Assembly: GCA_024680915.1 (NCBI GenBank)
Contig: JAILBN010000029.1
Coordinates: 1 to 63,182 of the forward strand
Reading direction: 5' to 3'
Source of the DNA: Treponemataceae bacterium
GTDB lineage: Bacteria > Spirochaetota > Spirochaetia > Treponematales > Treponemataceae
Length of the DNA stretch: 63,182 nt
Made by a program: the position numbers and the translations under genes. Positions 1 through 63,182 of the stretch are shown here, piece after piece. Numbering within the stretch: position 1 is the stretch's first letter; each line of letters begins with the position of its first letter. The notes beneath the pieces are model-generated. The model had not been told where the DNA came from. It saw only the letters and a program-made list of their open reading frames with translations, and made no database searches.

Positions 1-2
1 GC

Positions 3-107
3 GCTAGCCGGATAAACGAAACCGGAGCAGAGCTTTCAGACATATCAGGAAAGATGGCTGACAACATAAGGAAGATAGGCACAGAAATAGACCTGTTCAA
101 AGTCTGA
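3..107 (+). CDS. Methyl-accepting chemotaxis protein, C-terminal end only
   Basis: The last 34 residues of a reading frame that enters from outside the window and stops with TGA. The tail (..IRKIGTEIDLFKV) closely matches the end of the complete chemoreceptor that stops at 4084 (..[13 protein letters not shown]). This is therefore the end of a paralogous receptor with the same signalling domain. Nothing can be said about its sensor domain. It heads a row of three receptor genes on the + strand. Confidence 0.75.
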   Translation, partial: ASRINETGAELSDISGKMADNIRKIGTEIDLFKV

Positions 108-117
108 CCCGGAACAA

Positions 118-156
118 GGCCGGATGCTTTCGATGCTTTGAAGAAGTTTTCCGGCC
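118..156 (+). terminator. Possible hairpin after the first receptor gene
   Basis: GGCCGGA (118-124) pairs with TCCGGCC (150-156) across a 25-base loop, 11 bases after the stop codon. No T-run follows, so a transcription-ending role is uncertain. Confidence 0.3.
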
Positions 157-260
157 ATAAAAAGCCAGGAAGAAAGAATCCTTTACCGGGAGAGAAAAAC
201 TTCCGATAAAGGACATGTAGGTCTATTTACAGATAAAACAGACAAAACGAGGCATACATA

Positions 261-1895
261 GTGAGACAAAATGCATTCATCAAATTCTTCTTTCCTTCTG
301 AAGAAATCTTCGAAAAGCTTACCACAAGTGAGAAAGGGCAGCTTCCTGTAATCATATACGGAAATATCATTTTCTTGTTCGGTTTCGGTACCTTGAGTCT
401 GACTCAAATACTCCGTAACACCTATACCATGCTTGCCATCACCTCCATATCCCTCCTGGTTTTCATCACAGCCTGCATAATGCTAAGGAAAAGCAAACTC
501 CACACAGCCGTTACCCTGGATACGGTGGGAATGCTCGTAGCGACAGCAGGTATTCTTTTCTTCATGGGTATGGGCACTTCCCCTCTGGAAATTTACCGTT
601 CCGCATGTTTTGTCGTGGTAATGGCCATTTTCAACCAGCTTTTCGCAACACGTTCCTATCATGTCTGGCTTTATGCCACTGGAGCCTCAATACTGCTTAT
701 CATAATGCTGATCATGGAATTTTTCGCTCTTAGAGAGACAAACCTCTTAGAAACTCTGACAGCCATAGTCATTTCAGCTATAGCCACGATATCGTCTTTT
801 TACGGACTGGTATTCCTATGGAAACAGAACAAAATCATTACGAACGAAGCGATTATGGGGGAGCAGAAAGCAGCCTCTTCCCTGAAAACAATAAAGGCTG
901 TACTCTCCAAAAGCTTCGAAGGCTTAGAAATCGGAAAAAAGCTTAACGATGAGGTTCATAATGTTAATACCGGAATAGCAGACATAGATGAGCTATACAG
1001 CTATCTGGCAAAAGAATCAGAGACATTGACCAAACACACGATAGTAGTCACGGAATCAAGCAGCCAAATCATGGAGCAGACATCTAAAATGCAGGACACC
1101 GTGTACAAGCAGAACAGATCTATCGACATTACTTCCTCAGAAATAAACCAGATTGCCCAGAAGCTCAATTCTATAGCAGAAATCGCTGAGAAAAGAAAAT
1201 CAAAAATGAGCGAAATGACGAAAATGGTAGGTCTGCAGCTACAGCAGATAAAAAAGCTAGCCCAAGACGTAAGCTTGGTTCAAGAATCTTCAAACTCCAT
1301 ACGGGATTTCGTAGACACGGTTAATCAGATAGCAGCGCACACAGGTCTCCTGGCGATGAACGCATCCATAGAAGCAGCCCATGCCGGTTCCATGGGAAAG
1401 GGTTTCTCGGTGATAGCACAGGAAATAAGAAAACTTTCCGATGAAACGACAAAAAACGCCACACAGATAACTGACAAGCTGAACGAAAACGCAGAACTGG
1501 TAGAAAGTGCTACAGCTTCCGCCAATAATTGTGCGGACTACACCAGCAAAAGCAATGAGGAGATTTTTTCCACGGTAGAGGCAATAGAGGAGATTCTTGG
1601 AGGAATAAGCGAAGTAAGCAAGAGCACGACAGAGATAACAAGCTCGCTTCAAGGACTCCAAAAAGATGCATCCTATACCAATTCATTCGTAAAAAAATCC
1701 GTGGATGAGATAAACAGGCAGAACGAGACCATACAAAGCATATCAAGCTTTTCCAACATGCTGAAAACACGGGTGGATTCCCTTGATGATGTCCTGAGAA
1801 ACATAAAAAAATCGATGAACAACGTAAATGAGGTGGCTGAAAAGAACGTAGAGACGAGTACGACCATAGCAAAAACCCTTGCTTCTGAAAAGTAA
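261..1895 (+). CDS. Methyl-accepting chemotaxis protein with integral-membrane N-terminus
   Basis: Chemoreceptor of 544 residues. Residues ~30-190 form about six hydrophobic helices with no room for a large periplasmic domain, so any signal is sensed in or near the membrane (inference). Residues ~200-540 are the cytoplasmic coiled-coil signalling domain. Its hairpin tip (GLLAMNASIEAAHAG, then GFSVIAQEIRKLS) is of the ordinary type that contacts CheA/CheW. The start is GTG at 261, chosen because GAGG lies at 249-252 and no in-frame ATG is better placed. It sits between two other receptor genes on the same strand, with no che genes nearby, so it probably serves the main flagellar array encoded elsewhere. 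The ligand is unknown. Confidence 0.88.
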   Translation: MRQNAFIKFFFPSEEIFEKLTTSEKGQLPVIIYGNIIFLFGFGTLSLTQILRNTYTMLAITSISLLVFITACIMLRKSKLHTAVTLDTVGMLVATAGILFFMGMGTSPLEIYRSACFVVVMAIFNQLFATRSYHVWLYATGASILLIIMLIMEFFALRETNLLETLTAIVISAIATISSFYGLVFLWKQNKIITNEAIMGEQKAASSLKTIKAVLSKSFEGLEIGKKLNDEVHNVNTGIADIDELYSYLAKESETLTKHTIVVTESSSQIMEQTSKMQDTVYKQNRSIDITSSEINQIAQKLNSIAEIAEKRKSKMSEMTKMVGLQLQQIKKLAQDVSLVQESSNSIRDFVDTVNQIAAHTGLLAMNASIEAAHAGSMGKGFSVIAQEIRKLSDETTKNATQITDKLNENAELVESATASANNCADYTSKSNEEIFSTVEAIEEILGGISEVSKSTTEITSSLQGLQKDASYTNSFVKKSVDEINRQNETIQSISSFSNMLKTRVDSLDDVLRNIKKSMNNVNEVAEKNVETSTTIAKTLASEK

Positions 1896-1901
1896 AAAAA
1901 C

Positions 1902-1931
1902 TTTACAAAATGGAGATATTGACTGTATAAT
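1902..1931 (+). promoter_or_regulatory. Putative sigma70-type promoter of the dCache receptor gene
   Basis: TTTACA (1902-1907) and TATAAT (1926-1931) are separated by 18 bases, just after the previous gene stops at 1895. Transcription would start about 70 bases upstream of the ATG at 2009. Confidence 0.5.
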
Positions 1932-2008
1932 CATTAGTTATCGGAGACTTACCGTTTTACACAGCCTCCTTGATACCGATATTCTCAGAAGGCTGCACAG
2001 GAGCATCT

Positions 2009-4084
2009 ATGAAAATAAAGAAAAAACTCATCTTCAGTTACACAGCGATCGTATTTTTCTCCATTCTTCTTGTCTCGATTCCTGTCATCCAGATACAGAA
2101 CCAAACCTTGAGAAATACTATACGAGAAAATTCACTAACCCAATTACATTCAACGAGAGAATCAATAGAATCATTCTTTGATAAGCCATCAATGATAGTA
2201 AAAATGACAGAGCCTTACATCAATTCGGATGGATTTAATCTTGAGGACGCCCAGAAAGATTTTTACGACATGATAAAGGACAATTCATCTCTTGCCTGCC
2301 TGTACTACGTTGACCCGATTCCTATGAAGGACGGAGGAATGGCCTATTCCAGCGACGGCTGGATTCCTGGGGATGATTATGACAAGGAAAGCCGGGACTG
2401 GTATATCGCAGCGAAAAACTCATCAGAAGTCATAATAACAGAACCTTACGTAGACGAAGATACGAAAGATCTTGTCACAAGTATCTGCTATGGAGTCCAC
2501 GATAAGAGCGGTGCCTTCAATGGAGTCGTAGGTATAGACATCCACCTTACAGATCTGTCGAAAATCGTATCAAGGACAAAGCTTACACAAAGCTCAGTGG
2601 CCTTCATCATCGACAAGAACGGCTATTATCTTACGAATGAGGATTCTTCAAAACTTCTTAAAGGAAACATCTTCGAAGACTATCCGTCGACAGCGTCTTA
2701 TAAAAATTCACTGACAGAAGAGACTGGTTTGAACTTGGAATCAAAGAGCGATTATTTCTTCATGTCTATTCCGATCATTGGGGAGTCCGGATGGAACTTC
2801 GTAATCTTAGGAGAAAAGGATGATTTGTTCACTTCCATAGACAAGATGTTGAAGGGAATCATCGTCATGATGATTATAACCCTCGTTGTAGCGATAGTCT
2901 TTTCCCTTGTTATGACACAAAAGCTTGTCAAACCACTCTCGATAGTAGATTCAACCATAAATCAGATTGCGTCAGGAAACGCAGACCTTACACAAAGACT
3001 TGAAGTCAACACTAAAGATGAGATAGGAAGCCTGGAGACTGGATTCAACAAATTCGTTGAGAAGCTCCAGAACATAATATCCCAGATACAGGATTCAAAA
3101 GAGGGCCTGGGAATCATTGAGAAAGATTTAGGCAGCAGGATCCATGATGCCGCAAGCGCAATAACTGAGATACTCTCCAACATCGAGAGCGTCGCCGTAC
3201 AGGTGGGAAATCAGTCGAACGCAGTATCTCAGACATCAGCGGCGGTTGCCCAAATCGCGGAGAATATCAACAGCTTGGAGACTATGATCCAGAAACAGGC
3301 TGAGGGAGTTACGAACGCAAGCACGGCTGTGGAGGAAATGATAGGTAACATCAGCTCCGTGAACAGCTCCGTAGAAAAGATGGCCGAAACCTTCGAAAAC
3401 TTGGAGGAAAGCTCCACAAACGGAATAGATCAGCAGAAGCTTGTGGATGAACAGATTTCTGAAGTAGCGGTACAGTCAAAGACCCTGCAGGACGCAAACC
3501 TTGCCATAGCAAGTATAGCCAGCCAGACGAACCTGCTTGCCATGAACGCCGCGATTGAAGCAGCTCATGCTGGAGATGCAGGAAAAGGCTTTGCAGTCGT
3601 CGCCGATGAAATACGAAAACTGTCCGAGACCTCCTCCTCTCAGTCCAAGCGAATCGGTGCAGAACTTAAGGTAATAATCAACACAATAAACAAGGTCGTA
3701 GAAGCCTCAACGAAGAGCAAGGCTAACTTCGACACAGTATCGAAGCTTATACTGGACACAGATGATTTGGTACGCCACATAAGGGCTGCGATGGAAGAAC
3801 AGCAGGAAGGCTCCAAGCAGATTCTTGAATCCCTGAAAATGATGAACGACAGCACAGCCGAAGTTAAAATTGCAGGGGAAGAAATGAAATCAGGAAACAA
3901 GATGATTCTGGGAGAAATACACAACCTTCAGGATACGACGACTGTAATCAAGGAAAGTATGCAGGAGATGTCGGAAGGTGCAAAAGATATGAACAACACA
4001 AGTGCAGCTCTCTCAGAGATATCAGAGCAGGTCCAGTCCTCCATACAGAAAATAGGAACACAAATAGACCAGTTCAAAGTATGA
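2009..4084 (+). CDS. Methyl-accepting chemotaxis protein with dCache-type sensor domain
   Basis: Classical transmembrane chemoreceptor of 691 residues: an N-terminal membrane helix, a periplasmic double-Cache-like domain (~35-270, with the family-typical [18 protein letters not shown] and [12 protein letters not shown] stretches), a second membrane helix near 285-310, a HAMP domain, then the methyl-accepting signalling domain with tip [20 protein letters not shown]. dCache domains commonly bind amino acids or other small metabolites; the ligand here is not evident. The ATG at 2009 is preferred to an upstream in-frame ATG (1970) because AGGAG lies at 1999-2003, six bases ahead, and the resulting N-terminus begins directly with the positively charged membrane anchor. 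The gene ends at a strong bidirectional terminator. Confidence 0.93.
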
Positions 4085-4092
4085 TCATGCGG

Positions 4093-4126
4093 TAAGGAAA
4101 AGCTCGGAAAACCGGGCTTTTCCTTA
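4093..4126. terminator. Bidirectional intrinsic terminator
   Basis: A long stem (TAAGGAAAAGC..CGG with CCG.GCTTTTCCTTA, one mismatch, AAAA loop) lies between two convergent genes. The T-rich arm reads as a U tract in both directions, so it can end both the receptor gene (+) and the glycosyltransferase gene (-). Confidence 0.8.
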
Positions 4127-4156
4127 TCAGACCTGTCATTGGAGAAAAATACCCTT

Positions 4157-5002
4157 TCAGGGGTTTTCCTCCTCGAATTTCTTTTTCAGATAAATATACT
4201 CATAAAAAATATCATTGAAATTCTCATAACCAAAAATCTTGTAGACCTTAGGTATATTCCATTGCTTTACGTTCTCTGTATGGGGATAGGGCAACCAGAA
4301 AAGCCTCTTTGAGAAATGACGTACCACTGTATCTTTGTACAAAAATTTCTGATCATTATAACGCTGGGATATTTTCTTTTGTCTTGTAGTGCTGCGGATA
4401 ATAGCACTTTCATCTGCGAATGTAAGCTTATGCTTTTTTATTTCCTCGCGGGACTTTTGGAACAATCCCGTCTCTTTGCATTTTGCTATATTAAAAAGAA
4501 TCACACCGGCATTGATGAATTTTCGCTGCCAGAAAAGAATTATCTTTCCATAGTGGTCAGGAGCCGCGGCATACTCATATCCATCAGAGCATATATCTAT
4601 GTCATAAAGAAGGCGGATATCCTTGTTGAAAAGAAGATCGGCATCAAGATAAAGTATTTTATCAGGAACTTCAGGAACAAGGTCAGCGAAAAGGCGAAGA
4701 AGGGTATAAGGGGAGCAATAGCACTGTTCGTTGGGACAGTCAGCGAATTCTCTGTTATAAATATCTGTCACATCAATTTTCGTTACGCAACTGTCTTTAT
4801 TGTATTCTTTCAGAACCTTAGTAAGGAATGCAATCTGCTCATCAGTGACGGGAGTATAATCCTCCCTGAGATGATGGACATCCATAGTGAAAATAAGGAC
4901 ATTAAGGGCTTCCTTTGTCTCAGTCCGCCTACAAACAGAAAGAAGGCAAGTGAGTATTCCATCGAAGACCTTGTAGTTACCACAAAAAAGAAGATTTATC
5001 AT
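4157..5002 (-). CDS. Glycosyltransferase family 8 protein
   Basis: Predicted 281-residue retaining glycosyltransferase of the GT8 (LgtC/GspA) fold. It would transfer a hexose from a nucleotide sugar to a lipid- or surface-linked acceptor. Seen: N-terminal INLLFCGNYKVFDGILTCLLS (strand plus helix that holds the nucleotide in this family), the metal-binding DxD motif at D120-A-D122 in ILYLDADLLF, and FINAGVILFNI further on, typical of the family. There are no membrane segments, so it is cytoplasmic or peripheral. It lies 25 bases downstream of an acyltransferase gene, probably in one operon, which hints at glycolipid or envelope polysaccharide work (inference). The acceptor is unknown. Confidence 0.8.
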   Translation of the reverse strand: MINLLFCGNYKVFDGILTCLLSVCRRTETKEALNVLIFTMDVHHLREDYTPVTDEQIAFLTKVLKEYNKDSCVTKIDVTDIYNREFADCPNEQCYCSPYTLLRLFADLVPEVPDKILYLDADLLFNKDIRLLYDIDICSDGYEYAAAPDHYGKIILFWQRKFINAGVILFNIAKCKETGLFQKSREEIKKHKLTFADESAIIRSTTRQKKISQRYNDQKFLYKDTVVRHFSKRLFWLPYPHTENVKQWNIPKVYKIFGYENFNDIFYEYIYLKKKFEEENP

Positions 5003-5027
5003 TTATCCTCCACCCACATTCCGGCAT

Positions 5028-5813
5028 TTACTTATTATCGGAATCTTTTTTTATATATCTTACGATCTCACAATTGCTATTCTTACTTCTCTCCACCATC
5101 GCATTATAAACACAATTCCTAAGATACCCACGCTGCTCTTTCTGGGACAAAGAAGGATCAGCAAAGAAAGGCCCGTCTACATAAGTGACCATACGAGGCT
5201 TTTTTGAGAAGCGTCTTTTCTGGTATGTATTGGTAAAACAGAATACAGGAGTTTTATATTGTACCGGATAACGGAAGGAAGTGTCGGAGAAGTTACGGAT
5301 CCAAGTACAATACGGCCAGATATGGGCCTCAGGATATATCATGATACAATGTTTTTTTTGCATGTGAAGCTTTATGACTTCCAAAAAATTCCTTGTAGCA
5401 GCCATATCGTCAGGAAGGGGAATTGCTCCTAAAAAGGGATTTATAGGTCCAAGAACAGGCATAGAGACATTGTTGGCATGGACGATAACGTAAGCAGATT
5501 TCGGTGAGACCACAAAAGTAGGGATAAGGGCATCAGCCCCGGCATTAGTATGATTCCCATAAATAAAAAAGGGCTCATGATGCATATTGCTCAATACGCG
5601 CTTATTCACTATTTTATGATGGAATTTAATCTTCATGAAAAAATAAGCAATGGGAATGGCAACTATCCTATACCAGAAAATATGAGCTAAAGTCCAAGAA
5701 AAGCCTTTCCCTCTATATTTGTAGCTTGCATCAATTTTTCTTGGAGTTATCTGGGCTGTGGAGAATTCATCGTTCAGCTCATCGGTATAATAAATGACCT
5801 CAGGAAAATCCAT
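5028..5813 (-). CDS. PlsC-like 1-acylglycerol-3-phosphate O-acyltransferase family protein
   Basis: Predicted membrane-associated acyltransferase of 261 residues. The catalytic block is NHTNAGADA (H88...D94). It has five residues between His and Asp, where the classic PlsC motif has four; a variant NHT-type block is known in this family. The region FLGAIPLPDD and the block IYPEAHIWPY (in place of the usual PEG motif) complete the active-site set. One hydrophobic helix lies near residues 45-62. A phospholipid-synthesis role is usual, but this variant lacks the exact motif, so the acceptor could be another lipid. The gene is followed after 25 bases by the GT8 gene. Confidence 0.72.
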   Translation of the reverse strand: MDFPEVIYYTDELNDEFSTAQITPRKIDASYKYRGKGFSWTLAHIFWYRIVAIPIAYFFMKIKFHHKIVNKRVLSNMHHEPFFIYGNHTNAGADALIPTFVVSPKSAYVIVHANNVSMPVLGPINPFLGAIPLPDDMAATRNFLEVIKLHMQKKHCIMIYPEAHIWPYCTWIRNFSDTSFRYPVQYKTPVFCFTNTYQKRRFSKKPRMVTYVDGPFFADPSLSQKEQRGYLRNCVYNAMVERSKNSNCEIVRYIKKDSDNK

Positions 5814-5895
5814 ATTTTACATAGAATGCCATTTATATGGAAAAGTTGCAAGGCTATAAAAAAACACAAACAAGATGACAGGCAAGCAAAGAGAA

Positions 5896-6477
5896 TTATG
5901 CCGGGGTATACACCACAGCAAGGATTTTAGCGTTTCCCCCTACAGAATGTACATGATGGGCAACTATAGAATCGTAATAAATACTGTCACCTGGCTTCAT
6001 GCTGTACTTATCCTTGCCATAGATAATCTCGACATCTCCGCTGAGGACATAAATGAACTCCTCCCCTTCATGGGAAGAAAGCTTGACCTCATCGTGGGAA
6101 GGAGGAAAAATATCGATGACGAAGGGATCCATATGACGATCAGCCTTGTTCTGTGCCAAAGAATAAAAATCCAAGTCAGAAGAAACTGCATTACTCCTCT
6201 CAGAAAAACGAGTAACTAATTTTTTATCTTTCTCATTGGACCCACTGACAAAAACAGGACCAAGGTTCTCCTGATCGTCCATGAAAGTTCCCAAGCGAAC
6301 TCCCAGAACGCGGGCAATTTTGATAAGAGGAGTAAGGCCAGGAACAAGGGCACCATTCTCGATGTTTTCTATACTCTCAACACTAAGATTAGAGCGTTCG
6401 GAAACATCCTCCACGGATAATTTGCGGGACTCACGAATAAGCCTAACCTTATCACCTATACGGTTTTTCTCTGCCAT
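5896..6477 (-). CDS. XRE-family transcriptional regulator with C-terminal cupin domain
   Basis: 193 residues: a helix-turn-helix of the Cro/C1 type at residues ~8-62 (VRLIRESRKLSVEDVSERSN, then SIENIENG), a linker, and a cupin-2 barrel at ~115-190 (HEGEEFIYVLSGDVEI, then PGDSIYYDS). Regulators of this build usually control a neighbouring metabolic gene and sense a small ligand in the cupin. Targets here could be the acyltransferase/GT8 pair downstream or the KamA-like gene upstream (inference). A clear ribosome site (GAGGAGG) precedes the ATG, and a good promoter lies at 6510-6538. Confidence 0.88.
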   Translation of the reverse strand: MAEKNRIGDKVRLIRESRKLSVEDVSERSNLSVESIENIENGALVPGLTPLIKIARVLGVRLGTFMDDQENLGPVFVSGSNEKDKKLVTRFSERSNAVSSDLDFYSLAQNKADRHMDPFVIDIFPPSHDEVKLSSHEGEEFIYVLSGDVEIIYGKDKYSMKPGDSIYYDSIVAHHVHSVGGNAKILAVVYTPA

Positions 6478-6509
6478 TACTTCCTCCTCAACAAGAAACT
6501 TATTGGATT

Positions 6510-6538
6510 GTTATACACTATCTTTAGTATTTATGCAA
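6510..6538 (-). promoter_or_regulatory. Promoter of the XRE-cupin regulator
   Basis: On the - strand TTGCAT (6533-6538) and TATAAC (6510-6515) are 17 bases apart. The ATG of the regulator follows about 33 bases downstream. The surrounding DNA contains AGTAT/ATACT repeats (6524-6550) that could be its own operator (inference). Confidence 0.55.
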
Positions 6539-6581
6539 TACTTCAGTATAATTTAAGAAAGAATCCAAAGGATAAGTGTCA

Positions 6582-7574
6582 TCAGACAGGATAAAACCAA
6601 GCTCTCCCGGAGGCATCTGTATATTTCCAGTTGTTGCCATCCCTTATAAAGCGCGTGGCTGGAATATTGACTTTCCCGCCCCCGCCGGGAAGATCCACGG
6701 CATAGACCGGAAGAGAAAGTCCGGAAAGCTCTTTTCTCATGGCATTATAGAGCTTAACGCCCTCATCCAGGGGGACTCGGAAATGACCTGTGCCTTCTGC
6801 CAAATCTCCTTGGAAAAGATAGCCAGGCTTGACCCCCAGCTTGACAAGGCTCTCGAAAAGCTCGGTAAGCACAGGAAGAGAATCATTTATGCCTCGTAAA
6901 AGCACGGTCTGGGATTGCACTGGAATACCAGAATCAACGATATTGAAAAGGCACTTGTAGCTTTCTGCTGACCATTCAGCAGAAATTTCCGCAGGATGAT
7001 TTATGTGGGGAATAACCCAAAGAGGACGAAAAGCTTTCAAGAGGGAGAGCAGCTCCGGTGTAAAGCGTTCAGGGGCGAAAACCGGTGCTCGAGTACAAAG
7101 CCGTATAAGAATACCAGGTCTGGCTTTCCGAAGCTCTGAAAAAAGAGACTCCAGCTTCTCGTCGGAGACAGTAAGAGGATCTCCTCCAGAAATCAGGATT
7201 TCCTGAATCTCCTCGTGCTTCGAAAGCCATTCCGTGACCCTTCCTATCTCCTCCGGAGAAATAAAAGCTGCCGTCTTGCCAGTGAAATTCCGGCGGAAAC
7301 AAAAACGGCAGTAAGAAAAACAGTGACAGGTAGTCAGGAGCAGACATCGGTTCTTGTATTGCCTTACAAGTCGGGGGGTAACCATATATTTTCTTGCCCC
7401 CAGAGGATCCTCCGTCTCGCATTCAAGCACATTCTTCTCTGCCTGGGCTGGTGTACATTGCCGGTTCAGAGAGGAAAAAGCTGCAGCCGCAGACGCATCA
7501 GAGGCAGCCGCGGCTCCCAGCTTATTGAGAACGCCTGAGAAATACGGAGATATAAGATAGGGTAACTCGTCCAT
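6582..7574 (-). CDS. KamA/EpmB-family radical SAM aminomutase
   Basis: Radical SAM enzyme of the lysine 2,3-aminomutase family, 330 residues. Its [4Fe-4S] cluster motif is C85-FSY-C89-RF-C92. EILISGGDPL follows, and the PLP-binding lysine is K301 in PGGGGKVNI. The length is closer to EpmB (beta-lysylation of elongation factor P) and other short KamA-like proteins than to catabolic lysine aminomutase (~415 residues with an extra zinc region). No EpmA or EF-P gene is nearby, so the substrate stays open. The start codon overlaps the stop of the upstream outer-membrane protein gene (TGATG), so the two are translationally coupled. A run of alanines at ~20-33 is unusual for the family and may be a lineage-specific insert. 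Confidence 0.82.
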   Translation of the reverse strand: MDELPYLISPYFSGVLNKLGAAAASDASAAAAFSSLNRQCTPAQAEKNVLECETEDPLGARKYMVTPRLVRQYKNRCLLLTTCHCFSYCRFCFRRNFTGKTAAFISPEEIGRVTEWLSKHEEIQEILISGGDPLTVSDEKLESLFSELRKARPGILIRLCTRAPVFAPERFTPELLSLLKAFRPLWVIPHINHPAEISAEWSAESYKCLFNIVDSGIPVQSQTVLLRGINDSLPVLTELFESLVKLGVKPGYLFQGDLAEGTGHFRVPLDEGVKLYNAMRKELSGLSLPVYAVDLPGGGGKVNIPATRFIRDGNNWKYTDASGRAWFYPV

Positions 7575-8548
7575 CAGAAGTTAAAGGTATATCTGAAAGC
7601 CACTCTCTTAAAGAACCATTCTGAACTTGTGAACACAAGATCAAGATTAGACTGATTATTCATGGGGGCTCTGTCGAAAGCTCTTCTAGTCGAGAAATTC
7701 AACATGAAGGTAAGACTGTGCTGTTTATTGAACTGGAAGATAGCCACAGGATTTATCTGAACTGTCATAAAATCAACCTCGAAGGGCTGGTACTCAGGCT
7801 TTATGGCATCGTACGAATAATAACCGCTGAACTCAAACTGGAGGGCTGCCATCTGGATGATCAGAGGCATCTGATATCCAAGGACAGCTGATGAATAATA
7901 CTCCCAGCCGTTCACCAGGCTTCCGCTGCCCTGCCAGCACCAGGGTTCTCCGTCAGACTGTCCAGTGCTCTTTGTATACATGGCCTTATAGGAAATCTGC
8001 GTGACTACGTGGTTCCAGTCGCCAGGGAGGATCGCTGCCAGATCGAACTGGAAAAGTCCCTGCATCCAGAACTGAAGGCGCCAATCCTTAAAGGGAGTCA
8101 CAGAGTCATATTTTCCAGTGGCATCGTTATAGTTGGCGAATCCCTTTATCCCGATGAAGCTCCAGCCGGAACCGACCTTCATACCTGAGGAGAACACAAG
8201 GAATGCCACCGGGGTGAATTCCAGATAAGGCTCGATTGCGAGAGATACAGGAGTAAGCTCCAAAGCACCTATAAGCTTGAGATTATTTCCGCTTACAAGA
8301 GGATTATTACCAAAGGGTACTGGAATCGTATAACGGTAAGAAAAGGTGGAACGAAGCTCTAAAGAGTCATAAACACCCGAAACAGGAGCAAAATGAGTGG
8401 AAGTCTGCCCATAGACAGGCTTATTCTCAGGCCAATAGGTAAAATCGGTGACAAGATCCATAGAACTTGATGCTTCTTGAGAATAGGCAGCACTCATCAA
8501 AGAAAAAAGACTGCCCAAAATCAAGACAAAAAAAATTTTTCGTCTCAT
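7574..8548 (-). CDS. Predicted outer-membrane beta-barrel protein, unknown function
   Basis: 324 residues. A signal peptide is clear: MRRK, a hydrophobic stretch to about residue 19, then a likely cleavage after AAYS. The mature part is rich in alternating hydrophobic and aromatic strands (for example LKLIGALELTPVSLAIEPYL, FSFRYTF-like ends) and finishes with FRYTFNF, whose terminal phenylalanine is typical of outer-membrane barrels. No catalytic domain is recognised. It resembles conserved treponemal surface proteins in general design (inference). It has the strongest-looking promoter in this part of the window and a ribosome site GGGAG, and it is coupled to the downstream radical SAM gene. 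Confidence 0.7.
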   Translation of the reverse strand: MRRKIFFVLILGSLFSLMSAAYSQEASSSMDLVTDFTYWPENKPVYGQTSTHFAPVSGVYDSLELRSTFSYRYTIPVPFGNNPLVSGNNLKLIGALELTPVSLAIEPYLEFTPVAFLVFSSGMKVGSGWSFIGIKGFANYNDATGKYDSVTPFKDWRLQFWMQGLFQFDLAAILPGDWNHVVTQISYKAMYTKSTGQSDGEPWCWQGSGSLVNGWEYYSSAVLGYQMPLIIQMAALQFEFSGYYSYDAIKPEYQPFEVDFMTVQINPVAIFQFNKQHSLTFMLNFSTRRAFDRAPMNNQSNLDLVFTSSEWFFKRVAFRYTFNF

Positions 8549-8622
8549 TGAAAAAGAACTCCCTTAATGTTTTTTTTACTTTTTTATTGATGAGAAAAAG
8601 AAAAATCTTTTTTCAATAAAGC

Positions 8623-8651
8623 AGTATAATTTAGCGATTTACTAAGGTCAA
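8623..8651 (-). promoter_or_regulatory. Promoter of the outer-membrane protein gene
   Basis: TTGACC (8646-8651 read on -) and TATACT (8623-8628) are 17 bases apart, close to the sigma70 consensus. The transcript would have a leader of about 65 bases that is very A/T-rich. Confidence 0.7.
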
Positions 8652-8703
8652 CAGAAAAAACAGTTCTTTTTTATATAGATTCTGATCCCTACGACGATAA
8701 GCA

Positions 8704-8732
8704 TTGCCCCTGGTCCTTCCCTATGGTACAAT
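8704..8732 (+). promoter_or_regulatory. Promoter of thrH
   Basis: TTGCCC (8704-8709) and TACAAT (8727-8732) are 17 bases apart. The leader contains GGAGG seven bases before the ATG at 8788. It is divergent from the outer-membrane protein promoter. Confidence 0.6.
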
Positions 8733-8787
8733 GCCACAGTGCTGAAACAGCGCTGGAAATCAATTTTTTCTGTCTGGAGGTAAAAAA

Positions 8788-9399
8788 ATGTATATAACGT
8801 GTCTTGATCTTGAAGGAGTTCTTGTTCCTGAGATTTGGATAGCATTTTCCAAGGAAAGCGGGATTCCTGAACTGAAAAGAACGACAAGAGACGAGCCGGA
8901 TTACAACAAGCTGATGAACTGGAGACTAGGGATTCTTAAAGAACACGGACTGGGACTTAAGGAAATTCAGGACACTATCGCTAAAATAGATCCCATGCCG
9001 GGAGCCAAAGAATTTATGGATGAGCTAAGGCAGATATGCCAGGTAGTCATACTTTCGGATACCTTCACTCAATTCGCACTGCCGCTCATGAGAAAACTGG
9101 GGATGCCGTCTATTTTCTGCAACGAGCTTATAGTAGGAAAAGACGGAATGATAACAGGCTTCAAGCTCAGGCAGGAAAACGGAAAGTACCATGCCGTAAA
9201 GGCTTTGCAGTCTATAGGCTTCAAGACCATAGCATCCGGTGACAGCTTCAATGACTTGGGAATGATAAAGCAGTCAGAAAAGGGCTTCTTGTTCCGGGCT
9301 CCGGAGCATATCATAAAAGACAATCCGGACGTCAAGGCATTTACGGAATACAGCCAGCTTCTGGATGCAATAAAAGAAACCATAGAGGCAGATAACTGA
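8788..9399 (+). CDS. thrH: ThrH: phosphoserine phosphatase / homoserine phosphotransferase
   Basis: HAD-superfamily enzyme of 203 residues that removes phosphate from phosphoserine and, in the characterised relative, can pass it to homoserine, feeding threonine synthesis. Seen: CLDLEGVLVPEIW at the start, the family variant of the DxDG motif with D7 and E9; VVILSDTFTQF (motif II serine/threonine region); and SGDSFNDLGM (motif IV acidic residues). Length and order fit ThrH rather than ordinary SerB. It stands alone on the + strand with its own promoter and GGAGG, convergent with the AraC regulator. Confidence 0.92.
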   Translation: MYITCLDLEGVLVPEIWIAFSKESGIPELKRTTRDEPDYNKLMNWRLGILKEHGLGLKEIQDTIAKIDPMPGAKEFMDELRQICQVVILSDTFTQFALPLMRKLGMPSIFCNELIVGKDGMITGFKLRQENGKYHAVKALQSIGFKTIASGDSFNDLGMIKQSEKGFLFRAPEHIIKDNPDVKAFTEYSQLLDAIKETIEADN

Positions 9400-9434
9400 T
9401 ATCCTTCAGTAGTCAACAGCTTCTTTCCCCTGCT

Positions 9435-10199
9435 TCACGGAGCACTCATATTGAACCATATGCCGTTGTATCTTTCCCTGATGGCGGAGGGCGGCATATG
9501 GCGTTCGTTTTTATAGAAGGTGGAGAAAGATGATACGGAGCTGAAGCCTAAAGAATCTGCAGCCTCTGAAATATTCGCCCCCTGGATGATAAGCTTGGTG
9601 GCTATGTCAGCTTTATACATCGCTATGTACTTGTGAGGGGTAAAGCCCATATCTTTCCTGAAGCACCTTATAAAATGATCCTCGTTCACATTTATATTTT
9701 TTGCCACACCCCCGACAGTAAGCTCTCTTATATCACTTTTACTTATAAACTCCACCGCAGCCTGAGTCACCTGACTTTTGTAGGTATTCACAGGGATATA
9801 TCCACGAAGCAGGGCTACGAGAGTCTGGAAGTAAGCAGGCCCCAGCTCCATAGCCCTGGCACGGCAGGAAAAAGAATCCTGTATAGACTGCATAAGAGGA
9901 AGAAGCCCGGGAATGCTGCTTCCGTCGACCTCAACGATATCAGCGAAAAAGCTGTTGGTATAGGACAGGAAATCAAAATAAATGTGGTCAACAGGGTCTT
10001 GTGGATCCTGGGAAACCTTGAAGGCAGGATTCAGAGGAAAAATATAAAGATGATTTTTCAGAAGCTTTTTTTCCTGCCGGTAAAATGCAGTCCCGTTTAT
10101 GATAAAATGAATGCGGTTCGTAAGATAGAATGGGTATTTATCCCACACGAGAGGATTGTAAAGCCTGCCGCATTGCTGCATAACATAAGAGTGCTCCAT
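9435..10199 (-). CDS. AraC-family transcriptional regulator
   Basis: 254 residues from the chosen ATG. An N-terminal cupin-like ligand-binding part (~10-110, with HLYIFPLNPAFKV) is followed by two helix-turn-helix motifs in the last 100 residues (VGGVAKNINVNEDHFIRCF and GANISEAADSLGFSSVSSFS). The final block is the AraC signature. Longer in-frame starts exist at 10244 and 10280. The ATG at 10199 is preferred because the protein then begins just before the domain, but no clear ribosome site supports any of the three. It is divergent from a two-gene ABC exporter and most likely controls it (inference from layout). Confidence 0.85.
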   Translation of the reverse strand: MEHSYVMQQCGRLYNPLVWDKYPFYLTNRIHFIINGTAFYRQEKKLLKNHLYIFPLNPAFKVSQDPQDPVDHIYFDFLSYTNSFFADIVEVDGSSIPGLLPLMQSIQDSFSCRARAMELGPAYFQTLVALLRGYIPVNTYKSQVTQAAVEFISKSDIRELTVGGVAKNINVNEDHFIRCFRKDMGFTPHKYIAMYKADIATKLIIQGANISEAADSLGFSSVSSFSTFYKNERHMPPSAIRERYNGIWFNMSAP

Positions 10200-10290
10200 A
10201 ATAACACAATATATGCAAAGTCGATTTTTGTAAACATTCCGCATAATTTTGACATATACAATTTTCTGTAAAAAACACATCCTATTATAT

Positions 10291-12198
10291 ATGACTCCAT
10301 TTACATTCGGTTTGCACTATTATAAGCGTAATGTACCTCTCGCTCTATTCGTACAGCTTCTAAGCTTCATAGCCCTGACTGCAGATCTGCTGCTCCCTCT
10401 CATAATGGAGCTTTTCATAGATTACGTGATCTGCGAGAATATTCCTGACAGCACGCATATTTTCTATTTCCTGCTGGATGGACGAGCGGGCGAAGTCCAC
10501 ACCTTCAAGCTTTTCTTCCACATAGCCTTGTTCTACCTGGGACTTCTTCTTATAAGACTAGTACTCATCTATGTAAGGAACGTCTTGAACCAGGTGCTGG
10601 GACTAAGACTGGAAACAAAGCTAAGGGAAGTAACTTACAAAAAGCTCATGGAGCTGGATTCCCAGACAATAACCGGATATAACTCCGGAGAGCTTCTGCA
10701 AACAATAAACTCTGACACTATCATGTACAAGGATCTTTTCAGCCACATCTACCCCAACATCCTTGATGCCCTCTTCGTCCTCGCCATAAGCGTTGTTATG
10801 CTCTACAAGATAAATCCATGGCTTCTGCTCATTCCAGGCTGTCTTACTCCTTTTTTCATAATCGGACTACAGAAATTCAAGAAAAAAGCAAGGGAAAATT
10901 ACCTTACGATCCGGAAAAACAACAGCGGCATGAATCTGACGGTACAAGAGAACATAGAGGCCGTAAGACTTGTCCGTGCCTTCACCAACGAAGATTTTGA
11001 GAAGCAGAAATTTGACAAAGCAAACGAGACTCTTAAAAACTCCCACCTGAAGCAGATTCGACTTTCTGCGAAATTCGAGGTGCTTTTCAGTTCCCTAAAA
11101 CAGTTCGCCTACATCGGAACCCTGGCCATCGGGGCCATACTCGTAATAAAAGGCCAGTTTTTCGTCGGCTTCCTTGTAGCTTGTGCCAACTACGTAATGA
11201 AGATTGTCCAGTATGTAACTCAGATAAACACATCCATCTTCATAATGCAGCAGATGAACGTGGCAGGATTGAAAATGATGGATTTCATGAAGCGTCCGTC
11301 AAAGGTAAAAGACGTGAAGGCGGAAGAAAAAGAGGCCGCCGCCCAGAAGCTCTCAAAAGAGCAACTTTCAAAGCCTGACATAAAAATCGATGACATAAGC
11401 CTTGAAATCAACGGAAAGCGGATACTTTCCCATATCTCCCTTGATATACCTTATGGAAAGAAGGTGGGAATCACAGGAAGCACGGGCAGCGGAAAAAGTA
11501 TGCTCCTGGAGGCTCTCCTAAGGAACTATGAGCTGACAGGAGGCAGAATAACAATATCTGATACAGACAGCCGGGAACTCCCTCTGGAAACACTCAGAAG
11601 CGAGTTTGCCTGCGTTTTCCAAGAAGCCTTCCTTTTCTCGAACACAATTTCCTCAAACATAGAGTATACAGACGATGTCTATGCAGAATCCAAGGGTGAT
11701 GAGCAGGAAAGAACCATAAAGGCTGCAAAAGATGCCCAAGCCCACGAATTCATAGAAAAAATGCCTCTCAAATACGACACTATCGTGGGAGAGAGAGGAA
11801 TAGGTATATCAGGAGGTCAGAAGCAAAGGCTTTCCATAGCTCGCTCCCTCTACAAGAATTCCCCTGTTCTTATTCTTGATGATTCCACCAGCGCCCTGGA
11901 CATAGAGACTGAGAAAGACCTTCTCAATTGTCTTTCTCAGGAATACCCAGACAGAACCCTGCTTATAAGCGCCCACAGGCTGTCCTCCGTTGTGGACTGT
12001 GACGAGATAATCTACCTGAAGGACGGAGAGATAGTGGAAAGGGGAAGCTTCCAGGAGCTTATGGCTTTGAAGGGTCATTTCGCGGCTGTTTATGAAATAC
12101 AGGAAGAGCAGAATAAATCCGTAATGAATTTTGATTCCGTAATAACAGCTCATGATTATCAGTCTTTCAGTGAAAGAATAGGTAGGAGGGCAAACTGA
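10291..12198 (+). CDS. ABC exporter half-transporter, subunit 1 (degenerate-site type)
   Basis: 635 residues: a six-helix type IV exporter membrane domain (~1-310) and a nucleotide-binding domain (~370-615). Walker A is GSTGSGKS, the signature ISGGQKQR, and Walker B VLILDDSTSALD. Aspartate there replaces the catalytic glutamate. The next gene has the complementary pattern (intact Walker B glutamate, altered signature). Together they fit a heterodimeric exporter with one active and one degenerate ATP site, as in the TM287/288 class. The start at 10291 is chosen over 10249, which would add an unrelated hydrophobic tail; neither has a good ribosome site. The substrate is unknown; drugs, lipids or peptides are possible. 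The AraC gene is divergent. Confidence 0.88.
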   Translation: MTPFTFGLHYYKRNVPLALFVQLLSFIALTADLLLPLIMELFIDYVICENIPDSTHIFYFLLDGRAGEVHTFKLFFHIALFYLGLLLIRLVLIYVRNVLNQVLGLRLETKLREVTYKKLMELDSQTITGYNSGELLQTINSDTIMYKDLFSHIYPNILDALFVLAISVVMLYKINPWLLLIPGCLTPFFIIGLQKFKKKARENYLTIRKNNSGMNLTVQENIEAVRLVRAFTNEDFEKQKFDKANETLKNSHLKQIRLSAKFEVLFSSLKQFAYIGTLAIGAILVIKGQFFVGFLVACANYVMKIVQYVTQINTSIFIMQQMNVAGLKMMDFMKRPSKVKDVKAEEKEAAAQKLSKEQLSKPDIKIDDISLEINGKRILSHISLDIPYGKKVGITGSTGSGKSMLLEALLRNYELTGGRITISDTDSRELPLETLRSEFACVFQEAFLFSNTISSNIEYTDDVYAESKGDEQERTIKAAKDAQAHEFIEKMPLKYDTIVGERGIGISGGQKQRLSIARSLYKNSPVLILDDSTSALDIETEKDLLNCLSQEYPDRTLLISAHRLSSVVDCDEIIYLKDGEIVERGSFQELMALKGHFAAVYEIQEEQNKSVMNFDSVITAHDYQSFSERIGRRAN

Positions 12199-12199
12199 A

Positions 12200-13975
12200 A
12201 TGGCTCAAAAAAACACATATTTCCAGAATGAGATAATTTACACGAAAATCGATATACACCAGTTCCGCCGTATAATAAGGTATATTCTGCCCTTCAAGAA
12301 AATTTTCATCTTCGTTTTTTTCCTGATGCTGGGGGCAGCTATCGTATCCATGATACCACCTGTACTGCTGCGAAGGATTATAAATGAGACCGTATACAGC
12401 AAAGACACGAAGGAGCTTATCCTTATAATAGCAGGAATGGTCCTTCTGGCAGGAATTGAGATTGCAGTCACATACGTACAGCAGACCCTTATGGGAAAAC
12501 TGGGACATGGAATAATAGCTGACATAAGGAAAGACGTTTTCTACAGGCTGCAGGAGCTTTCCTTCGATTATTTTGATTCAAAGCCCAACGGGAAAATCGT
12601 AGTCCGTGTAACGGAATACGTGAACAATCTTGCAAACTTCTTCACTAACACCGTCGTCCAGCTCCTGATTTATATAGTGAAAATTGTGACGGTAGTTTTT
12701 TTCATGCTGGCTATAAGTCCGAAGCTTACGCTGATTGTTATCCTATCTGTCGTACCTATGATGGTAATTGTGATGCTCCTGCGCTCCGTCGTGAAAAAAA
12801 TGTTCTCCAGGCTCCGGGCCTATAACTCGAACAGAACGGCCTTCGCAGTGGAATCCATCATGGGCGAGAAAATCATAAAGAACAGCAACAGAGGGGAAGT
12901 CAACCGCCATATCCTCATGGATATACACGAAATATGCGCCACCCAGTGGAGGCATATAGTGGAAGTGAACCAGCTGAATACTCCGGTGACAGAAGTCTTC
13001 TGGAATATAGGTACCTTGGCCATGTTCGCAGTCGCTCTGGCCGCTGTCCTGTCAGGAGACCTTTCCATGAACGCAGGTACAGTCGTCGCCTTCACAAGCT
13101 ACATGAGCATTTTTTCAGGTCCTATAACCCAGATTGCCCAGATTATCCAACAACTGGCACAGATTACCAGCGACTTGGAGCACGTCTTCGACACGATAGA
13201 TTCTCCTATAGACATAAAAGACAAGAACGGCGCCGAGACACTTAATGAAGTGAACGGACAGGTAGACCTTAATGACATAACCTTTGCCTATGACAAGGGT
13301 GTAAACATATTGGAGCACGTGAACCTGCATGTGAAAAAGGGAGAAACTATAGCTCTCGTGGGACCCACCGGTGCAGGCAAAACCACTATAATCAACATGC
13401 TGACCAGATTCTATGACGTGCAGGAAGGCAGCGTCTGCATCGACGGCCACAACGTAAAGGACTTAACGCTGGAAAGCCTGAGGAAGAAGGTGGGTGTCCT
13501 TATGCAGGATCCTTTCATGTTCAAGGGGACCATACTTGAGAATATCCGCTACGGAAGGCTGGATGCCACAGATGAGGAATGTATGGCCGCCGCCAGGAAG
13601 ATTCATGCAGATTTGTGCATAGACAAGCTTCCAGGCGGCTACTTGCATGAGCTGGACGAAAGAGGCGCAGGGCTTTCTGCAGGAGAGAAGCAGATGATCA
13701 GTTTCGCAAGAATAGTCCTAAAAAATCCTTCAGTGGTCATCCTGGACGAAGCGACCAGCTCCATAGACACAGAGACAGAAATGCTCATAAAGCAGGCTCT
13801 GGATATAATAACAGAAGGAAGAACCACCTTCATAGTCGCCCACCGTCTATCCACTATAAGAAACGCTGACAAAATCCTCTATATAGCGAACAAGGGAATA
13901 GCGGAAGAAGGCTCCCACCAGGAGCTTATGGCAAAAAAAGGGCTGTACTACAAACTGAGTACAGCCGCAAGCTGA
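12200..13975 (+). CDS. ABC exporter half-transporter, subunit 2
   Basis: 591 residues, same build as the preceding gene: six membrane helices (~25-320) then an ATPase domain (~345-585). Walker A is GPTGAGKT and Walker B VVILDEATSSID, with the catalytic glutamate present. The signature is LSAGEKQM instead of LSGGQ. Since the signature of one subunit completes the ATP site of the other, this altered signature faces the partner's degenerate Walker B, giving one weak and one active site. The start is one base after the partner's stop, with GGAGG upstream, so the two are co-translated. The 3' end of this gene carries, on the other strand, the terminator of the hydrogenase-receptor gene. Confidence 0.9.
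   Translation: MAQKNTYFQNEIIYTKIDIHQFRRIIRYILPFKKIFIFVFFLMLGAAIVSMIPPVLLRRIINETVYSKDTKELILIIAGMVLLAGIEIAVTYVQQTLMGKLGHGIIADIRKDVFYRLQELSFDYFDSKPNGKIVVRVTEYVNNLANFFTNTVVQLLIYIVKIVTVVFFMLAISPKLTLIVILSVVPMMVIVMLLRSVVKKMFSRLRAYNSNRTAFAVESIMGEKIIKNSNRGEVNRHILMDIHEICATQWRHIVEVNQLNTPVTEVFWNIGTLAMFAVALAAVLSGDLSMNAGTVVAFTSYMSIFSGPITQIAQIIQQLAQITSDLEHVFDTIDSPIDIKDKNGAETLNEVNGQVDLNDITFAYDKGVNILEHVNLHVKKGETIALVGPTGAGKTTIINMLTRFYDVQEGSVCIDGHNVKDLTLESLRKKVGVLMQDPFMFKGTILENIRYGRLDATDEECMAAARKIHADLCIDKLPGGYLHELDERGAGLSAGEKQMISFARIVLKNPSVVILDEATSSIDTETEMLIKQALDIITEGRTTFIVAHRLSTIRNADKILYIANKGIAEEGSHQELMAKKGLYYKLSTAAS
13932..13966 (-). terminator. Intrinsic terminator of the hydrogenase-receptor gene, inside the ABC gene
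   Basis: Read on the - strand, GGCTGTACT pairs with AGTACAGCC (8-base loop) and is followed at once by CTTTTTTT. It lies ~31 bases past the stop of the - strand gene (13997) and within the last codons of the + strand ABC gene (13975), so coding sequence doubles as a terminator for the convergent gene. Confidence 0.75.
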
Positions 13976-13996
13976 TCAAAGAAGAAGAAGCAAGGC

Positions 13997-16066
13997 TTAT
14001 TCAGCCAACTCCTTTATATTCTGTTTTATCAGCATAGTACCTTTGAGCAGGTTGTCAGCTGCTTCGGAAACAGCCTGCTCGGATTCCTTCAATTTCGCGA
14101 TAGAGGCAAGGACTTGCTCACCGCCCTTGTTCTGTTCATTGACAGCATAAAGAACTTCAGTCTCCTGTTCCTTCACCTTATCAGAAAGATTGACTATCTC
14201 AGCAAAATCCGACTGCATGATTTTTGTCTTATCATAGGTGGTATCTATACTCTTCTTTATCTTATCAAGCACCTTATGGATATTCTTTGCCTGGCTGCTG
14301 GAACTTTCAGCCAGCTTACGGATCTCGTCGGCGACGACAGCGAAGCCGGCGCCGGCAGAACCAGCATGAGCTGCCTCAATGGCGGCATTCATAGCAAGAA
14401 GGTTGGTCTGGCTTGAGATAGACTGGATCATCTTGCTCATCTCCGCCAATCCCTGAGAATCCTGCTCAATTCCGGCCACAAGGTTGGTCACATCCGTCAA
14501 GTTTGTGTTTCCGCTGGCAGTCGCTCCTTCAAGCTCTTTTACGACAGTGAAGGTTTTCTCCAATATAGTAGTTATGGAATTAATGTTTTTTATCATCTCT
14601 TCTATGGCAGAAGAGGAATCTACGACTATCTCGCTCATAACCTTGGTCTGGCCTACAAGAGAACCTACGTTGGACTCGTTCTCCTCCAGCTTGGATACAC
14701 TTACGTTGCTCACTTCCTTTATGGTTTCTTTTATTTTCTCGGAAAGAACTCTCTCATGAACCTTCACATTCTCGTTCATAAGATAGTGGTGGCAATTCTC
14801 GCGCTTGTTTATTCCGTTATAAATAGCTATTGCCATATCCTCACAAGACGAATAGCCGCATGCCCCACAATCCAGGAAATCCTTTTTGTCCTTCTTTCCC
14901 ATCTGCTGATATATATTTTCAAGCTCCTTCTCTGAGGGCATCTTTATCAAGGAATGGAAAACACTGCTCCTGTCCTTATAGGATCTTTTATACAAATCCT
15001 CTCTCCAGAATTGGTTAATCGTCTTATCCAGCTTCCTGCGTCCAAAAAAAGTAGCTGACTTCAAAGACTTTACCCTGTTTTTCATTCTGTTTTCGATATA
15101 CGACTCAAGCTCGTCAAGACCAAGCTCTTGATTCACAGTTCCTGCTCCGCAGTTACAACCACGCTCACAGTTCAGACAGTCCACCACAGGACAGGCCAAT
15201 TCTTTTCCTTTTTTGAGCGATTCAGACAGCTCCTTGAAATAAGCAGACATAGTGGGCTGTCCTTCAATCTTTCGTATTTTATCAGAGATGCCCGGAATAA
15301 ATCTTTCAGCCGTCCTCATTAATCCACCCGGCGTCGAGTAAAGAACTGCCCGTTCAGCAGGAGGATTGTCGTAGGGAACCTTAGGATATTTAGAAAGGGA
15401 TATATTATTTTTCTCAAGGTAATCGGTCACGGACTTCATCGCCACATTGAAATCGCCCAGGCCGTTTTCATCGAATTCCCGTCTTTTCGCGAAACAAGGA
15501 GATATGGCTGCCATCTTATAACCTTTGTACTGAGGATAAAAATGACGTATCATGGAGAAGGTATGGGCCATAGGACTATCTGCGGGAGACAGATAAGGAA
15601 GGAGATCACTTTGATAAAGCTCGATATAGGTCACAAGAGCCGGACAGGGCTGGGAAATCATAAGCTTGGGATTGTTCTTTTTGATGTATTCTATATATGA
15701 TTTAGTAGTCAGCTCCGCACCGAAGGAAACATCAAAAACAGCCTTCACACCTATGGATTTGAGGAATCCATTCAGCTCCAGATCCTTACCACGGAAATTC
15801 GCAGCTACAGCAGGAGCAACTATGGCAAGTACCTTCTCCCCTTTTCGCAAGGCTTCCATGAAGGAGTCAAAGTCATCAAGACCATATCTGGCTCCATGAG
15901 TGCATACAGAAATACAGGCCCCGCACCCAATACAAAGCTGCTCATTAATCTTAACATAATCGCCAGAACCGTCATTACAGAATTTAGAAGGACACACAGA
16001 AATGCATCTATGACAGTTCACACATTTTTCAGCATCGACATAAATAACAGGTTTCAGTTTTTCCAT
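13997..16066 (-). CDS. Sensory [FeFe]-hydrogenase fused to a methyl-accepting signalling domain
   Basis: 689-residue soluble protein with, in order: two [4Fe-4S] ferredoxin motifs (C15-C18-C21-C25 and C45-C48-C51-C55); an [FeFe]-hydrogenase H-cluster domain (~75-330) with C141 (SQPCPA), C191 (SPCFAK), C300 and C304 (CLNCERGC) as likely cluster ligands; a further four-cysteine domain C400-C403-C408-C425; and a chemoreceptor signalling domain (~435-689, tip [20 protein letters not shown]). In catalytic enzymes the first cluster loop reads TSCCP and its first Cys relays protons; here that position is Pro (P140). This suggests a hydrogen or redox sensor rather than a turnover enzyme (inference; resembles HydS-type group C proteins). 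No membrane helices. It has its own promoter and terminator. Confidence 0.88.
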
Positions 16067-16086
16067 ACAACACTACTCTTAATAAA

Positions 16087-16115
16087 ACTATACTTCCGAA
16101 TATTCTTTAACGCAA
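16087..16115 (-). promoter_or_regulatory. Promoter of the hydrogenase-receptor gene
   Basis: TTGCGT (16110-16115 on -) and TATAGT (16087-16092) are 17 bases apart, 20 bases ahead of the ATG. The -35 box lies just downstream of an A/T-rich hairpin (CTCCAAAAT at 16124-16132 with ATTTTGGAG at 16155-16163) that may be a second terminator for the upstream gene. Confidence 0.6.
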
Positions 16116-16180
16116 GAAAAAATCTCCAAAATCTTTTCTTTTTTTACAAAAAAAATTTTGGAGATAATAAAAAAATATAA

Positions 16181-16232
16181 AAAACTCCTGGCCATCCCCA
16201 TATCAAGAAGGAGATATGAACCAGGAGTTTTT
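16181..16232 (-). terminator. Intrinsic terminator of the flavin reductase gene
   Basis: CCAGGAGTTTT (16221-16231) pairs with AAAACTCCTGG (16181-16191). Read on the - strand the second arm runs into TTTT and a T/A-rich tail, 27 bases after the stop at 16259. The loop is long (about 29 bases). Confidence 0.65.
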
Positions 16233-16258
16233 GTTAAAAGCTATGAAATAAGAATATT

Positions 16259-18784
16259 TTAGTTATCGGATTTTATAGCGTTTGCTGCTGTACGACCGGA
16301 AACGAAAATCTCAACGATAGCGTTTCCGCCGAGTCTGTTACCACCGTGTATACCACCAGTAACCTCACCAGCGGCATAAAGTCCCTTGATTATGTTTCCA
16401 TTCGTGTCCAGGACATGCCGGTTGATATCAACACGGAGACCGCCCATGGTGTGGTGTGTCGAAGGAGCCATAATCCTGATTTTGAGAGGAACTCCATCAA
16501 GTTTGTATGTGGATACATCGTAGGAACCGTCTGCCTTCTTCTCGGCTTCACCGATAAGAGCTGTCCATCCTGTCTTGTTGACAGGCAGACTGCTTTCTGT
16601 TCCTGTCATAAGGGCATGGTCATAGTCTTCTATTTCCTTCCTTACGACATCGGCATCTGCTGTAATACCCAGCTCCTTGAACAAGGCTCCCAGCTGGTCT
16701 ATAGTGCGCTCATACTGACGCCACTCCACATCACTCTTCCAGGCATCGCTTCCTGGTCTTCCATAAGGATATGGTCCCTGGATAGGCTGTGTGCTGTTGG
16801 CGATCTCGATGAAAACACCCTTCACATTGTTGCGCTCGATACCGTTCTCGAATTCTTTGAGAGAAAGAACGTCACGTTCGCTTGTCTCGTTTACGAAACG
16901 TTTACCTGTCGTAGGATTGATATATACGGTGTAGTTTCCGCCACCAAAGGCCAACTGACCATTATCAATCCAAGAAATAGGCATAAGCTGTGTATACTCA
17001 AGACCTGTCACGTCCGCACCGGCTTCCCGTCCCATCCTGATACCGTCACCCTGCATAGAAGAACGGTTGGTTGTCTGAGTCCTATTGGTGATCTTATCTT
17101 TCTGCCAGTATTCGTTAGTCTCGATAACCTTTGTGATGTTGGCAGCATAACCACCTGTAGCAAGAACTACACCTTTCGTAGCGTGGGCTGTAACCTGGGT
17201 GCCATCGTACATCTCTGCCTTAACACCTGTCACTACACCGTTCTCTACGATAAGTTCCTTAGCTTCTGTACGGCGCATGATCTTGTTTACGCCAGCTGCC
17301 TCATTGATCGTCTCAAGAGGATACTTGAAGTAGGTTCCCCACTGCATAGCAGTCGGGCCTGTCTTGAGATAATCATTCTCACGCTGCCAAAGAGCACCGA
17401 CGATTGTAGGCTGTGTAGCGTTGTCGAAAGCGGATCCCTGAGCCACCAGCCAGTCTTTAAGATCCTGACCATCCCTGATGAACTGGCAGACCAGGTCATA
17501 ATTTCCGTAAATCCAGCTGGTGAAATCTGCGTTAGGACGGAGTCCACCATAGTATGTCTGGAAGATATGGAGGTTGACTGTCGAGAACAGGGTAAGAGCA
17601 GACTCATTCTTTCCCTTCTTAAGCTGAGGCTCTGCCCAGGCCAGGTAATCCTTGATTTCCTGCTTAAGGGCTTTCAGGACAGGCAGATATTCCTGATGGA
17701 CACCGTGGGTTGAAAGTCTTTCGATGTCACCAGCCTCAAACCAGTCCTTTGCTCCTGTCGGGTCGAAAGGCTTCTCGCTCCAGTTGAGGATTGTCTTAAG
17801 GACAGCGATATTACCGTTAGCCATCTTTACTTTTTCATAGGTTTTTCCATCACCGGAATAAACACCTGTTGTTGCATCTGGTCTGTCCGGCTCCCAGCAG
17901 AGGTAAGGCATTACAGACTGGTACTGACCGCCAGAAACAACAGTATTACCACCGACTTCCGCATTCTTCTCGATTATGAGGACTTTATAGCCGTTCTGTA
18001 CTGACTGAGCGGCAGCAGCGATACCTGCTCCACCTGCACCGACTACAATTACGTCGTAGGTCTCATCGATAGGAGCCTGGGCTGTATGAACTATGGTATT
18101 TTTCTTGAAGTCGTCAAGCTTTGAAGCTCCGGCCTGCTTTGCCGCATCATTAAGAGCGTTGCGGACAGCAAGAGATGTGAAGGTCGCTCCAGAGACAACG
18201 TCGATGCCGGAACCGTTGGCGGCGATTGCATCAGCGAACATGATGTCGTAGGCTGGTGTACCTACGTGAGCTGTTTCTTTTTCGGAGTTGATCTTGATAT
18301 CTGTGATCGCACTGTCGCTGAAGGTCACATCAAGAACCACAGGGCCATTCATACCCTGAGCTGTTCCTGTGTAGGTACCAGCCTTATATTTGATCGCGAC
18401 ATTTTTCCAAGCTTCTTTAGGAGCTGAAGCTGATGAGGAGCCACCCGCATTAACCAAGGCGTTGTCCACAGCCTTGATGATAGCTTCAGATGTAACTGTA
18501 GCGCCAGATTCCACATCAACCTTCGTTGACTGGGCTTTAACGATTTTTGCCGGGATTTCAGTTATTGCGGCATCAGCAATACCCTGTGTCTCAACGTGAT
18601 CAGTTACTTTCACTGAAGAGATTTTTCCACCAGAAACAACGACACTGACAGAAAGTGGTCCGTTGCGGCCATCTGCAGTACCTGCGTAAGTACCATCACT
18701 GTACTTCTTTGAGCATGACGAAAGGCTTATTACCATCGTAATGATGCAAAGAGCAAGCACCCCACCTAAAATTTTTTTTCTCAT
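16259..18784 (-). CDS. Exported FAD/FMN ene-reductase (fumarate reductase-like) lipoprotein
   Basis: 841 residues from the ATG at 18784 (AAGGAAGG just upstream; an upstream in-frame start would break the signal peptide). A lipobox ISLSSC places the lipid-bearing Cys at 24. Two FMN-binding domains follow, each with a covalent-flavin motif (SGATVT, acceptor T98; SGATFT, T203) that would be loaded by ApbE. Then comes an FAD domain (VIVVGAGGAGIAAAA from ~245) and the catalytic region. The Arg of FVNETSERD matches the proton-donor Arg of fumarate reductases and HHTMGG matches a substrate His. The usual HPT triad is TQLMPI, so fumarate may not be the substrate; urocanate, acrylates or others are possible. 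It probably works outside the inner membrane as an electron sink. Confidence 0.85.
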   Translation of the reverse strand: MRKKILGGVLALCIITMVISLSSCSKKYSDGTYAGTADGRNGPLSVSVVVSGGKISSVKVTDHVETQGIADAAITEIPAKIVKAQSTKVDVESGATVTSEAIIKAVDNALVNAGGSSSASAPKEAWKNVAIKYKAGTYTGTAQGMNGPVVLDVTFSDSAITDIKINSEKETAHVGTPAYDIMFADAIAANGSGIDVVSGATFTSLAVRNALNDAAKQAGASKLDDFKKNTIVHTAQAPIDETYDVIVVGAGGAGIAAAAQSVQNGYKVLIIEKNAEVGGNTVVSGGQYQSVMPYLCWEPDRPDATTGVYSGDGKTYEKVKMANGNIAVLKTILNWSEKPFDPTGAKDWFEAGDIERLSTHGVHQEYLPVLKALKQEIKDYLAWAEPQLKKGKNESALTLFSTVNLHIFQTYYGGLRPNADFTSWIYGNYDLVCQFIRDGQDLKDWLVAQGSAFDNATQPTIVGALWQRENDYLKTGPTAMQWGTYFKYPLETINEAAGVNKIMRRTEAKELIVENGVVTGVKAEMYDGTQVTAHATKGVVLATGGYAANITKVIETNEYWQKDKITNRTQTTNRSSMQGDGIRMGREAGADVTGLEYTQLMPISWIDNGQLAFGGGNYTVYINPTTGKRFVNETSERDVLSLKEFENGIERNNVKGVFIEIANSTQPIQGPYPYGRPGSDAWKSDVEWRQYERTIDQLGALFKELGITADADVVRKEIEDYDHALMTGTESSLPVNKTGWTALIGEAEKKADGSYDVSTYKLDGVPLKIRIMAPSTHHTMGGLRVDINRHVLDTNGNIIKGLYAAGEVTGGIHGGNRLGGNAIVEIFVSGRTAANAIKSDN

Positions 18785-18869
18785 TTTTCCTTCCTTGGTT
18801 TTATTTTTTATCCGGAAAAACCGTATAAAAAAACAGATTCTTTTTGACAAAGAATCATACCAAATAATT

Positions 18870-18898
18870 ACTATATCACAAATATTACTTTACAACAA
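18870..18898 (-). promoter_or_regulatory. Promoter of the flavin reductase gene
   Basis: TTGTTG (18893-18898 on -) and TATAGT (18870-18875) are 17 bases apart. The ~80-base leader contains a hairpin (GATTCTTT with AAAGAATC, 18836-18856) that could be regulatory or stabilising. Confidence 0.55.
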
Positions 18899-18972
18899 CG
18901 ATATTTTTCCACATCTAATATCTCCAATTATCCAATTATATTCATTTGAACGACTTTAAAATTTAAAAAAAA

Positions 18973-18998
18973 GACTCCGCCATAAAAAAGGCGGAGCC
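18973..18998 (-). terminator. Intrinsic terminator of paaK
   Basis: GGCTCCGCC and GGCGGAGTC form a G+C-rich stem with an 8-base A/T loop. On the - strand the second arm is followed by TTTTTTTT. It lies ~35 bases after the paaK stop. Confidence 0.85.
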
Positions 18999-19033
18999 TT
19001 CAGCAGCCAGGTAAACTCCTGACTCAAAAAGTC

Positions 19034-20356
19034 CTAGGCTTTGGGACGGAGATCATTTACTCTCTTGGCTTTTGTCTCAGCCTGAGGAATAGATCCTGGC
19101 TCCTTAAGCTCGATGATCGGTTTTATAGTAATAAGGGCAGACATCTCTTCCCTGAGCTTGTCCCGCAAAGTATTCATTATGCGGGCATCATCGGCGAAGA
19201 GCTCAGGAGTAACCTCGACCTGTACGGTAAGCTTGTCCATATCGCCCTTCTTCTCGACTATGATAAGGTAATTTGCTCCAACTCCCTTCTCCTTAAGAAG
19301 AACTTCCTCTATCTGGCTGGGGAATACATTCACTCCGTTTATGATAAGCATATCGTCAGTACGTCCTGTGAAACGGGCTATACGGCGGTGGGTCCTTCCA
19401 CATGGACAGGGCTCTGTTATCACATGGGTCAGGTCACGGGTACGGTAGCGCAGGAGGGGCATCGCATCCCTGCAGAGGATAGTCATCACAAGCTCGCCTT
19501 CCTCACCATCCTCCACCGGCTCAAGCGTCTCAGGATTGATGATCTCCATTATGTAGCGGTCTTCCCATACATGCATACCCTTGCGGAGCTGACATTCGAA
19601 GGCTACACCAGGACCGTTGAGCTCGCTCATGCCATAGCAGTTATAAACCTCTATTCCCAGCTCCTTCTCCATCTTGTTCCTGAGCTCCTCTGAATAGGGT
19701 TCTGCACCGGAGATACCGATTCTCCATTTGAAATCCTCACGTTTATACCCGCTTTCTTTCATCGCCTGGTTAAGATGAAGCATATAGCTAGGAGTGGCAT
19801 GGGTTACGGAGGTTCCGAAATCATGCATGAATTTTATCTGACGAAGAGTATTGCCAGAGCTGGTAGGAATAACCGTCATACCAACCTTCTCAGCACCATA
19901 GTGGAAATTCATACCACCGGTGAAAAGACCGTAAGTCATCATATTCTGGCAAGTATCCTTGTTGGTACAGCCGGCTCCGGCAAGGCCGCGAGCCATTGTA
20001 TCGGCGGCCATATCCACATCTTTCGCCGTCATGTAAATTACAGTTGGGGTTCCAGTCGTTCCACTGGACGCATGGATACGGACAACCTGATCGAAAGGAA
20101 CGGCAAGGAGCCCGTAAGGATAGACCTCACGAAGATCGTGCTTTGTCGTAAAAGGAATTTTCCTAAGATCTGCTAAAGTTTTTATGTCATCAGGACCATT
20201 GATCCCTGCTTTTGTAAGACGCTCCTTATAAAAAGTAGTCTTAAAAGCATTTGCCACCTGTTTTTTCAGAGCCGCAAGCTGAAAAGCCTCTATAGTATCA
20301 CGGCTCATAGTCTCCGCTTCTTTGTCCCAGTAAGAAAATTCTCTTTCCATAATCAT
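19034..20356 (-). CDS. paaK: Phenylacetate-CoA ligase (aryl-acid CoA ligase)
   Basis: Adenylate-forming enzyme of 440 residues that interconverts an arylacetate, CoA and ATP with aryl-acetyl-CoA. Seen: the nucleotide motif HASSGTTGTPTVIYMT, YNCYGMSELNGPG, and RYRTRDLTHVITEPCPCGRTHRRI (typical PaaK Cys-rich turn), then a C-terminal ACT-like lid domain. It is 25 bases behind iorB in one operon with iorA. That arrangement suggests the route aromatic amino acid, 2-oxo acid, aryl-acetyl-CoA (IorAB), aryl acetate plus ATP (this enzyme run in reverse), an energy-yielding fermentation known from anaerobes (inference). The start may be the ATG six bases further in (20350). Confidence 0.92.
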   Translation of the reverse strand: MIMEREFSYWDKEAETMSRDTIEAFQLAALKKQVANAFKTTFYKERLTKAGINGPDDIKTLADLRKIPFTTKHDLREVYPYGLLAVPFDQVVRIHASSGTTGTPTVIYMTAKDVDMAADTMARGLAGAGCTNKDTCQNMMTYGLFTGGMNFHYGAEKVGMTVIPTSSGNTLRQIKFMHDFGTSVTHATPSYMLHLNQAMKESGYKREDFKWRIGISGAEPYSEELRNKMEKELGIEVYNCYGMSELNGPGVAFECQLRKGMHVWEDRYIMEIINPETLEPVEDGEEGELVMTILCRDAMPLLRYRTRDLTHVITEPCPCGRTHRRIARFTGRTDDMLIINGVNVFPSQIEEVLLKEKGVGANYLIIVEKKGDMDKLTVQVEVTPELFADDARIMNTLRDKLREEMSALITIKPIIELKEPGSIPQAETKAKRVNDLRPKA

Positions 20357-20380
20357 TTACCAGCTGAAAATGCTGCCTCC

Positions 20381-20947
20381 TTATCTTTTTGCTCCCAGTT
20401 CCAAAGCCTTGGCATTGGCTTCCACAAGGGCAGGATCTTTTTTCTCGAATCTGTCGCGAACAGCCTGCAGAACGCTTTCTTTACTTACAGGCATATATTC
20501 CAGAGAGGCTCCTATAAGAACCATATTCTCACATTTTATATTACCAGCCTCTTTCGCAAGCTCGGCAGACTTAACGATATGAGAGGTGGGGAGAGCCTTT
20601 ATAGTGTCATAAATGGTATCTATCTCCGGATAATTGCCTATATTCACGAAAGGCTCGGCGGCGGTGACAAGAACACCTTTCTCACTGAGCCAAGACAAAT
20701 AACGGAGACTTTCCATAGGCTCCATAGCAAGAATCATATCTGCTTTTCCGCATGGAATAAGGTCAGAGGCAATCTCACCATCAGAAAGCCTGAGGTGGGC
20801 AGAAACACCGCCTCCCCTCTGGCTCATACCGTGAACCTCTGACTGACGTACAGAAAGACCGTCCTTCATTGCAGCCGCCGCTATAATCGCAGCTATGGAA
20901 AGAACCCCCTGTCCACCGACTCCAGCAAGAATTATATCGTACTTCAT
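20381..20947 (-). CDS. iorB: Indolepyruvate:ferredoxin oxidoreductase, beta subunit
   Basis: 188-residue gamma-type domain of 2-oxoacid:ferredoxin oxidoreductases. It begins KYDIILAGVGGQGVLSIAAI and carries VHGMSQRGGGVSAHLR, both family signatures. With IorA it oxidatively decarboxylates aryl pyruvates to aryl-acetyl-CoA and passes electrons to ferredoxin. The ATG at 20947 is preceded by GGAGG at seven bases, whereas the longer in-frame extension to 21040 would overlap iorA and is ignored. The start lies 19 bases after the iorA stop, so the pair is co-transcribed with paaK. Confidence 0.92.
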   Translation of the reverse strand: MKYDIILAGVGGQGVLSIAAIIAAAAMKDGLSVRQSEVHGMSQRGGGVSAHLRLSDGEIASDLIPCGKADMILAMEPMESLRYLSWLSEKGVLVTAAEPFVNIGNYPEIDTIYDTIKALPTSHIVKSAELAKEAGNIKCENMVLIGASLEYMPVSKESVLQAVRDRFEKKDPALVEANAKALELGAKR

Positions 20948-20966
20948 AACAACCTCCAATGTTTCC

Positions 20967-22670
20967 TTATTTCGCCTTGCCGGCCAGCTTCTTGTTCTTC
21001 TCGGCCTTAGTCCTGATTCTGAATGCCTCAAGACATTCACGGCGCATTATGACGACAGAAACTCCCCTGTACTCTGCCTCTTCCTCAAGGATTCTCGCAT
21101 TCTCCTCATGTTTGGAAGGGTTTGTATCAAGGACACGCACGTGCTCCGGCTCAACGCCGAGCCCCTTTACCAGAGGCTCGAAGCTGCTTGAAGGGATGAT
21201 CGTCTTCTGGCATCCTGTCATAGCTACGATGGAATTATCAAGAATCATTATGGTAACAGGTGTTTTTGTGGAAACACAGTCCACCAGGTTCGTCATTCCG
21301 GAATGCATGAAGGTCGAATCGCCGATGACACCGAAAGCATATTTTATACCAGCCTGAGAAGCTCCCCTCGCCATTCCCACGGAAGCTCCCATACACACGA
21401 TAGTCTCTGTGGCATTGAGGGGCGCACCCGCACCCAGTGAGTAACAGCCGATATCGGCGCAGACACAGACATTATCCTCGCCAGCCTTCTTCTTAAGCTC
21501 GGCGACGGCCAGATTAAGGGCACTATAGGAATCAAAATGGGGGCAGCCCTTGCAAAGCTGAGGCGGACGACCGGGTAAGGTCTCACAAAGAGAGGATGCC
21601 TTCTCATTATTCTCAGCAAGATAATCAGAAGCTGTCGAGAGAGGCTCTAAGCCCAGGGCCTTACGGACCAGATCCGGATTCAGCTCGCCGCTGGCAGGAA
21701 GAAGCCCGGAAAGCTTACCCACCACCTTGTTCTTTCCAGGCAGGATGCCGGAAAGACGTTTCTCGACGAAAGGCATACCTTCCTCTATGACAAGGATTGT
21801 CTCCGCCGTCTCCGCCAGCTTGTCCAGCAAGGCGCGGGGGAAAGGCAAGGTACCGATATGCAGGGTAGAAGGCAGACCTTTTTCTCCGCAAAGCTTCTTA
21901 TAATCTTCGATATTCTCCAGGAAATAGTTTCTTCCAAGTCCGCTTGTAACGATGGCCAGGTCTTTCCTTTTCTCGTTCAATACGAGTTTGTTCCAGCTGT
22001 TGCCCTCTGACCAAGCTGTAAAAGCCTCCTGCTTTGCCAGCATAGCATCGTAGTTTTTACGGGCAAGGGCAGGGAGAAGCATCCATTCCCGGCGGTCGCC
22101 TTTAGAAAGCTTATTCTGGGCAAGTCTCTCAGACTCTGCACGGGCATGTACCACAGCCCGGCTGTGGGAAAGGCGGGTCACCATACGCATAAGGACAGGA
22201 ACATGCTTCTCCTCAGAAAGAGCGAAGGCATCAAACATCATTTCATAAGCCTGCTGCTGATTCACCGGCTCGAAGCAGGGAATCATGGCGAAATCGGCAT
22301 AAAAGCGGGAATCTTGTTCCCCCTGGCTGGAGTGCATACTGGGGTCATCGGCGACGATAACGACAATACCGCCCTTTATTCCAAGAAGAGAAGAGTTCAT
22401 AAAAGGATCCGCAGCGACGTTCAAGCCCACATGCTTCATAGTCACAAGAGAACGTTTACCTGCGAAAGATACACCAAGGGCAGCCTCGTATGCAGTTTTC
22501 TCATTAGAGCACCACTGAGCCAAGGGGCCTCCCTTCTTTTCATAGTTATCAATAAGGTACTCAAGGATTTCTGTTGATGGTGTTCCCGGATATCCGAATC
22601 CTGCGGAAAGTCCGGCGTGAATAGCGCCGAGAGCGAGAGCCTCGTCTCCCAGCAAAACGCTTTCGTTCAT
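20967..22670 (-). CDS. iorA: Indolepyruvate:ferredoxin oxidoreductase, alpha subunit, lacking the ferredoxin tail
   Basis: 567 residues. The N-terminal pyrimidine-binding domain has GFGYPGTPSTEILEYL. The TPP domain has CKGCPHFDSY and the motif GDSTFMHSGM..ILDNSIVAMTG. Known IorA proteins end with a domain carrying two [4Fe-4S] clusters; here the chain stops about residue 567 with a lysine-rich tail and no CxxCxxCxxxC motif. The reading frame shows no sign of a frameshift just after the stop: the next gene, iorB, begins 19 bases on. Electrons may therefore be handed straight to an external ferredoxin, or a missing partner is encoded elsewhere (inference). First gene of iorA-iorB-paaK. Confidence 0.9.
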   Translation of the reverse strand: MNESVLLGDEALALGAIHAGLSAGFGYPGTPSTEILEYLIDNYEKKGGPLAQWCSNEKTAYEAALGVSFAGKRSLVTMKHVGLNVAADPFMNSSLLGIKGGIVVIVADDPSMHSSQGEQDSRFYADFAMIPCFEPVNQQQAYEMMFDAFALSEEKHVPVLMRMVTRLSHSRAVVHARAESERLAQNKLSKGDRREWMLLPALARKNYDAMLAKQEAFTAWSEGNSWNKLVLNEKRKDLAIVTSGLGRNYFLENIEDYKKLCGEKGLPSTLHIGTLPFPRALLDKLAETAETILVIEEGMPFVEKRLSGILPGKNKVVGKLSGLLPASGELNPDLVRKALGLEPLSTASDYLAENNEKASSLCETLPGRPPQLCKGCPHFDSYSALNLAVAELKKKAGEDNVCVCADIGCYSLGAGAPLNATETIVCMGASVGMARGASQAGIKYAFGVIGDSTFMHSGMTNLVDCVSTKTPVTIMILDNSIVAMTGCQKTIIPSSSFEPLVKGLGVEPEHVRVLDTNPSKHEENARILEEEAEYRGVSVVIMRRECLEAFRIRTKAEKNKKLAGKAK

Positions 22671-22702
22671 GTTTTTACTCCAGCTGCTAGAATTTTTGCA
22701 TA

Positions 22703-22731
22703 ATTATACATTTTCTTGAATAATACTTCAA
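22703..22731 (-). promoter_or_regulatory. Promoter of the iorA-iorB-paaK operon
   Basis: TTGAAG (22726-22731 on -) and TATAAT (22703-22708) are 17 bases apart, about 30 bases ahead of the iorA ATG, with GGAG as ribosome site. Confidence 0.65.
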
Positions 22732-22775
22732 GTGATTAAGTAATAGTGAAAGTCAGGGGGATTTTGAGGAGGGAT

Positions 22776-22840
22776 GCCGGAAAGCAGGCAGTCTTTGCCC
22801 CGCCAAGAAGGCTGAGGCAAAGGCTGCCGACTTATCCGGC
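22776..22840. other. Intergenic G+C-rich imperfect hairpin
   Basis: Nested arms: GCCGGA (22776-22781) with TCCGGC (22835-22840) outside, and GGCAG.CTTTGCC with GGCAAAG.CTGCC inside. It is far more G+C-rich than the flanking DNA and sits between the stop of the LURP-one-like gene and the iorA promoter. No T-run follows on either strand, so it may end transcription only weakly, stabilise an mRNA end, or be a small dispersed repeat. Confidence 0.5.
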
Positions 22841-22864
22841 TGAATTATGGAACAGCAGGAAAAA

Positions 22865-23776
22865 TCAGCTGTTAGAAGAATCAACCACATTATCGCAGAT
22901 GACCGCGATGGCAATCAGAAGATCCTGATAGCTTTCGTCAATAATCTGGATACGATAGCAGTCCGCCCAGATAGTCTGGGCAGTATCTACGCGGCCGATG
23001 CTCTTACCGTCAAGAAGCACATCGAAGTTGAAGCCCATAAGGTCTCCCTGCAGCTTGAACTCCAGACCATTGAGAGTTCCCACAAGCTCAGGGCTGGTGA
23101 GCTTGAATTTTTTCTTGAGCTTACCTGTCTCACTTCCATTCTGCAGGATCGTATACTCCGGAAGAACAGCAATAAGCTTTTTCTTTATCTCGGCGACCTC
23201 AAGACCGTCCTTATTCTTGATCTTGAAATTAAGGCGTGTGATATTTCCATCCACATGATACATAGGCTCATGCTTTTCCGTATAAATATCGAACTTAGGA
23301 TTTATGGAAAGAATCTTCTGATCCATATAGAAGGCTATAATGTCCCCTGTGGAGGTGTTCACGGATGACGTCACCCCGCTTTCCTTGACTTCCTCTCCGT
23401 CCTCCAGCTTCTTTATGATCTCGGCAAGCTCATCCACAGCACGATCGGCAGAGGAAGTACCTTCATCCTTGGCACCGTCAAAGGCAAACATATCCACCAT
23501 CATGGACATTGCGGTAGCGACACTGCTCACCCCATCCGTTCCGATTTTTCCCATTATGACGTTTTTACCGTCAACCCGGACGAATACGTCGAATTTCTCT
23601 GTGACCTTCTTGTACATTACAGACTGAGTGCCTTTTATGTCACCCATCTGAGGCTCTCCGAAGCTGACCTTGATTACAGAAAGCTTATCCAGCAGGTCCT
23701 CATTAGTAAAATTCTGAGTATTTTTAATTTTTGCAAACCCTACCCCGTTACCTTTTGACATATCAAAAAGTCCCAT
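22865..23776 (-). CDS. LURP-one-related (tubby-like) domain protein
   Basis: 303 residues without signal peptide or membrane helix. The second half (~165-300) has the alternating beta-strand pattern of LURP-one-related proteins, seen as MYHVDGNITRLNFKIKNKDG, then VAEIKKKL, the strand GFNFDVLLDGKSIGRVD and the ending YRIQIIDESYQDLLIAIAVI. The first half (~1-160) is not recognised. Such domains are single-copy barrels around a buried helix, studied mostly in plants and scramblase relatives; bacterial roles are not established. The gene has AAGGAG before the ATG, a TATAAT-like box at 23819-23824, and no functional neighbours. Confidence 0.6.
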   Translation of the reverse strand: MGLFDMSKGNGVGFAKIKNTQNFTNEDLLDKLSVIKVSFGEPQMGDIKGTQSVMYKKVTEKFDVFVRVDGKNVIMGKIGTDGVSSVATAMSMMVDMFAFDGAKDEGTSSADRAVDELAEIIKKLEDGEEVKESGVTSSVNTSTGDIIAFYMDQKILSINPKFDIYTEKHEPMYHVDGNITRLNFKIKNKDGLEVAEIKKKLIAVLPEYTILQNGSETGKLKKKFKLTSPELVGTLNGLEFKLQGDLMGFNFDVLLDGKSIGRVDTAQTIWADCYRIQIIDESYQDLLIAIAVICDNVVDSSNS

Positions 23777-23890
23777 TTAGTTTCTCCTTATGAATTAATA
23801 AAAGATTAATTGGACAAGATTATAACTCAGGAAAGATAGAAAATCAGGCTGAAAGAGAAAGATCACAAAGAAAAAAATAGAACTTAGGAT

Positions 23891-25594
23891 TCAAGGCCGG
23901 CCGTCATTCTTTTCTTTCAGCAGCTTTCCTATTTTTTTCATCAGAGAATCGTAATTCTCCCTTTTATGGGGAAAATCACAATTCACGCAGGATTTTATCC
24001 CTTTTTCGGTGTATTTGAAATTTCCACCGCACTTTTCACCTGAAAAATAGAGAGGACAAAAGCAGAAAAGACAATTGAAATTATCCACATCATCCGTGGG
24101 ATGACAGGGGAACATCTCGCACTCCCGGTTCTGGAAAAAGCTATATTTTTTCTCGCAGGCCTTCTTTTTTCTGAAGGCCCTGCACTTGTCCACGAATTTT
24201 CTGGGGAAGGCAGGACAGGAAGGGTAATAAAGATGAGGGAAGCCCCACCAGTGATCCTCTGCTGTATGACAGCATTTCCAGCTTTTTTCGGTCACAGGCT
24301 TGACTGCAGTACAGCTTTCTCCGCTCAAAGTACTGTCGAAATAATGGAACTCGTGGGCTTTTATCTTCAGACCGCTGTCACCCGAAAACGCTCCTGTATC
24401 CTCGGAAAGCTGGCAATAACCGAATCTTACAAGCCGGCCCTTGTAGCTGCAGTCCCCTTCTATCACCCCTGCCATATTCCTGAACACGCCTTCTGAAGTA
24501 CCTATACGCTGATGCAGGTACATGAAGCCGCCGCACTCCGCAAGGGAAGGAAGTCCCCGGGACAAAGCCACCTTCACAGAATTACGCATGGAAAGGTTCT
24601 GCTCCAGTTTATCACCATGAAGCTCCGGATAGCCGCCTCCGAGGATAAGGCCGTCTATATTTTTAGGAAGGAGAGGATCATGAATGGGTGAAAAGGGAAC
24701 AAGCTCCGCCCCGTAATACTCCAAAAGCTTAAGGTTATCCTCATAATAGAAGCAGAAGGCCTCGTCCCGGGCTATGGCTATGCGGACCTTCTCCTCTCCC
24801 CCCATGGATACTCCATCCGCTTCAAGGAATGAGAAGTCTGCTGTCTCCTCAGAGGGACTTGCCCCGTCAAAGGACTTCGAGGCCTTCGAAACTGTGGGGG
24901 CAAGCTCCGGGGCAGCTTCCGCTATGCCCAGGATTCTGTCGATGTCCACAGTCTGGCAGAGTCCTGCGGCTGCTTTCTCCACAGAAAGCTTTATATCTTT
25001 TATCTCATCGGGCAGGGTAAGCCCAAGATAACGGCTTTCAACAAGAAGGTCTTTCATGGTGGGAAGGTAGCCCAGCACAGGCAGCCTGCACTCTGACTCT
25101 ATCACCGGCTTGAGAGAGGTAAAAAGACTTTCTGACATATTGTTCAGGATGATGCCTCTTATAAGCCTCTTCTCATCCATGGCAAGGAAGCCCTTTATCT
25201 CAGCCAGGACGGAAAGCCCCGTCCCCTTTGTGTTGACCACAAGCAGCACAGGAGCTTCAAGAACTGAGGCAAGATGATAGCTGGATGCCTTTCCCGTATA
25301 GCCTGCGATACCGTCATAAAGACCCATGACGCCTTCTATTACTGAGATATCTCCCTTGTTGCCGAAAGAAAAAAGCTCACGCGTCCTATCCTCATCAGTA
25401 AAAAAAAGATCAAGGTTTTTGGAGGGAAGCTCCAGAATCTTCTTGTGGAACATAGGATCTATATAATCCGGACCGCATTTGAAGGCTGCCACTTTTTTTC
25501 CACGCAGGGAAAGAGCCTTCATAAGAGCGATGGACACAAGGGTTTTTCCGCTTCCGCTGCGGGGAGCAGCTATGACAATTCTTGGAAGCTTCAT
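23891..25594 (-). CDS. cbiA: Cobyrinate a,c-diamide synthase with C-terminal Cys-rich domain
   Basis: 567 residues. The core (~1-465) is CbiA/CobB, which amidates carboxylates a and c of (cobalt-)cobyrinate using glutamine and ATP. It shows a P-loop at PRSGSGKTLVSIALMK, KCGPDYIDPMFH, and the glutamine-amidotransferase Cys in SLAECGGFMY. The last ~75 residues form a separate Cys-rich small domain (FFQNRECEMFPCHP, FNCLFCFCPLY, CGG, CVNCDFPH), which in other genomes is often fused to or near corrin genes and probably binds metal (inference). Last gene of the cob operon; it overlaps cbiT by four bases (ATGA). Confidence 0.93.
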   Translation of the reverse strand: MKLPRIVIAAPRSGSGKTLVSIALMKALSLRGKKVAAFKCGPDYIDPMFHKKILELPSKNLDLFFTDEDRTRELFSFGNKGDISVIEGVMGLYDGIAGYTGKASSYHLASVLEAPVLLVVNTKGTGLSVLAEIKGFLAMDEKRLIRGIILNNMSESLFTSLKPVIESECRLPVLGYLPTMKDLLVESRYLGLTLPDEIKDIKLSVEKAAAGLCQTVDIDRILGIAEAAPELAPTVSKASKSFDGASPSEETADFSFLEADGVSMGGEEKVRIAIARDEAFCFYYEDNLKLLEYYGAELVPFSPIHDPLLPKNIDGLILGGGYPELHGDKLEQNLSMRNSVKVALSRGLPSLAECGGFMYLHQRIGTSEGVFRNMAGVIEGDCSYKGRLVRFGYCQLSEDTGAFSGDSGLKIKAHEFHYFDSTLSGESCTAVKPVTEKSWKCCHTAEDHWWGFPHLYYPSCPAFPRKFVDKCRAFRKKKACEKKYSFFQNRECEMFPCHPTDDVDNFNCLFCFCPLYFSGEKCGGNFKYTEKGIKSCVNCDFPHKRENYDSLMKKIGKLLKEKNDGRP

Positions 25595-26247
25595 CTCATT
25601 TCCCCCGGAAAAGTAAAGGAATAGATGAATACAGGATTATTGGCCTTAAACAAATGGTATCCTCCCAGCTTCTCGGTCCTGCTCACAGATACCTGAACCA
25701 GCTCTGCATCCGTCACATTGAACTTTTCAAGCAGGGACTGCATTTCAGCTACAGTCTCCAGGCTGACCGCAGTAAGGACTATTCTTACCCTGGGATTTTT
25801 TTCCTTAAGGAAGGTCATGATCTCCTGGAGACGGCCTTTACTCCCCCCTATGAAAGCATGAGTGGGAGGGGGAAGCTTTTCCAGCCCATCAGGGGCAAGG
25901 ACATTTACCACATGAAGATTCTGACAGCAGAATTTTTCCCCATTCCTTTTTATCAGAGAGACAGCCTCCTCCTTTATCTCCACAGCGTACACTTCAATCG
26001 ACGGAGAAAGACGGGCGATCTCCACGGCGACAGACCCTGTGCCGCTTCCTATATCGTAGACGACTGAACTTTCAGTCAAGCGGAGCTTGCTTATTGAAAT
26101 GACACGGACTTCTTCTTTGGTCATGGGGACCTTATCCCTTATAAAGTCTTCGTCAGGAATACCAGGCGTAAGGGAAGAGAGCTGTGAAGCTGTCTGGGGC
26201 TGCCCTGCCCCCTTCGAAAAATCAGGATTTTCTCTATTGTCACTCAT
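25591..26247 (-). CDS. cbiT: Cobalt-precorrin-7 C15-methyltransferase (decarboxylating)
   Basis: 218 residues. A Rossmann-type SAM methyltransferase that methylates C15 and removes the C12 acetate carboxyl. Seen: VPMTKEEVRVISISKLRLTE (CbiT entry motif), the SAM glycine loop VVYDIGSGTGSVAVEIAR, AVEIKEEA, and the ending of the fold with FIGGSKGRLQEIM. The first ~28 residues are an extra polar tail compared with typical CbiT (~190 residues). Only three bases separate it from the cbiJE stop, and it overlaps cbiA. Confidence 0.93.
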   Translation of the reverse strand: MSDNRENPDFSKGAGQPQTASQLSSLTPGIPDEDFIRDKVPMTKEEVRVISISKLRLTESSVVYDIGSGTGSVAVEIARLSPSIEVYAVEIKEEAVSLIKRNGEKFCCQNLHVVNVLAPDGLEKLPPPTHAFIGGSKGRLQEIMTFLKEKNPRVRIVLTAVSLETVAEMQSLLEKFNVTDAELVQVSVSRTEKLGGYHLFKANNPVFIYSFTFPGEMR

Positions 26248-26250
26248 TTT

Positions 26251-27822
26251 TTACTCCGTGTCAGGAATCAATATTCCTGAATAAAGGCCCTTTCCGTCCT
26301 CTTCAAGGCATTCCTCAGGGCTCAGGATTTTTATTCTCTCGTCAGGATATGAAAGCTGGTAGCCAAGAAAAATCCTACAGGATGTCATCATGCCGGACTT
26401 AATGAAATGAGAAGCCAGCTCCCCCAGACGGCGGACATCGGCAGCCCCTGACGTAAGGAAAAAAACATCACGCCCGGCCTTTACATAGGTCTGAAGAAGG
26501 GGGAGCCAGTCAGACTCGGCAAGACCGTGCATACTCATTATAGCCCAATTCTGCCAGCTTAGTCCAAATTTAGCCGCAAGATACTGGAGGGAGGAGACAC
26601 CAGGCAGCACTTCCACCTGAATAAAGGGAAGAGAGGAAAGAGCCTGGCGAAGCTTCTCCGCCCCGCTGAAAAAGCCCGGATCCCCCGAAAAAAGAACGAC
26701 CGCATTAAGGCGACCTGGCTTAGACCGACCTAGCTTCTCCAAGACAGGGATTATATCCGCGGCAAGGTAATATGGATAGGAAAGCCCCTTGACCCCTGCA
26801 CTTTCAAGCATCCGCGGGGCACCGAAGACACAGTCTGCCTGGGCAAGACAGCTCTTAACTGCGGTTGTCATGGAGTCCCGGCCGCCGGGCCCGATCCCCG
26901 CAAGAGAGACTTTTATAGAGCTTTTGAAAGATAGTGGAGAAGAAAGATATTTCTCTAAAAGGTGACGAAGCTGGTCATAATCAGAAACCACGGAAAAATC
27001 AGCGGTCTCGCCCTGGAAATCACAGGTGGCAGCTGGTGTAAGCACAGAAGTTCCCCGAGAGGAGGTCTCTGCCGTATCTTCGGCCACAGATCCCCGCCCT
27101 CCTTCCGGCTTATCCTGGGAAAGTCCTTCCGGGTGGCGAATAACGTAACAGGGAATACCAGCCTTCCTTGCCGCACTGATTTTTTCGTCGGCACCCCCTG
27201 TCCTTCCGCTCTCTTTCATAACCAAGGCTGAAATACCATATTCCTCTATCAAAAGCCTGTTCATCTTCTCAGAAAAAGGCCCCTGCATGGCAATAATCTG
27301 CCTTCCTTCAAGGCCAGCCTCATAACAAAGGCGCAGACTCTCCATTCCTGGCAGGACACGCACCACAAGCCTTTTTCTCAAGGACTCCTTCCTGCAGAAA
27401 AGGGCAAGCTCCTTGCTGCCTGTAGTCAGCAGTATTTTTCCCTCTGTCTTCTCAAGCTCTTCAGCACATCGCTCAGGATTATTCTCGTAGATACAGCCGT
27501 CAGAGGCCACAGCTGAGGTATTACGCTCGAATCTGATAAGGGGGAGCTTTCCCTGCGTACTTTTACGGATATTTTCAGAAGCTTCCACGGCAAAGGGATG
27601 GGTGGCATCTATGGCAGCATCATATTCCCCGCACTCGATAACACGGGCAATATCCTTCGCAGAAAGCCTTCCTGTGCGGACAGTGACAAAGGGAAGGTCC
27701 TCCATCACCATGGAACCATATTCCGTCGCCACACATAGATCGCATTCAATTCCACCAGCAGAAAGTAATTCCGCTATCACATGGCCTTCTGAAGTACCCC
27801 CGAACAGAAGAATCCTGCTCAT
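26251..27822 (-). CDS. cbiJE: Fusion of precorrin-6A reductase (CbiJ) and precorrin-6Y C5-methyltransferase (CbiE)
   Basis: 523 residues. Residues ~1-245 are CbiJ/CobK, the NAD(P)H-dependent reductase (start SRILLFGGTSEGHVIAELL, then DAAIDATHPFAVEAS and GRTGGADEKISAA). After a low-complexity linker (~245-300), residues ~305-523 are CbiE, a corrin SAM methyltransferase (VSLAGIGPGGRDSMT, then LFSGDPGFFSGAEKL and PGVSSLQYLAAK). CbiE is usually separate or fused to CbiT; fusion to CbiJ joins the reduction step to the methylation that follows it. It overlaps cbiH by four bases. The frame is open throughout, so this is a true fusion, not a sequencing join. Confidence 0.93.
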   Translation of the reverse strand: MSRILLFGGTSEGHVIAELLSAGGIECDLCVATEYGSMVMEDLPFVTVRTGRLSAKDIARVIECGEYDAAIDATHPFAVEASENIRKSTQGKLPLIRFERNTSAVASDGCIYENNPERCAEELEKTEGKILLTTGSKELALFCRKESLRKRLVVRVLPGMESLRLCYEAGLEGRQIIAMQGPFSEKMNRLLIEEYGISALVMKESGRTGGADEKISAARKAGIPCYVIRHPEGLSQDKPEGGRGSVAEDTAETSSRGTSVLTPAATCDFQGETADFSVVSDYDQLRHLLEKYLSSPLSFKSSIKVSLAGIGPGGRDSMTTAVKSCLAQADCVFGAPRMLESAGVKGLSYPYYLAADIIPVLEKLGRSKPGRLNAVVLFSGDPGFFSGAEKLRQALSSLPFIQVEVLPGVSSLQYLAAKFGLSWQNWAIMSMHGLAESDWLPLLQTYVKAGRDVFFLTSGAADVRRLGELASHFIKSGMMTSCRIFLGYQLSYPDERIKILSPEECLEEDGKGLYSGILIPDTE

Positions 27823-28574
27823 ATAGCATATCCCCGTCTCGTCACAAGCCGCATTCCTTTTTTCGTCTTCACCATATGGGTCTCAGAATTTCCGATGAAT
27901 ACAGTGGAAAACATCCCCAGGTCTTTTTCCATTAAGTCCATTAATGTGCAAACCTCAAAAATCTCATTCTGGCGACCAATATTGCTGGCATAACCACAAG
28001 CACGATCAGGCTCCACTCCCCCAGATATAAGAATCTGACAGGCTTTTTTCAAGTAATCCCGGCGGCGTTTGCTCTGGGGATTATATATGGCGATGGAAAA
28101 ATCACCAGCAGCAGCAGCCACAAGCCTTTTCTCTATAATTTTCCAAGGAGTCAGAAGATCACTCAGACTGATGACACAGTAATCGTTGTTCAAAGGCGCC
28201 CCCAGAAGTGAAGCTCCGCTGTTTGCTGCCGTCACTCCAGACTTAACAATAATCTCCACATCACAATATTTATCGTTTTTTTCTTGAAGCTCGAACAAAG
28301 GAGAAGCCATTCCGTACACGCCGGCGTCTCCACTGCATACCATGGCAACTTTCTTCCCCTCAAGGGCATAATCGAAGCACATATGACATCTTTCTATTTC
28401 CTGCCTCATGGGTGTGGATGCGAACTCTTTATCAGGGAAGATGTCTTTCAAAAGCTCGATGTACACAGTATAACCAATTATCACATCACATTTCCCCAAA
28501 ATATCAAAAACCTCCCTGGTCATCATATCGACTTTTCCAGGACCAATTCCTACCACATATATGACTTTTTCCAT
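27819..28574 (-). CDS. cbiH: Cobalt-precorrin-3B C17-methyltransferase
   Basis: 251 residues of the tetrapyrrole methylase family. It contracts the ring while methylating C17 in the anaerobic corrin route. Seen: YVVGIGPGKVDMMT at the start, MVCSGDAGVYGMA (the family's second motif), ISLSDLLTPWKIIEKRL and AIYNPQSKRR, all typical of CbiH/CobJ. The length fits the short CbiH without an Fe-S extension. It starts nine bases after the cbiG stop and overlaps cbiJE at its end. Confidence 0.94.
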   Translation of the reverse strand: MEKVIYVVGIGPGKVDMMTREVFDILGKCDVIIGYTVYIELLKDIFPDKEFASTPMRQEIERCHMCFDYALEGKKVAMVCSGDAGVYGMASPLFELQEKNDKYCDVEIIVKSGVTAANSGASLLGAPLNNDYCVISLSDLLTPWKIIEKRLVAAAAGDFSIAIYNPQSKRRRDYLKKACQILISGGVEPDRACGYASNIGRQNEIFEVCTLMDLMEKDLGMFSTVFIGNSETHMVKTKKGMRLVTRRGYAI

Positions 28575-28583
28575 ATATCTCCC

Positions 28584-30014
28584 TTACAAAAAAGCTTTCC
28601 CGGGGGCTGTGTCCCAGGTAAAGATGGAGGCAGTTTTTTTTGCGACAGCTACCGTTATACCATCTCCTGCGATTTTTCTAATAAGAAGGCAGCTGTCTCC
28701 GGCTTCCGCTTCAGCTGCAGTATTCCCGGCTTCTGGACCTTCAGAGCAGGCGGCTTTTACCGCAGCTCTCTCACACACATTTGATACCCCTGTAGTCTTT
28801 TCTACAAAAGCCGACTCTGAGAAAAATCCAGACAGGGCAGCAAGCTTCTCAGCAGAATAGATCAGGAAAGGAACATGATAATACTGGGCCAGTTCCATAA
28901 GTCCTATTTCATTCTTTTTCAGGTCGATGGAGGATATGGAGCGGATCTTTCCTCGGATGTCCTTAGGTAGAGTCTTATCAAAGAAAGCAAAAAGCTCGTC
29001 AAAGGTCTTGCCTTTTTTACAGCCGATTCCCACACAGTAAGGACGGTGACGAAGGACCAAGCAGGAAGGACGAAGACCGGGAAAAAGCGACTCTTTGCCC
29101 GGATTCCCGCCGGAAGCAGGACAAAAAAGCGACTGTCTGCCCGGATTCCCGCCGGATGCAGGACAAAAAAGCGACTGTCTGCCCGGATTCCCGCCGGATG
29201 CAGGACTTCCGTCTGCCCTTGCCCCCTGACCAAGAGCCTGATTTTCGGGCAGAATTATTATATCGGCATTTTCCGGAGGGCTACCAGTCTCCGTCAAAAA
29301 CAACTCACCCGGAAGCTTGTCACGGGGAAAGGAAATGGAAGGATCTATCCAGACGACAGCCCTTTCTCCTGACAGGAGTTTCCCGGTCACACCCTTGACA
29401 GAATCACGATTCACTATCGAAAAACCGTTGCGCCGGGCGAACACATCCACGGAGAATATCTCCTCCACGTCAGAAGCCGTAGTTATCACAGGAAGAGCCC
29501 CCAGGCGGGCTGCAATAAAATGAGCAAGCTCATTGGCACCACCCATGTGACCGGAAAGAAGCGGAATGACGAAATTAAGTTTCTCATCCGCCACGAGGAC
29601 CGGACTGTCTGAAAACTTGTCCTTTACATAATCTGCTGACATACGCACGGCTATGCCGGCAGCTCCTATGAAAAGCAGAGGCAGATGCTTTCTGAAAGCC
29701 TGGCCTGCAAAGTCTCTGGCGGAAAGCTTTTTGCCAGCCGGCAGCCCTGAAGAGGAATCCGGTCCACACGAAGCAGGCTCATACCCGACAGCCGGCAGCC
29801 CTGAGGTAACATTCTCCCACTCACAAGCGACAGTCTCCCGCTTACAAGCGGCAGTCTCCTCCCCGCAATCACAAGGCTCCAGCCCACTATCCACCGGATT
29901 CCGCCTCTCTGAGAGAGACCGCCAGGAAATCCAATTGATTTCGGGAATCCTTGAGCATAACGACTCTTCACACCGTCTCCCCTGCTCCGTAAAAGAACAA
30001 ACGTAAACAACCAT
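28584..30014 (-). CDS. cbiG: Cobalt-precorrin-5A hydrolase with tandem-repeat linker
   Basis: 476 residues from the ATG at 30014 (AGGAG eight bases upstream; a longer frame to 30110 is ignored because it would overlap cbiF). CbiG opens the delta-lactone and releases acetaldehyde. The central domain has IAVRMSADYVKDKFSDSPV and VIPLLSGHMGGANELAH, the C-terminal domain VGIGCKKGKTFDELFAF and NEIGLMELA. Two low-complexity inserts stand out. One follows the first ~30 residues and is rich in repeated acidic and Cys residues. The other is a 14-residue tandem repeat (PASGGNPGRQSLFC, about 2.5 copies) between the central and C-terminal domains. Family members are normally ~330-350 residues, so the inserts explain the excess. 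Confidence 0.92.
   Translation of the reverse strand: MVVYVCSFTEQGRRCEESLCSRIPEINWISWRSLSERRNPVDSGLEPCDCGEETAACKRETVACEWENVTSGLPAVGYEPASCGPDSSSGLPAGKKLSARDFAGQAFRKHLPLLFIGAAGIAVRMSADYVKDKFSDSPVLVADEKLNFVIPLLSGHMGGANELAHFIAARLGALPVITTASDVEEIFSVDVFARRNGFSIVNRDSVKGVTGKLLSGERAVVWIDPSISFPRDKLPGELFLTETGSPPENADIIILPENQALGQGARADGSPASGGNPGRQSLFCPASGGNPGRQSLFCPASGGNPGKESLFPGLRPSCLVLRHRPYCVGIGCKKGKTFDELFAFFDKTLPKDIRGKIRSISSIDLKKNEIGLMELAQYYHVPFLIYSAEKLAALSGFFSESAFVEKTTGVSNVCERAAVKAACSEGPEAGNTAAEAEAGDSCLLIRKIAGDGITVAVAKKTASIFTWDTAPGKAFL
29079..29206. repeat. 42-bp tandem repeat inside cbiG
   Basis: Two full units (29101-29142 and 29143-29184, one base different) are flanked by a partial unit on each side (29079-29100 and 29185-29206). 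The unit begins GGATTCCCGCCGGA on the + strand. Forty-two bases keep the frame and encode PASGGNPGRQSLFC. Confidence 0.95.
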
Positions 30015-30025
30015 AAAGCCGGCTC

Positions 30026-30787
30026 CTATTCCTTTTTGACAGGCCGGAAGGATGTCTCGAAGTCGGAAGAATAGAGGCGGGACTTTGAATAAGCAGAAGG
30101 GGAGATGCATTTACCGACCAGAATCACAGCAGTCTTTCTGATATTATGAGCTGCGGCTGTTTCCGGCAGAGTAGCCACAGTACAGACATATTTCTCCTCA
30201 TCCTTCCAGGAAGCCTTGTAAACTATGGCGGCTGGAGTATCAGGAGAACAGCCTCCCTTGATAAGTCTCTCAGAAAGCTCTTCTATCATGCTGCTGCTTA
30301 AGTAAACAGCCATGGATGCCTGATGGGCGGCAAAGCTTTCTATGCTCTCTGCAGCAGGAACACTGGTCCTGCCCGCCATCCTTGTTATTATAAGGGATTG
30401 GGACACATCAGGCAGGGTAAACTCAAGATTAAGGGAGGCTGCGGCACCGAAACAGGCCGAGACACCAGGGCAGCTTTCATAAGGGATATTCCTGGCATCA
30501 AGCTCATCCATCTGTTCCCGGACTGCTCCATAAATACTTGGATCCCCCGTATGAAGGCGGACAGTCGTCTTCTTCTCAGCCTCTGCCCTCACAATCACAG
30601 AGATGACCTCGTCCAGGGTCATTCCGGAACTATCATAAACCTCACAAGCCTTGTCTGCGTACGAAAGGAGCTCAGGATTCACCAGGGATCCTGCATAAAC
30701 AATCACATCGGCAGCTTCAATAAGACGCATTCCACGGACAGTAATCAAATCAGCGGCGCCACATCCGGCACCAAGAAAATAAACCAT
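30026..30787 (-). CDS. cbiF: Cobalt-precorrin-4 C11-methyltransferase
   Basis: 253 residues of the tetrapyrrole methylase family. Seen: VYFLGAGCGAADLITVRGMRL at the start, VIVYAGSLVNPELLSYA, TVRLHTGDPSIYGAVREQMD and PGVSACFGAAASL, the diagnostic CbiF/CobM set. First of six consecutive corrin genes (cbiF-G-H-JE-T-A), starting only 16 bases after the HD-GYP gene. No promoter or cobalamin riboswitch is seen in that gap, so transcription probably comes from upstream. Other corrin steps (cbiK/X, L, C, D, P) are not in the window. The TAG stop falls within the ribosome site of cbiG. Confidence 0.94.
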   Translation of the reverse strand: MVYFLGAGCGAADLITVRGMRLIEAADVIVYAGSLVNPELLSYADKACEVYDSSGMTLDEVISVIVRAEAEKKTTVRLHTGDPSIYGAVREQMDELDARNIPYESCPGVSACFGAAASLNLEFTLPDVSQSLIITRMAGRTSVPAAESIESFAAHQASMAVYLSSSMIEELSERLIKGGCSPDTPAAIVYKASWKDEEKYVCTVATLPETAAAHNIRKTAVILVGKCISPSAYSKSRLYSSDFETSFRPVKKE

Positions 30788-30803
30788 AGATATATCTAAG
30801 GTA

Positions 30804-33107
30804 TCAGTTGTTGTAGATTTTTTCCAGAGTAGGTCTGATTATATAAAGGAGTTCCACAAGATCAGGATCGAAATGCTGTCCCTTGGATTCTTCGAATATC
30901 TGGAAGGCTCTGTCTATAGAAAAAGCCTCCTTGTAAGAACGGGCCGAACACAAGGCATCGAAAACATCTGCGACAGCCATAATACGAGCGCTCAAGGGAA
31001 TGGAATAACCTGCAAGCCCTTGGGGGTAGCCTGTTCCGTTCCACTTCTCGTGATGAAACAAAGCCATTTCTCTTGCAAACTTCAGGTACTTGTCATTTTC
31101 AATTCTGGACATTGTTTTGCTGATGATTTTCTCACCCTCTACAGGATGGGTCTTAATAATCGCGAATTCCTCATCAGTAAGCTTTCCAGGTTTTGATAGG
31201 ATCGCATCAGGAACCTTTATCTTTCCTATATCATGAAGAGGAGCGGCCATTGCGATCATATCGAAATCTATAGGCTCCAGCTCATTTTCATACATATCAA
31301 GTTCCTTTATAGTCTGCATAAGGAGCACAACAATCTGACTAGTCCTCTTCACATGCTGACCGGTAAGACCATCACGGGATTCAATCATATCGGCGAAACT
31401 GAACACAATACGATTCTGCATATCAGTTACATACAGATTCTTTTGGTTCAGCTCCACGACCATAGCTGACTCCATGATTATTCTTGCGACAGGCGGTACA
31501 AGACGGATCTCAGAGCTGGAGAAAATAGAGTACATTGATTTCTGACCGACGAAAATATACCCCACCAATTCGTGGGACATATAGAAAGGCACGGAAAAGC
31601 CCCTCTTTTTATGGAGCATGATTATATTCTCAGAGTCCTTCTGATTCTCCCTGTCGGCAATCATAAGGGGAAGCATTTCAGAGGAAACGCTCATATCAGC
31701 GGTTTTCTGATAAATAATATTGTTAAGCTGGCTTTTTTTATCACTGAACATACAGAATGCTACAAAATTCATGTTGATCATAGAGAAAAGCCAGTCTGAC
31801 GCTATTACAAGAATATCCCTGGTATTATTGCACCTGAACACCTCCTGCTCAAGGTTATCAAGCTTCTTCTGCAGATATTCAAGTTTAGGAAACAAAAAAG
31901 ATATAAGGGGTCTTTCCAGTACAATATATACCAGAAGGATCAGAATAGCGAAAAAAATCAAGCTTACGGAAGATCCATCAAGGTATGCTGAAAGGAACAT
32001 GGTAATCAAAATTGAGCATCCGCCATTCATAAGCCGGCCGGATATGCTGTCCAGATTCAAGGAAGAAGCTTGCAGCAGGGAACAGAATACCGAAAAAGGA
32101 ATAAAAATAAGGGGAAGAATAGTATAAAAGGACTCATATTCAGAACTGACCCAGAAAGAGTCATTTATGACACGAAGACAAAGAACTATGGCGGGAGCAA
32201 TGGTCGCAAAGCTGAAACCAATTATAAAGAAACGTAGGATAACCGAGGTTTGTTGTCTGATTTTCCTTACAAGCACGATCAGCATAACGAATTGGAATAA
32301 AAAGCTCAAACTAAGGAGAAGCATAGGCCAATTCACGAATAAAGTGTTGAAAACCGACACTGCTCCTAGGGATATCAGGATATGCTTCAGAAGCGAAAGA
32401 CAGAGAGGAAGAAGACTGAATTTCCTGAAGAAAGAATACCTTTTTTCTTTTCCTGAAATCATAAAGAAATAAGCGACAGAACGGAAAATAGAAAAAGAAA
32501 CGAGAGCTGCACTCAAATCGAAGGAGATAAGGTTGAAAATTGTAAAGGCAAGAGTATTCGCAGCGTCAGTATAAGAGTTGATGATACAGGGACCAGCCGC
32601 AATCATAAACCAGACGAAATCAGAAGTTCCTTCGATATTGATCGCAAAAAAACTGGAGACAATACCGAAAATAACAAAAATCATACCGGTTATGAATAAA
32701 ATCCAATGATCAAAACCAACGCATCCCAGCTTGGTGAAAAAAGGGATATCCTCCTTTATCGTGAAAGAACAGGTAAAGCCGTTCTCACATTCCACATCAT
32801 AATTTTTATTGAACTCATATATATTGGAGTAATTCCGGTAGGATTCTTCCAAAGAGGCGGAAGCATCTATTTCTGTAAACTCAGATATCTTTATATCATT
32901 AATACGGGTAAGGACATCTCCGGTCCTTATACCTGCTTTATAGGCAGGACCGGATGGGAAACAATCAGTTACATGGAAGGCAGAATCCTCAGTATGGATG
33001 CGGAAGCCTGCCAAGGTATATGGTTGATGAACAAGCCACAGGAACTGTGCTATCACAAAAAGAAAAGAAAAAAAACAGAAAAACAGATAAGTCCTGAGCC
33101 TGTGCAT
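30804..33107 (-). CDS. Membrane HD-GYP c-di-GMP phosphodiesterase with PDZ and GAF-like domains
   Basis: 767 residues: a first membrane helix (~5-28), a periplasmic PDZ-like segment (~35-95, DCFPSGPAYKAGIRTGDVLTR), about seven more membrane helices (~125-390), a GAF-like region (~410-540), and an HD-GYP domain (~560-760). The domain has HDIGKIKVP and HHEKWNGTGYP, where W-N replaces the usual DG spacing residues but metal ligands remain. It should hydrolyse c-di-GMP. The ATG at 33107 lies just eight bases behind a TATAAT box, so the mRNA may be leaderless. The cobalamin operon follows after 16 bases, probably on the same transcript. Confidence 0.88.
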   Translation of the reverse strand: MHRLRTYLFFCFFSFLFVIAQFLWLVHQPYTLAGFRIHTEDSAFHVTDCFPSGPAYKAGIRTGDVLTRINDIKISEFTEIDASASLEESYRNYSNIYEFNKNYDVECENGFTCSFTIKEDIPFFTKLGCVGFDHWILFITGMIFVIFGIVSSFFAINIEGTSDFVWFMIAAGPCIINSYTDAANTLAFTIFNLISFDLSAALVSFSIFRSVAYFFMISGKEKRYSFFRKFSLLPLCLSLLKHILISLGAVSVFNTLFVNWPMLLLSLSFLFQFVMLIVLVRKIRQQTSVILRFFIIGFSFATIAPAIVLCLRVINDSFWVSSEYESFYTILPLIFIPFSVFCSLLQASSLNLDSISGRLMNGGCSILITMFLSAYLDGSSVSLIFFAILILLVYIVLERPLISFLFPKLEYLQKKLDNLEQEVFRCNNTRDILVIASDWLFSMINMNFVAFCMFSDKKSQLNNIIYQKTADMSVSSEMLPLMIADRENQKDSENIIMLHKKRGFSVPFYMSHELVGYIFVGQKSMYSIFSSSEIRLVPPVARIIMESAMVVELNQKNLYVTDMQNRIVFSFADMIESRDGLTGQHVKRTSQIVVLLMQTIKELDMYENELEPIDFDMIAMAAPLHDIGKIKVPDAILSKPGKLTDEEFAIIKTHPVEGEKIISKTMSRIENDKYLKFAREMALFHHEKWNGTGYPQGLAGYSIPLSARIMAVADVFDALCSARSYKEAFSIDRAFQIFEESKGQHFDPDLVELLYIIRPTLEKIYNN

Positions 33108-33115
33108 ATCTGTGG

Positions 33116-33142
33116 ATTATATCACATAAATATAAAGCTCAA
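33116..33142 (-). promoter_or_regulatory. Putative promoter abutting the HD-GYP start codon
   Basis: TTGAGC (33137-33142 on -) and TATAAT (33116-33121) have a short 15-base spacer. Only eight bases separate the -10 box from the ATG and there is no ribosome site, so a leaderless transcript is predicted. It may also drive the cobalamin genes. Confidence 0.45.
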
Positions 33143-33176
33143 TAAAAAAATATTTACGGTTTTTAGTAAAATTAAA

Positions 33177-33346
33177 TGGAGATAATCGATAACCGGACTC
33201 GAACCGGGGCTCCGGGCAAAAAATCCTTTTTTGTGCCCTCCTCCTCCGCCTTCGCTCGCTGCCGGCGGCCTCCATGCCGCCTTTTCCTGCATATGCTCCG
33301 CACTGCTCACATATGCAGGCGCTCGCTTCGTTAGCCGGTTCGATTC
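33177..33346. repeat. G+C-rich structured element bounded by copies of the tRNA-Ala T-arm
   Basis: 33177-33207 repeats the 3' end of tRNA-Ala (33390-33413) in the same orientation, interrupted by seven extra bases (33186-33192). 33332-33346 is an inverted copy of the T-arm with 14 of 15 bases matching. Between them lies DNA much richer in G+C than its surroundings, with perfect arms CCTGCATATG (33286-33295) / CATATGCAGG (33310-33319) and GGCGGC (33264-33269) / GCCGCC (33276-33281). It cannot be a second tRNA because the 5' half is missing. It is a possible small mobile or palindromic repeat. Confidence 0.7.
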
Positions 33347-33352
33347 ATATGC

Positions 33353-33388
33353 AAAAAAAAGACCGCCACAGAAAGTGTCGGTCTTTTT
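33353..33388 (-). terminator. Intrinsic terminator of tRNA-Ala
   Basis: On the - strand AAAAAGACCG pairs with CGGTCTTTTT around a short inner stem (CAC..GTG), and a run of T follows. It begins immediately at the 3' end of the tRNA. Confidence 0.8.
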
Positions 33389-33389
33389 A

Positions 33390-33462
33390 TGGAGATAACC
33401 GGACTCGAACCGGCTACCTACAGATTGCGAACCTGTCGCTCTACCAGGTGAGCTATATCCCC
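33390..33462 (-). tRNA. tRNA-Ala (anticodon CGC)
   Basis: A 73-base cloverleaf: acceptor stem GGGGATA/TATCTCC containing the G3-U70 pair that identifies alanine tRNAs, D-stem GCTC/GAGC, anticodon stem ACAGG/TCTGT with loop TTCGCAA, and T-arm GCCGG-TTCGAGT-CCGGT. The discriminator base is A, and CCA is not encoded. It has a promoter overlapping the end of the EAL gene and a terminator directly behind it. Confidence 0.96.
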
Positions 33463-33487
33463 AAGCACGCCTTAAGCGTCATGGATT

Positions 33488-33516
33488 ATAGTAGCTTTTA
33501 AGGTTTGTTTAGTCAA
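33488..33516 (-). promoter_or_regulatory. Promoter of tRNA-Ala
   Basis: TTGACT (33511-33516 on -) and TACTAT (33488-33493) are 17 bases apart; a TATAAT overlaps at 33485-33490 with a longer spacer. The -35 box overlaps the stop codon of the EAL-domain gene. Confidence 0.6.
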
Positions 33517-35459
33517 TATGTCTTGTCCTGAAGCAACCTTAGGAATTCATCCTCCGGGACCGGCTTCGAGAAGAGATTACCCTGAAGATAATCACATTCT
33601 ATACCCTCCAGCCATATCCTCTGTTCCAAGGTTTCGACTCCATTGGCTATAACATGAAGTCCCATATCATGAGCCAGCTTTACGATAACCTTGACAACAT
33701 TCCCTATCTTAGAATTGCTCCATGCAATATCTATAACCTTCGCATCCAATTTTATCATCCCTATGGAAAGATTAACCATCTGCTCGATATTTGAATTACC
33801 AATACCGAAATCATCCAGAACAATCTCAATGCCGTAACTGGAAAATCTCTGTAAGTTACTGACTATAACATCTGGGAAATTGAAAGAAGCACTCTGAGTA
33901 AGCTCAAAATGAACAAGATGAGGAGAAACCTTATAAAAATCCAGCCTATTCTTGATCTGGTCAAACAAATCCTGCTGAGTACTATCCACAAGAGAGACAT
34001 TTATCCCTATTTTTTCCAATCCCAGGGACTTAATATCGATGGATGAGAGCATTTCACATACTGAGATAAACGCAAAGGCATTTATGTTAAAGAAATGGCC
34101 GGATTTCTCAAAAACAGGAATAAAACTGTCTGTCGTGAAAAATATATCTTTATTATTTTTGAAACAAAGCAAAGCCTCTGCCCTTGTAATCTTTTTGTCA
34201 CGGACAGAAAAAATCGGTTGATACATGACCGTGAAGAGATTTTTGAAATCCTTTGTTTTTACAGCTTGTTCAATTTGGTTATAACTCTCTATATGCAACA
34301 AGTCCAAATCCCGGGCATTTATACACATTCCCTTGTATTGATTCAAATGCGTGAAGGCGTAAGCAAGATTCCTCAGATTGTCTACCGAAGACACATCCGT
34401 GGCACCGTCCACAATGCATAGCCTGAATGAAAAATCAAATCTTATGCCTTTATAGCCCCACCTGCTTTTTATCTGCTCATTAATAGAATCAATAGCATTC
34501 TCTATCTCTTGATTATCCGCATTCTTGAACAAAAGATAATAGAAACCGTGGGTATCATCTTTGAGCAGGATTGTATCCCTGAACAAACCCTTCAGCTTCT
34601 TCGTCATACATTCCTCAAACAAAGACAATTCGTTCTGTCCTAGAATCTCTTTGTAGAAAAATGAATCTTCCATAAAGAGGATGATAATCTTGAAATTATA
34701 TTTATGAATAAAGTAATCAGAAATGATTATATCAAAAGCCTTGTCATTCATTACATCATCCTTGCTGGTAGACAAGAACTCCGGCTTCTGTACGAAAAGA
34801 GAGAATATGATAAGAGAAAAGGCGAAAGCAACCGGCAAAGCCCTGATATCCGGGAAGATTCCTTGGATTAACAAAGAAGCAACTACCAGCAAGAAAGCCA
34901 GGCATAAAAGAAAAACTACATTTTTTTCCAGCCTGAATTTATGCTGAACCATTGTGACTACACCAAAACCGATATAATAACAGCAGATCAAAAACTCAAT
35001 GACATATCCGTTCATGCCTCCGGGAAGACCACCGAAAGAGTCGAGATAAGAAAACATGTGAGCAGAGCTGTCATAAAAAACAGAAGCCCAAATCAAGAAA
35101 AAGCTTATAGAGATGGGAAAAAAGATTTTGAAGGGAAGCATTGTCCTATTCTCATCCGGAATCATCTGAAAATAATCTACAAGAGCAAAAATATAAACAA
35201 GAAAGGTGACAGGACAAAAAAATACGAAGGAATGTATGAAACTATCCACAATGATGATAGCGAGATGTGCGTCAGGCAGAAACTGGACGAGCAAGCCCAG
35301 GATCAAATCCATAAAACATATGGCAATGACAAGGAACACGTATAAAAAGTAGGTCCTGTTTCTGAATGTACCCAAACTTCGGATTTTGATGACATATATA
35401 AGAACTAATATAGAGATGACGAGAGAGAAAATATCGTAACTATATCTTAAACAATTCAT
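33513..35459 (-). CDS. Membrane protein with degenerate GGDEF and EAL domains
   Basis: 648 residues: about eight membrane helices (~8-228), a region resembling a worn GGDEF domain (~250-385, no GG[DE]EF motif), and an EAL domain (~400-645). In the EAL domain the EAL triad (RAEALL), GINVS, HFELT, LDDFGIGNSN, IKLDAK and YLQGNLFSKP are present. The AEGVE motif reads ANGVE, replacing a glutamate that positions the catalytic metal and water in characterised enzymes. It may therefore bind c-di-GMP without cleaving it (inference). The ATG at 35459 lies six bases behind a TAATAT box with TTGACT upstream, so the mRNA is probably leaderless. Confidence 0.85.
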   Translation of the reverse strand: MNCLRYSYDIFSLVISILVLIYVIKIRSLGTFRNRTYFLYVFLVIAICFMDLILGLLVQFLPDAHLAIIIVDSFIHSFVFFCPVTFLVYIFALVDYFQMIPDENRTMLPFKIFFPISISFFLIWASVFYDSSAHMFSYLDSFGGLPGGMNGYVIEFLICCYYIGFGVVTMVQHKFRLEKNVVFLLCLAFLLVVASLLIQGIFPDIRALPVAFAFSLIIFSLFVQKPEFLSTSKDDVMNDKAFDIIISDYFIHKYNFKIIILFMEDSFFYKEILGQNELSLFEECMTKKLKGLFRDTILLKDDTHGFYYLLFKNADNQEIENAIDSINEQIKSRWGYKGIRFDFSFRLCIVDGATDVSSVDNLRNLAYAFTHLNQYKGMCINARDLDLLHIESYNQIEQAVKTKDFKNLFTVMYQPIFSVRDKKITRAEALLCFKNNKDIFFTTDSFIPVFEKSGHFFNINAFAFISVCEMLSSIDIKSLGLEKIGINVSLVDSTQQDLFDQIKNRLDFYKVSPHLVHFELTQSASFNFPDVIVSNLQRFSSYGIEIVLDDFGIGNSNIEQMVNLSIGMIKLDAKVIDIAWSNSKIGNVVKVIVKLAHDMGLHVIANGVETLEQRIWLEGIECDYLQGNLFSKPVPEDEFLRLLQDKTY

Positions 35460-35465
35460 AGCTAC

Positions 35466-35493
35466 ATATTATCTAAAATATTAGAAAAGTCAA
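35466..35493 (-). promoter_or_regulatory. Promoter abutting the EAL gene start codon
   Basis: TTGACT (35488-35493 on -) and TAATAT (35466-35471) are 16 bases apart. Six bases then lead to the ATG, with no ribosome site. Predicted leaderless transcript. Confidence 0.5.
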
Positions 35494-35550
35494 ATTCAGT
35501 TTTTTCCCCTCTTTTCAGAAAGATTGATTTCAACCAAACACAAAGGGCTA

Positions 35551-35579
35551 TTGTTATTTTTATACAAAATATATATACT
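35551..35579 (+). promoter_or_regulatory. Promoter of argG
   Basis: TTGTTA (35551-35556) and TATACT (35574-35579) are 17 bases apart. The ~57-base leader holds a small inverted repeat (GCAG..CTGC, 35605-35619) and GAGG nine bases before the ATG. Confidence 0.65.
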
Positions 35580-35642
35580 ATGCCTGTTAAAATTGTATTT
35601 TTATGCAGTTTTTCTGCAACTTTATTTATCGAGGTTATAGAT

Positions 35643-36908
35643 ATGAGCAAAGAGAAAGTAATTCTTGCGTATTCAGGCGGACTTGATACAACGGTTATCA
35701 TTCCATGGCTGAAAGAGAACTACGATTACGATGTAATCGCCGTGTGTATCGATGTAGGTCAGGGCGACGATTGGAAACTTATAAAAGACAGGGCTCTAAA
35801 GACAGGAGCTTCCGCCTGCTACGTCGTGGACGCCCGTGAAGAATACATCACTGATTATATTTGGCCGGCTTTGAAAGCAAACTGCAAGTATGAAGACCAG
35901 TATCTTCTTGGAACATCAACAGCCCGCCCTCTTATCGGAAAAATCCTTGTGGAGTATGCCCGCCAGGAGAAAGCTGTAGCAATCTGCCACGGAGCCACAG
36001 GAAAAGGAAATGACCAGATCCGTTTCGAGCTTGCTATCAAAGCCTTTGCTCCGGACCTCAAGGTTATAGCAGCATGGCGTGATGATAAATGGAACATGGA
36101 CAGCCGTGAGGCAGAAATCAAGTTCCTTGAGGACAGAGGCCTTGAGGTTCCTATGAAAAAAGACCAGTCCTATTCCCGCGATGAGAATATATGGCACCTT
36201 TCCCACGAAGGTCTTGAGCTGGAGAAGACAGAGAACGAGCCTAACTGGAAGCATATGCTTCAGAACACTGTTGTTCCGGAAGAAGCTCCTGAAAGCGGCG
36301 AGTATGTGAAAATCGACTTTGAGAAGGGTGTTCCCGTCAGCGTAAACGACAAAAAGCTGAATGCCCTGGACCTTATGCTGGAGATCAACAAAATCGGAGG
36401 AAGAAACGGCGTAGGTCTTGTGGATATATGTGAGAACCGCTGCGTAGGAATGAAAAGCCGCGGTGTTTATGAGACTCCCGGAGGAGCAATTCTTTATGCC
36501 GCCCACGAGATGATCGACCACCTCTGCCTTGACAGGGATACATACCACTTCAAGCAGCAGGTAAGCCTGCGCATGAGCGAGCTTATCTACGACGGAAAAT
36601 GGTTCACAACTCTTATGGATTCCTGCATGGCCTTCATCGACAAGACTCAGGAAACCTGTACAGGCTGGGTGAAGCTCAAGCTCTATAAGGGTTCAATCCG
36701 CGGTGCAGGCTCCTACTCAAAGTACAGTCTCTACAACGAGAACATCGCATCCTTCACCACAGGAGACCTTTACGACCACAAGGATGCCCAGGGCTTCATC
36801 ACACTCTTCGGACTGCCGCTTAAAGTCCGCGCCCTCATGGAGCAACAAGTCGGCGAAGGACAGGCTATTACAGAGAGTAAAAGTCTTAAAACCCGTCCTA
36901 CAGAGTAG
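35643..36908 (+). CDS. argG: Argininosuccinate synthase
   Basis: 421 residues. It joins citrulline and aspartate using ATP, the penultimate step of arginine synthesis. Seen: the ATP loop VILAYSGGLDTTVIIPWL at the start, CHGATGKGNDQIRFEL, WRDDKWNMDSREAEIKFLE and the C-terminal RGAGSYSKYSLYNENIASF. The ATG at 35643 is chosen because GAGG lies at 35631-35634 and the protein then starts at the conserved KVILAYSGG; an upstream in-frame ATG (35580) overlaps the promoter. Codon use is strong (many CGC, CTT, GGA), as for a well-expressed gene. The last 58 bases are repeated 147 bases downstream (56 of 58 identical). Confidence 0.97.
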   Translation: MSKEKVILAYSGGLDTTVIIPWLKENYDYDVIAVCIDVGQGDDWKLIKDRALKTGASACYVVDAREEYITDYIWPALKANCKYEDQYLLGTSTARPLIGKILVEYARQEKAVAICHGATGKGNDQIRFELAIKAFAPDLKVIAAWRDDKWNMDSREAEIKFLEDRGLEVPMKKDQSYSRDENIWHLSHEGLELEKTENEPNWKHMLQNTVVPEEAPESGEYVKIDFEKGVPVSVNDKKLNALDLMLEINKIGGRNGVGLVDICENRCVGMKSRGVYETPGGAILYAAHEMIDHLCLDRDTYHFKQQVSLRMSELIYDGKWFTTLMDSCMAFIDKTQETCTGWVKLKLYKGSIRGAGSYSKYSLYNENIASFTTGDLYDHKDAQGFITLFGLPLKVRALMEQQVGEGQAITESKSLKTRPTE

Positions 36909-37054
36909 AGAAACGGGAGAGATATAAGCACGCGAGACTCGCAGCGTGCGCCGCCGACTTGTACGGAGCGCCACTGCGCGTAGGCGGGCGAAGCCCTCGG
37001 CGAGGGACAGGCTATTACAGAGAGTAAAAGTCTTAAAACCCGTCCTACAGAATA
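36850..37054 (+). repeat. Direct repeat of the argG 3' end around a G+C-rich insert
   Basis: Copy 1 is 36850-36907 (end of argG), copy 2 is 36997-37054. They match at 56 of 58 bases and both differences are synonymous in the argG frame (GAA/GAG; GAG-TAG versus GAA-TAA). Between them 36908-36996 is G+C-rich and contains the hairpin GCACGC..GCGTGC (36928-36949). The natural-looking argG terminator follows copy 2, so copy 2 and its stop appear to be the older junction. Confidence 0.93.
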
Positions 37055-37059
37055 ATACG

Positions 37060-37085
37060 TTGGGGCATCATCCATCATGCCCCAA
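37060..37085. terminator. Hairpin terminator behind argG
   Basis: TTGGGGCAT (37060-37068) and ATGCCCCAA (37077-37085) form a strong stem with an 8-base loop. No T-run follows, but a second hairpin lies five bases on. Confidence 0.6.
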
Positions 37086-37089
37086 CTAC

Positions 37090-37114
37090 ACAACTTTTAC
37101 TCCGTAAAAGTTGT
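37090..37114. terminator. Second hairpin between argG and the Bce-type permease
   Basis: ACAACTTTTAC and GTAAAAGTTGT pair around a 3-base loop. The T-rich arms allow a U tract on both strands, so it can serve both convergent genes. A further G+C-rich stem (GCGGGC/GCCCGC, 37123-37139) follows. Confidence 0.6.
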
Positions 37115-37176
37115 CACTTTCCGCGGGCGTCCTGCCCGCAGCGTCCTAACGCACAGGAGCAAAAATCCCGCAGAAG

Positions 37177-39228
37177 TTATCCCTTGCTTGAGACCGCGAT
37201 TCCGTAATAGGTATTGGTGGTTATTTTGTACACTATCACGTAGAAAACCGAAAACAAAAGGAAGCTTATGGCTGAGGTAAAAATCAACAGGTTAAGATTC
37301 ACCAAGCCGAAAATAATCAGTACCTTCTGAATCATAGGAAAGGCAAAGACAAGGTGAAGACCAGCCATCAGCAAGGGCAGGAAAAAGACAGTCAGCATCT
37401 GGGAGTTTATGCTCTTCCTTATCTTCTCTTTGGTCATACCCACTTTCTGCATTATCTCAAAGCGGGACTGGTCCTCGAAGCCTTCTGAAATCTGCTTGTA
37501 ATAGACAATCAGTATTGTGGCGAACAAGAAGACGATGCTGAGCATTATACCAAGGAAAAAAAGTCCGCCATAAGTCGTGTAATAGTCACTTCTCTCCACT
37601 AGAGGAGAAGAAAGCAAGAGCCTAGTGAAAGGCAGCCCCGAAGCAGCATCACTAAAATTATCGTGAAGATATTCGTTGATCTCGACGCAGCGTTCATCAT
37701 TCTCATCAAGATCGATTCCAAAAAACAAAGAAAAGAGAAAGGGATTGCTTACTGTCCCGTCGGACTCCTCCTTTGTGAACCTGTCCGTAAAAGAGGGGAC
37801 ATCAGCCACAACGAAAAAGAGATTCTGAACAACATCCATAAGCTCAGTACCACTGAAAGAAAGGTCATCCCTGTAAATCAGCTTGTAGACGGAACCATCA
37901 TCCATAGAAAGCTGCTCATCTTTCAAGTGAGAATTTTTTCCAAGAAGGACAAGTTCATCAGCAGCAGGACGTGCTAATTCAGCCTTTTCAGCTCCAGGAT
38001 AAGAAAAAAAGTCATCATAAGAAACAAGAACTACATTGTACATTCCATCGAAGCGGCCGCTGTTCATTGACTCAACCGCATCCACACCCGTGGAGAACTT
38101 GCCGTCAGCTACCTTTGCAAGAACAGAGGTATTTCTCTGGGCATGAATCTTTTTGGGAAGAGCATTTTTCTCCACCAGCAGAGATTTTGCCACCTGAGAT
38201 AAACGTTCGATATTCCCGTCATTCATATCATTGTAGCTGTCGCAATATGCGTTGATATTAATATCGTAGGGATATTTTGCCTTTATATTGTCATCCAGTC
38301 CGAAGAAAAGGCATGAGGTGAAAGCTATCATAACAAGGACCATGGTGGCCAGTATACAAATGGAGGCAAGTCCCGCTCCGTTTCTTTTCATGCGGTATAG
38401 CATGGAGGATACGGAGGTAAAATGCTCTGCCTTGTAATAGTAGTTCTTATTTTTCTGCAGTAATCTGCATAAAAGCACAGAACCAGCTATGAAGATAAGG
38501 TAGGTGGCGGCTATTACCATTATTACAGCCAGGAAAAACCAGACAAGAGCTGCAACAGGCTGCTCTATAGTCACGGCGATATAATAGGCTAAGCCCAGCA
38601 GCACAAAACCGGCAAAACCGATAAGATAGTTTGCCTTGGGAGCCTTTTCCCCTGCGGTCTCACTGTGAAGCAGCTCAATAGGATTGGTCACATGGATGTT
38701 GAAGACGTTAAAGATAAAAATACCCAGGAAAATAAGAGGGAAAAGGATGAGTGTCCTGCTTATGGCTTCCCACTCCACTGAAAAAGAGTAGACCACATCC
38801 CCCTGCATCATGTTCACAAGGAACAACTCTCCCAGCTTGGAGAAAAGCAAACCAAAGCCAAGGCCAGCCACAAGGGTTATCAAGGCAGTGATTACCAGCT
38901 CACAAAGGAGTATCCGACCTATATTTCCCTTTCCCATGCCCAGAATGTTATAAAGGCCGAACTCCATCTTGCGCCTTCTGATAAGGAAGGAATTGCTGTA
39001 AAAGAGGAAGAGGATGGAAAAGAAGGCTACCACATAGCTTCCCAAAGAAAGGGTCAGAAGGATTGCATCGCCACCATACAGGCTTCCTATAACGGGAGAA
39101 ATAGAGAGGCTGGTAATGATATAGTACATCATTACCATACCGATGCAGGTTATAAGGTAAGGAAAATAAAGCTTTCTGTTTTTTCCTATTCCAGTCCAGG
39201 CCAGCTGAAGGTAAAAGGTCTTTTTCAT
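37177..39228 (-). CDS. BceB-type ABC transporter permease (FtsX-like)
   Basis: 683 residues with about ten membrane helices: one at ~18-42, three around 60-160, several between 200 and 310, then a large extracellular domain (~310-545) and a last group of three at ~550-675. This layout, with the big loop between helices seven and eight, marks the permeases of Bce-type peptide-antibiotic sensing and removal systems. The N-terminal RRRKMEFGLYNILGMGKGNIG and C-terminal FEDQSRFEIMQKVGMTKEKIR are FtsX-family coupling motifs. The start overlaps the ATPase gene by four bases. The likely ligand class is lipid-II-binding peptides such as bacitracin or lantibiotics (inference). Confidence 0.85.
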   Translation of the reverse strand: MKKTFYLQLAWTGIGKNRKLYFPYLITCIGMVMMYYIITSLSISPVIGSLYGGDAILLTLSLGSYVVAFFSILFLFYSNSFLIRRRKMEFGLYNILGMGKGNIGRILLCELVITALITLVAGLGFGLLFSKLGELFLVNMMQGDVVYSFSVEWEAISRTLILFPLIFLGIFIFNVFNIHVTNPIELLHSETAGEKAPKANYLIGFAGFVLLGLAYYIAVTIEQPVAALVWFFLAVIMVIAATYLIFIAGSVLLCRLLQKNKNYYYKAEHFTSVSSMLYRMKRNGAGLASICILATMVLVMIAFTSCLFFGLDDNIKAKYPYDININAYCDSYNDMNDGNIERLSQVAKSLLVEKNALPKKIHAQRNTSVLAKVADGKFSTGVDAVESMNSGRFDGMYNVVLVSYDDFFSYPGAEKAELARPAADELVLLGKNSHLKDEQLSMDDGSVYKLIYRDDLSFSGTELMDVVQNLFFVVADVPSFTDRFTKEESDGTVSNPFLFSLFFGIDLDENDERCVEINEYLHDNFSDAASGLPFTRLLLSSPLVERSDYYTTYGGLFFLGIMLSIVFLFATILIVYYKQISEGFEDQSRFEIMQKVGMTKEKIRKSINSQMLTVFFLPLLMAGLHLVFAFPMIQKVLIIFGLVNLNLLIFTSAISFLLFSVFYVIVYKITTNTYYGIAVSSKG

Positions 39229-40043
39229 TTCGCCACCCCAGCATCTGCGAAAAGAGACCCGTCAGCCCCAGCATCTGCGAAAGCCTCTCCTGCCTTATTC
39301 TGCAGCATGGTAAGGGTATCAGAGATTTTCTGGTACATCTGCTCATCAGAGGAAGCTCCACGTATAATCTGATGGAAAACCTCTCCGTCCCTTATGAAAA
39401 GGACCCTGCCCGCTTTGCTGGCGGCCTTTATGGAATGGGTCACCATAAGGATAGTCTGCCCGCTTTTATTTATGTCTGCGAAAATACGGAGGATATCGTC
39501 TGTGGAGCGGGAATCCAGAGCGCCGGTAGGCTCGTCCGCAAGTATGATACGGGGCTCTGTTATTATAGCCCTGGCTATGGCCACACGCTGCTTCTGGCCG
39601 CCAGAAATCTCATAGGGGTACTTCTTCAGCAGTGAAGCGATTCCCAAGCGGACAGCTATAGGCTCAAGGCGGCTGACCATCTCATCCTTCTTTTTTCCAG
39701 AGAGCACCAGGGGAAGAAAAATGTTGTCCTCCACAGAGAAGGTATCAAGAAGATTGAATTCCTGAAAAACGAAGCCCAGGTTATCCCGGCGGAAGTTTGC
39801 CATGGCAGATTCTTTTATGCCTGTAAGCTCCTGCCCCTCCAGCATGACAGTTCCGGCAGTGGGCTTATCAAGGGCCGCCAGGATATTGAGCAGGGTTGTC
39901 TTACCGGAACCGGACTCTCCCATTATGGCTATATACTCACCCTTCTCAACGTCAAAGGTGATATTCTTAAGAGCCTCTACCTGATTAGTGCCGAAACGGC
40001 TTTTGTAAATCTTTTTAAGGCTTTTTACTTCCAAAACATTCAT
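39225..40043 (-). CDS. BceA-type ABC transporter ATPase
   Basis: 272 residues. Walker A is GESGSGKT (42-49), then QEFNLLD, signature SGGQKQR and Walker B IILADEPTGALD: the MacB/BceA subfamily of ATPases. It works with the FtsX-like permease to free the cell-wall target from antimicrobial peptides. The C-terminal ~20 residues contain an internal repeat (FADAG..FADAG) produced by a 17-base direct repeat (39237-39253 and 39267-39283), an extension not needed by the family. It lies downstream of the kinase gene, across a 146-base gap that holds a palindromic operator. Confidence 0.9.
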   Translation of the reverse strand: MNVLEVKSLKKIYKSRFGTNQVEALKNITFDVEKGEYIAIMGESGSGKTTLLNILAALDKPTAGTVMLEGQELTGIKESAMANFRRDNLGFVFQEFNLLDTFSVEDNIFLPLVLSGKKKDEMVSRLEPIAVRLGIASLLKKYPYEISGGQKQRVAIARAIITEPRIILADEPTGALDSRSTDDILRIFADINKSGQTILMVTHSIKAASKAGRVLFIRDGEVFHQIIRGASSDEQMYQKISDTLTMLQNKAGEAFADAGADGSLFADAGVAK

Positions 40044-40139
40044 TTGCTTTCTCCTATCTGTGCGCCAGACGACGCAGAATCATATTTCTCTAAGCGTCTC
40101 AAATATAAAGGCACAGGAAAAAAAACACTATTTTTTTTT

Positions 40140-40177
40140 CTTACATTTCATGGGAAAAATCTTACATTTTTGTAAGA
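40140..40177 (-). promoter_or_regulatory. Putative response-regulator operator ahead of the BceAB-type genes
   Basis: The palindrome TCTTACA-N4-TGTAAGA (40160-40177) is accompanied by a second CTTACATTT (40140-40148) exactly 21 bases away, i.e. two helical turns. It lies between the kinase gene and the ATPase gene, where Bce-type regulators bind to induce their transporter. Confidence 0.6.
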
Positions 40178-40189
40178 AATGGAAAGAAG

Positions 40190-41242
40190 CTATTCAAGAC
40201 GTTCTTTGTTGCGGCCTATTCCTATCCTAACAGTAGTTCCCTCGTCCGGACGGGAATCTATCTCTATGGTATGATTAAGATTCCGGCATATACGGCGGCA
40301 CAGGTAGAGACCTATACCTGAGGAAGCTCCCCCTACGCTGCCAGCTCCCATTCCACGGCCATTGCCTCCGGTATAGCTGCATTCAAAGACCCGGGGCAAA
40401 TCCTCCGGATTGATGCCTATTCCAGTATCACGGATGCACAGAGTCTCATCTCCCTCCAGATAGATGGAGACAGACCCCTCAGGGGTATATTTGAGGGCAT
40501 TTGAAAGCACCTGTCCCAGCACGAAGGAGAACCATTTCTCGTCTGTAAGAATCTTCACCCCGCTTTCCTGGTAGTCAAGCTTAAGATGCTTGTTTATAAA
40601 GTCACTGGCAAAATTACGAAGGGTAGCTTTTATTATACCATCCAAATCAAATTCCTTGATAAGATAGTCGCTGGTCTCGGACTCCAGACGGATGTAAGTC
40701 AAGACCATCTCCACATAAAGCTCTATGCGCCTAAGGTCAGAAAGCAGTCTTGTGGCTGCCGGGCTGTTCCCGTTCTGAAGGGTAAGCTTCATTGACGCTA
40801 TGGGGGTTTTTATCTGATGGACCCAAAGACTGTAATAGTCCTGCATGTTTGCATAACGAAAGTCCTTCTCATTGCTAAGCTTTTTGAAGGCCTCTGAAAG
40901 CTTTTTCAGAAGATTTAAGAAATCCTCCTCAAAAACACCATCACATGAAAGGGATTCGGGTATCTCCGGCAGAAAATTAGCCGCAGACCACAGAAACAAA
41001 TGTCTCTTAAATGCACCAAAGCATCTAACGACCACAATTATGAGAAGAAAAACCAGACAGACTAAGGTGGGATATAAAACAGCCTCAAGGGGAAGATGGT
41101 AAAGATAGAAGGTCAGAGCGAAAAAAAAGACGAAAAGAAGGAAGACAAAGAAAAAGACTCTAAGACCCTTGATATATTTGAGTAAAAAATCCAGGAAGAA
41201 AAAAAGCTTTTTTCCCTCTCCCCTGCCCCTATCTGATCTCAC
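40190..41242 (-). CDS. BceS-type intramembrane-sensing histidine kinase
   Basis: 350 residues. Two membrane helices (~30-50 and 55-75) are joined by a turn of only a few residues, so there is no outside sensor; this is the hallmark of kinases that take their signal from the BceB permease. The phospho-acceptor His is in WVHQIKTPIASMKL. The ATPase domain has FVLGQVLSNALKYTPEG (N box), CIRDTGIGINPEDL and GIGLYLCRRI. The start overlaps the regulator stop (ATGA). The lysine- and glycine-rich first ~20 residues are cytoplasmic. Confidence 0.9.
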   Translation of the reverse strand: MRSDRGRGEGKKLFFFLDFLLKYIKGLRVFFFVFLLFVFFFALTFYLYHLPLEAVLYPTLVCLVFLLIIVVVRCFGAFKRHLFLWSAANFLPEIPESLSCDGVFEEDFLNLLKKLSEAFKKLSNEKDFRYANMQDYYSLWVHQIKTPIASMKLTLQNGNSPAATRLLSDLRRIELYVEMVLTYIRLESETSDYLIKEFDLDGIIKATLRNFASDFINKHLKLDYQESGVKILTDEKWFSFVLGQVLSNALKYTPEGSVSIYLEGDETLCIRDTGIGINPEDLPRVFECSYTGGNGRGMGAGSVGGASSGIGLYLCRRICRNLNHTIEIDSRPDEGTTVRIGIGRNKERLE

Positions 41243-41910
41243 TTGATTATATATCCCTCTCCGAATTTAGTCGTGATAAAATCAGCAAGCCCTTCTGCCT
41301 CAAGCTTTTTCCTGAGCCGGCCCACATTCACAGAAAGAGTATTCTCGTCCACGAAGCAATCTGTCTGCCACAAGGCTTCCATCAGCTTTTCCCGGCTGGT
41401 TACTGAGTTTTTGTTCTGCATAAGGGTAAGAAGGATGCGGTACTCGTTTTTCGTAAGCTCTATATGCTTGCCACTATATACTATGGTGTTATCCCCCATG
41501 TCCAGGATTACGCCCCTGTGCTCAAGCACGGGAAGAGTGGCGGCAAAATCATAGGTTCTGCGGAGGAGAGCCTGAATTTTAGCCATGAGCACACTCTGGT
41601 CAAAGGGCTTGGCGATAAAATCATCACCCCCCATATTCATAGCCATTATGACGTTCATGTTATCAGATTCTGAGGAGATGAAGATAATGGGAACCCGGGA
41701 GAATTTCCTGATCTCGGAGCACCAATGAAAGCCATTGAAGCAGGGAAGCTTTATATCCAGGAGTATTATATGGGGAGAGAAGTCCGCCACTTCGGAAGCG
41801 ACCTGGCGGAAATCCTTAACGACGCGGAACTCCATGTTCCACATTGCTGCCTGCTCACAGATAGCGCCAGCGATTCCTGGATCATCCTCTACGATGAAAA
41901 GGCGATACAT
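41239..41910 (-). CDS. BceR-type OmpR-family response regulator
   Basis: 223 residues: a receiver domain with phospho-acceptor Asp in HIILLDIKLPCFNG (~52) and Lys in FIAKPFDQ, then a winged-helix DNA-binding domain (TKNEYRILLTLMQN, then TLSVNVGRLRKKLE, ending with TKFGEGYIIK). It pairs with the overlapping kinase gene and probably activates the permease/ATPase genes through the palindrome at 40160-40177. It starts 17 bases after the signal peptidase gene, so it may share that transcript. Confidence 0.92.
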   Translation of the reverse strand: MYRLFIVEDDPGIAGAICEQAAMWNMEFRVVKDFRQVASEVADFSPHIILLDIKLPCFNGFHWCSEIRKFSRVPIIFISSESDNMNVIMAMNMGGDDFIAKPFDQSVLMAKIQALLRRTYDFAATLPVLEHRGVILDMGDNTIVYSGKHIELTKNEYRILLTLMQNKNSVTSREKLMEALWQTDCFVDENTLSVNVGRLRKKLEAEGLADFITTKFGEGYIIK

Positions 41911-41927
41911 AGCAGCTACATCCAGAA

Positions 41928-43715
41928 TCAGTTCTTGACTTCCGCAGTCTGTCCAGGAATACCGAAACGGCTCAAAGGTAAGAAACGCAGGTTAGGTGAA
42001 CCAAGTATACGGTCTTTGCTCACATAACGGGGCTCTATGTTAGACTTGTAATATATCGCCTCTGTATCGAACTCGGAAACAGGAATCATCTTCTGCTCAT
42101 AGGAATGACGCATATCAAGAGAGTTGAAACGGTTGTCTCCCATCATGAAATAATTACCCTCTGGAATATACTGGGGATTCCCGTTCTCATCGTTGGCAGG
42201 GAAGACCGGCATGTTGCGGCTTTCGTTAAGGACGGCATAAAGCACATAGCGGTTGGCTTCCTGAAGGAGCCCTATTCTTGTGGCATCAACATTACGGTCG
42301 GAAGCACTGCGTCCTTCAAGACTCAATTCTGCATTCCTAAGGATAAGACCGCCAAGACAATTCTTTATCATCACGTTGAAGCGGAACATAGACTCGTCAT
42401 AAAGATTTCCGTTGATTTCGCTATTTCCCGCCGCAAGGGAACTCTCATAGACAGGAATCCATGATGTAATGAATTCAGCCAGCCATTCAGCGCCGCCCTC
42501 AACTGAAAGAAGCTTCAAATAAAGAGAATCCGCTTTGTTGAAAAGGTTAGTTATATAATAATCATTTTTTGAAAGTATATCGTCAGCAGCCTCTCCTGCA
42601 AGAGTCGGATTTACAAGATCCCTTATTTCCAGGAAACGGTCCGCGATACGGCGGCTTTCAGCCATGGCATCCGCATAAGACATCCTGCGGCGGGCATCCT
42701 CCACGGCCAGCAGCACATCATACATTTCTCCAGTTATAGGAATAGTCTCAACATTTTTCAGGAAATCCTCGGACAATGCGGACACATTCCATTCTGCCCA
42801 GGCCGCATCCTCAAGCACAGGCTTGAAGTCAGGACTCGCAGCGGTACGGCTGTAAAGAACCCCGTCCTGCATCATAAGCTGTTCGCCGGGAACACCTGTC
42901 ACGCGTTTTACCAGAGGATCTGCTTTCTGGGAGCCATCCTCGTTCACATTCAGGTTAACCTGAGTGAAAGTAAGCATATAGACCAAAGATGAGACGAAAT
43001 TCTTCACTTCTGACTGCTGATTATTCTCATAATGAGGATTTCTGAAAACAACGATATCGCCCCTATCGTAAGACCTGAAACAGGGCAGCCCCACATCAGA
43101 CATAGGGAATTTAGGGCCGGAGAAAGTCTTGAAAACCAAGACCCTGTCTTTTACGAGAAACTCAGGAACCATGGATTCTGAAGGAATCTCATAAAGCTGG
43201 AAGACAAATATATTGAGCAGGGCTACTGTAAAAGCAGCCTGTATAAAGGCATCTATCCAGCTTACGATCTCGATCAATACCTTCTTTATGCCCTTATGCT
43301 TCTGGAGCGGATGCTCTTCCCGCTGTGCCTGAAATACGGGATTGTTCTTGCATAATCTTTTCTCGGAAAGGAAAAAACAGGTACATATTGATGTGGCTGT
43401 AAGAATTACCCATATGATGACTGTAGCAAGGTCATAACCCCAAGACGTTTTCGTAGCTCCAGCCTTGCGGAAAACGAAGGCCATGAGCATTACGAAGGGT
43501 ACATACTCATTGAATTTGAGCATGATGCCGGCAAAACGGACATTTCCGCCTTTAAGGAAAAACTTCGTGTTTATCAGCAGAAGCAATATGGAAAAGAAGA
43601 AAGAAAGAGGAAAAGCAAGAATTGAGATATCCCCTACAAAATGTATTTGAAACAATGAAAAAAGGACGCAGAGAACCACAGTAGCAGCACTTGCGATTAT
43701 TAATTTTCTAGACAT
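41928..43715 (-). CDS. lepB: Signal peptidase I, large spirochaetal form
   Basis: 595 residues, more than twice the usual length. About five N-terminal membrane helices come first, the last leading to the catalytic Ser181 in IPSESMVP. The general-base Lys is K270 (DPLVKRVTGVPGE). The conserved C-terminal box GNYFMMGDNRFNSLD lies near residue 545. The ~250 residues between them (~285-530) form a mostly helical insert, not recognised, that would sit in the periplasm. It removes signal peptides of exported proteins. The ATG lies six bases behind a TATAAT box with no ribosome site, suggesting a leaderless mRNA. Downstream is the Bce-type regulator gene. Confidence 0.88.
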   Translation of the reverse strand: MSRKLIIASAATVVLCVLFSLFQIHFVGDISILAFPLSFFFSILLLLINTKFFLKGGNVRFAGIMLKFNEYVPFVMLMAFVFRKAGATKTSWGYDLATVIIWVILTATSICTCFFLSEKRLCKNNPVFQAQREEHPLQKHKGIKKVLIEIVSWIDAFIQAAFTVALLNIFVFQLYEIPSESMVPEFLVKDRVLVFKTFSGPKFPMSDVGLPCFRSYDRGDIVVFRNPHYENNQQSEVKNFVSSLVYMLTFTQVNLNVNEDGSQKADPLVKRVTGVPGEQLMMQDGVLYSRTAASPDFKPVLEDAAWAEWNVSALSEDFLKNVETIPITGEMYDVLLAVEDARRRMSYADAMAESRRIADRFLEIRDLVNPTLAGEAADDILSKNDYYITNLFNKADSLYLKLLSVEGGAEWLAEFITSWIPVYESSLAAGNSEINGNLYDESMFRFNVMIKNCLGGLILRNAELSLEGRSASDRNVDATRIGLLQEANRYVLYAVLNESRNMPVFPANDENGNPQYIPEGNYFMMGDNRFNSLDMRHSYEQKMIPVSEFDTEAIYYKSNIEPRYVSKDRILGSPNLRFLPLSRFGIPGQTAEVKN

Positions 43716-43721
43716 ATAATA

Positions 43722-43754
43722 ATTATAGCAAAAAAACGTGATATAGGCTACAAT
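43722..43754. promoter_or_regulatory. Overlapping divergent -10 boxes of lepB and the HPt gene region
   Basis: On the - strand TATAAT occupies 43722-43727, six bases before the lepB ATG. On the + strand TACAAT occupies 43749-43754, six bases before an ATG at 43761. The -35 boxes are poor on both strands. The near-symmetry (GCTATAATT and AATTATAGC) is notable. Confidence 0.45.
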
Positions 43755-43760
43755 TATAGC

Positions 43761-43850
43761 ATGAGGCGCCTTGAAAAACTTCTGTTTTTAGGGTCCGACG
43801 AATTCATTCCGGCTGATTATCATGCAGAAGATAGGATCAGCATTACCTGA
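43761..43850 (+). CDS. Possible 29-residue leader peptide ahead of the HPt gene
   Basis: ATG at 43761, TGA at 43848-43850; the product starts MRRLEKLLFLGSDEF and is not recognised. In favour: the ATG lies six bases after a -10 box, exactly like other predicted leaderless genes here, and the stop is 12 bases from the HPt start. Against: it is short, with no known relative. It could be a real small protein, a leader peptide, or simply an untranslated leader. Confidence 0.3.
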   Translation: MRRLEKLLFLGSDEFIPADYHAEDRISIT

Positions 43851-43862
43851 AGGAGGTACAAG

Positions 43863-44213
43863 ATGGATAACTTAAAGCTCGTCAACGTCGAGGAAGCAAT
43901 GGCCCGTGTCGATAATGACAAAGAACTATATAACGATCTTCTTACAATGTTCTTCGAAGACCCTCAATTCAAACCGGAAGACCTGGAAAAGCTCCTTGCG
44001 GAGAATAAGATTCAGGAAGCCGAGAAATTGGTGCACCTGCTTAAAGGTATAGCCGGAACCTTGGGAGCGGAAAAGCTTTTCAGTGCCTGCCAGAGCCTGG
44101 ATGACATCCTTAAGGGTAAGACAGAGGGCGACATTCCTGCAGGAAAGGAAGCCGTAAATACCCTCTTTCTAGAGACAAGAGAAGAACTGAAAAAAGTCCA
44201 GGAATCACTATAG
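43863..44213 (+). CDS. HPt-domain phosphotransfer protein
   Basis: 116 residues, essentially one histidine phosphotransfer domain: a four-helix bundle with phospho-acceptor His58 in VHLLKGIAGTLGA. Such proteins shuttle phosphate between receivers. No kinase gene is adjacent, but hybrid proteins with receivers (CheA-REC, REC-cyclase) lie within 15 kb and are possible partners (inference). A strong ribosome site (GAAGGAGG) precedes the ATG. A long hairpin (44221-44274) follows the stop. Confidence 0.9.
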   Translation: MDNLKLVNVEEAMARVDNDKELYNDLLTMFFEDPQFKPEDLEKLLAENKIQEAEKLVHLLKGIAGTLGAEKLFSACQSLDDILKGKTEGDIPAGKEAVNTLFLETREELKKVQESL

Positions 44214-44220
44214 TATTCTA

Positions 44221-44274
44221 AGGATTTTTTTGGGGTCGGTGGGAAAAACTCGCCGACCCCGGGAAAAAAATCCT
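44221..44274. terminator. Long hairpin between convergent HPt and tatD genes
   Basis: AGGATTTTTTTGGGGTCGG pairs with CCGACCCC..AAAAAAATCCT. The stem core is GGGGTCGG/CCGACCCC, with T/A-rich flanks, so it can act on both strands. Confidence 0.7.
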
Positions 44275-44304
44275 GCGAGAAGAATCCGCAGGGAAACGAA
44301 GCCT

Positions 44305-45075
44305 TCACGAAAGGCAATAAGCCCGGCAGAAATTCCTTAGGCATACTTCCTCAAGGTCAGACTCAGGAAGGCTTCGGCTTTCTGCTGCGGCCTTGAACAC
44401 AGAATTCAAAAGACATAGCTCATCATCCGAGGAATCAGTCTCAAGAAGCAGCCTGTTCTCAGGCAGATTCCTCACACATTCTGAGGCCTTCCTGCCGCCC
44501 CTCAGAAACACATTCCCGAAAGAAAAAAAAGCATTTATCCCTTGATCAAGCAGGCTTTCACATTCTGTGAGGGTTCCTGGAAAGGCATGGAAAATAACGG
44601 AAGGAAGCTTTTTCAGCTCCTCTTTATATTTGAAAAAATACTGGATGCTGCGGCGGCAGTGAACCACAAGGGCTTTCTCATAACGGACAGCCAGAGCCAC
44701 CTGCTTCTCAAAGACAGAAAGCTGAAGAGACAGCAGACCTCTCAACTGAGGGGTATACAAGTCAATGCCGCATTCACCGACAGCGGCCACCTTTTCCCCC
44801 TTGTCCGCCAAAAGCTCTTCAAGCCAGTGAAGCCTGTCATGGGGATCTATATCGTCAGCAGCATACTTTTCCAGGGTCCAGGGGTGAAGCCCCGCAGAAA
44901 CAAGACAGCTTGCACCACCAGGCACAAGACCTTCCCTGGCAGCATTCACTTTGGCGGCGAAGGCTGAGACCTCTTCCCACTCTTCCTTACTGCCTGTGGA
45001 GAAACAGACAAGCCGGTCCGAAAAAGCGGCAGGAGAAAAGCTTTCATTAAAATGCAGGTGAGCGTTGGTAAGCAT
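44305..45075 (-). CDS. TatD-family metal-dependent hydrolase
   Basis: 256 residues of the amidohydrolase-type TIM barrel. Metal ligands are visible in order: NAHLHF near the start, VGECGIDLY, VVHCRRS, IFHAF and LLETDSSDD. Family members are Mg-dependent DNases or related phosphoesterases; YcfH/TatD-like roles in repair or RNA/DNA turnover are usual. The protein is more divergent than standard TatD (the first motif has N-A-H in place of D-x-H), so the substrate is open. It starts 12 bases after the acyl-CoA synthetase stop. Confidence 0.8.
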   Translation of the reverse strand: MLTNAHLHFNESFSPAAFSDRLVCFSTGSKEEWEEVSAFAAKVNAAREGLVPGGASCLVSAGLHPWTLEKYAADDIDPHDRLHWLEELLADKGEKVAAVGECGIDLYTPQLRGLLSLQLSVFEKQVALAVRYEKALVVHCRRSIQYFFKYKEELKKLPSVIFHAFPGTLTECESLLDQGINAFFSFGNVFLRGGRKASECVRNLPENRLLLETDSSDDELCLLNSVFKAAAESRSLPESDLEEVCLRNFCRAYCLS

Positions 45076-45087
45076 ACTGCTGCCCCA

Positions 45088-46869
45088 TCAGCAGCCTGCG
45101 GGCTTAGCGGAACTAAGATCGTAGAGATAGCGTTTTATTTTCTGGGTGGCAGTCTTCTCGAACTCAATGACTTCCTGAATCTTCACGATACGGGCAATTT
45201 TACTCACATTGCTGTTCACGTAGTTCTTTATTTCATTTATCAGCTGCCCCTTGTCTCCCACAAAAGTGACTACGTTGGAGACGATCGTCTTGGCCTTGCC
45301 TATCAAGTTCTTCACCTTGTCCTCATCAAGCTTGACGAAAGCCACAAGACCTTCCTTCCCCTCGACCACAAGAGATTCCGCTATGAAGGGATGCTGATTC
45401 AATACGAATTCTATATCCTCAGGATAGATATTCTCTCCGTTGGATCCCAGGATCATGTTCTTGTTGCGGCCCTTAAGGATAAGATAGGGTTTCCTGTGCT
45501 TTTTCTCGAAGACTCCCAAATCCCCTGTCTTAAGATATCCTTCGCCGGCTGTATCCTCAGACGTGGTGAAAACACCGGCCGTTATATCAGGCTCCTTGTA
45601 GTAACCCTTCATGACATTCTCGCCTTTGACCACAATCTCACCGACACCCGTCTTAGGATTCGGGTTGTTAATTCTCACATCCACGCCAGGCATAACCACA
45701 CCTATGCAGCCTGGCTCTGTTATTTCAGGACCGCTGGAGGCAATCAAAGGAGAAGTCTCTGTCAGTCCGTAGCCTATGGCATAGGGGAAGTGAGCCTCTT
45801 TCATGAACTCCTCCACCTTGGGGTCGACCTTTGCTCCGCCTATACCGAAAAACTCAAGATGACCGCCGAAGGTCTTTTTCAGGGAAGCTCCGGCGATTCT
45901 GTGGAGGAGCTTTCTTGAAGGCTTCTTTCCGTACAGGGCTTTCATGAGCTTATTCTTAGTCAGAGTAGGAAGCACCTTGTTCTTATAGATTTTCTCCATT
46001 ACAAGGGGGACAGAGAGAACGATAGTGGGCTTTACGATGGAGAAAGCAGGCAGAAGAGCACTCACCACAGGTGGTTTGCCCAGGTAATAGACACAAGCCC
46101 CGTTCAGGATCTGCATAGAGAAGCCCACCGTAAATTCATACACATGGGAAAGGGGAAGGAAGGAAAGAGTCCTGTCCTTGGATGTGACCTCGTGGGTGTT
46201 CTGGCATTGGACACAGGTCCATACAAGGTTCTTGTGGGTAAGCTCCACTCCTTTTGAACGGCCTGTGGTTCCTGATGTATAGATAATAGAGGCTGTATCC
46301 TCTTCCTTAGCGGCATAGGCAGGTTCCGGAAAATTCTCGAAATCGGCGAGGGTCCTGGCTCTGCCAGACGACTGATCACAGTTGCCCTTGGATACAGGAG
46401 CCGGACTTACAGGGCCGGTGGCAATACAGCAGGAGCTGTCAGAAATGACAGAAAAATCCTCCATTCGAATGACAACAGAGGGAAGAATATCCTTAAGTCC
46501 GGCCAATTTTGAGAAAAGCCTGCCCTCAACGATGACAGCATCGACTCCACAATGCTTAATTATAGCAGAAAGCTCGGTCTCACTGAAATCCGGCAGGAGA
46601 GGGACAGCCACCATACCGTGACAGACAATCCCCAGATAAGAGATGCCCCATTCCGGCCGGCCAGTCCCAAGGACAGCGATTTTGTTGCCGGCCTTAAGTC
46701 CAAGACCGGCAAGCATTTTACCAAAGGAACGGACCTTTACCGCTACCTGGCTGTAAGACAGAGGCTCCTTTCCCACCAAAGCGAGAGCGGAGCATCCCCC
46801 AAATTTCCTTACTGAATTGTCAAGCAAAGCTGGAAATGTATATACACCTAAATCTTCAATTGTCTCCAT
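45088..46869 (-). CDS. Long-chain acyl-CoA synthetase-like AMP-binding enzyme
   Basis: 593 residues. It activates a fatty or related acid with ATP to the acyl adenylate and then the CoA thioester. Seen: ASIIYTSGTTGRSKGVELTH (P-loop), IGYGLTETSPLIASSG, GYLKTGDLGVFE and LKGRNKNMILGSNGENIYPE (hinge and lid). The ATG at 46869 has GAGG upstream and begins just before the first domain; a longer frame to 46923 runs through a structured leader and is rejected. tatD follows in the same operon. Confidence 0.88.
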   Translation of the reverse strand: METIEDLGVYTFPALLDNSVRKFGGCSALALVGKEPLSYSQVAVKVRSFGKMLAGLGLKAGNKIAVLGTGRPEWGISYLGIVCHGMVAVPLLPDFSETELSAIIKHCGVDAVIVEGRLFSKLAGLKDILPSVVIRMEDFSVISDSSCCIATGPVSPAPVSKGNCDQSSGRARTLADFENFPEPAYAAKEEDTASIIYTSGTTGRSKGVELTHKNLVWTCVQCQNTHEVTSKDRTLSFLPLSHVYEFTVGFSMQILNGACVYYLGKPPVVSALLPAFSIVKPTIVLSVPLVMEKIYKNKVLPTLTKNKLMKALYGKKPSRKLLHRIAGASLKKTFGGHLEFFGIGGAKVDPKVEEFMKEAHFPYAIGYGLTETSPLIASSGPEITEPGCIGVVMPGVDVRINNPNPKTGVGEIVVKGENVMKGYYKEPDITAGVFTTSEDTAGEGYLKTGDLGVFEKKHRKPYLILKGRNKNMILGSNGENIYPEDIEFVLNQHPFIAESLVVEGKEGLVAFVKLDEDKVKNLIGKAKTIVSNVVTFVGDKGQLINEIKNYVNSNVSKIARIVKIQEVIEFEKTATQKIKRYLYDLSSAKPAGC

Positions 46870-46889
46870 ATCAAAACCTCTTATGAAAA

Positions 46890-46951
46890 GATACGTAGAC
46901 TCTCTCCTGAAAGGCTTTTGCACCCCGCGAAGCAGGGGCTTTCACCGTATC
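46890..46951 (-). promoter_or_regulatory. Structured leader upstream of the acyl-CoA synthetase gene
   Basis: On the - strand an outer pair GATACG (46946-46951) / CGTATC (46890-46895) encloses a G+C-rich hairpin (CCCC..GGGG, 46923-46938) and unpaired stretches GTGAAAGC and GCAAAAGCC. The fold ends ~20 bases before the ATG. It could be a riboswitch-like or protein-binding leader. It does not match a riboswitch class I can name. Confidence 0.35.
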
Positions 46952-47043
46952 CCTGACAAAATTATTGATTTTGTCTTTTTACTGATACTTATTAGAGTCA
47001 TAAAAGGTTGTTTTTGTTGCAGTATGGAACAATTTTTTTGGTT

Positions 47044-48843
47044 TTATTCTCCCGATGAGATAATCATCTTATGAAGGTTCTCCAACAAGTTCGCGGCTTC
47101 CTTCAATTTCTGCGCCGTATTGTTCACCGTATCGGTGGATGCGGAGAAATTCTCTATTCCGGAAGAAATCTGCCGGACAGTGGCCACTATCTGGTCGAAA
47201 GCCACAGACTGCTGGCTGATTATATCCTTGATCTGATTCGCCGACTCAACGGTAATCTCAGAAGAACTCTGTATGTCATTGAATTTTTCCTTAAGCTTTT
47301 CAGAAAGCTCCAGACCTTCCCGGATTTTCTCCGTTCCAGATTCGGAAGTTATTATCAGATTATCAGAAGAATGCTGGATTTCTGTGATTTTCTCCTTGAT
47401 CTGATCAACGGAGTTCGTTATACCTGCCGCCAGACGGCGTACCTCGTTGGCGACGATATGGAAATTCCTTCCGCTCTCGCCTGCGCTGGAAGCCTCCAAC
47501 TCGGCATTAAAGGCGATTATACGGGTCTGATCCGCAATATCGTTTATGATTTTTACAATATCCCAGATGCTTCCTATTTTCTCGCCCAGCTCTCGTATTC
47601 CTGAGATAGTGGAGACATTAGCCTCGGTAATATCCGCCATCTTATCAAGATTCGACTGCAAAGTCTTGAATCCAGATTTTACGTTTTTCTCCGTAACCTC
47701 CGCTACGTCCGTCACATCCGCAATCTTCTCCACTATATTACGGGTCTGGCGGTCCGTATCCTCCATTGTGGCAAGGATTTCCTTCACTCCTGTGGACTGC
47801 TCCAGCGCTGTGGAAGCCGTAGCCTGGGAGATTTCAGAAAGCTCCCCGATAGGAAGGACCATGGTTTTACCAATCTTTCGTATATCATCCAAGATTGAGC
47901 GGAAAAGCAGAACTATCTTATTCAGAAGATGCATGTTGTATGAGACTTCATTCTCAAAATCAGTAGCTACCAAATCTACCGTAAAAATATCGTTCTTGAT
48001 TATATGAAGCATAGAGTCCTGCATCTTGTCAGAGGAGGCAAGGATACTTCTCGAGAAGAAATAAACGGAAAGGCTTCCTATAAGGATATTCACGATCAGG
48101 ACAACCCCTATACGCATGAACTGGGTCTCACAGAAGCCATATTCACCATTCACTGCGGGCAGGAAGCCGGATTCTGCAGGAACATTGTTGTAATAGTACA
48201 CATAGAAAAGAGCCATGGTAAGGACAATGCCCCAGATGACAGGAATCGAGACATAGAAGGAGACAGATTTCTGGTATGAAGTGCCGAAATAGTACCTTTC
48301 GTTAAGGATTTTCTCATCGATTCCATCCTCCACAAGGCGGCAGGCATACTTGGTGCAGATTGAGCGGCTGTAGGAAAGAGCCAAAAGAGAGGCGACATAG
48401 GAACCCAGGAACATGGCCAAAAGGTTCACCCCGTTGAGGACGAAGCTCATATTGTATAATAAATGATAGGTGGCCGTCAAAAACAAGGCGCTGGCAACGA
48501 AGAAAGCAGCGGTCTCTATTTGTTTTCTGGCCGGCATTTTATGGATAAGCTTGAAAAGCTCAGTCCTTTCCTCGGTATCCATACCCTTTGAAAGATATTT
48601 CTCAATCTTATTGGATACTTTACCCATAACGAAATGATTTATTATAGGCGAGATGCAGAATTGTGCCACTACTATCAAGATAAGGATGCTGACCACCACA
48701 AAGTAATGAGTCTGCAGATCAAGATTCAGAATGAATATTGAATAGATCAGCATGACAATTCCACAGCATATATTGGGCAAGAGGCTTGCCCTTAGGATTT
48801 CTTTCTCAAATGGCAGGTTTCCGTTTTTTTCCTTCGTTTTCAT
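47044..48843 (-). CDS. Membrane chemoreceptor-like protein with unusual signalling tip (receptor B)
   Basis: 599 residues: six or so membrane helices in three hairpins (~22-75, 110-165, 190-275) with no large outside domain, then a long coiled coil (~300-599). The signalling tip reads IIAFNAELEASSAGESG, unlike the [15 protein letters not shown] of the other receptors in this window. It shares the tip and architecture with the preceding gene, with which it overlaps (TAATG), so the two are recent-looking paralogues, perhaps working as a pair. Last gene of the che-cyclase cluster, so it probably signals to that CheA (inference). Confidence 0.85.
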   Translation of the reverse strand: MKTKEKNGNLPFEKEILRASLLPNICCGIVMLIYSIFILNLDLQTHYFVVVSILILIVVAQFCISPIINHFVMGKVSNKIEKYLSKGMDTEERTELFKLIHKMPARKQIETAAFFVASALFLTATYHLLYNMSFVLNGVNLLAMFLGSYVASLLALSYSRSICTKYACRLVEDGIDEKILNERYYFGTSYQKSVSFYVSIPVIWGIVLTMALFYVYYYNNVPAESGFLPAVNGEYGFCETQFMRIGVVLIVNILIGSLSVYFFSRSILASSDKMQDSMLHIIKNDIFTVDLVATDFENEVSYNMHLLNKIVLLFRSILDDIRKIGKTMVLPIGELSEISQATASTALEQSTGVKEILATMEDTDRQTRNIVEKIADVTDVAEVTEKNVKSGFKTLQSNLDKMADITEANVSTISGIRELGEKIGSIWDIVKIINDIADQTRIIAFNAELEASSAGESGRNFHIVANEVRRLAAGITNSVDQIKEKITEIQHSSDNLIITSESGTEKIREGLELSEKLKEKFNDIQSSSEITVESANQIKDIISQQSVAFDQIVATVRQISSGIENFSASTDTVNNTAQKLKEAANLLENLHKMIISSGE

Positions 48844-50627
48844 TATTCCACCTCTTTTTCATCTTCTGGCTGCAATTTCTTGAGACTGTCGGAAATAGTA
48901 CAAAGATTCTGTGCAGAGTCACTTATTTTCTGAGTCGAACTGGAGAAGGACTCGGTCGTCTGAGCTATCTGCTGCAAGGTTATTACGATCTGAGCAAAAG
49001 ATGCTGTCTGCTGCTCAATGATCTTTTTTATATCCTCTGAAGCATAATCCATGCTTTCCGAGCTTTTCTTGAGCTCTTCGAAACGTAGGTTGAGCGCATT
49101 TATAATCTTATTTCCGTCAAGAATCTTTTTGGTTCCGTTCTGGGAGGCAAGCAAAAGCTCATCAGAAGAATGCTGAGTCTCTATAATACGCTTCCGTATC
49201 TCTTCCGTCGACTGGATGGTACTGTTTGTAAGACGGCGGATCTCGTTGGCCACGAGGGAGAAGTTCTCCCCTACCTCTCCTGCACTGGAAGCCTCCAGCT
49301 CCGCATTAAAGGCGATTATATTGGTCTGGTCCGCTATGGAGTTTATGATTCTTGCTATATCATTGATACCGGAGATTTTTTCCGTAAGGTTCTTTATCCC
49401 TTCCACAGTAATATCATTGGCAGCCCTGATTTCGTCAAGCTTATTCATATTCTGCTTAAGGATATCGAATCCATCCACGATGTTTTCCGTCGTCTTTTTG
49501 GCGACGATGGAGACCTCACCGATTTTTTCAGATATATTCTTCGAGAGAGCGTCCGTTTCCTTCATGGCGGAAAGAAGCTCCTTGATTCCAGAGTTCTGCT
49601 CCAAGGAAGTAACTGCAGTCTCCCGGGAGATAACAGAAAGCTCGTTGCTGGACTCGATTACATCCATACTGATTTTCTGGCTCTCCTTAAGGATTTTCTG
49701 AAGAATCTCCACGATAGTGTTTATAAGGTATACATTGTACATGAACTCATTGGAAAGATCGGTTTTCTCGAATTCCACCTTGTGCAGGTTCTCTTTGTTC
49801 ATTCCGTTCAACTGATGCCGCATATTATTGATGGACAGCATCATCTTGTTGAAAATCAACCTTACGAACACCAGATAGAAAGCGGCACATTCCACACCGA
49901 TGACTATAAGATGCCTGAACATGATGCCTCCTCCCATACCAGAGCCAGCAGCGCATTTTGCAAGGACATAAAAAAGCAGGCCTATAAAAACGATGGGAAG
50001 AAAAATATTGATGACAACCATTACCTTGGAGTTTGTTCCGAAGCAATGCTTTTTTTCTATCTCTGCTTTCGAGACTCCCTTCTCTACGATCCTGCATGCA
50101 TAATCGGAACAAGCCTTTTGAATTGGGCTGGTCATCAAATAGACAGCGCAGAAATAGGCGCCCATGAAAATTGTCAATCCGCATAAATAAACAGAAGCAG
50201 GATCAAGATACCCGTAGTTGGAGATTATCGATATCCATACCGCACCACAAGCAAAGAAAATAAGAAAAGTGACGAGGCCCATTGTCATGGGCAGATTCAA
50301 TATCTGCTTCAACAACTTCGTCCTTTCTCTTGCCGTAGATTCATAAATGTCTATCTCAGCCATATTCTCACCGACAGGAGCGCAGGCAAACAAACTTCCC
50401 ACCCATATAAGCCCGAAATAAAGCAAAAGACAGAAGAAAACTCCAGAAGCAATAGTAGAAAGCAACCCCGAGACCGAAACATTACCCAACAAGATGACCA
50501 GGATAATAGTGGTGACCCAGATAATCGCACTGGGAATAAAAAGGCGGGAGAAAATCTCCTTGGCCAAGCTTTTTCCACTCAAGGAATCACTGCTTCTCTT
50601 TTTTTCCGTAAAATCTGACAGCTTCAT
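48843..50627 (-). CDS. Membrane chemoreceptor-like protein with unusual signalling tip (receptor A)
   Basis: 594 residues from the ATG at 50627 (GAGG six bases upstream; the longer frame to 50663 has no such site). Six membrane helices (~35-280) and a cytoplasmic coiled coil with tip IIAFNAELEASSAGEVG and NFSLVANEIRRLT. The lack of a large periplasmic domain suggests sensing within the membrane or through a partner (inference). It lies 70 bases behind the cyclase gene, a gap with AATATACTGA-type inverted repeats but no clear promoter. Its stop overlaps receptor B. Confidence 0.85.
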   Translation of the reverse strand: MKLSDFTEKKRSSDSLSGKSLAKEIFSRLFIPSAIIWVTTIILVILLGNVSVSGLLSTIASGVFFCLLLYFGLIWVGSLFACAPVGENMAEIDIYESTARERTKLLKQILNLPMTMGLVTFLIFFACGAVWISIISNYGYLDPASVYLCGLTIFMGAYFCAVYLMTSPIQKACSDYACRIVEKGVSKAEIEKKHCFGTNSKVMVVINIFLPIVFIGLLFYVLAKCAAGSGMGGGIMFRHLIVIGVECAAFYLVFVRLIFNKMMLSINNMRHQLNGMNKENLHKVEFEKTDLSNEFMYNVYLINTIVEILQKILKESQKISMDVIESSNELSVISRETAVTSLEQNSGIKELLSAMKETDALSKNISEKIGEVSIVAKKTTENIVDGFDILKQNMNKLDEIRAANDITVEGIKNLTEKISGINDIARIINSIADQTNIIAFNAELEASSAGEVGENFSLVANEIRRLTNSTIQSTEEIRKRIIETQHSSDELLLASQNGTKKILDGNKIINALNLRFEELKKSSESMDYASEDIKKIIEQQTASFAQIVITLQQIAQTTESFSSSTQKISDSAQNLCTISDSLKKLQPEDEKEVE

Positions 50628-50697
50628 ATATACCTCACTTTCTGTGATATTCTTGCCCTTCATCTATTTTATTATCGGCTGATAATATACTGATTCT

Positions 50698-52566
50698 TTA
50701 TTTTGAAGTAAGAGCGACCGCACCATCCCAATTCTCTGGTCTTTTCAAAGCGAACTCGGAACAACGGCCGAGCATGATTTTCGCAGCCTTATCCTCCGGC
50801 ATGATCTCAAGAGCCTTCTCAAAATAAGGAGCCGCAAGACTGAAAGTTCCTTCGCTATAGGACTTCAAGCCTTTCTCGTAGATCTGCATGTAATCTTGGG
50901 GAAGAGCTTTCTCATCCACCCTGTAAATCTCCACGCTCTCTTTTCTTCCCATTACTTTTACAGAATCCAGGTGCATGAAGTTTATGGAGGAGTCCAGCTC
51001 GTTTTTCACCGATTGTGAAATCAGTATTTTCGCGCCGTACAGCTTAGTAAGTCCTTCCAGACGGGAGGCAAGGTTGACCGTATCGCCGATCACGGTGTAA
51101 TCAGTCTTATCCTCACTTCCTATATTGCCCACGATAACATCCCCGTAGTGGATTCCTATTCCTATGTCCAGCTTTATTCCTTCAGGGAACTTCAGCTGAC
51201 CATACTGAATCTGGTTCAACTGGGAATACATCTCTATGGCGGCGCTTACGGCTCTTTTAGCATTATCCATATAGCTGATAGGTGCCCCGAAGAGAACCAT
51301 CACCGCATCCCCTATGAATTTGTCCACGGTTCCGCCGTACTTCTTCACTATATTCACCATGGTCGTAAAATAGGTGTTCAAAAAATAAACGACATCCTCC
51401 GGAGTGTTCTCTTCGCTTATCGAGGTGAAATTCCTTATGTCGCTCATCAGTATTACGACATTCCTCTTTTCGTTGTTGTTTGTCTGCTGATTGCTGGTGC
51501 TTGAGCTGAGCATATCGTCGATTACCTGGGGGGGAACGAATTTCAAGAAAGCTGAGCGAAGCTTGCTTTCCATCTGGGTTACTGCCGAATACTGGACCGA
51601 CTGCTGCAGGACGTAAGCCAGAGGCAGCAATATATAGTCTATTGAGGACTGAACCTTGTAGGTGAAAAGCTTCTTTTTTGAAGAAGCCAGATGCAAGGTC
51701 CCCACGAACTCATTATCGGTGCTGAGCACGAAATCATAGTAGGACTTCAGCTTGTCGCAGCCTCCGGCCTCTTTCTCAGTCACCATGCCGGAAAACTCTT
51801 TCTGCTCATAGGTGATAGTATGATTTTTCTTTGCCTGATGTTCGTAAGATGTCTTGCATATATTCCAGAATTCATCGGAAAGCCCAGCTTCCAGGATATC
51901 GGTTCCAGCTTTGTAAACCTTTGCGGTCTGACTGTCCAGAATAAGCGTTATAGCATCGTAATCACAGGCAGTGGAGATTATGGAGAAAAGCTCCTTTACA
52001 AGTGAATCTAAGTCCTTTACATAGGAATACAACCTAGTCACATTGTTGGTCATCTGAAGGAAGGCCCCGGACCTGTCCATTGCGCTTACAATCCAGGATG
52101 TCATCTTCTCCTCATCTGATATTCCGGCGGCTTTTGAGGATTTGCCAGAAGCAGGCTGCTCCTCCTCAAAAAACGAATCTGCGTCAATGTAGTCACCGGC
52201 CATAAGCTCTTCCACTGCATCCAGCAGACCATCTATTTTTTCGGCGGATATGGAAAGCGTCTTGTTAGCCTTTGTCGCAGTATTCCAAAAATCAAAGATA
52301 GTCTCGTCCGTCGAGATCAAAATAAAAGGAATGGAACTTTTCGTCGAGCCCTTTTTCAGGATTTCACAAAGCTGCATCCCATCTATTTTAGGAAGGCTCC
52401 TGTCAGCGATAATCAAAGCCGGAGCTTCCCTTACGATTTTCCTCAAAAGAGAAAGACCGTCAGAGAAGGCATGGACATCATAGCCCTTGTCACTCAGCTC
52501 CTTGCAAAGGATTTTCGAAAGTATACGCGACTGCTCTGCAATGTAAACCTTTCTTTTCTCACTCAT
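50698..52566 (-). CDS. Response-regulator adenylate cyclase (REC-GAF-class III cyclase-TPR)
   Basis: 622 residues. REC domain at ~5-120 (phospho-acceptor D55 in IIADRSLPKIDG), a GAF-like region (~165-325), a class III cyclase domain (~365-550) and a short TPR end (~560-605). All cyclase residues are present: metal ligands D376 and D420, adenine-selecting K416 and D495, transition-state N498 and R502 (NLASRLE). It should make cAMP from ATP. The gene start overlaps cheA by eight bases, so the CheA of this cluster is the obvious phosphate donor (inference). Regulation of cAMP by a chemosensory array is the proposed output. Confidence 0.92.
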   Translation of the reverse strand: MSEKRKVYIAEQSRILSKILCKELSDKGYDVHAFSDGLSLLRKIVREAPALIIADRSLPKIDGMQLCEILKKGSTKSSIPFILISTDETIFDFWNTATKANKTLSISAEKIDGLLDAVEELMAGDYIDADSFFEEEQPASGKSSKAAGISDEEKMTSWIVSAMDRSGAFLQMTNNVTRLYSYVKDLDSLVKELFSIISTACDYDAITLILDSQTAKVYKAGTDILEAGLSDEFWNICKTSYEHQAKKNHTITYEQKEFSGMVTEKEAGGCDKLKSYYDFVLSTDNEFVGTLHLASSKKKLFTYKVQSSIDYILLPLAYVLQQSVQYSAVTQMESKLRSAFLKFVPPQVIDDMLSSSTSNQQTNNNEKRNVVILMSDIRNFTSISEENTPEDVVYFLNTYFTTMVNIVKKYGGTVDKFIGDAVMVLFGAPISYMDNAKRAVSAAIEMYSQLNQIQYGQLKFPEGIKLDIGIGIHYGDVIVGNIGSEDKTDYTVIGDTVNLASRLEGLTKLYGAKILISQSVKNELDSSINFMHLDSVKVMGRKESVEIYRVDEKALPQDYMQIYEKGLKSYSEGTFSLAAPYFEKALEIMPEDKAAKIMLGRCSEFALKRPENWDGAVALTSK

Positions 52567-54673
52567 GCAGCAGCTCCCTCACTTTAGCTGTCAGACTCTC
52601 ACGTTCAAAATCAGACTTGACTATATAGCCCTGGCCCCCGAGATTCTTCACCCGGTCAAGGGTGTCGCTCTCGAAGACGGAGGAAACCATAATAACTGGA
52701 ATGTCCTTAAGCTCCTCCTTGTGGCGCATGTTATGAAGAAGAACGAAACCGTCCATCCTGGGCATTTTTACGTCTGTCACCACAAGATCAAACTTGTGCT
52801 GCTTCATTTTCTCAAGGGCGTCTATTCCGTCCACAGCGGTGGCAACATTGTAATTCTCTGCCTCCAGGATAATCTGCTCTATATGACGGGTAGCATGGGA
52901 ATCGTCCACCACAAGTATCGAATGGATTTTCGGCATCTTGTGAACTTCAAGATTCTTCGCGTCGTATACGTTTATAACCTTGAAGCGCTTCATAGTATCG
53001 GGAATATTCAGGACAGGGATTATCCTGTAATTATCATCGAAGACGACACCCTGCAGGGCATTGAAATCCTTCAGGAGCGGAGGAACAGGCTTTATCACCA
53101 CAGTGCCATAATGCAGGACCTTGTCCACTATGACGCTGATTTTACGGTTCAAGTACTCAAGTACTACAACCGAGAATTCCTTCCTTAGATTAGTGTTTTT
53201 CGCGGAATTCGGATTGATTATGTCGAAGTCAAAAACCGGGATAAGCTCATTGTGAACATTAAGGACAGGTCCATGCTGCAGCTGAAGGAAATCGTCTTTT
53301 TCTACGGTGATTATCTCCTTGATGTAGTGGGACAGAATAAGATATGAATTGTCCGACACTGAGACAAAAAGTCCGTCCTGGGTCGCAAGGGAAGCCGGCA
53401 GAGAAAGCTCGAAGGTAGTTCCTTTGTCAAGCTCGGAATAAACAGAAATCTTTCCCTTAAGCTTGTCCATTTCTGTCCGGACCACATCAAGTCCTATTCC
53501 TCGTCCCGAAAGCTCAGTCTGAACATCCTTAGTAGAGAAACCTGAGACAAAAATATACTGCAGGAGCTCGTTCTTATCCGCATTCATTATCTCATTTATA
53601 CGTTCGGGGAAAAGCTTAAAGGCCTTGGTCCTTATTTTCTCATAATCTATTCCGTGACCGTCATCCTTTACGGTCACGAAAATTCTGTTGGAGACCTGGC
53701 TTACAGAGACAGAGATCCTGCCCTTCTCAGGTTTCCCCAGCTTTGCTCTCACGTCAGGAGCTTCTATACCATGATCAATGGAGTTGCGGACAAGATGGAC
53801 AAGTATGGCAGGAAGCTTCTCAAGGATGAACTTATCTATCGTTATTTCTGACTGGGGGATATCGAACTCAATGTTCTTGCCGTTCTTCAAGGCCTCTGAG
53901 ACCACAGAGCGGCGGATGGGGCGAAGTATCATATCAAAGGGGAGCATCCTAAGCGAGATAATACTTTTTTGAATATCCACACTTTGTTTTTCCAGAACAG
54001 AGATATTCTCGGAAAGCTCCTGATAAGCCTGGAATTCTGATGAATTCCCGCTCTTCTTCAAGAACTCGATCTCTTTCCTTAGCTTAATCTGCCGCATTAT
54101 AAGCTTGTCCAGGGACTGAAGTATGGAGTCCACCTCAGAAATCTGTATTTTTATAGTCTGGGTGTCATGGAAAAGATCTGAAGATTCCGAGGAAGCATCC
54201 TCACTTGGTGACGATGCATCACCTTCTGCCTGCTCCCTATCAGCATTTGTCACACCTTTCGATAGGAAATCGGTGGTAAAATCCTCATCCTCCATAACCT
54301 TGTCGATATTTTTTATAATCTCATCATACTCCTGAAAATTTCCGTCAGAGCCATTCTCAATTTCATCTATTACTTTGTTCAGCACAGTCAGGACACCCAG
54401 CAAAAGCTGTATGACCTTATTAGAGATTTCCATCTGATTGCCCTGGATATTCTTGAATATGTTCTCCAGATTGTTCATCACCTTCTCTATCTGGTTGTAA
54501 TCCATCATCCTGGAAGAGCCTTTCAGCGTATGAAGAAGGCGGAGGATCTCCTCAAGATAGCCGAAATTCCTTTTTTCCTTTATCGCCAGAACCGCAATAT
54601 CATCTAAAGAATCCAGAATTTCACGGGCTTCTACAATGTAATCTGTTATGAACATGGACTTATCAAGATTCAT
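52559..54673 (-). CDS. cheA: CheA histidine kinase with C-terminal receiver domain
   Basis: 704 residues: P1 phosphotransfer domain (phospho-acceptor H48 in LLHTLKGSSRM), a linker with no obvious P2, P3 dimerisation helices (~175-255), P4 ATPase (HLVRNSIDHGIEAPD, VKDDGHGIDYEKI, SGRGIGLDVV), P5 CheW-like domain (~435-575) and a fused receiver (~580-704, phospho-acceptor D634 in VVTDVKMPRMDG, K686). A receiver-tailed CheA without P2 is typical of alternative chemosensory systems such as FrzE, rather than flagellar CheA. The ATG directly follows the cheR stop, with AGGAGG. The receiver may act as phosphate sink or pass phosphate on to the cyclase (inference). Confidence 0.94.
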   Translation of the reverse strand: MNLDKSMFITDYIVEAREILDSLDDIAVLAIKEKRNFGYLEEILRLLHTLKGSSRMMDYNQIEKVMNNLENIFKNIQGNQMEISNKVIQLLLGVLTVLNKVIDEIENGSDGNFQEYDEIIKNIDKVMEDEDFTTDFLSKGVTNADREQAEGDASSPSEDASSESSDLFHDTQTIKIQISEVDSILQSLDKLIMRQIKLRKEIEFLKKSGNSSEFQAYQELSENISVLEKQSVDIQKSIISLRMLPFDMILRPIRRSVVSEALKNGKNIEFDIPQSEITIDKFILEKLPAILVHLVRNSIDHGIEAPDVRAKLGKPEKGRISVSVSQVSNRIFVTVKDDGHGIDYEKIRTKAFKLFPERINEIMNADKNELLQYIFVSGFSTKDVQTELSGRGIGLDVVRTEMDKLKGKISVYSELDKGTTFELSLPASLATQDGLFVSVSDNSYLILSHYIKEIITVEKDDFLQLQHGPVLNVHNELIPVFDFDIINPNSAKNTNLRKEFSVVVLEYLNRKISVIVDKVLHYGTVVIKPVPPLLKDFNALQGVVFDDNYRIIPVLNIPDTMKRFKVINVYDAKNLEVHKMPKIHSILVVDDSHATRHIEQIILEAENYNVATAVDGIDALEKMKQHKFDLVVTDVKMPRMDGFVLLHNMRHKEELKDIPVIMVSSVFESDTLDRVKNLGGQGYIVKSDFERESLTAKVRELLHE

Positions 54674-56122
54674 CTACTGCCTCCTGGTATTATTGGAAAA
54701 AGTTTCGCACAAAGAATGAATATAAGACGGACTGAAAGAATCCAAGGTGAAATCGTACAAGTTTTTTTTCTCCGGTTCTTCCAGCAATTTCTTGCATTTT
54801 GAGAAGCAGACAAGAGCCTGTTCTTCTTTGGCCAGATCGCGAAGAATCATACCATGATAAAAGAATGCCGGCCAAAAATCAGGAGACAGGGTTTCCGCCG
54901 AGGAGAAAAAGGTCTCCGCCGCCGCCCTGTTGTCCGCATGATATTCGATATAGCCCTGCAAAAAGAAGGAATACTTTTTGTAGTTCGCTCCACTTACAGC
55001 CCGGGCAATTGTCCTTGCCTTAGTGAAATTTCCCCTATTGATTTCCTCGCATATATCCTCGAAGGTTTTCTTTATATCAGATTCAGTATCTTTTTCAGAA
55101 GCCTCAGCTGAATCAGTCTTTTTCCAGGAATCTCTCAAGTATTCAGACTCAGCCGGCCTTTCGTATCTCTCTTTATCATCCTGCTTGAGATTCCGGGCTT
55201 TCTCAACCTCCCGGCGCAGATTCTCCTTCTTTATTTTTTCCTGCTTCTGCTTGTCTTCCTCGATTCTTTTTTGTGTACGCCTTTCTCCTTCAGAAACTTT
55301 TTCCCCGCCAGTCCAGCCTTTGATAAAGAAGTACACCTGCTCCCAGTTCCTTTTATGAAGGTTTTGCGGAATAATCGTACTGTCTATAGAACCAATCTCG
55401 TTCATGGAAAAGAAAAGATAACCGCCGTTCTTAAGCCTGTCCTCTATTTTTTCAGTGACAAGTATTCTTGTTTTTTTATCAAAATAGATGAAGACGTTCC
55501 TCATGAAGATGACGTCCATATTATCGAAAAAGGGAAAATTCGTATCCTGAATAAGATTGAACTTGAAGATATTAATGTGGCTTAGAAAATCACGATCAAA
55601 GATTATTTGAGTCTCGGTCCTTTTGGAATATGGCTCCAAAAGCTCGTGGTACTTCTGTCCGTCCTTACGCAGTGAGAACAAGGACCACCTTCCCTCCCGC
55701 AAGGTCTCCAGGGCGTTATCGTCAATATCAGAGGCGTAAAGAGTAAGGTTCACCCCCATAGAAAGAGCCAGAGCCAGGATAGAGACAGGCTCCTCACCTG
55801 TAGAGCAGCAGCAGGTCCATATGGACAGATTCTTTCCTACGAACTTGGGGAAAAGCTGATTTTTCAAAAAGTCGAACTGCTTTTCCTCCCGGAAAAAGTA
55901 AGTCTCGTTTACCGTCACAAGGTTTATTACCTCATCCAGCTCCTCACTGCCGGGACTCAGGTCCTCGCAATATTGGGCAGGACTGATTCCCCTTGACGCG
56001 GCTTTTTTTTTCAAAAAAGAGACAAGAGACGGAATCTGGGATTTTGCGACAGATATACCGGAGAAAGAGAGGATTTTTGAGCTGATCTGGCCGATAACAT
56101 CATCTATCTCATCGGTTCTCAT
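54674..56122 (-). CDS. cheR: CheR receptor methyltransferase with C-terminal TPR
   Basis: 482 residues. It methylates glutamates of receptors using SAM. The N-terminal helical domain (~1-75) and SAM domain (~80-270) show ETYFFREEKQFDFL, WTCCCSTGEEPVSILALAL (SAM loop), LYASDIDDNALE and VIFMRNVFIYFDKKT. A charged, low-complexity stretch (~275-360, many K/E/R) is followed by a TPR-like helical region (~385-460). The ATG at 56122 overlaps the cheB stop (ATGA); an upstream extension to 56197 lies inside cheB and is ignored. Confidence 0.92.
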   Translation of the reverse strand: MRTDEIDDVIGQISSKILSFSGISVAKSQIPSLVSFLKKKAASRGISPAQYCEDLSPGSEELDEVINLVTVNETYFFREEKQFDFLKNQLFPKFVGKNLSIWTCCCSTGEEPVSILALALSMGVNLTLYASDIDDNALETLREGRWSLFSLRKDGQKYHELLEPYSKRTETQIIFDRDFLSHINIFKFNLIQDTNFPFFDNMDVIFMRNVFIYFDKKTRILVTEKIEDRLKNGGYLFFSMNEIGSIDSTIIPQNLHKRNWEQVYFFIKGWTGGEKVSEGERRTQKRIEEDKQKQEKIKKENLRREVEKARNLKQDDKERYERPAESEYLRDSWKKTDSAEASEKDTESDIKKTFEDICEEINRGNFTKARTIARAVSGANYKKYSFFLQGYIEYHADNRAAAETFFSSAETLSPDFWPAFFYHGMILRDLAKEEQALVCFSKCKKLLEEPEKKNLYDFTLDSFSPSYIHSLCETFSNNTRRQ

Positions 56123-57204
56123 GCGATATTCCCCCTTCTTCTTCCCACAAGGCTCCATAATCTTTCCGCTATCTGTCCGAGGGGGAGCTCCTCGCATACG
56201 CTGCCGTTCTCCACAGCGGCTTTCGGCATTCCGTAAATAACGCTGGACTCCTCATCCTGGGCTATTGTGTAGGCGCCCAGCTTCTTAAGACGCAGGCATT
56301 CCTTGGCTCCGTCGCTTCCCATTCCTGTAAGGATAACCGCTATGCAGTTACCGCCCATGATATTTGCGGCACTCTCGAACATCTTATCGACAGCGGGTCT
56401 CAGGAAATTCACAGGAGCCTCATAATTCAAGGAGATATCGAAACCGCCCTCCATATCCGGGTCAAAAGTAAGATGGGCATCAGAAGGAGCAAAATAAACG
56501 TGACCCGCGAGAGGTTTTTTATGATCCTCGGCAAGATGGACAGGAAGGGAGGTTTCTTTTCCCAGCCACATTATAAGGTTTTTGTCAAAAAACGAGTCGA
56601 TATGCTGGGTTATGAATATGGGCAGAGGGAAGCCTGGTCCTATCCCCTTCAAAAGCTTTTGTATGGCAGCAGGACCTCCTGTGGAAACTCCCACAAGTAC
56701 AGCCATGAAATTCCTCTTCGCATAGTCTTTCGATACATCCTTCAAAAAGGTGGAGATGCTTCCATCAGCGCTTATTGTCTGCGATACAGAGGAGTTTGCC
56801 CCAAGATGGTTGTTGAAAAGCACGTCGGATTTCACATCGTAGACCTGCTGCTCCAAATAGAAGGCGTACTCCTCTTCCTTGCGGGCAGAGAAATTCATAA
56901 AGTCCGGCATCTCTATGAAGCGGATATTCTTTACGGCAGGAAGGGCTTTTGCCTTTTTACTGTAAAAGAAAATCGAAGGAATATTAGCGGGAATATAAAA
57001 ATCGATGAGAGCCTTTTCTTCTCCATTCTCAAAAAGATCATTCCCTGCGATTATGAAGTCGGGATTAAGACTTGCCATTGAATCCTTCAGCTCAGGAAAA
57101 GAAACAGCCTCCCCAATCCATTTAAGTTTTCTTGTTTTTACTATTATTTCTTTTAATACAGAGCGAACCACTGCCGAAGAATCGGCGACAAAAATCCTGA
57201 TCAT
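56119..57204 (-). CDS. cheB: CheB receptor methylesterase with degenerate receiver
   Basis: 361 residues. The C-terminal methylesterase (~165-355) keeps its triad: S174 (VGVSTGGPAA), H201 (ITQHID) and D298 (TGMGSDGA). The N-terminal receiver-like domain (~1-115) begins properly (IRIFVADSSAVVRSVL), but where the phospho-acceptor Asp is expected the sequence reads IIAGND, giving Gly54; D56 is two residues too late. It may not be activated by phosphorylation. It removes methyl groups from the cluster's receptors. Overlaps the CheW-like gene (ATGA) and cheR. Confidence 0.9.
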   Translation of the reverse strand: MIRIFVADSSAVVRSVLKEIIVKTRKLKWIGEAVSFPELKDSMASLNPDFIIAGNDLFENGEEKALIDFYIPANIPSIFFYSKKAKALPAVKNIRFIEMPDFMNFSARKEEEYAFYLEQQVYDVKSDVLFNNHLGANSSVSQTISADGSISTFLKDVSKDYAKRNFMAVLVGVSTGGPAAIQKLLKGIGPGFPLPIFITQHIDSFFDKNLIMWLGKETSLPVHLAEDHKKPLAGHVYFAPSDAHLTFDPDMEGGFDISLNYEAPVNFLRPAVDKMFESAANIMGGNCIAVILTGMGSDGAKECLRLKKLGAYTIAQDEESSVIYGMPKAAVENGSVCEELPLGQIAERLWSLVGRRRGNIA

Positions 57205-57632
57205 AAAGACACCGGTGAGCTAGAAAGCACACATTCCATAATTTTTTTTATATCGATCAAATATTTGATCCTTTTATTCTCGAAAAGACAAGCAAGCAGC
57301 CCATTTTTTTTCAGACGCTCGGCATAAAGCTCCGGAAACAGAGAAAAATCATTGAGACTAATGGAGCAGACCTTACATTCCTGGGCTGTCACCACAGAAA
57401 GAGGCATATCATCCTCCCCTTTCAGCATTATCATAGTCTTTACATTGGCTTCCCGAGGTAATTGAGCGAAAATTGCCGCAATCTCATCAAAATCAAAAAT
57501 CCCTGAAGTCTCGTCATGAAGCATACTACTATCCAGGTCGCTTATACTTACCGCTGAAATAACGTATTCACCTGGAATAAGGAAATCAATTTTTGGATAG
57601 GAAATACAAATGAAGTTTTCAGATCGATGCAA
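57201..57632 (-). CDS. Second CheW-like coupling protein
   Basis: 143 residues, a divergent CheW fold: SENFICISYPKIDFLIPGEYVISAV at the start and YLIDIKKIMECVL at the end are its clearest elements. It may couple receptors to CheA or regulate that coupling. The start is TTG at 57632, inferred because no ATG or GTG precedes the fold, AGGA lies about nine bases upstream, and the frame overlaps the cheW stop by 14 bases. The end overlaps cheB. Confidence 0.72.
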   Translation of the reverse strand: MHRSENFICISYPKIDFLIPGEYVISAVSISDLDSSMLHDETSGIFDFDEIAAIFAQLPREANVKTMIMLKGEDDMPLSVVTAQECKVCSISLNDFSLFPELYAERLKKNGLLACLFENKRIKYLIDIKKIMECVLSSSPVSL

Positions 57633-58125
57633 TTTCTTTTCCTACTTTTTCAATGACAGCCTGCACTTTCAGTACCCAGACATCCTGACCTTCTACCTTG
57701 AGAGTTCCCTCATAGAATTCCGAGGTCTCTGCTTCCGAGAAACGGATTACAGCATTTTCAGACGCGGTGAAGAATTCCTTCACATCGGTGATTCTGAAGC
57801 AAGTGTGGCTTTCATCATTAAGCACGATAAAAAGGAATGATTTTTGAGATTCTTTTCCCTCCAAGTCAGCAGGATCAATTACGACATAAGGATCACCGTA
57901 GCGGTTCAAAACCCCGTTTATATAGGAAGGAAGGAAAGGAAGAGGGAAAACAGAGGCATCCCGGAGAATTTCTTTTACGTCTCCGGAGGGAATCGCATAC
58001 AGATTTTTTCCATCTGTCTGATTTCCGATTGTAAAAATAAGCCAAGTAGCCTTTTTTTCAATCTGCTGGCTTTCTTTTTTCTCGTGCGCATCACTTTTTA
58101 TTAATGAGATAATCTCTTCTGACAT
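57619..58125 (-). CDS. cheW: CheW coupling protein
   Basis: 168 residues. CheW-like SH3-type domain (~28-160): WLIFTIGNQTDGKNLYAIPS, EILRDASVFPLPFLPSYINGVLNRYGDPYVVIDP (standard CheW core) and VWVLKVQAVIEKV at the end. It links receptors to CheA. First gene of the che-cyclase-receptor cluster. The ATG lies eight bases behind a TATAAT box with no ribosome site, so the operon's mRNA is predicted to be leaderless or nearly so. Confidence 0.9.
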   Translation of the reverse strand: MSEEIISLIKSDAHEKKESQQIEKKATWLIFTIGNQTDGKNLYAIPSGDVKEILRDASVFPLPFLPSYINGVLNRYGDPYVVIDPADLEGKESQKSFLFIVLNDESHTCFRITDVKEFFTASENAVIRFSEAETSEFYEGTLKVEGQDVWVLKVQAVIEKVGKEIASI

Positions 58126-58133
58126 GATAAGTA

Positions 58134-58162
58134 ATTATAATGGCAACATAAAGAATCAGCAA
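58134..58162 (-). promoter_or_regulatory. Promoter of the che-cyclase operon, abutting the start codon
   Basis: TTGCTG (58157-58162 on -) and TATAAT (58134-58139) are 17 bases apart. Eight bases follow before the cheW ATG, with no ribosome site. Predicted leaderless transcript. Confidence 0.65.
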
Positions 58163-58198
58163 GCAAAAAACAGCCTAAAAAAGGAGAGTCAACACTCA

Positions 58199-58227
58199 TT
58201 GACTTTTTTCCCGATGACTTGTAAAAT
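58199..58227 (+). promoter_or_regulatory. Promoter of tRNA-Arg
   Basis: TTGACT (58199-58204) and TAAAAT (58222-58227) are 17 bases apart; the tRNA begins 13 bases downstream of the -10 box. Confidence 0.75.
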
Positions 58228-58240
58228 CGCATATATTCAC

Positions 58241-58314
58241 GGGTTCATAGCTCATCTGGATAGAGCAACTGCCTTCTAAGCAGTAGGTAGGGGGTTCGAG
58301 TCCCTCTGGACCCG
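58241..58314 (+). tRNA. tRNA-Arg (anticodon TCT)
   Basis: A 74-base cloverleaf: acceptor GGGTTCA/TGGACCC, D-stem GCTC/GAGC, anticodon stem ACTGC/GCAGT with loop CTTCTAA, T-arm GGGGG-TTCGAGT-CCCTC, discriminator G. CCA is not encoded. It is flanked by its own promoter and terminator. Confidence 0.97.
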
Positions 58315-58320
58315 CTTTTT

Positions 58321-58346
58321 ACGCACATTTATGTGCGTTTTTTTTT
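58321..58346 (+). terminator. Intrinsic terminator of tRNA-Arg
   Basis: ACGCACAT and ATGTGCGT pair with a two-base loop and are followed by a run of nine T. Confidence 0.92.
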
Positions 58347-58402
58347 GTCCTTTCAAGAAATACGCTTCCTGCAAGGGCTCGAGCAAAAAAAAACAGAGGG
58401 AA

Positions 58403-59938
58403 TCAGCGCTCAACCCCGTCAATCACAAAAGTAGTGACAGAATAAGGCACAAGAGTCACTTTCATATTTCCCTCTGAGACTGGCTCATCAGGAAGATAAG
58501 CCCAGTTCTCCCCAGAAGCCATGGAACCGGAGGTCCTGATGACCTCAGCCCTGTCACCTGTCTTTCTGAAGGCAGACAAGTCAAGCAGGCAAGGTAATTC
58601 TTCATCACCATCGTTCACAGCGACTATGACAAGACGCTTCTTTCCCCCATCATAGGCTGCCAAAGTTTTTTCCGAAGACCCAATTATGGTGGAGCCTGGA
58701 CGGATGAACTTAGAGAACTGTCCGAAAGCATAGTATTTTTTCGTAAGGATGATTTCCTGGGTATCGTGGTCACAGACAGCGCAGCCCCAGTAACCGCGAG
58801 AAAGATCAGGCATGCCGGAGTCTTTTTTCCCGTTCAGGCCGGCGGCAGATACGTGATTATCTATCACCTGCCAGGTTATCCAGGCAGAGGGCATCATCTG
58901 ATTCATATCCTCAAGAATCCTGTCAGCGAACCAAAGAGCAGCCCCCATCTCACCTGACTTACGCCCCACAGTATCGCCGCCGTCCACCTCGCTCATCCAG
59001 AGGTTTTTCCCCTCTTTCACAGCAAGCTCCATAAGTTCCTTGCGCTTGCTTCCCTGATAGGAGTGGGTGTCTATACGCTCCAGCATGCTTTTGGCCTCGT
59101 CTGTAAGCATGTTATAGCTGATGCGGGCAGTATCGATACTGGTCTCGTCCGAGCCGCAAAGAATCACATCAGAAAGGCCGTATCTCTCAAGGCTTCGGGC
59201 CTGGGCCACCAGCATTTTGGACTGACTGGTGCCGATGTCGAAATGACAGCCTTCCTGTTTCCAGCTGAGAGCTCCCCAATAATCCGACGAAGGCTCATTC
59301 ATAGGAGAAAGGCTCTGGAAGCTTATACCCTCCACATCCCTATAATGCTTGACCACCTCTGAAAGATAGTCCGCGAAGGCATCATACATATCCTTCCTAA
59401 GATTATCCTTGCTTTTTATCACAGCACCAGAAGAGCAGCCACTGTTGGTCATAAAATAAGGAGGGGAGTTGGAGAAAGCCTCCACTATCACATCCTGGCC
59501 GCAAGCCTCAATGGCTTTTTTCATCACATTCCTCTGGTCAGCATCCCGGGTCCAGTCATAGACAAGAGAGTCTCCTTCATAGACAAGAAAACCTGGAATT
59601 TCCGAATCCGTTCTGGTTATGTGATTATGGGTAGGATCATCACCTCCGCCTATATTATAGCGGATGATATTCAAGCCCAGGCCTTCCTCAGAATAGAAAA
59701 GCTCCGCAGCCTTCTGGGCCAGCAGATCTGAATAACCTATACGATTAGCCCACCAGCAGAAGCTTGTGCCCCAGCCCTGGAACTCACCCCTATTGAAGGG
59801 AGAAGAAAGCTCTGGATCAATAAAGACTTCCATGACACCATCCTCATTCAGATGAGTATAATTACGCTCCGTATTACAGGAGACTAAAGCCACCGCGGCA
59901 AATACACTCAGAAAAAAAAGCAGAAATCTTATTTTCAT
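58403..59938 (-). CDS. Glycoside hydrolase family 30 lipoprotein
   Basis: 511 residues. A lipobox (ALVSC, Cys21) follows a hydrophobic signal, so it is a lipoprotein of the outer or inner membrane. The TIM barrel of GH30 begins with FQGWGTSFCWWANRIGY and NIIRYNIGGGDDPTHNH. The acid/base Glu is in LSPMNEPSSDYWG and the nucleophile Glu in LWMSEVDGG. A beta-sandwich closes the protein. The GTSxxWWA start fits the branch that includes endo-beta-1,6-galactanases and related enzymes (inference). It probably attacks plant or mucin-type polysaccharides for the cell. It is 15 bases downstream of the PII gene, with no clear ribosome site. Confidence 0.85.
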   Translation of the reverse strand: MKIRFLLFFLSVFAAVALVSCNTERNYTHLNEDGVMEVFIDPELSSPFNRGEFQGWGTSFCWWANRIGYSDLLAQKAAELFYSEEGLGLNIIRYNIGGGDDPTHNHITRTDSEIPGFLVYEGDSLVYDWTRDADQRNVMKKAIEACGQDVIVEAFSNSPPYFMTNSGCSSGAVIKSKDNLRKDMYDAFADYLSEVVKHYRDVEGISFQSLSPMNEPSSDYWGALSWKQEGCHFDIGTSQSKMLVAQARSLERYGLSDVILCGSDETSIDTARISYNMLTDEAKSMLERIDTHSYQGSKRKELMELAVKEGKNLWMSEVDGGDTVGRKSGEMGAALWFADRILEDMNQMMPSAWITWQVIDNHVSAAGLNGKKDSGMPDLSRGYWGCAVCDHDTQEIILTKKYYAFGQFSKFIRPGSTIIGSSEKTLAAYDGGKKRLVIVAVNDGDEELPCLLDLSAFRKTGDRAEVIRTSGSMASGENWAYLPDEPVSEGNMKVTLVPYSVTTFVIDGVER

Positions 59939-59953
59939 AATAGCCAGGACCCC

Positions 59954-60628
59954 TTATTTTCCAAGCAGAGAGAAGCTTTTCACCTCGCTGCTGAAAATGA
60001 TTCCACTTCCAGCCTTCTCAAAACAGGGCAAAGCCTTCACAGCGGAAAGAACATCATTCTTTTTGTCAGAAGGGACCAGAATCAGGAGCATTTCCTTCTC
60101 AGGAACAATCTCCATGCCGAAGAACTTCTCGTCTCCCTCCTTAGCCGTCCCCCTGGCAGACAGGATTGTTCCTCCGCCGGCCCCAGCCTTTCTGGCAGCC
60201 GCCATAGCATCCTCCGCATAGCCTTTGTTTACTATTATGTTTATCATCTCATAGGAATCTGTATTCTTGATATCAGCCATATTGTCATCTCCTGAATTAA
60301 TTATTTTTTGAGGCTTTTCATCGGAATCTGCAACTTCTCCGCTCCTGATGAATGAAGGAACAGCCATGGAGAAGACCACTCCGAAATGCTTTTTCTCAGC
60401 CACGGCCTTCTTTATGGCAGAGATAACCTCCGCCGAGATTTTCTCATCCACCACGGTAAGGACTATCTCTTTAGAAGTGTCACCCAGGCCCAGAAGCTGT
60501 ATTATGGCATTGGAAGCTGTTCCTCTGCCTAAAAGCACGGAAGCTCCTGCTGCCCCGGAGCTGTTGGCAACAGTAGTGATAAGACCCGCAGAATTCTGAG
60601 GAATAACAGAAACAATAAGTCTATGCAT
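59954..60628 (-). CDS. Tandem PII-like signalling protein
   Basis: 224 residues made of two PII-like ferredoxin-fold halves: ~1-100 (LIVSVIPQNSAGLITTVANSSGAAGASVLLGRG) and ~125-224 (MINIIVNKGYAEDAMAAARKAGAGGGTILSARG). The shared GAxGxxxLxxRG turn is the PII signature. The tyrosine of the classic uridylylated T-loop is not obvious. It is coupled to the upstream DUF1538 membrane protein by an eight-base overlap, so it most likely binds and regulates that protein in response to a small ligand (inference). Confidence 0.8.
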   Translation of the reverse strand: MHRLIVSVIPQNSAGLITTVANSSGAAGASVLLGRGTASNAIIQLLGLGDTSKEIVLTVVDEKISAEVISAIKKAVAEKKHFGVVFSMAVPSFIRSGEVADSDEKPQKIINSGDDNMADIKNTDSYEMINIIVNKGYAEDAMAAARKAGAGGGTILSARGTAKEGDEKFFGMEIVPEKEMLLILVPSDKKNDVLSAVKALPCFEKAGSGIIFSSEVKSFSLLGK

Positions 60629-62183
60629 CCTTCACACCTCCATTTTTGCGCTGTTTTTTATCATAAATTATACCGAGCAGCTGTATCGCTATTAGGGGCA
60701 TCATGGCTACCAGGGCAATGACACCGAAGGCATCCCCGCTGCCGGAAGCGTTTCTTGAGGCTCCCAGGGTGAAGGAAAGCACGAAGGTGGATGTGATGGG
60801 ACCGGAAGCCACTCCCCCAGAGTCGAAGGCTATGCCAGTGAACATGGAAGGAGAAAAAATCATAAGGAGCATGGCCAGCGCATAGCCGGGCACAAGAATA
60901 TACTTGATACTGAAGCCATCCACAGCCCGCCATAAAGAAAGACCTATGGCCACAGCAGCACCGGCGGCAAGAAAGATAAGCAGCACCTTTCTTTTTATTG
61001 TACCGGCAGAAACCTGCTCCACCTGCTCAGTAAGGACCCAGACAGCCGGCTCCGCGCATACGACAATGGCTCCAAGGACAAGTCCGGTGAAAATAAGAAG
61101 GAAGAACCAGCCGCCCCCGCCTTCCACGGCCTTCTGCCCAAGAAAGCTGCCCAGCTGAGTACCAGCAGGCATAAAGCCTCCGTTGACACCGCAGAGGAAG
61201 AGAAGAAGTCCCAAAAAGCTGTATACAAGACCTATTATAACCCTGATTATCTGTCTGGCGGACATTTTTATAAGTGTAAGCTGGAAAACCACCAGCATAA
61301 CCACAAGAGGCAGAATGGAGACAAGGGATTCTGTCACTATACCGGGCATAGCTTTGGAGAAGGGGGCGAAAAAGGCCTGGAAGGGAGAGGGAGCTTCAGC
61401 AGCAGCCAGCTCACCTGCCGAGTTCAACCCGGCAGAGGCAGTCCCCTGGGCAAGGTCAGCAAGCGGCATGACTCCCGCAGCCCCATTTGAAGCGAAGACG
61501 CCGCTTCCCGCAAGGAAAAGCGAATATATAAGGACAGCCATGACGGGACCGACAGAAGTTACTCCAGTAAGACCGAAGCTGCTTTTATCGTCAGAGCGCA
61601 CGGTGGATACACCCAGTCCCAAGGCAAGGATAAAGGGAACCGTCATTGGCCCTGTGGTGGCACCGCCGGAATCGAAGGCAATTCCCACGAACTCATCGGG
61701 CACAAAGAAGGCAAGACAAAAAAGGACAGCATAAGAGATAAGAAGGGTTATCTTAAGGGAGAGCTTCAGGACTGTCCTAAGAAGCCCCAGCATAAGGAAA
61801 AGCCCTACACCCAGCCCTATATTGACCACAAGGGAAAGCTTATTCACATAGGGAAAAACTCTTTTAACCTGATCCCCGAAAACCTGAATATCCGGCTCTG
61901 CCACAGTCACCATGAAACCGATGACGAAGGCCACCCCCACAAGGAGCCAAAGCTTCCGTTTTTTAGTCAGCTCAGCACCACATCGCTCACCCATGGGCTG
62001 TATACCCAAATCCACACCAAGGAGAAAAATAGTAAGACCGATTATAAGGAGCACACCTCCAAAAACAAAGCGGCCCAGCATCATTCCTTCCATAGGAACA
62101 GCGGTGAAACCAAGAATAAGGACAATGGCCATGACAGGGATTACAGAGACAGAGGTTTCTTTGAATTTATTCAGGATGTTCAC
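60621..62183 (-). CDS. DUF1538 integral membrane protein (duplicated halves)
   Basis: 520 residues with about twelve membrane helices in two homologous halves. Repeated motifs: IAFDSGGATTGPMTVPF and IAFDSGGVASGPITSTF, and AEPDIQVFGDQV and AEPAVWVLTEQV, each followed by acidic or gating-type turns. It looks like a transporter or channel; the substrate is not established. The start is GTG at 62183. It lies six bases behind a TATAAA box with no ribosome site, so a leaderless mRNA is predicted. A tandem PII gene follows. Confidence 0.82.
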   Translation of the reverse strand: MNILNKFKETSVSVIPVMAIVLILGFTAVPMEGMMLGRFVFGGVLLIIGLTIFLLGVDLGIQPMGERCGAELTKKRKLWLLVGVAFVIGFMVTVAEPDIQVFGDQVKRVFPYVNKLSLVVNIGLGVGLFLMLGLLRTVLKLSLKITLLISYAVLFCLAFFVPDEFVGIAFDSGGATTGPMTVPFILALGLGVSTVRSDDKSSFGLTGVTSVGPVMAVLIYSLFLAGSGVFASNGAAGVMPLADLAQGTASAGLNSAGELAAAEAPSPFQAFFAPFSKAMPGIVTESLVSILPLVVMLVVFQLTLIKMSARQIIRVIIGLVYSFLGLLLFLCGVNGGFMPAGTQLGSFLGQKAVEGGGGWFFLLIFTGLVLGAIVVCAEPAVWVLTEQVEQVSAGTIKRKVLLIFLAAGAAVAIGLSLWRAVDGFSIKYILVPGYALAMLLMIFSPSMFTGIAFDSGGVASGPITSTFVLSFTLGASRNASGSGDAFGVIALVAMMPLIAIQLLGIIYDKKQRKNGGVKDA

Positions 62184-62189
62184 GCTTTA

Positions 62190-62219
62190 TTTATATCAGA
62201 TTTACGTAAGGAGGGACAA
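62190..62219 (-). promoter_or_regulatory. Promoter abutting the DUF1538 start codon
   Basis: TTGTCC (62214-62219 on -) and TATAAA (62190-62195) are 18 bases apart; six bases follow to the GTG start, with no ribosome site. Confidence 0.45.
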
Positions 62220-62334
62220 GGAGGTCTAAGCCCTTCAGATAAAAGCAAGTAAAGCTAAAACACCACTCTGGCTCAAGACATTCGCTGCACTGGCAGTTTT
62301 TGACAATTCGCGCATCATCTGCCAAAATAAGTGT

Positions 62335-63182
62335 ATGAAGCTTGAATCAATTAAAAACGGTGATGGGATCATTACCCGCTGGCCAAAAAAGAAAGAAGAA
62401 AAACGCGCCGTGCTTGAATATCTGATTACAAAGTTTGAGAGCGGCAAAAAGTATTCTGAGTTTGAAGTAAACATGATTCTTAAAAAATGGCATTCCTTCG
62501 GCGACCATGCTCTTTTGCGCCGCGAGCTTTTCGATGCTTTTCTTTTGGACAGAACGCCTGACTGCAAATGGTACGAAGTTCATTCAGAACGCCGCCAGAG
62601 TACTGAATCAAATGCCCCAGACTTCGTATCAGTTTCCGATGACATCCCAAGGGAAAGCGAAACTAGAGAGCCGACGAGGGAAGCTGCCGAGCTCCTTTTA
62701 GAGCAAGGTGTCGCGAACAATCCAGGTCCCTGGCGCGAACACAGCATAGCCGTCGCAGAAGCAGCGGAGAAAATTGCGCTGGCTGTTAACGAAAAGCTTG
62801 GAGAAGATAGGATGAACCCTGACCTTGCTTACGTTTACGGGCTTCTTCACGACATAGGACGGCAGGAAGGTCACACCTACATCGCTCACGTTTATGACGG
62901 ATATCATTTTTTGAGCGGTCTGGGCTACAAAAACGCGGCGAGAATCTGCCTTACGCATTCCTTTAATTTACAGACGACAGATGACTACATCGGTAAAATT
63001 GATATTTCGGACGAAAAATTTTCTGAGCTTAAATCTCTTTTAGCGGCGGCAGTCTTCGATGATTACGACAGGCTGATCCAGCTGCTAGACGCCACTTGCA
63101 CGGCGGATGGAACGAACAATCTTGAGGCACGGATGAACGACGTGAAAGCCCGGTACGGCTACTACCCAGAAGCAAAGTGGAA
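62335..63182 (+). CDS. DUF2087 and HD-domain protein, cut by the window end
   Basis: At least 282 residues, open to the end. Residues ~10-85 form a DUF2087 domain (IITRWPKKKEEKRAVLEYL, then FGDHALLRRELFDAFLLDR). Residues ~130-245 are an HD metal-dependent phosphohydrolase (WREHSIAVAEAAEKIA, YGLLHDIGRQEGHT, ICLTHSF). The first ATG is at 62335, without a good ribosome site. The frame stays open upstream to 62230 with no usual start codon, so a start further up, or an old N-terminal truncation, is possible. Codon use (many GAA, AAA, TTT, ATT, GCG) differs from its neighbours, hinting at recent acquisition. Confidence 0.68.
   Translation, partial: MKLESIKNGDGIITRWPKKKEEKRAVLEYLITKFESGKKYSEFEVNMILKKWHSFGDHALLRRELFDAFLLDRTPDCKWYEVHSERRQSTESNAPDFVSVSDDIPRESETREPTREAAELLLEQGVANNPGPWREHSIAVAEAAEKIALAVNEKLGEDRMNPDLAYVYGLLHDIGRQEGHTYIAHVYDGYHFLSGLGYKNAARICLTHSFNLQTTDDYIGKIDISDEKFSELKSLLAAAVFDDYDRLIQLLDATCTADGTNNLEARMNDVKARYGYYPEAKW

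Follow-up and report, generated by a model that had tools for sequence, protein, structure and literature searches.

A family of short, gene-less hairpin elements behind tRNA and tmRNA genes of Treponematales, with ends that match the adjoining tRNA

We lean towards reading a structured insert behind a tRNA-Ala gene of a Treponemataceae bacterium as one copy of a family of non-autonomous, hairpin-folding insertion elements that target T-arm-like hairpins. The insert (approximately 170 nt, with a core of approximately 105 nt) lies in the window, by which we mean the whole stretch of 63,182 nt that was analyzed (contig JAILBN010000029.1 of assembly GCA_024680915.1). Members of the family have a characteristic place, orientation, and anatomy, a conserved fold, and ends that match their own target, and they occur behind many different tRNAs.

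Along the tRNA strand, the gene at the window locus is followed by a trailer, an inverted T-arm, the core, which is rich in G+C, and a second tRNA 3′ end in direct orientation (Table 1); the first open frame beyond these on that strand begins at 33107. The direct copy is made of 20 exact nt (33188–33207) and TCCA (33177–33180), separated by the 7-nt sequence GATTATC, and the inverted T-arm matches the tRNA in 14 of 15 nt, 12 of which are contiguous and exact. Both repeats had been placed correctly by an earlier sequence-only reading, which had also described the insert as structured and without recognizable coding sequence; we saw no coding sequence either, and the region 33175–33463 folds better than all 200 shuffled sequences (z −5.1). 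When stretches of 288 nt were drawn at random from the window (up to 2000 times), matches to the tRNA tail reached at most 11 nt, against the 20 nt observed, and a chance repeat was therefore ruled out. For the inverted copy, with its 12 exact nt, chance draws reached 11 nt and three draws gave 20 nt; these three, with starts at 32712–33000, are taken to touch the element or the tRNA, the exclusion zone being too narrow. Elsewhere in the window, an open frame at 28584–30110 carries a repeated PASGGNPGRQSLF segment.

Table 1. Parts of the window locus behind tRNA-Ala(CGC).
Feature	Position	Strand	Evidence
tRNA-Ala (anticodon CGC), intact host gene	33389–33463	-	ARAGORN; Rfam tRNA 63.2 bits
Trailer, terminator-like hairpin and T-run between tRNA and element	33356–33388	-	inverted repeat I2; sequence reading
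Inverted T-arm copy, left end of the element ("anti")	33332–33346	-	repeat match; local tRNA likewise matched elsewhere
Conserved core: S1, P2, P3, and S1 return strand	33245–33330	-	covariance model R1 58.7 bits; covariation on short-form cores
Tandem-GA hairpin P2, long form	33287–33318	-	within core
Hairpin P3, ATGGAG loop	33264–33281	-	within core
Hairpin P4, AT-rich, diverged in window copy	33214–33238	-	comparison with G000, G001, and G005
Direct tRNA 3′ end copy, right end of the element ("sense")	33177–33207	-	7-nt insertion at 33181–33187

BLAST of this region against related genomes gave matches in 16 of 98. The unit was found behind other tRNA genes in the window's own genome and in many others, at several tRNA kinds and with flanks that fit the local tRNA, which agrees with the earlier idea of a tiny non-autonomous element or dispersed repeat; the sequence at the window locus is not the same in all relatives. 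A covariance model, R1, was built from 13 short-form cores taken from BLAST-found loci; both partners vary in 10 of its 14 pairs, and 95.1% of the cells are paired. R1 matched 90 of the 156 genomes of the order (41 of 64 genera, and 70 of the 121 better assemblies) and gave no match in the remaining 66, with up to 15 copies per genome in the order (15 in G072 and 10 in G137) and five matches at E 1e-3 in the source genome of the window. No match was obtained in the genomes of genus g15 or in one 1.1-Mb genome of the order, which, from their sizes and the TD RNAs, we read as T. denticola-like and T. pallidum-like, respectively. Because only 9 of the 149 genomes of a phylum-wide sample match, 8 of them inside the order, R1 is not promiscuous.

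The family extends beyond the spirochaetes. An exact 22-nt core pattern occurs in at least 120 stretches of GTDB genomes, and the 80 stretches listed come mostly from spirochaetes; Omnitrophota account for ten of them and groundwater Deltaproteobacteria for three. R1 confirmed 14 of the 15 genomes probed via pattern loci and gave 1–12 matches in each Omnitrophota genome and 40 in G222, a groundwater deltaproteobacterial genome of 2.3 Mb. One pattern match in Caldatribacterium (L225) was taken as chance, its genome having no R1 match. Viral contigs gave no match to the exact pattern, and phages and plasmids gave only four short matches covering 13–19% of the query, two of them to annotated phage tRNA-Ser. 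In the loci scanned, no gathering-level match of Rfam 15, ribozyme families included, fell on the core, and a literature search among open-licence papers, a weak negative, found no description of the element; this family of short, gene-less hairpin elements is apparently undescribed.

The common plan of the elements was read from an alignment (A4) of 45 elements selected from 69 non-redundant short-form elements. It runs from the inverted tRNA end through a CGGAG-like link, S1, P2, an AAAA-like link, P3, and the return strand of S1 to P4, which is of near-constant size, and then to the direct tRNA end. In A4, 95.2% of the cells are paired, against 70.0% in shuffles, and both partners vary in 24 of the 33 pairs, a signal that is lost when the partners are slid. 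P3 loops read, for example, ATGGAT, and P4 loops AGGAC or ACGAT; at the Ala and Gly copies of the window's genus, P2 is extended, which gives a long form. The core is thus a conserved structured sequence in its own right, and the suggestion that the insert is T-arm-derived holds for its ends, which are copies of the local tRNA, but not for the approximately 105 nt between them. G-T pairs are rare in the cores (25 of 1399 standard pairs), whereas tRNA acceptor stems from the same loci, in a crude alignment, have 271 in 1890; the corresponding T-stem figures were set aside as unreliable, 250 of 1355 cells being unpaired. The low G-T share suits selection on, or a templated origin of, paired DNA, as far as so crude a comparison goes. 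Two loci (L005:1252-1385 and L028:208-288) have extra sequence within the P3 loop, as if another insertion had taken place there, and in G072 one element appears by eye to be nested inside the P4 hairpin of another (L020/L027; L027:1501-1673).

We then examined where the elements lie. In a copy set that is incomplete, since one match list entered it only in part, and that is biased towards tRNA by nine rows from loci retrieved with tRNA-Ala queries, 144 of 159 distinct copies (167 minus the duplicates of one genome present under two names) have a tRNA or tmRNA gene at most 450 nt upstream, on the same strand in all 144. The genes concerned belong to 30 types, spanning 15 amino acids and tmRNA, and some of the 15 other copies are situated at the end of a contig or follow a broken tRNA. 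In a smaller, earlier set, 103 of 103 copies were on the strand of their tRNA or tmRNA. Among the GTDB matches listed, 80 of 98 exact-pattern occurrences lie at most 400 nt behind a tRNA or tmRNA gene, 18 have no such gene, and none is on the opposite strand. Several of the loci sets, the G222 stretches included, were chosen from match lists and are therefore non-random. Elements behind tmRNA genes were observed at L042, L054, L183, L273, L274, and L279–L281, and in Spirochaetaceae MAGs the copies at L195:1156 and L209:3015 adjoin C-rich hairpins, with no tRNA found alongside.

This fidelity to tRNA and tmRNA 3′ ends, together with the conserved unpaired bases, could also reflect a function for the host. 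The main rival to an insertion element is a functional structured RNA of tRNA transcription units, which might, for instance, pair with the tRNA T-arm during maturation or bind a CsrA-like protein via A-N-G-G-A loops. Strict sense orientation downstream of the gene, helices with compensatory changes, GGA-type loops, a tandem G-A step in P2 that reads GA/GA in 45 of 45 elements, and a complementarity to the local tRNA that is maintained across different tRNAs all argue for such an RNA. So does the tRNA-Ala(CGC) site, where the core is 85–90% identical among G000, G001, and G005 and the trailer and P4 are much less alike; at this site the terminators of G001 and G005 differ from that of the window, and the downstream protein of the three genomes is 63–69% identical to the window's. 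We nevertheless consider a host RNA unlikely, as the tRNA and the element are often parted by a terminator, 66 of the 156 genomes do without a match, the copies read in G222 lie mostly away from tRNAs, part of the P4 loops have CGA in place of GGA, G-U pairs are rare for an RNA, and the cores do not sort by tRNA identity. The window copy itself may be regarded as a relic in part, as had been proposed, its tRNA copy being broken by 7 nt and its G005 counterpart lacking the last hairpin and the tRNA copy.

The ends of the elements follow the tRNA closely. The direct copy starts at C56 in 54 of 81 rows of a first set and 53 of 94 rows of a second, and the inverted copy stops at position 52 or 54 in 74 of 111 rows and at its other side most commonly extends as far as position 65, where the T-stem ends (24 of 111). 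The terminal inverted repeats agree with their own target and not with sister copies, and at other tRNA kinds the flanking copies in the loci read match the local tRNA and not tRNA-Ala(CGC). In an Ala(GGC) lineage, both junction points are shifted together by approximately 6 nt (by eye, with the numbering corrected). The length of the direct repeat varies, taking in the tRNA end alone, the full trailer, or an entire tandem unit, which is unlike a clean target duplication and speaks against the insertion reading; tandem units that enclose the trailer are present at L033, L037, L058, L061, L063, L070, and L072.

Such ends might also be produced by an RNA-borne element, intron-like or retro, whose 5′ guide pairs with the tRNA; a nick in the T-loop would be the place where this RNA is converted into DNA, which would double the 3′ end of the gene. 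It would fit that the start point of the direct copy is spanned by the inverted end, that in 27 of 94 rows the direct copy ends at position 73–74, where a processed tRNA would end, and that the complementarity passes position 72 in only 6 of 111 rows. A reverse transcriptase does not accompany the element, however: RVT_1 was found in 21 of the 90 carriers and 13 of the 66 element-free genomes (p 0.70), and neither the 15-copy G072 nor the 10-copy G137 has an RVT_1 match at E 1e-8. With the core giving no Rfam match to ribozyme families and being poor in G-U pairs, we judge an RNA-borne origin to be quite improbable. Y1_Tnp (PF01797) was likewise present in 38 of 90 carriers and 27 of 66 element-free genomes (Fisher p 1.0), and both families were rejected as partner genes because neither tracks the element over the 156 genomes. 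Clustering of the ORFs near 80 pattern loci gave only neighbors of the tRNA loci and frames over the element, with no linked gene, and no autonomous copy was found. Because the core outlasts the trailer and P4 at the tRNA-Ala(CGC) site, no gene accompanies the element, and RVT_1 and Y1_Tnp do not track it, a host RNA keeps some credibility. In G093, a RAYT-like gene that lies shortly before one element precedes tRNA-Gly, which may be a coincidence.

Similar cores behind different tRNAs, tandem units, a near-identical copy away from tRNAs, and a genome with 40 copies are all observed in this family. For elements whose genome has another copy at a different tRNA, we determined the nearest core, which for 103 elements lay in 22 cases in another genome at the same tRNA, in 38 at another tRNA of the same genome, and in 43 at another tRNA of another genome. 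Cores thus do not track tRNA identity. In G001, the Ala(CGC) and Ala(GGC) cores are 93% identical, a closer likeness than either core shows to its G000 and G005 counterparts, and the Leu and Met copies of G069 have a score of 0.89 and different local ends. In Breznakiella, a second copy lies 1.5 kb off, away from the tRNA, and the pair is nearly identical over 144 columns, the element being identical and the left flank differing by one base and one gap. Only one tRNA was present in 20 stretches at matches in G222, and three of the 12 elements readable by pattern have direct repeats across the element, of 26, 40, and 48 nt. Some G222 matches (L308–L327) lie near the ends of protein frames, and those at L326 and L327 follow the end of an open frame on the same strand; this genome seems the most promising source of an active form and of its enzyme. 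By eye, element-free tRNA-Ala(GGC) loci, which are not paired with filled alleles of close strains, have no inverted T-arm, and two of them (L099 and L106) resemble scars.

Tandem units with the trailer inside and the homogeneous copies within Ser-tRNA clusters are also what would be left if an old sequence behind tRNAs had only been duplicated locally in tandem and homogenized by gene conversion, with no transposition. Set against this are the 30 gene types, the non-tRNA copies in G222 and Breznakiella, the presence in distant phyla, and the target-matched ends, and we regard local duplication as very unlikely.

The element was also compared with known systems. Integrative elements whose attB is a tRNA 3′ end duplicate that end, and the gene stays intact. 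Our element resembles them in that the tRNA 3′ end is directly repeated on its far side but differs in lacking an integrase or cargo of its own, in its extra inverted copy of the tRNA end, and in its size of approximately 170 nt; an ordinary phage or ICE remnant was rejected because there is no integrase and an inverted copy is present. MITEs are small and non-autonomous and have inverted ends that are common to the copies; the element is equally small and non-autonomous and has inverted ends, but each copy has its own, which belong to its target. Integron attC sites are structured sites of approximately 60–140 bp with RYYYAAC and GTTRRRY end boxes that are recombined as folded single strands. 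The element is likewise a structured site, but it has no gene cassettes, and inspection of A4 by eye revealed neither box.

REPs are repeats of 20–40 bp with a GTAG or CGTC tag and are associated with RAYT (Y1) transposases (PMC3733652). What the element has in common with the REP/RAYT system are short, palindromic, non-coding repeats, whose movement is presumed to depend on an enzyme that acts in trans and recognizes folded single-stranded DNA (PMC3733652). It differs from REPs in its core of approximately 105 nt without an invariant GTAG- or CGTC-type tag in A4, its location mainly at tRNA and tmRNA 3′ ends, and its target-derived ends, and from the REP/RAYT system in that its presence is independent of Y1_Tnp genes. 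The TwoAYGGAY RNA (RF01731) has hairpins with AYGGAY-type loops and a tandem-GA stem (PMC2864571, PMC4333381), both of which the element shares, and its proposed role as a CsrA binder, as put forward in PMC4333381, adds to the case for a host RNA; unlike what we see for the element, the sections of the two accounts that treat this RNA mention no tRNA genes (PMC2864571, PMC4333381). With the TwoAYGGAY model, none of 38 genomes from the order gave a match above the gathering threshold, the genome with 15 copies had no match even at E ≤ 1, and in the loci scanned nothing fell on the element; membership was rejected because the family model does not match. Its subthreshold matches led to the TD-1 and TD-2 RNAs of T. 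denticola-like genomes, which lie without tRNAs, and at L137 and L142–L146, in T. denticola-like genomes without the element, several TD-2 RNAs have similar GGA loops. Altogether, the element has traits in common with REP- and MITE-type repeats and with tRNA-integrating elements but lacks, among the features tested, some that define each of them.

For the insertion element that we favor, we infer a folded-single-strand route, an inverted end copied back from the target, and a protein acting in trans. The mover would be an enzyme encoded elsewhere that acts on the non-coding element, and its usual target would be a small DNA hairpin, namely the T-arm of a tRNA or tmRNA gene. The element would insert via its folded single strand, and the inverted end would arise by copying of the target back on itself during insertion. 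The gene would be kept whole, its 3′ end (mostly from C56), often together with the trailer, being doubled across the element. We put forward tentatively, at less than even confidence, the more specific proposal that the hairpin core attacks the T-arm of tRNA and tmRNA genes as well as other gene-end hairpins and rewrites both of its own ends from each target, one directly and one inverted, and would thereby stay matched to its target without damage to the gene. To our knowledge, no described transposon, REP, or integrase system inserts with target-copied ends.

If the ends are truly copied from each target, the family would represent a harmless way of inserting DNA at essential genes, and the enzyme responsible would be worth finding. 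If the element is instead a host RNA, an RNA conserved at the 3′ ends of tRNA and tmRNA genes would so far have been overlooked. Either way, the family is matched in 90 of the 156 sampled genomes of the order, yet Rfam 15 has no entry for it, and the annotation of tRNAs may be misled by the partial copies that it contains.

Follow-up and report, generated by a model that had tools for sequence, protein, structure and literature searches.

An eight-gene operon in this Treponemataceae genome is supported as a non-flagellar chemosensory unit with a built-in class III adenylate cyclase as its output. Of the ways in which the array might reach this enzyme, the one we moderately favour is a self-contained system in which cAMP would be set through the receiver of CheA and its contact with a degenerate receiver, or pseudo-receiver, on the cyclase. 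The window analysed is a stretch of 63,182 nucleotides, and a check of its ORFs placed all eight genes on the minus strand between positions 47044 and 58125. The features, in gene order, are as follows.

57619..58125, minus strand: CheW, 168 aa, first gene of the operon (Pfam CheW, E=3.9e-10; first position kept in relatives)
57201..57632, minus strand: 143-aa protein with a TTG start, family unassigned (position kept in most kinase-type operons)
56119..57204, minus strand: CheB methylesterase (Pfam CheB, E=2.4e-57; S174/H201/D298 present)
54674..56197, minus strand: CheR methyltransferase (Pfam CheR, E=6.8e-32)
52559..54673, minus strand: CheA with P1 (H48), P3, P4, P5 and a C-terminal receiver (Pfam, alignments, residue check)
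50698..52566, minus strand: cyclase output enzyme (Pfam, catalytic residues, AlphaFold model, Foldseek)
52195..52566, minus strand: pseudo-receiver of the cyclase, residues 1-125 (E11/Q12, D55, S85, no Lys after strand 5)
48843..50663, minus strand: receptor 1, 606 aa (Pfam MCPsignal, E=1.2e-22; tip NAELEASSAGE)
47044..48843, minus strand: receptor 2, 599 aa, same plan as receptor 1 (Pfam MCPsignal, E=2.7e-25; hydropathy, tip)

The genes run in the order cheW, the small 143-aa gene, cheB, cheR, cheA-REC, the REC–(GAF-like)–adenylate cyclase–TPR gene and the two receptors, with Pfam matches to CheW, CheB, CheR, Hpt+HATPase+CheW+REC (CheA), REC+Guanylate_cyc and, twice, MCPsignal. The preliminary description of a single unit with mostly overlapping junctions, a receiver tail on cheA and no CheY, CheX, CheZ or CheC in the operon was borne out, with junctions that overlap or abut. 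Overlaps of 14 bp (cheW/143-aa gene), 4 bp (143-aa gene/cheB), 8 bp (cheA/cyclase gene) and 1 bp (receptor genes) were found, and cheR and cheA are directly adjacent. As called, cheB and cheR overlap by 79 bp, which falls to 4 bp if CheR begins at the ATG near 56122, where its homology begins; CheR homologues align from about residue 26-33, and the true start probably lies near this ATG. CheR also carries a C-terminal tail of ~200 aa with no TPR match in Pfam, and alignment shows the N-terminal receiver of CheB to be degenerate. Promoter and terminator scans returned about as many sites as in shuffled sequence.

The 143-aa protein had been put forward as a second CheW, an assignment that found no support in Pfam, NCBIfam or hhalign. 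It has no match in either family database, and profile–profile comparison with the adjacent CheW family gave a probability of 0.3%. A single distant positional counterpart, and only that one, has a sub-threshold CheW match (E=0.0013).

A search for the same order in other Treponema genomes, proposed beforehand as a check, was positive. Among 145 genomes of the Treponemataceae, a CheA-family gene adjoins each of the 70 cyclases of this type; conversely, the cyclase adjoins each of the 52 kinase CheAs that no contig end truncates. A cyclase seemed absent beside two CheAs, but both stop at contig ends and were rejected as exceptions. The cyclase-bearing chemosensory operon is also present in other spirochaete families, and repetition of the order in dozens of genomes rules out an assembly error or chance neighbours. 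No publication on this operon in spirochaetes was found in the open-licence literature.

The cyclase was expected from the preliminary description to have every catalytic residue, and D376, K416, D420, T491, N498 and R502 are indeed all present. These comprise the two metal-binding Asp, the substrate-binding Lys with the Thr/Asp position, and the transition-state Asn and Arg of class IIIb enzymes; the core is intact and invariant in 26 of 26 aligned homologues, and its K/T pattern is that of class IIIb. Residues of the Lys/Thr type point to ATP as the substrate; both the cyclase activity and this specificity are predicted from the residues. The best solved relatives found by Foldseek are class III cyclases, P. 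aeruginosa CyaB among them. Since the operon is conserved and the class III catalytic residues are all kept, a cAMP output is well supported, and the genome encodes cNMP-binding proteins that are candidate cAMP effectors.

The cyclase domain (366-550) is followed by a TPR-like tail (553-622) and preceded by the pseudo-receiver (1-125) and, in the predicted model, by a GAF-like domain at about 186-300 and a long signalling helix at 303-341. Control of the cyclase could in reality rest with the GAF-like domain, and GAF-regulated class III cyclases exist (cyanobacterial CyaB1/B2). A small ligand bound at this domain might then control the enzyme, the che genes being merely co-expressed or cAMP acting as feedback. 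We regard this as very unlikely, because co-expression alone is hard to square with the obligate adjacency of cyclase and CheA, in the family and across the phylum, or with the fact that the cyclase still has a receiver fold at its N terminus.

The same description had credited the cyclase with a good receiver on the strength of D55. This residue does align with CheY D57, but E11/Q12 stand in place of the Mg2+-binding acidic pair and the active-site quintet has no Lys, so that the complete quintet of a phosphorylation-controlled response regulator is lacking. With a receiver fold predicted by the model and two active-site residues missing, the domain falls under the definition of a pseudo-receiver as a receiver fold in which one or more of the five active-site residues are lacking (PMC12632262). 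Pseudo-receivers that keep the Asp are sometimes weakly phosphorylated (PMC12632262).

Direct phosphorylation of D55 by CheA, switching cAMP synthesis, was weighed against an alignment of 43 family members. The Asp is present here and in 9 of the 11 nearest-clade homologues (this one included), but the other two have S or E, and the second acidic position in this clade is unconstrained (P, S, Q, A or D). In the family at large the Asp is replaced by N, Y, S, H or E in 30 of 43 homologues, and none of the 43 Treponemataceae operons has a complete cyclase receiver quintet, compared with 9 of 10 in other spirochaete families. Because those families keep intact cyclase receivers in the same operon, the ancestral cyclase was probably controlled by direct phosphotransfer. 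As the main mechanism here it is improbable, given the E/Q pair and missing Lys of this cyclase together with the replacement of the Asp itself in homologues. Of the earlier proposal that receptor signals set cAMP through CheA phosphotransfer, the cyclase output and its linkage to CheA (70/70 and 52/52) therefore stand, whereas direct transfer to the cyclase REC domain is unsupported.

CheA itself has all the features of a chemotaxis histidine kinase: the P1 His, P3, a P4 ATPase with N, G1, F and G2 boxes, and P5; no P2 was detectable by Pfam. The quintet of its C-terminal receiver is complete (D590/D591, D634, S, K686). This receiver is intact in 25 of 25 kinase-type Treponemataceae operons, and its second acidic residue, Asp and Lys are invariant in 43 of 43 operons of the family. 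Judged by residues, no phospho-acceptor of the operon other than D634 is intact.

Both receptors are membrane proteins, as had been described; they have MCPsignal domains and N-terminal membrane segments, and hydropathy of receptor 1 shows several such segments and no large periplasmic domain. Their tip, NAELEAS, is also found in other families, whereas the other readable receptors of the genome have NAAIEAA or NAAIESA. A separate flagellar-type CheA/CheY system is present in the genome, and the array of the operon is likely separate from the flagellar one.

The favoured reading is of an array of the 'alternative cellular function' (ACF) kind with cAMP as its output, composed of CheW, CheA and the two membrane receptors, neither of which has a large external domain. 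CheR and CheB would methylate and demethylate the receptors, whose state would govern autophosphorylation of CheA at H48 and transfer of the phosphoryl group to D634 in its own receiver. The cyclase itself would stay unphosphorylated; because its phosphate-receiving domain has decayed in the Treponemataceae, the signal probably reaches it by contact. The pseudo-receiver would most likely bind to the CheA array, its probable partner there being the receiver of CheA; this is a conjecture based on the pattern of intact domains. Contact would then relay the state of the CheA receiver, via the GAF-like domain and long signalling helix, to the dimeric cyclase.

A derived sister clade of 18 operons bears on whether phosphorylation matters at all. 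Its CheAs lack the phospho-His and the ATPase domain yet still adjoin the cyclase, and they pass directly from P3 to P5 in 18 of 18 aligned homologues; this alignment and a model of one of them rule out a wrong start or missed domain. The clade retains a receptor, CheW, CheA-P3/P5/REC and the cyclase, and two of its operons (L203 and L213) also lack CheB and CheR. Such losses are what would be expected if coupling of array to cyclase were conformational, by CheW/P5 or receptor packing, with the CheA receiver serving solely as a sink for phosphate or in feedback. In the present operon this is unlikely, since H48, every ATPase box and the full receiver quintet are preserved in CheA. Even the kinase-less CheAs keep the second acidic residue, Asp and Lys of the receiver in 18 of 18 cases, an argument for a continuing role of phosphorylation, with the flagellar CheA as a possible source.

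The operon resembles the ACF pathways among the classes of Wuichet and Zhulin in being a complete che operon without CheY/CheZ: CheA, CheW, CheB, CheR and receptors lie in one cluster with a receiver-fused multidomain output and no motor CheY, CheX, CheZ or CheC, although the fused receiver is degenerate. A survey of chemosensory systems lists 'mononucleotidyl cyclase' among the receiver-fused outputs of such che clusters, and its text names no spirochaete (PMC3447774). CheR of ACF pathways commonly carries a TPR domain; the CheR here has the long tail described above, in which Pfam matches no TPR. Unlike ACF pathways with multidomain response regulators, the output receiver here is a pseudo-receiver and the only intact acceptor is on CheA; the sister clade without a kinase is a further difference. 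As in the Pil-Chp/CyaB system of P. aeruginosa, a chemosensory array would raise cAMP through a class III cyclase. CyaB, however, is encoded outside the Pil-Chp operon and activated through a separate regulator, PilG, whereas here the cyclase lies inside the operon with its own receiver fold and no PilG/PilH-like gene is found there. The Wsp system, which leads from chemosensory proteins to c-di-GMP, likewise has an operon-encoded cyclase with an N-terminal receiver as its output, but WspR is a phosphorylated GGDEF diguanylate cyclase, and the enzyme here belongs to class III and has a degenerate receiver. In Caulobacter PleD (receiver, pseudo-receiver, GGDEF), dimerisation of the cyclase is controlled by a pseudo-receiver, which takes its signal from the phosphorylated receiver (PMC12632262). 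The contact proposed here would be a similar receiver-to-pseudo-receiver coupling to a different cyclase, a PleD-type pair divided between two proteins.

More tentatively, and with the balance somewhat against it, the treponeme array may have been converted from a phosphorelay to a contact-driven cyclase controller, the receiver chemistry of the cyclase being lost first and then, in one clade, the CheA kinase. Lacking their own kinase, complexes of receptor, CheW, (P3-P5-REC) and cyclase would there set cAMP either purely allosterically or with input from the flagellar CheA via a CheV-like receiver. Array control of non-flagellar outputs and the control of pseudo-receivers, both poorly understood, meet in this one conserved operon, which may represent a second, independent case of chemosensory cAMP control beside Pseudomonas. 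The spirochaetes offer a natural series, from an intact cyclase receiver (other families) through a degenerate one with an active CheA (this genome) to a degenerate one with a kinase-less CheA (the sister clade), and comparing the three operon types would show whether phosphorylation of an enzyme is dispensable for its control by an array.

Eight consecutive open reading frames whose ends overlap or abut run along the minus strand of contig C14 in this Treponemataceae MAG (3.15 Mb, 134 contigs), in agreement with the eight-gene unit of the preliminary description. The features in and around this operon are as follows:

58125 down to 47044, minus strand: the operon, with Pfam matches to CheW, CheB, CheR, CheA (Hpt, HATPase, CheW, and REC), a protein joining REC to a class III cyclase, and two receptors
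50698-52566, minus strand: the cyclase
58241-58315, plus strand, opposite to the operon: tRNA-Arg (TCT), between the operon start and an upstream 511-aa gene that is GH30-like by eye
43863-44213, plus strand: stand-alone Hpt-domain protein of 116 aa, a few kb away from the operon; no partner was recognised for it

As had been stated, the operon contains no CheY, CheX, CheZ, or CheC. The only other CheA in the genome is on contig C10, clustered with CheW, CheR, CheB, and a single-domain CheY, so the reading as a second chemosensory system holds. The second small gene, previously called cheW-like, has neither a family match in Pfam or NCBIfam nor profile similarity to the adjoining CheW, and the label is not supported; a distant positional counterpart gave only a weak CheW match.

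Searches with the cyclase as query against 145 Treponemataceae genomes (MAG data) recovered 70 proteins sharing its receiver-GAF-cyclase architecture, with no full-length match in genera g15 and g20. Directly adjoining CheAs, recovered independently with a CheA query, were found for 52 of the 70, and the remaining 18 adjoin a shortened CheA. Conversely, an adjacent cyclase was found for 52 of the 54 kinase CheAs in this family, and the other two stop at contig ends. The order cheW, small gene, cheB, cheR, cheA, cyclase, and then 2 or 4 receptors, which was looked for in other Treponema genomes, is kept in most operons compared; named MAGs carrying the unit are rumen, gut, and termite-gut Treponema. 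The cyclase of genome G061 (L060:5310-7358), which belongs to the same genus as the present genome, is 682 aa, ~60 residues longer, apparently through an insertion between the receiver and GAF-like domain. The same unit also occurs in genomes of several other spirochaete families, with receptors upstream in some. In three phylum members (L217, L218, and L219), CheA is followed by a tandem pair of cyclases that have diverged from each other. An alphaproteobacterial MAG (L115:2-10867) has, in a row, an MCP gene, CheR/CheB-like genes, CheA, and a class III cyclase in which no receiver is recognisable, possibly an independent case.

Chemosensory control of a nucleotide cyclase is of a known kind, given the receiver-fused nucleotide cyclases that a 2012 survey reports in its treatment of alternative-function chemosensory clusters (PMC3447774) and the link of Pil-Chp to CyaB in Pseudomonas (PMC12632253). 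No description of a spirochaete phylum-wide cyclase-linked che operon, of loss of receiver chemistry in treponeme cyclases, or of a kinase-less version was found in the open-licence literature, which is weak evidence of novelty.

The class III catalytic set is complete, as previously noted (metal-binding D376 and D420, base-selecting K416 and T491, N498, and R502), and invariant across the alignment of homologues; this Lys/Thr pattern is that of class IIIb adenylate cyclases. In the AlphaFold model (mean pLDDT 80), a receiver fold is followed by a GAF-like domain, long helix, cyclase, and helical tail; the solved structures that resemble it most are class III cyclases, including phytochrome-cyclase fusions, OaPAC, Cya2, P. 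aeruginosa CyaB, and CyaC.

A receiver requires two acidic residues, Asp, Ser/Thr, and Lys, and lacking any one makes a pseudo-receiver (PMC12632262). The cyclase receiver had been judged good, with D55 named; D55 is present together with S85, but strand 5 does not end in the Lys and the acidic pair is E11/Q12. Within the nearest clade (n = 11), P, S, Q, A, or D occupies the second acidic position, and S or E replaces the Asp in two. The Asp position across 43 Treponemataceae cyclases is N in 22, D in 13, Y in 4, S in 2, and other residues in 2, and the complete quintet occurs in none, the Lys assignment in the most divergent receivers being alignment-dependent. Ten cyclases of other families all have the Asp and Lys, and nine of them the full set; termite-gut Treponema copies also appear intact. 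The intact receiver is therefore probably ancestral, with a probable loss at the base of the Treponemataceae cyclases or close to it; these cyclases group as a single clade (99% SH-aLRT, quick-method tree). As a control from the same operons, the second acidic residue, Asp, and Lys of the receiver at the CheA C terminus are conserved in 43 of 43, and Ser/Thr in all 25 kinase-type CheAs. CheB has a degenerate receiver in the clade of this operon and an intact one in the four-receptor clade.

The shortened CheAs, from 18 operons, are 494-696 aa and lack the phospho-His and ATPase domain. Alignment and model indicate a P1-like helical bundle, P3-like hairpin, CheW-like P5 barrel, and receiver, leaving no room for P4. 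These operons nest with four kinase-bearing ones (quick-method tree), compatible with a single kinase loss, and the cyclase is still intact and adjacent; L203 and L213 also lack cheB and cheR, retaining only receptor, CheW, shortened CheA, and cyclase. Since a CheW-like domain plus receiver resembles CheV, the flagellar CheA could phosphorylate these proteins.

Candidate cAMP effectors are encoded elsewhere in the genome, and in all of them the phosphate-binding cassette motif, G-E-x-A-(L/F/I)...R-S-A-(S/T), is intact as judged by eye:

L035 and L036: two cNMP domains each
L037:559-1887: anti-sigma-type HATPase_c_2, then a cyclic-nucleotide-binding (cNMP) domain; possibly a cAMP-gated partner-switch regulator
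L038: candidate with the intact motif

In summary, the CheA kinase, CheA receiver, and cyclase core are intact, the cyclase receiver is degenerate, and the linkage is invariant. In the mechanism we propose, receptors would modulate CheA, and phosphate would move from H48 to D634 within CheA itself; Pfam detected no CheY-binding P2 domain between P1 and P3. The cyclase pseudo-receiver would dock on the array, most simply at the CheA receiver, and this contact would set cyclase activity. PleD, in which a phosphorylated receiver acts on the cyclase via a pseudo-receiver, provides a precedent (PMC12632262). The operon's receptors carry the tip NAELEAS, as do those in operons of other families, whereas the tips of the other receptors readable in this genome are NAAIEA/NAAIES; this difference suggests an insulated array.
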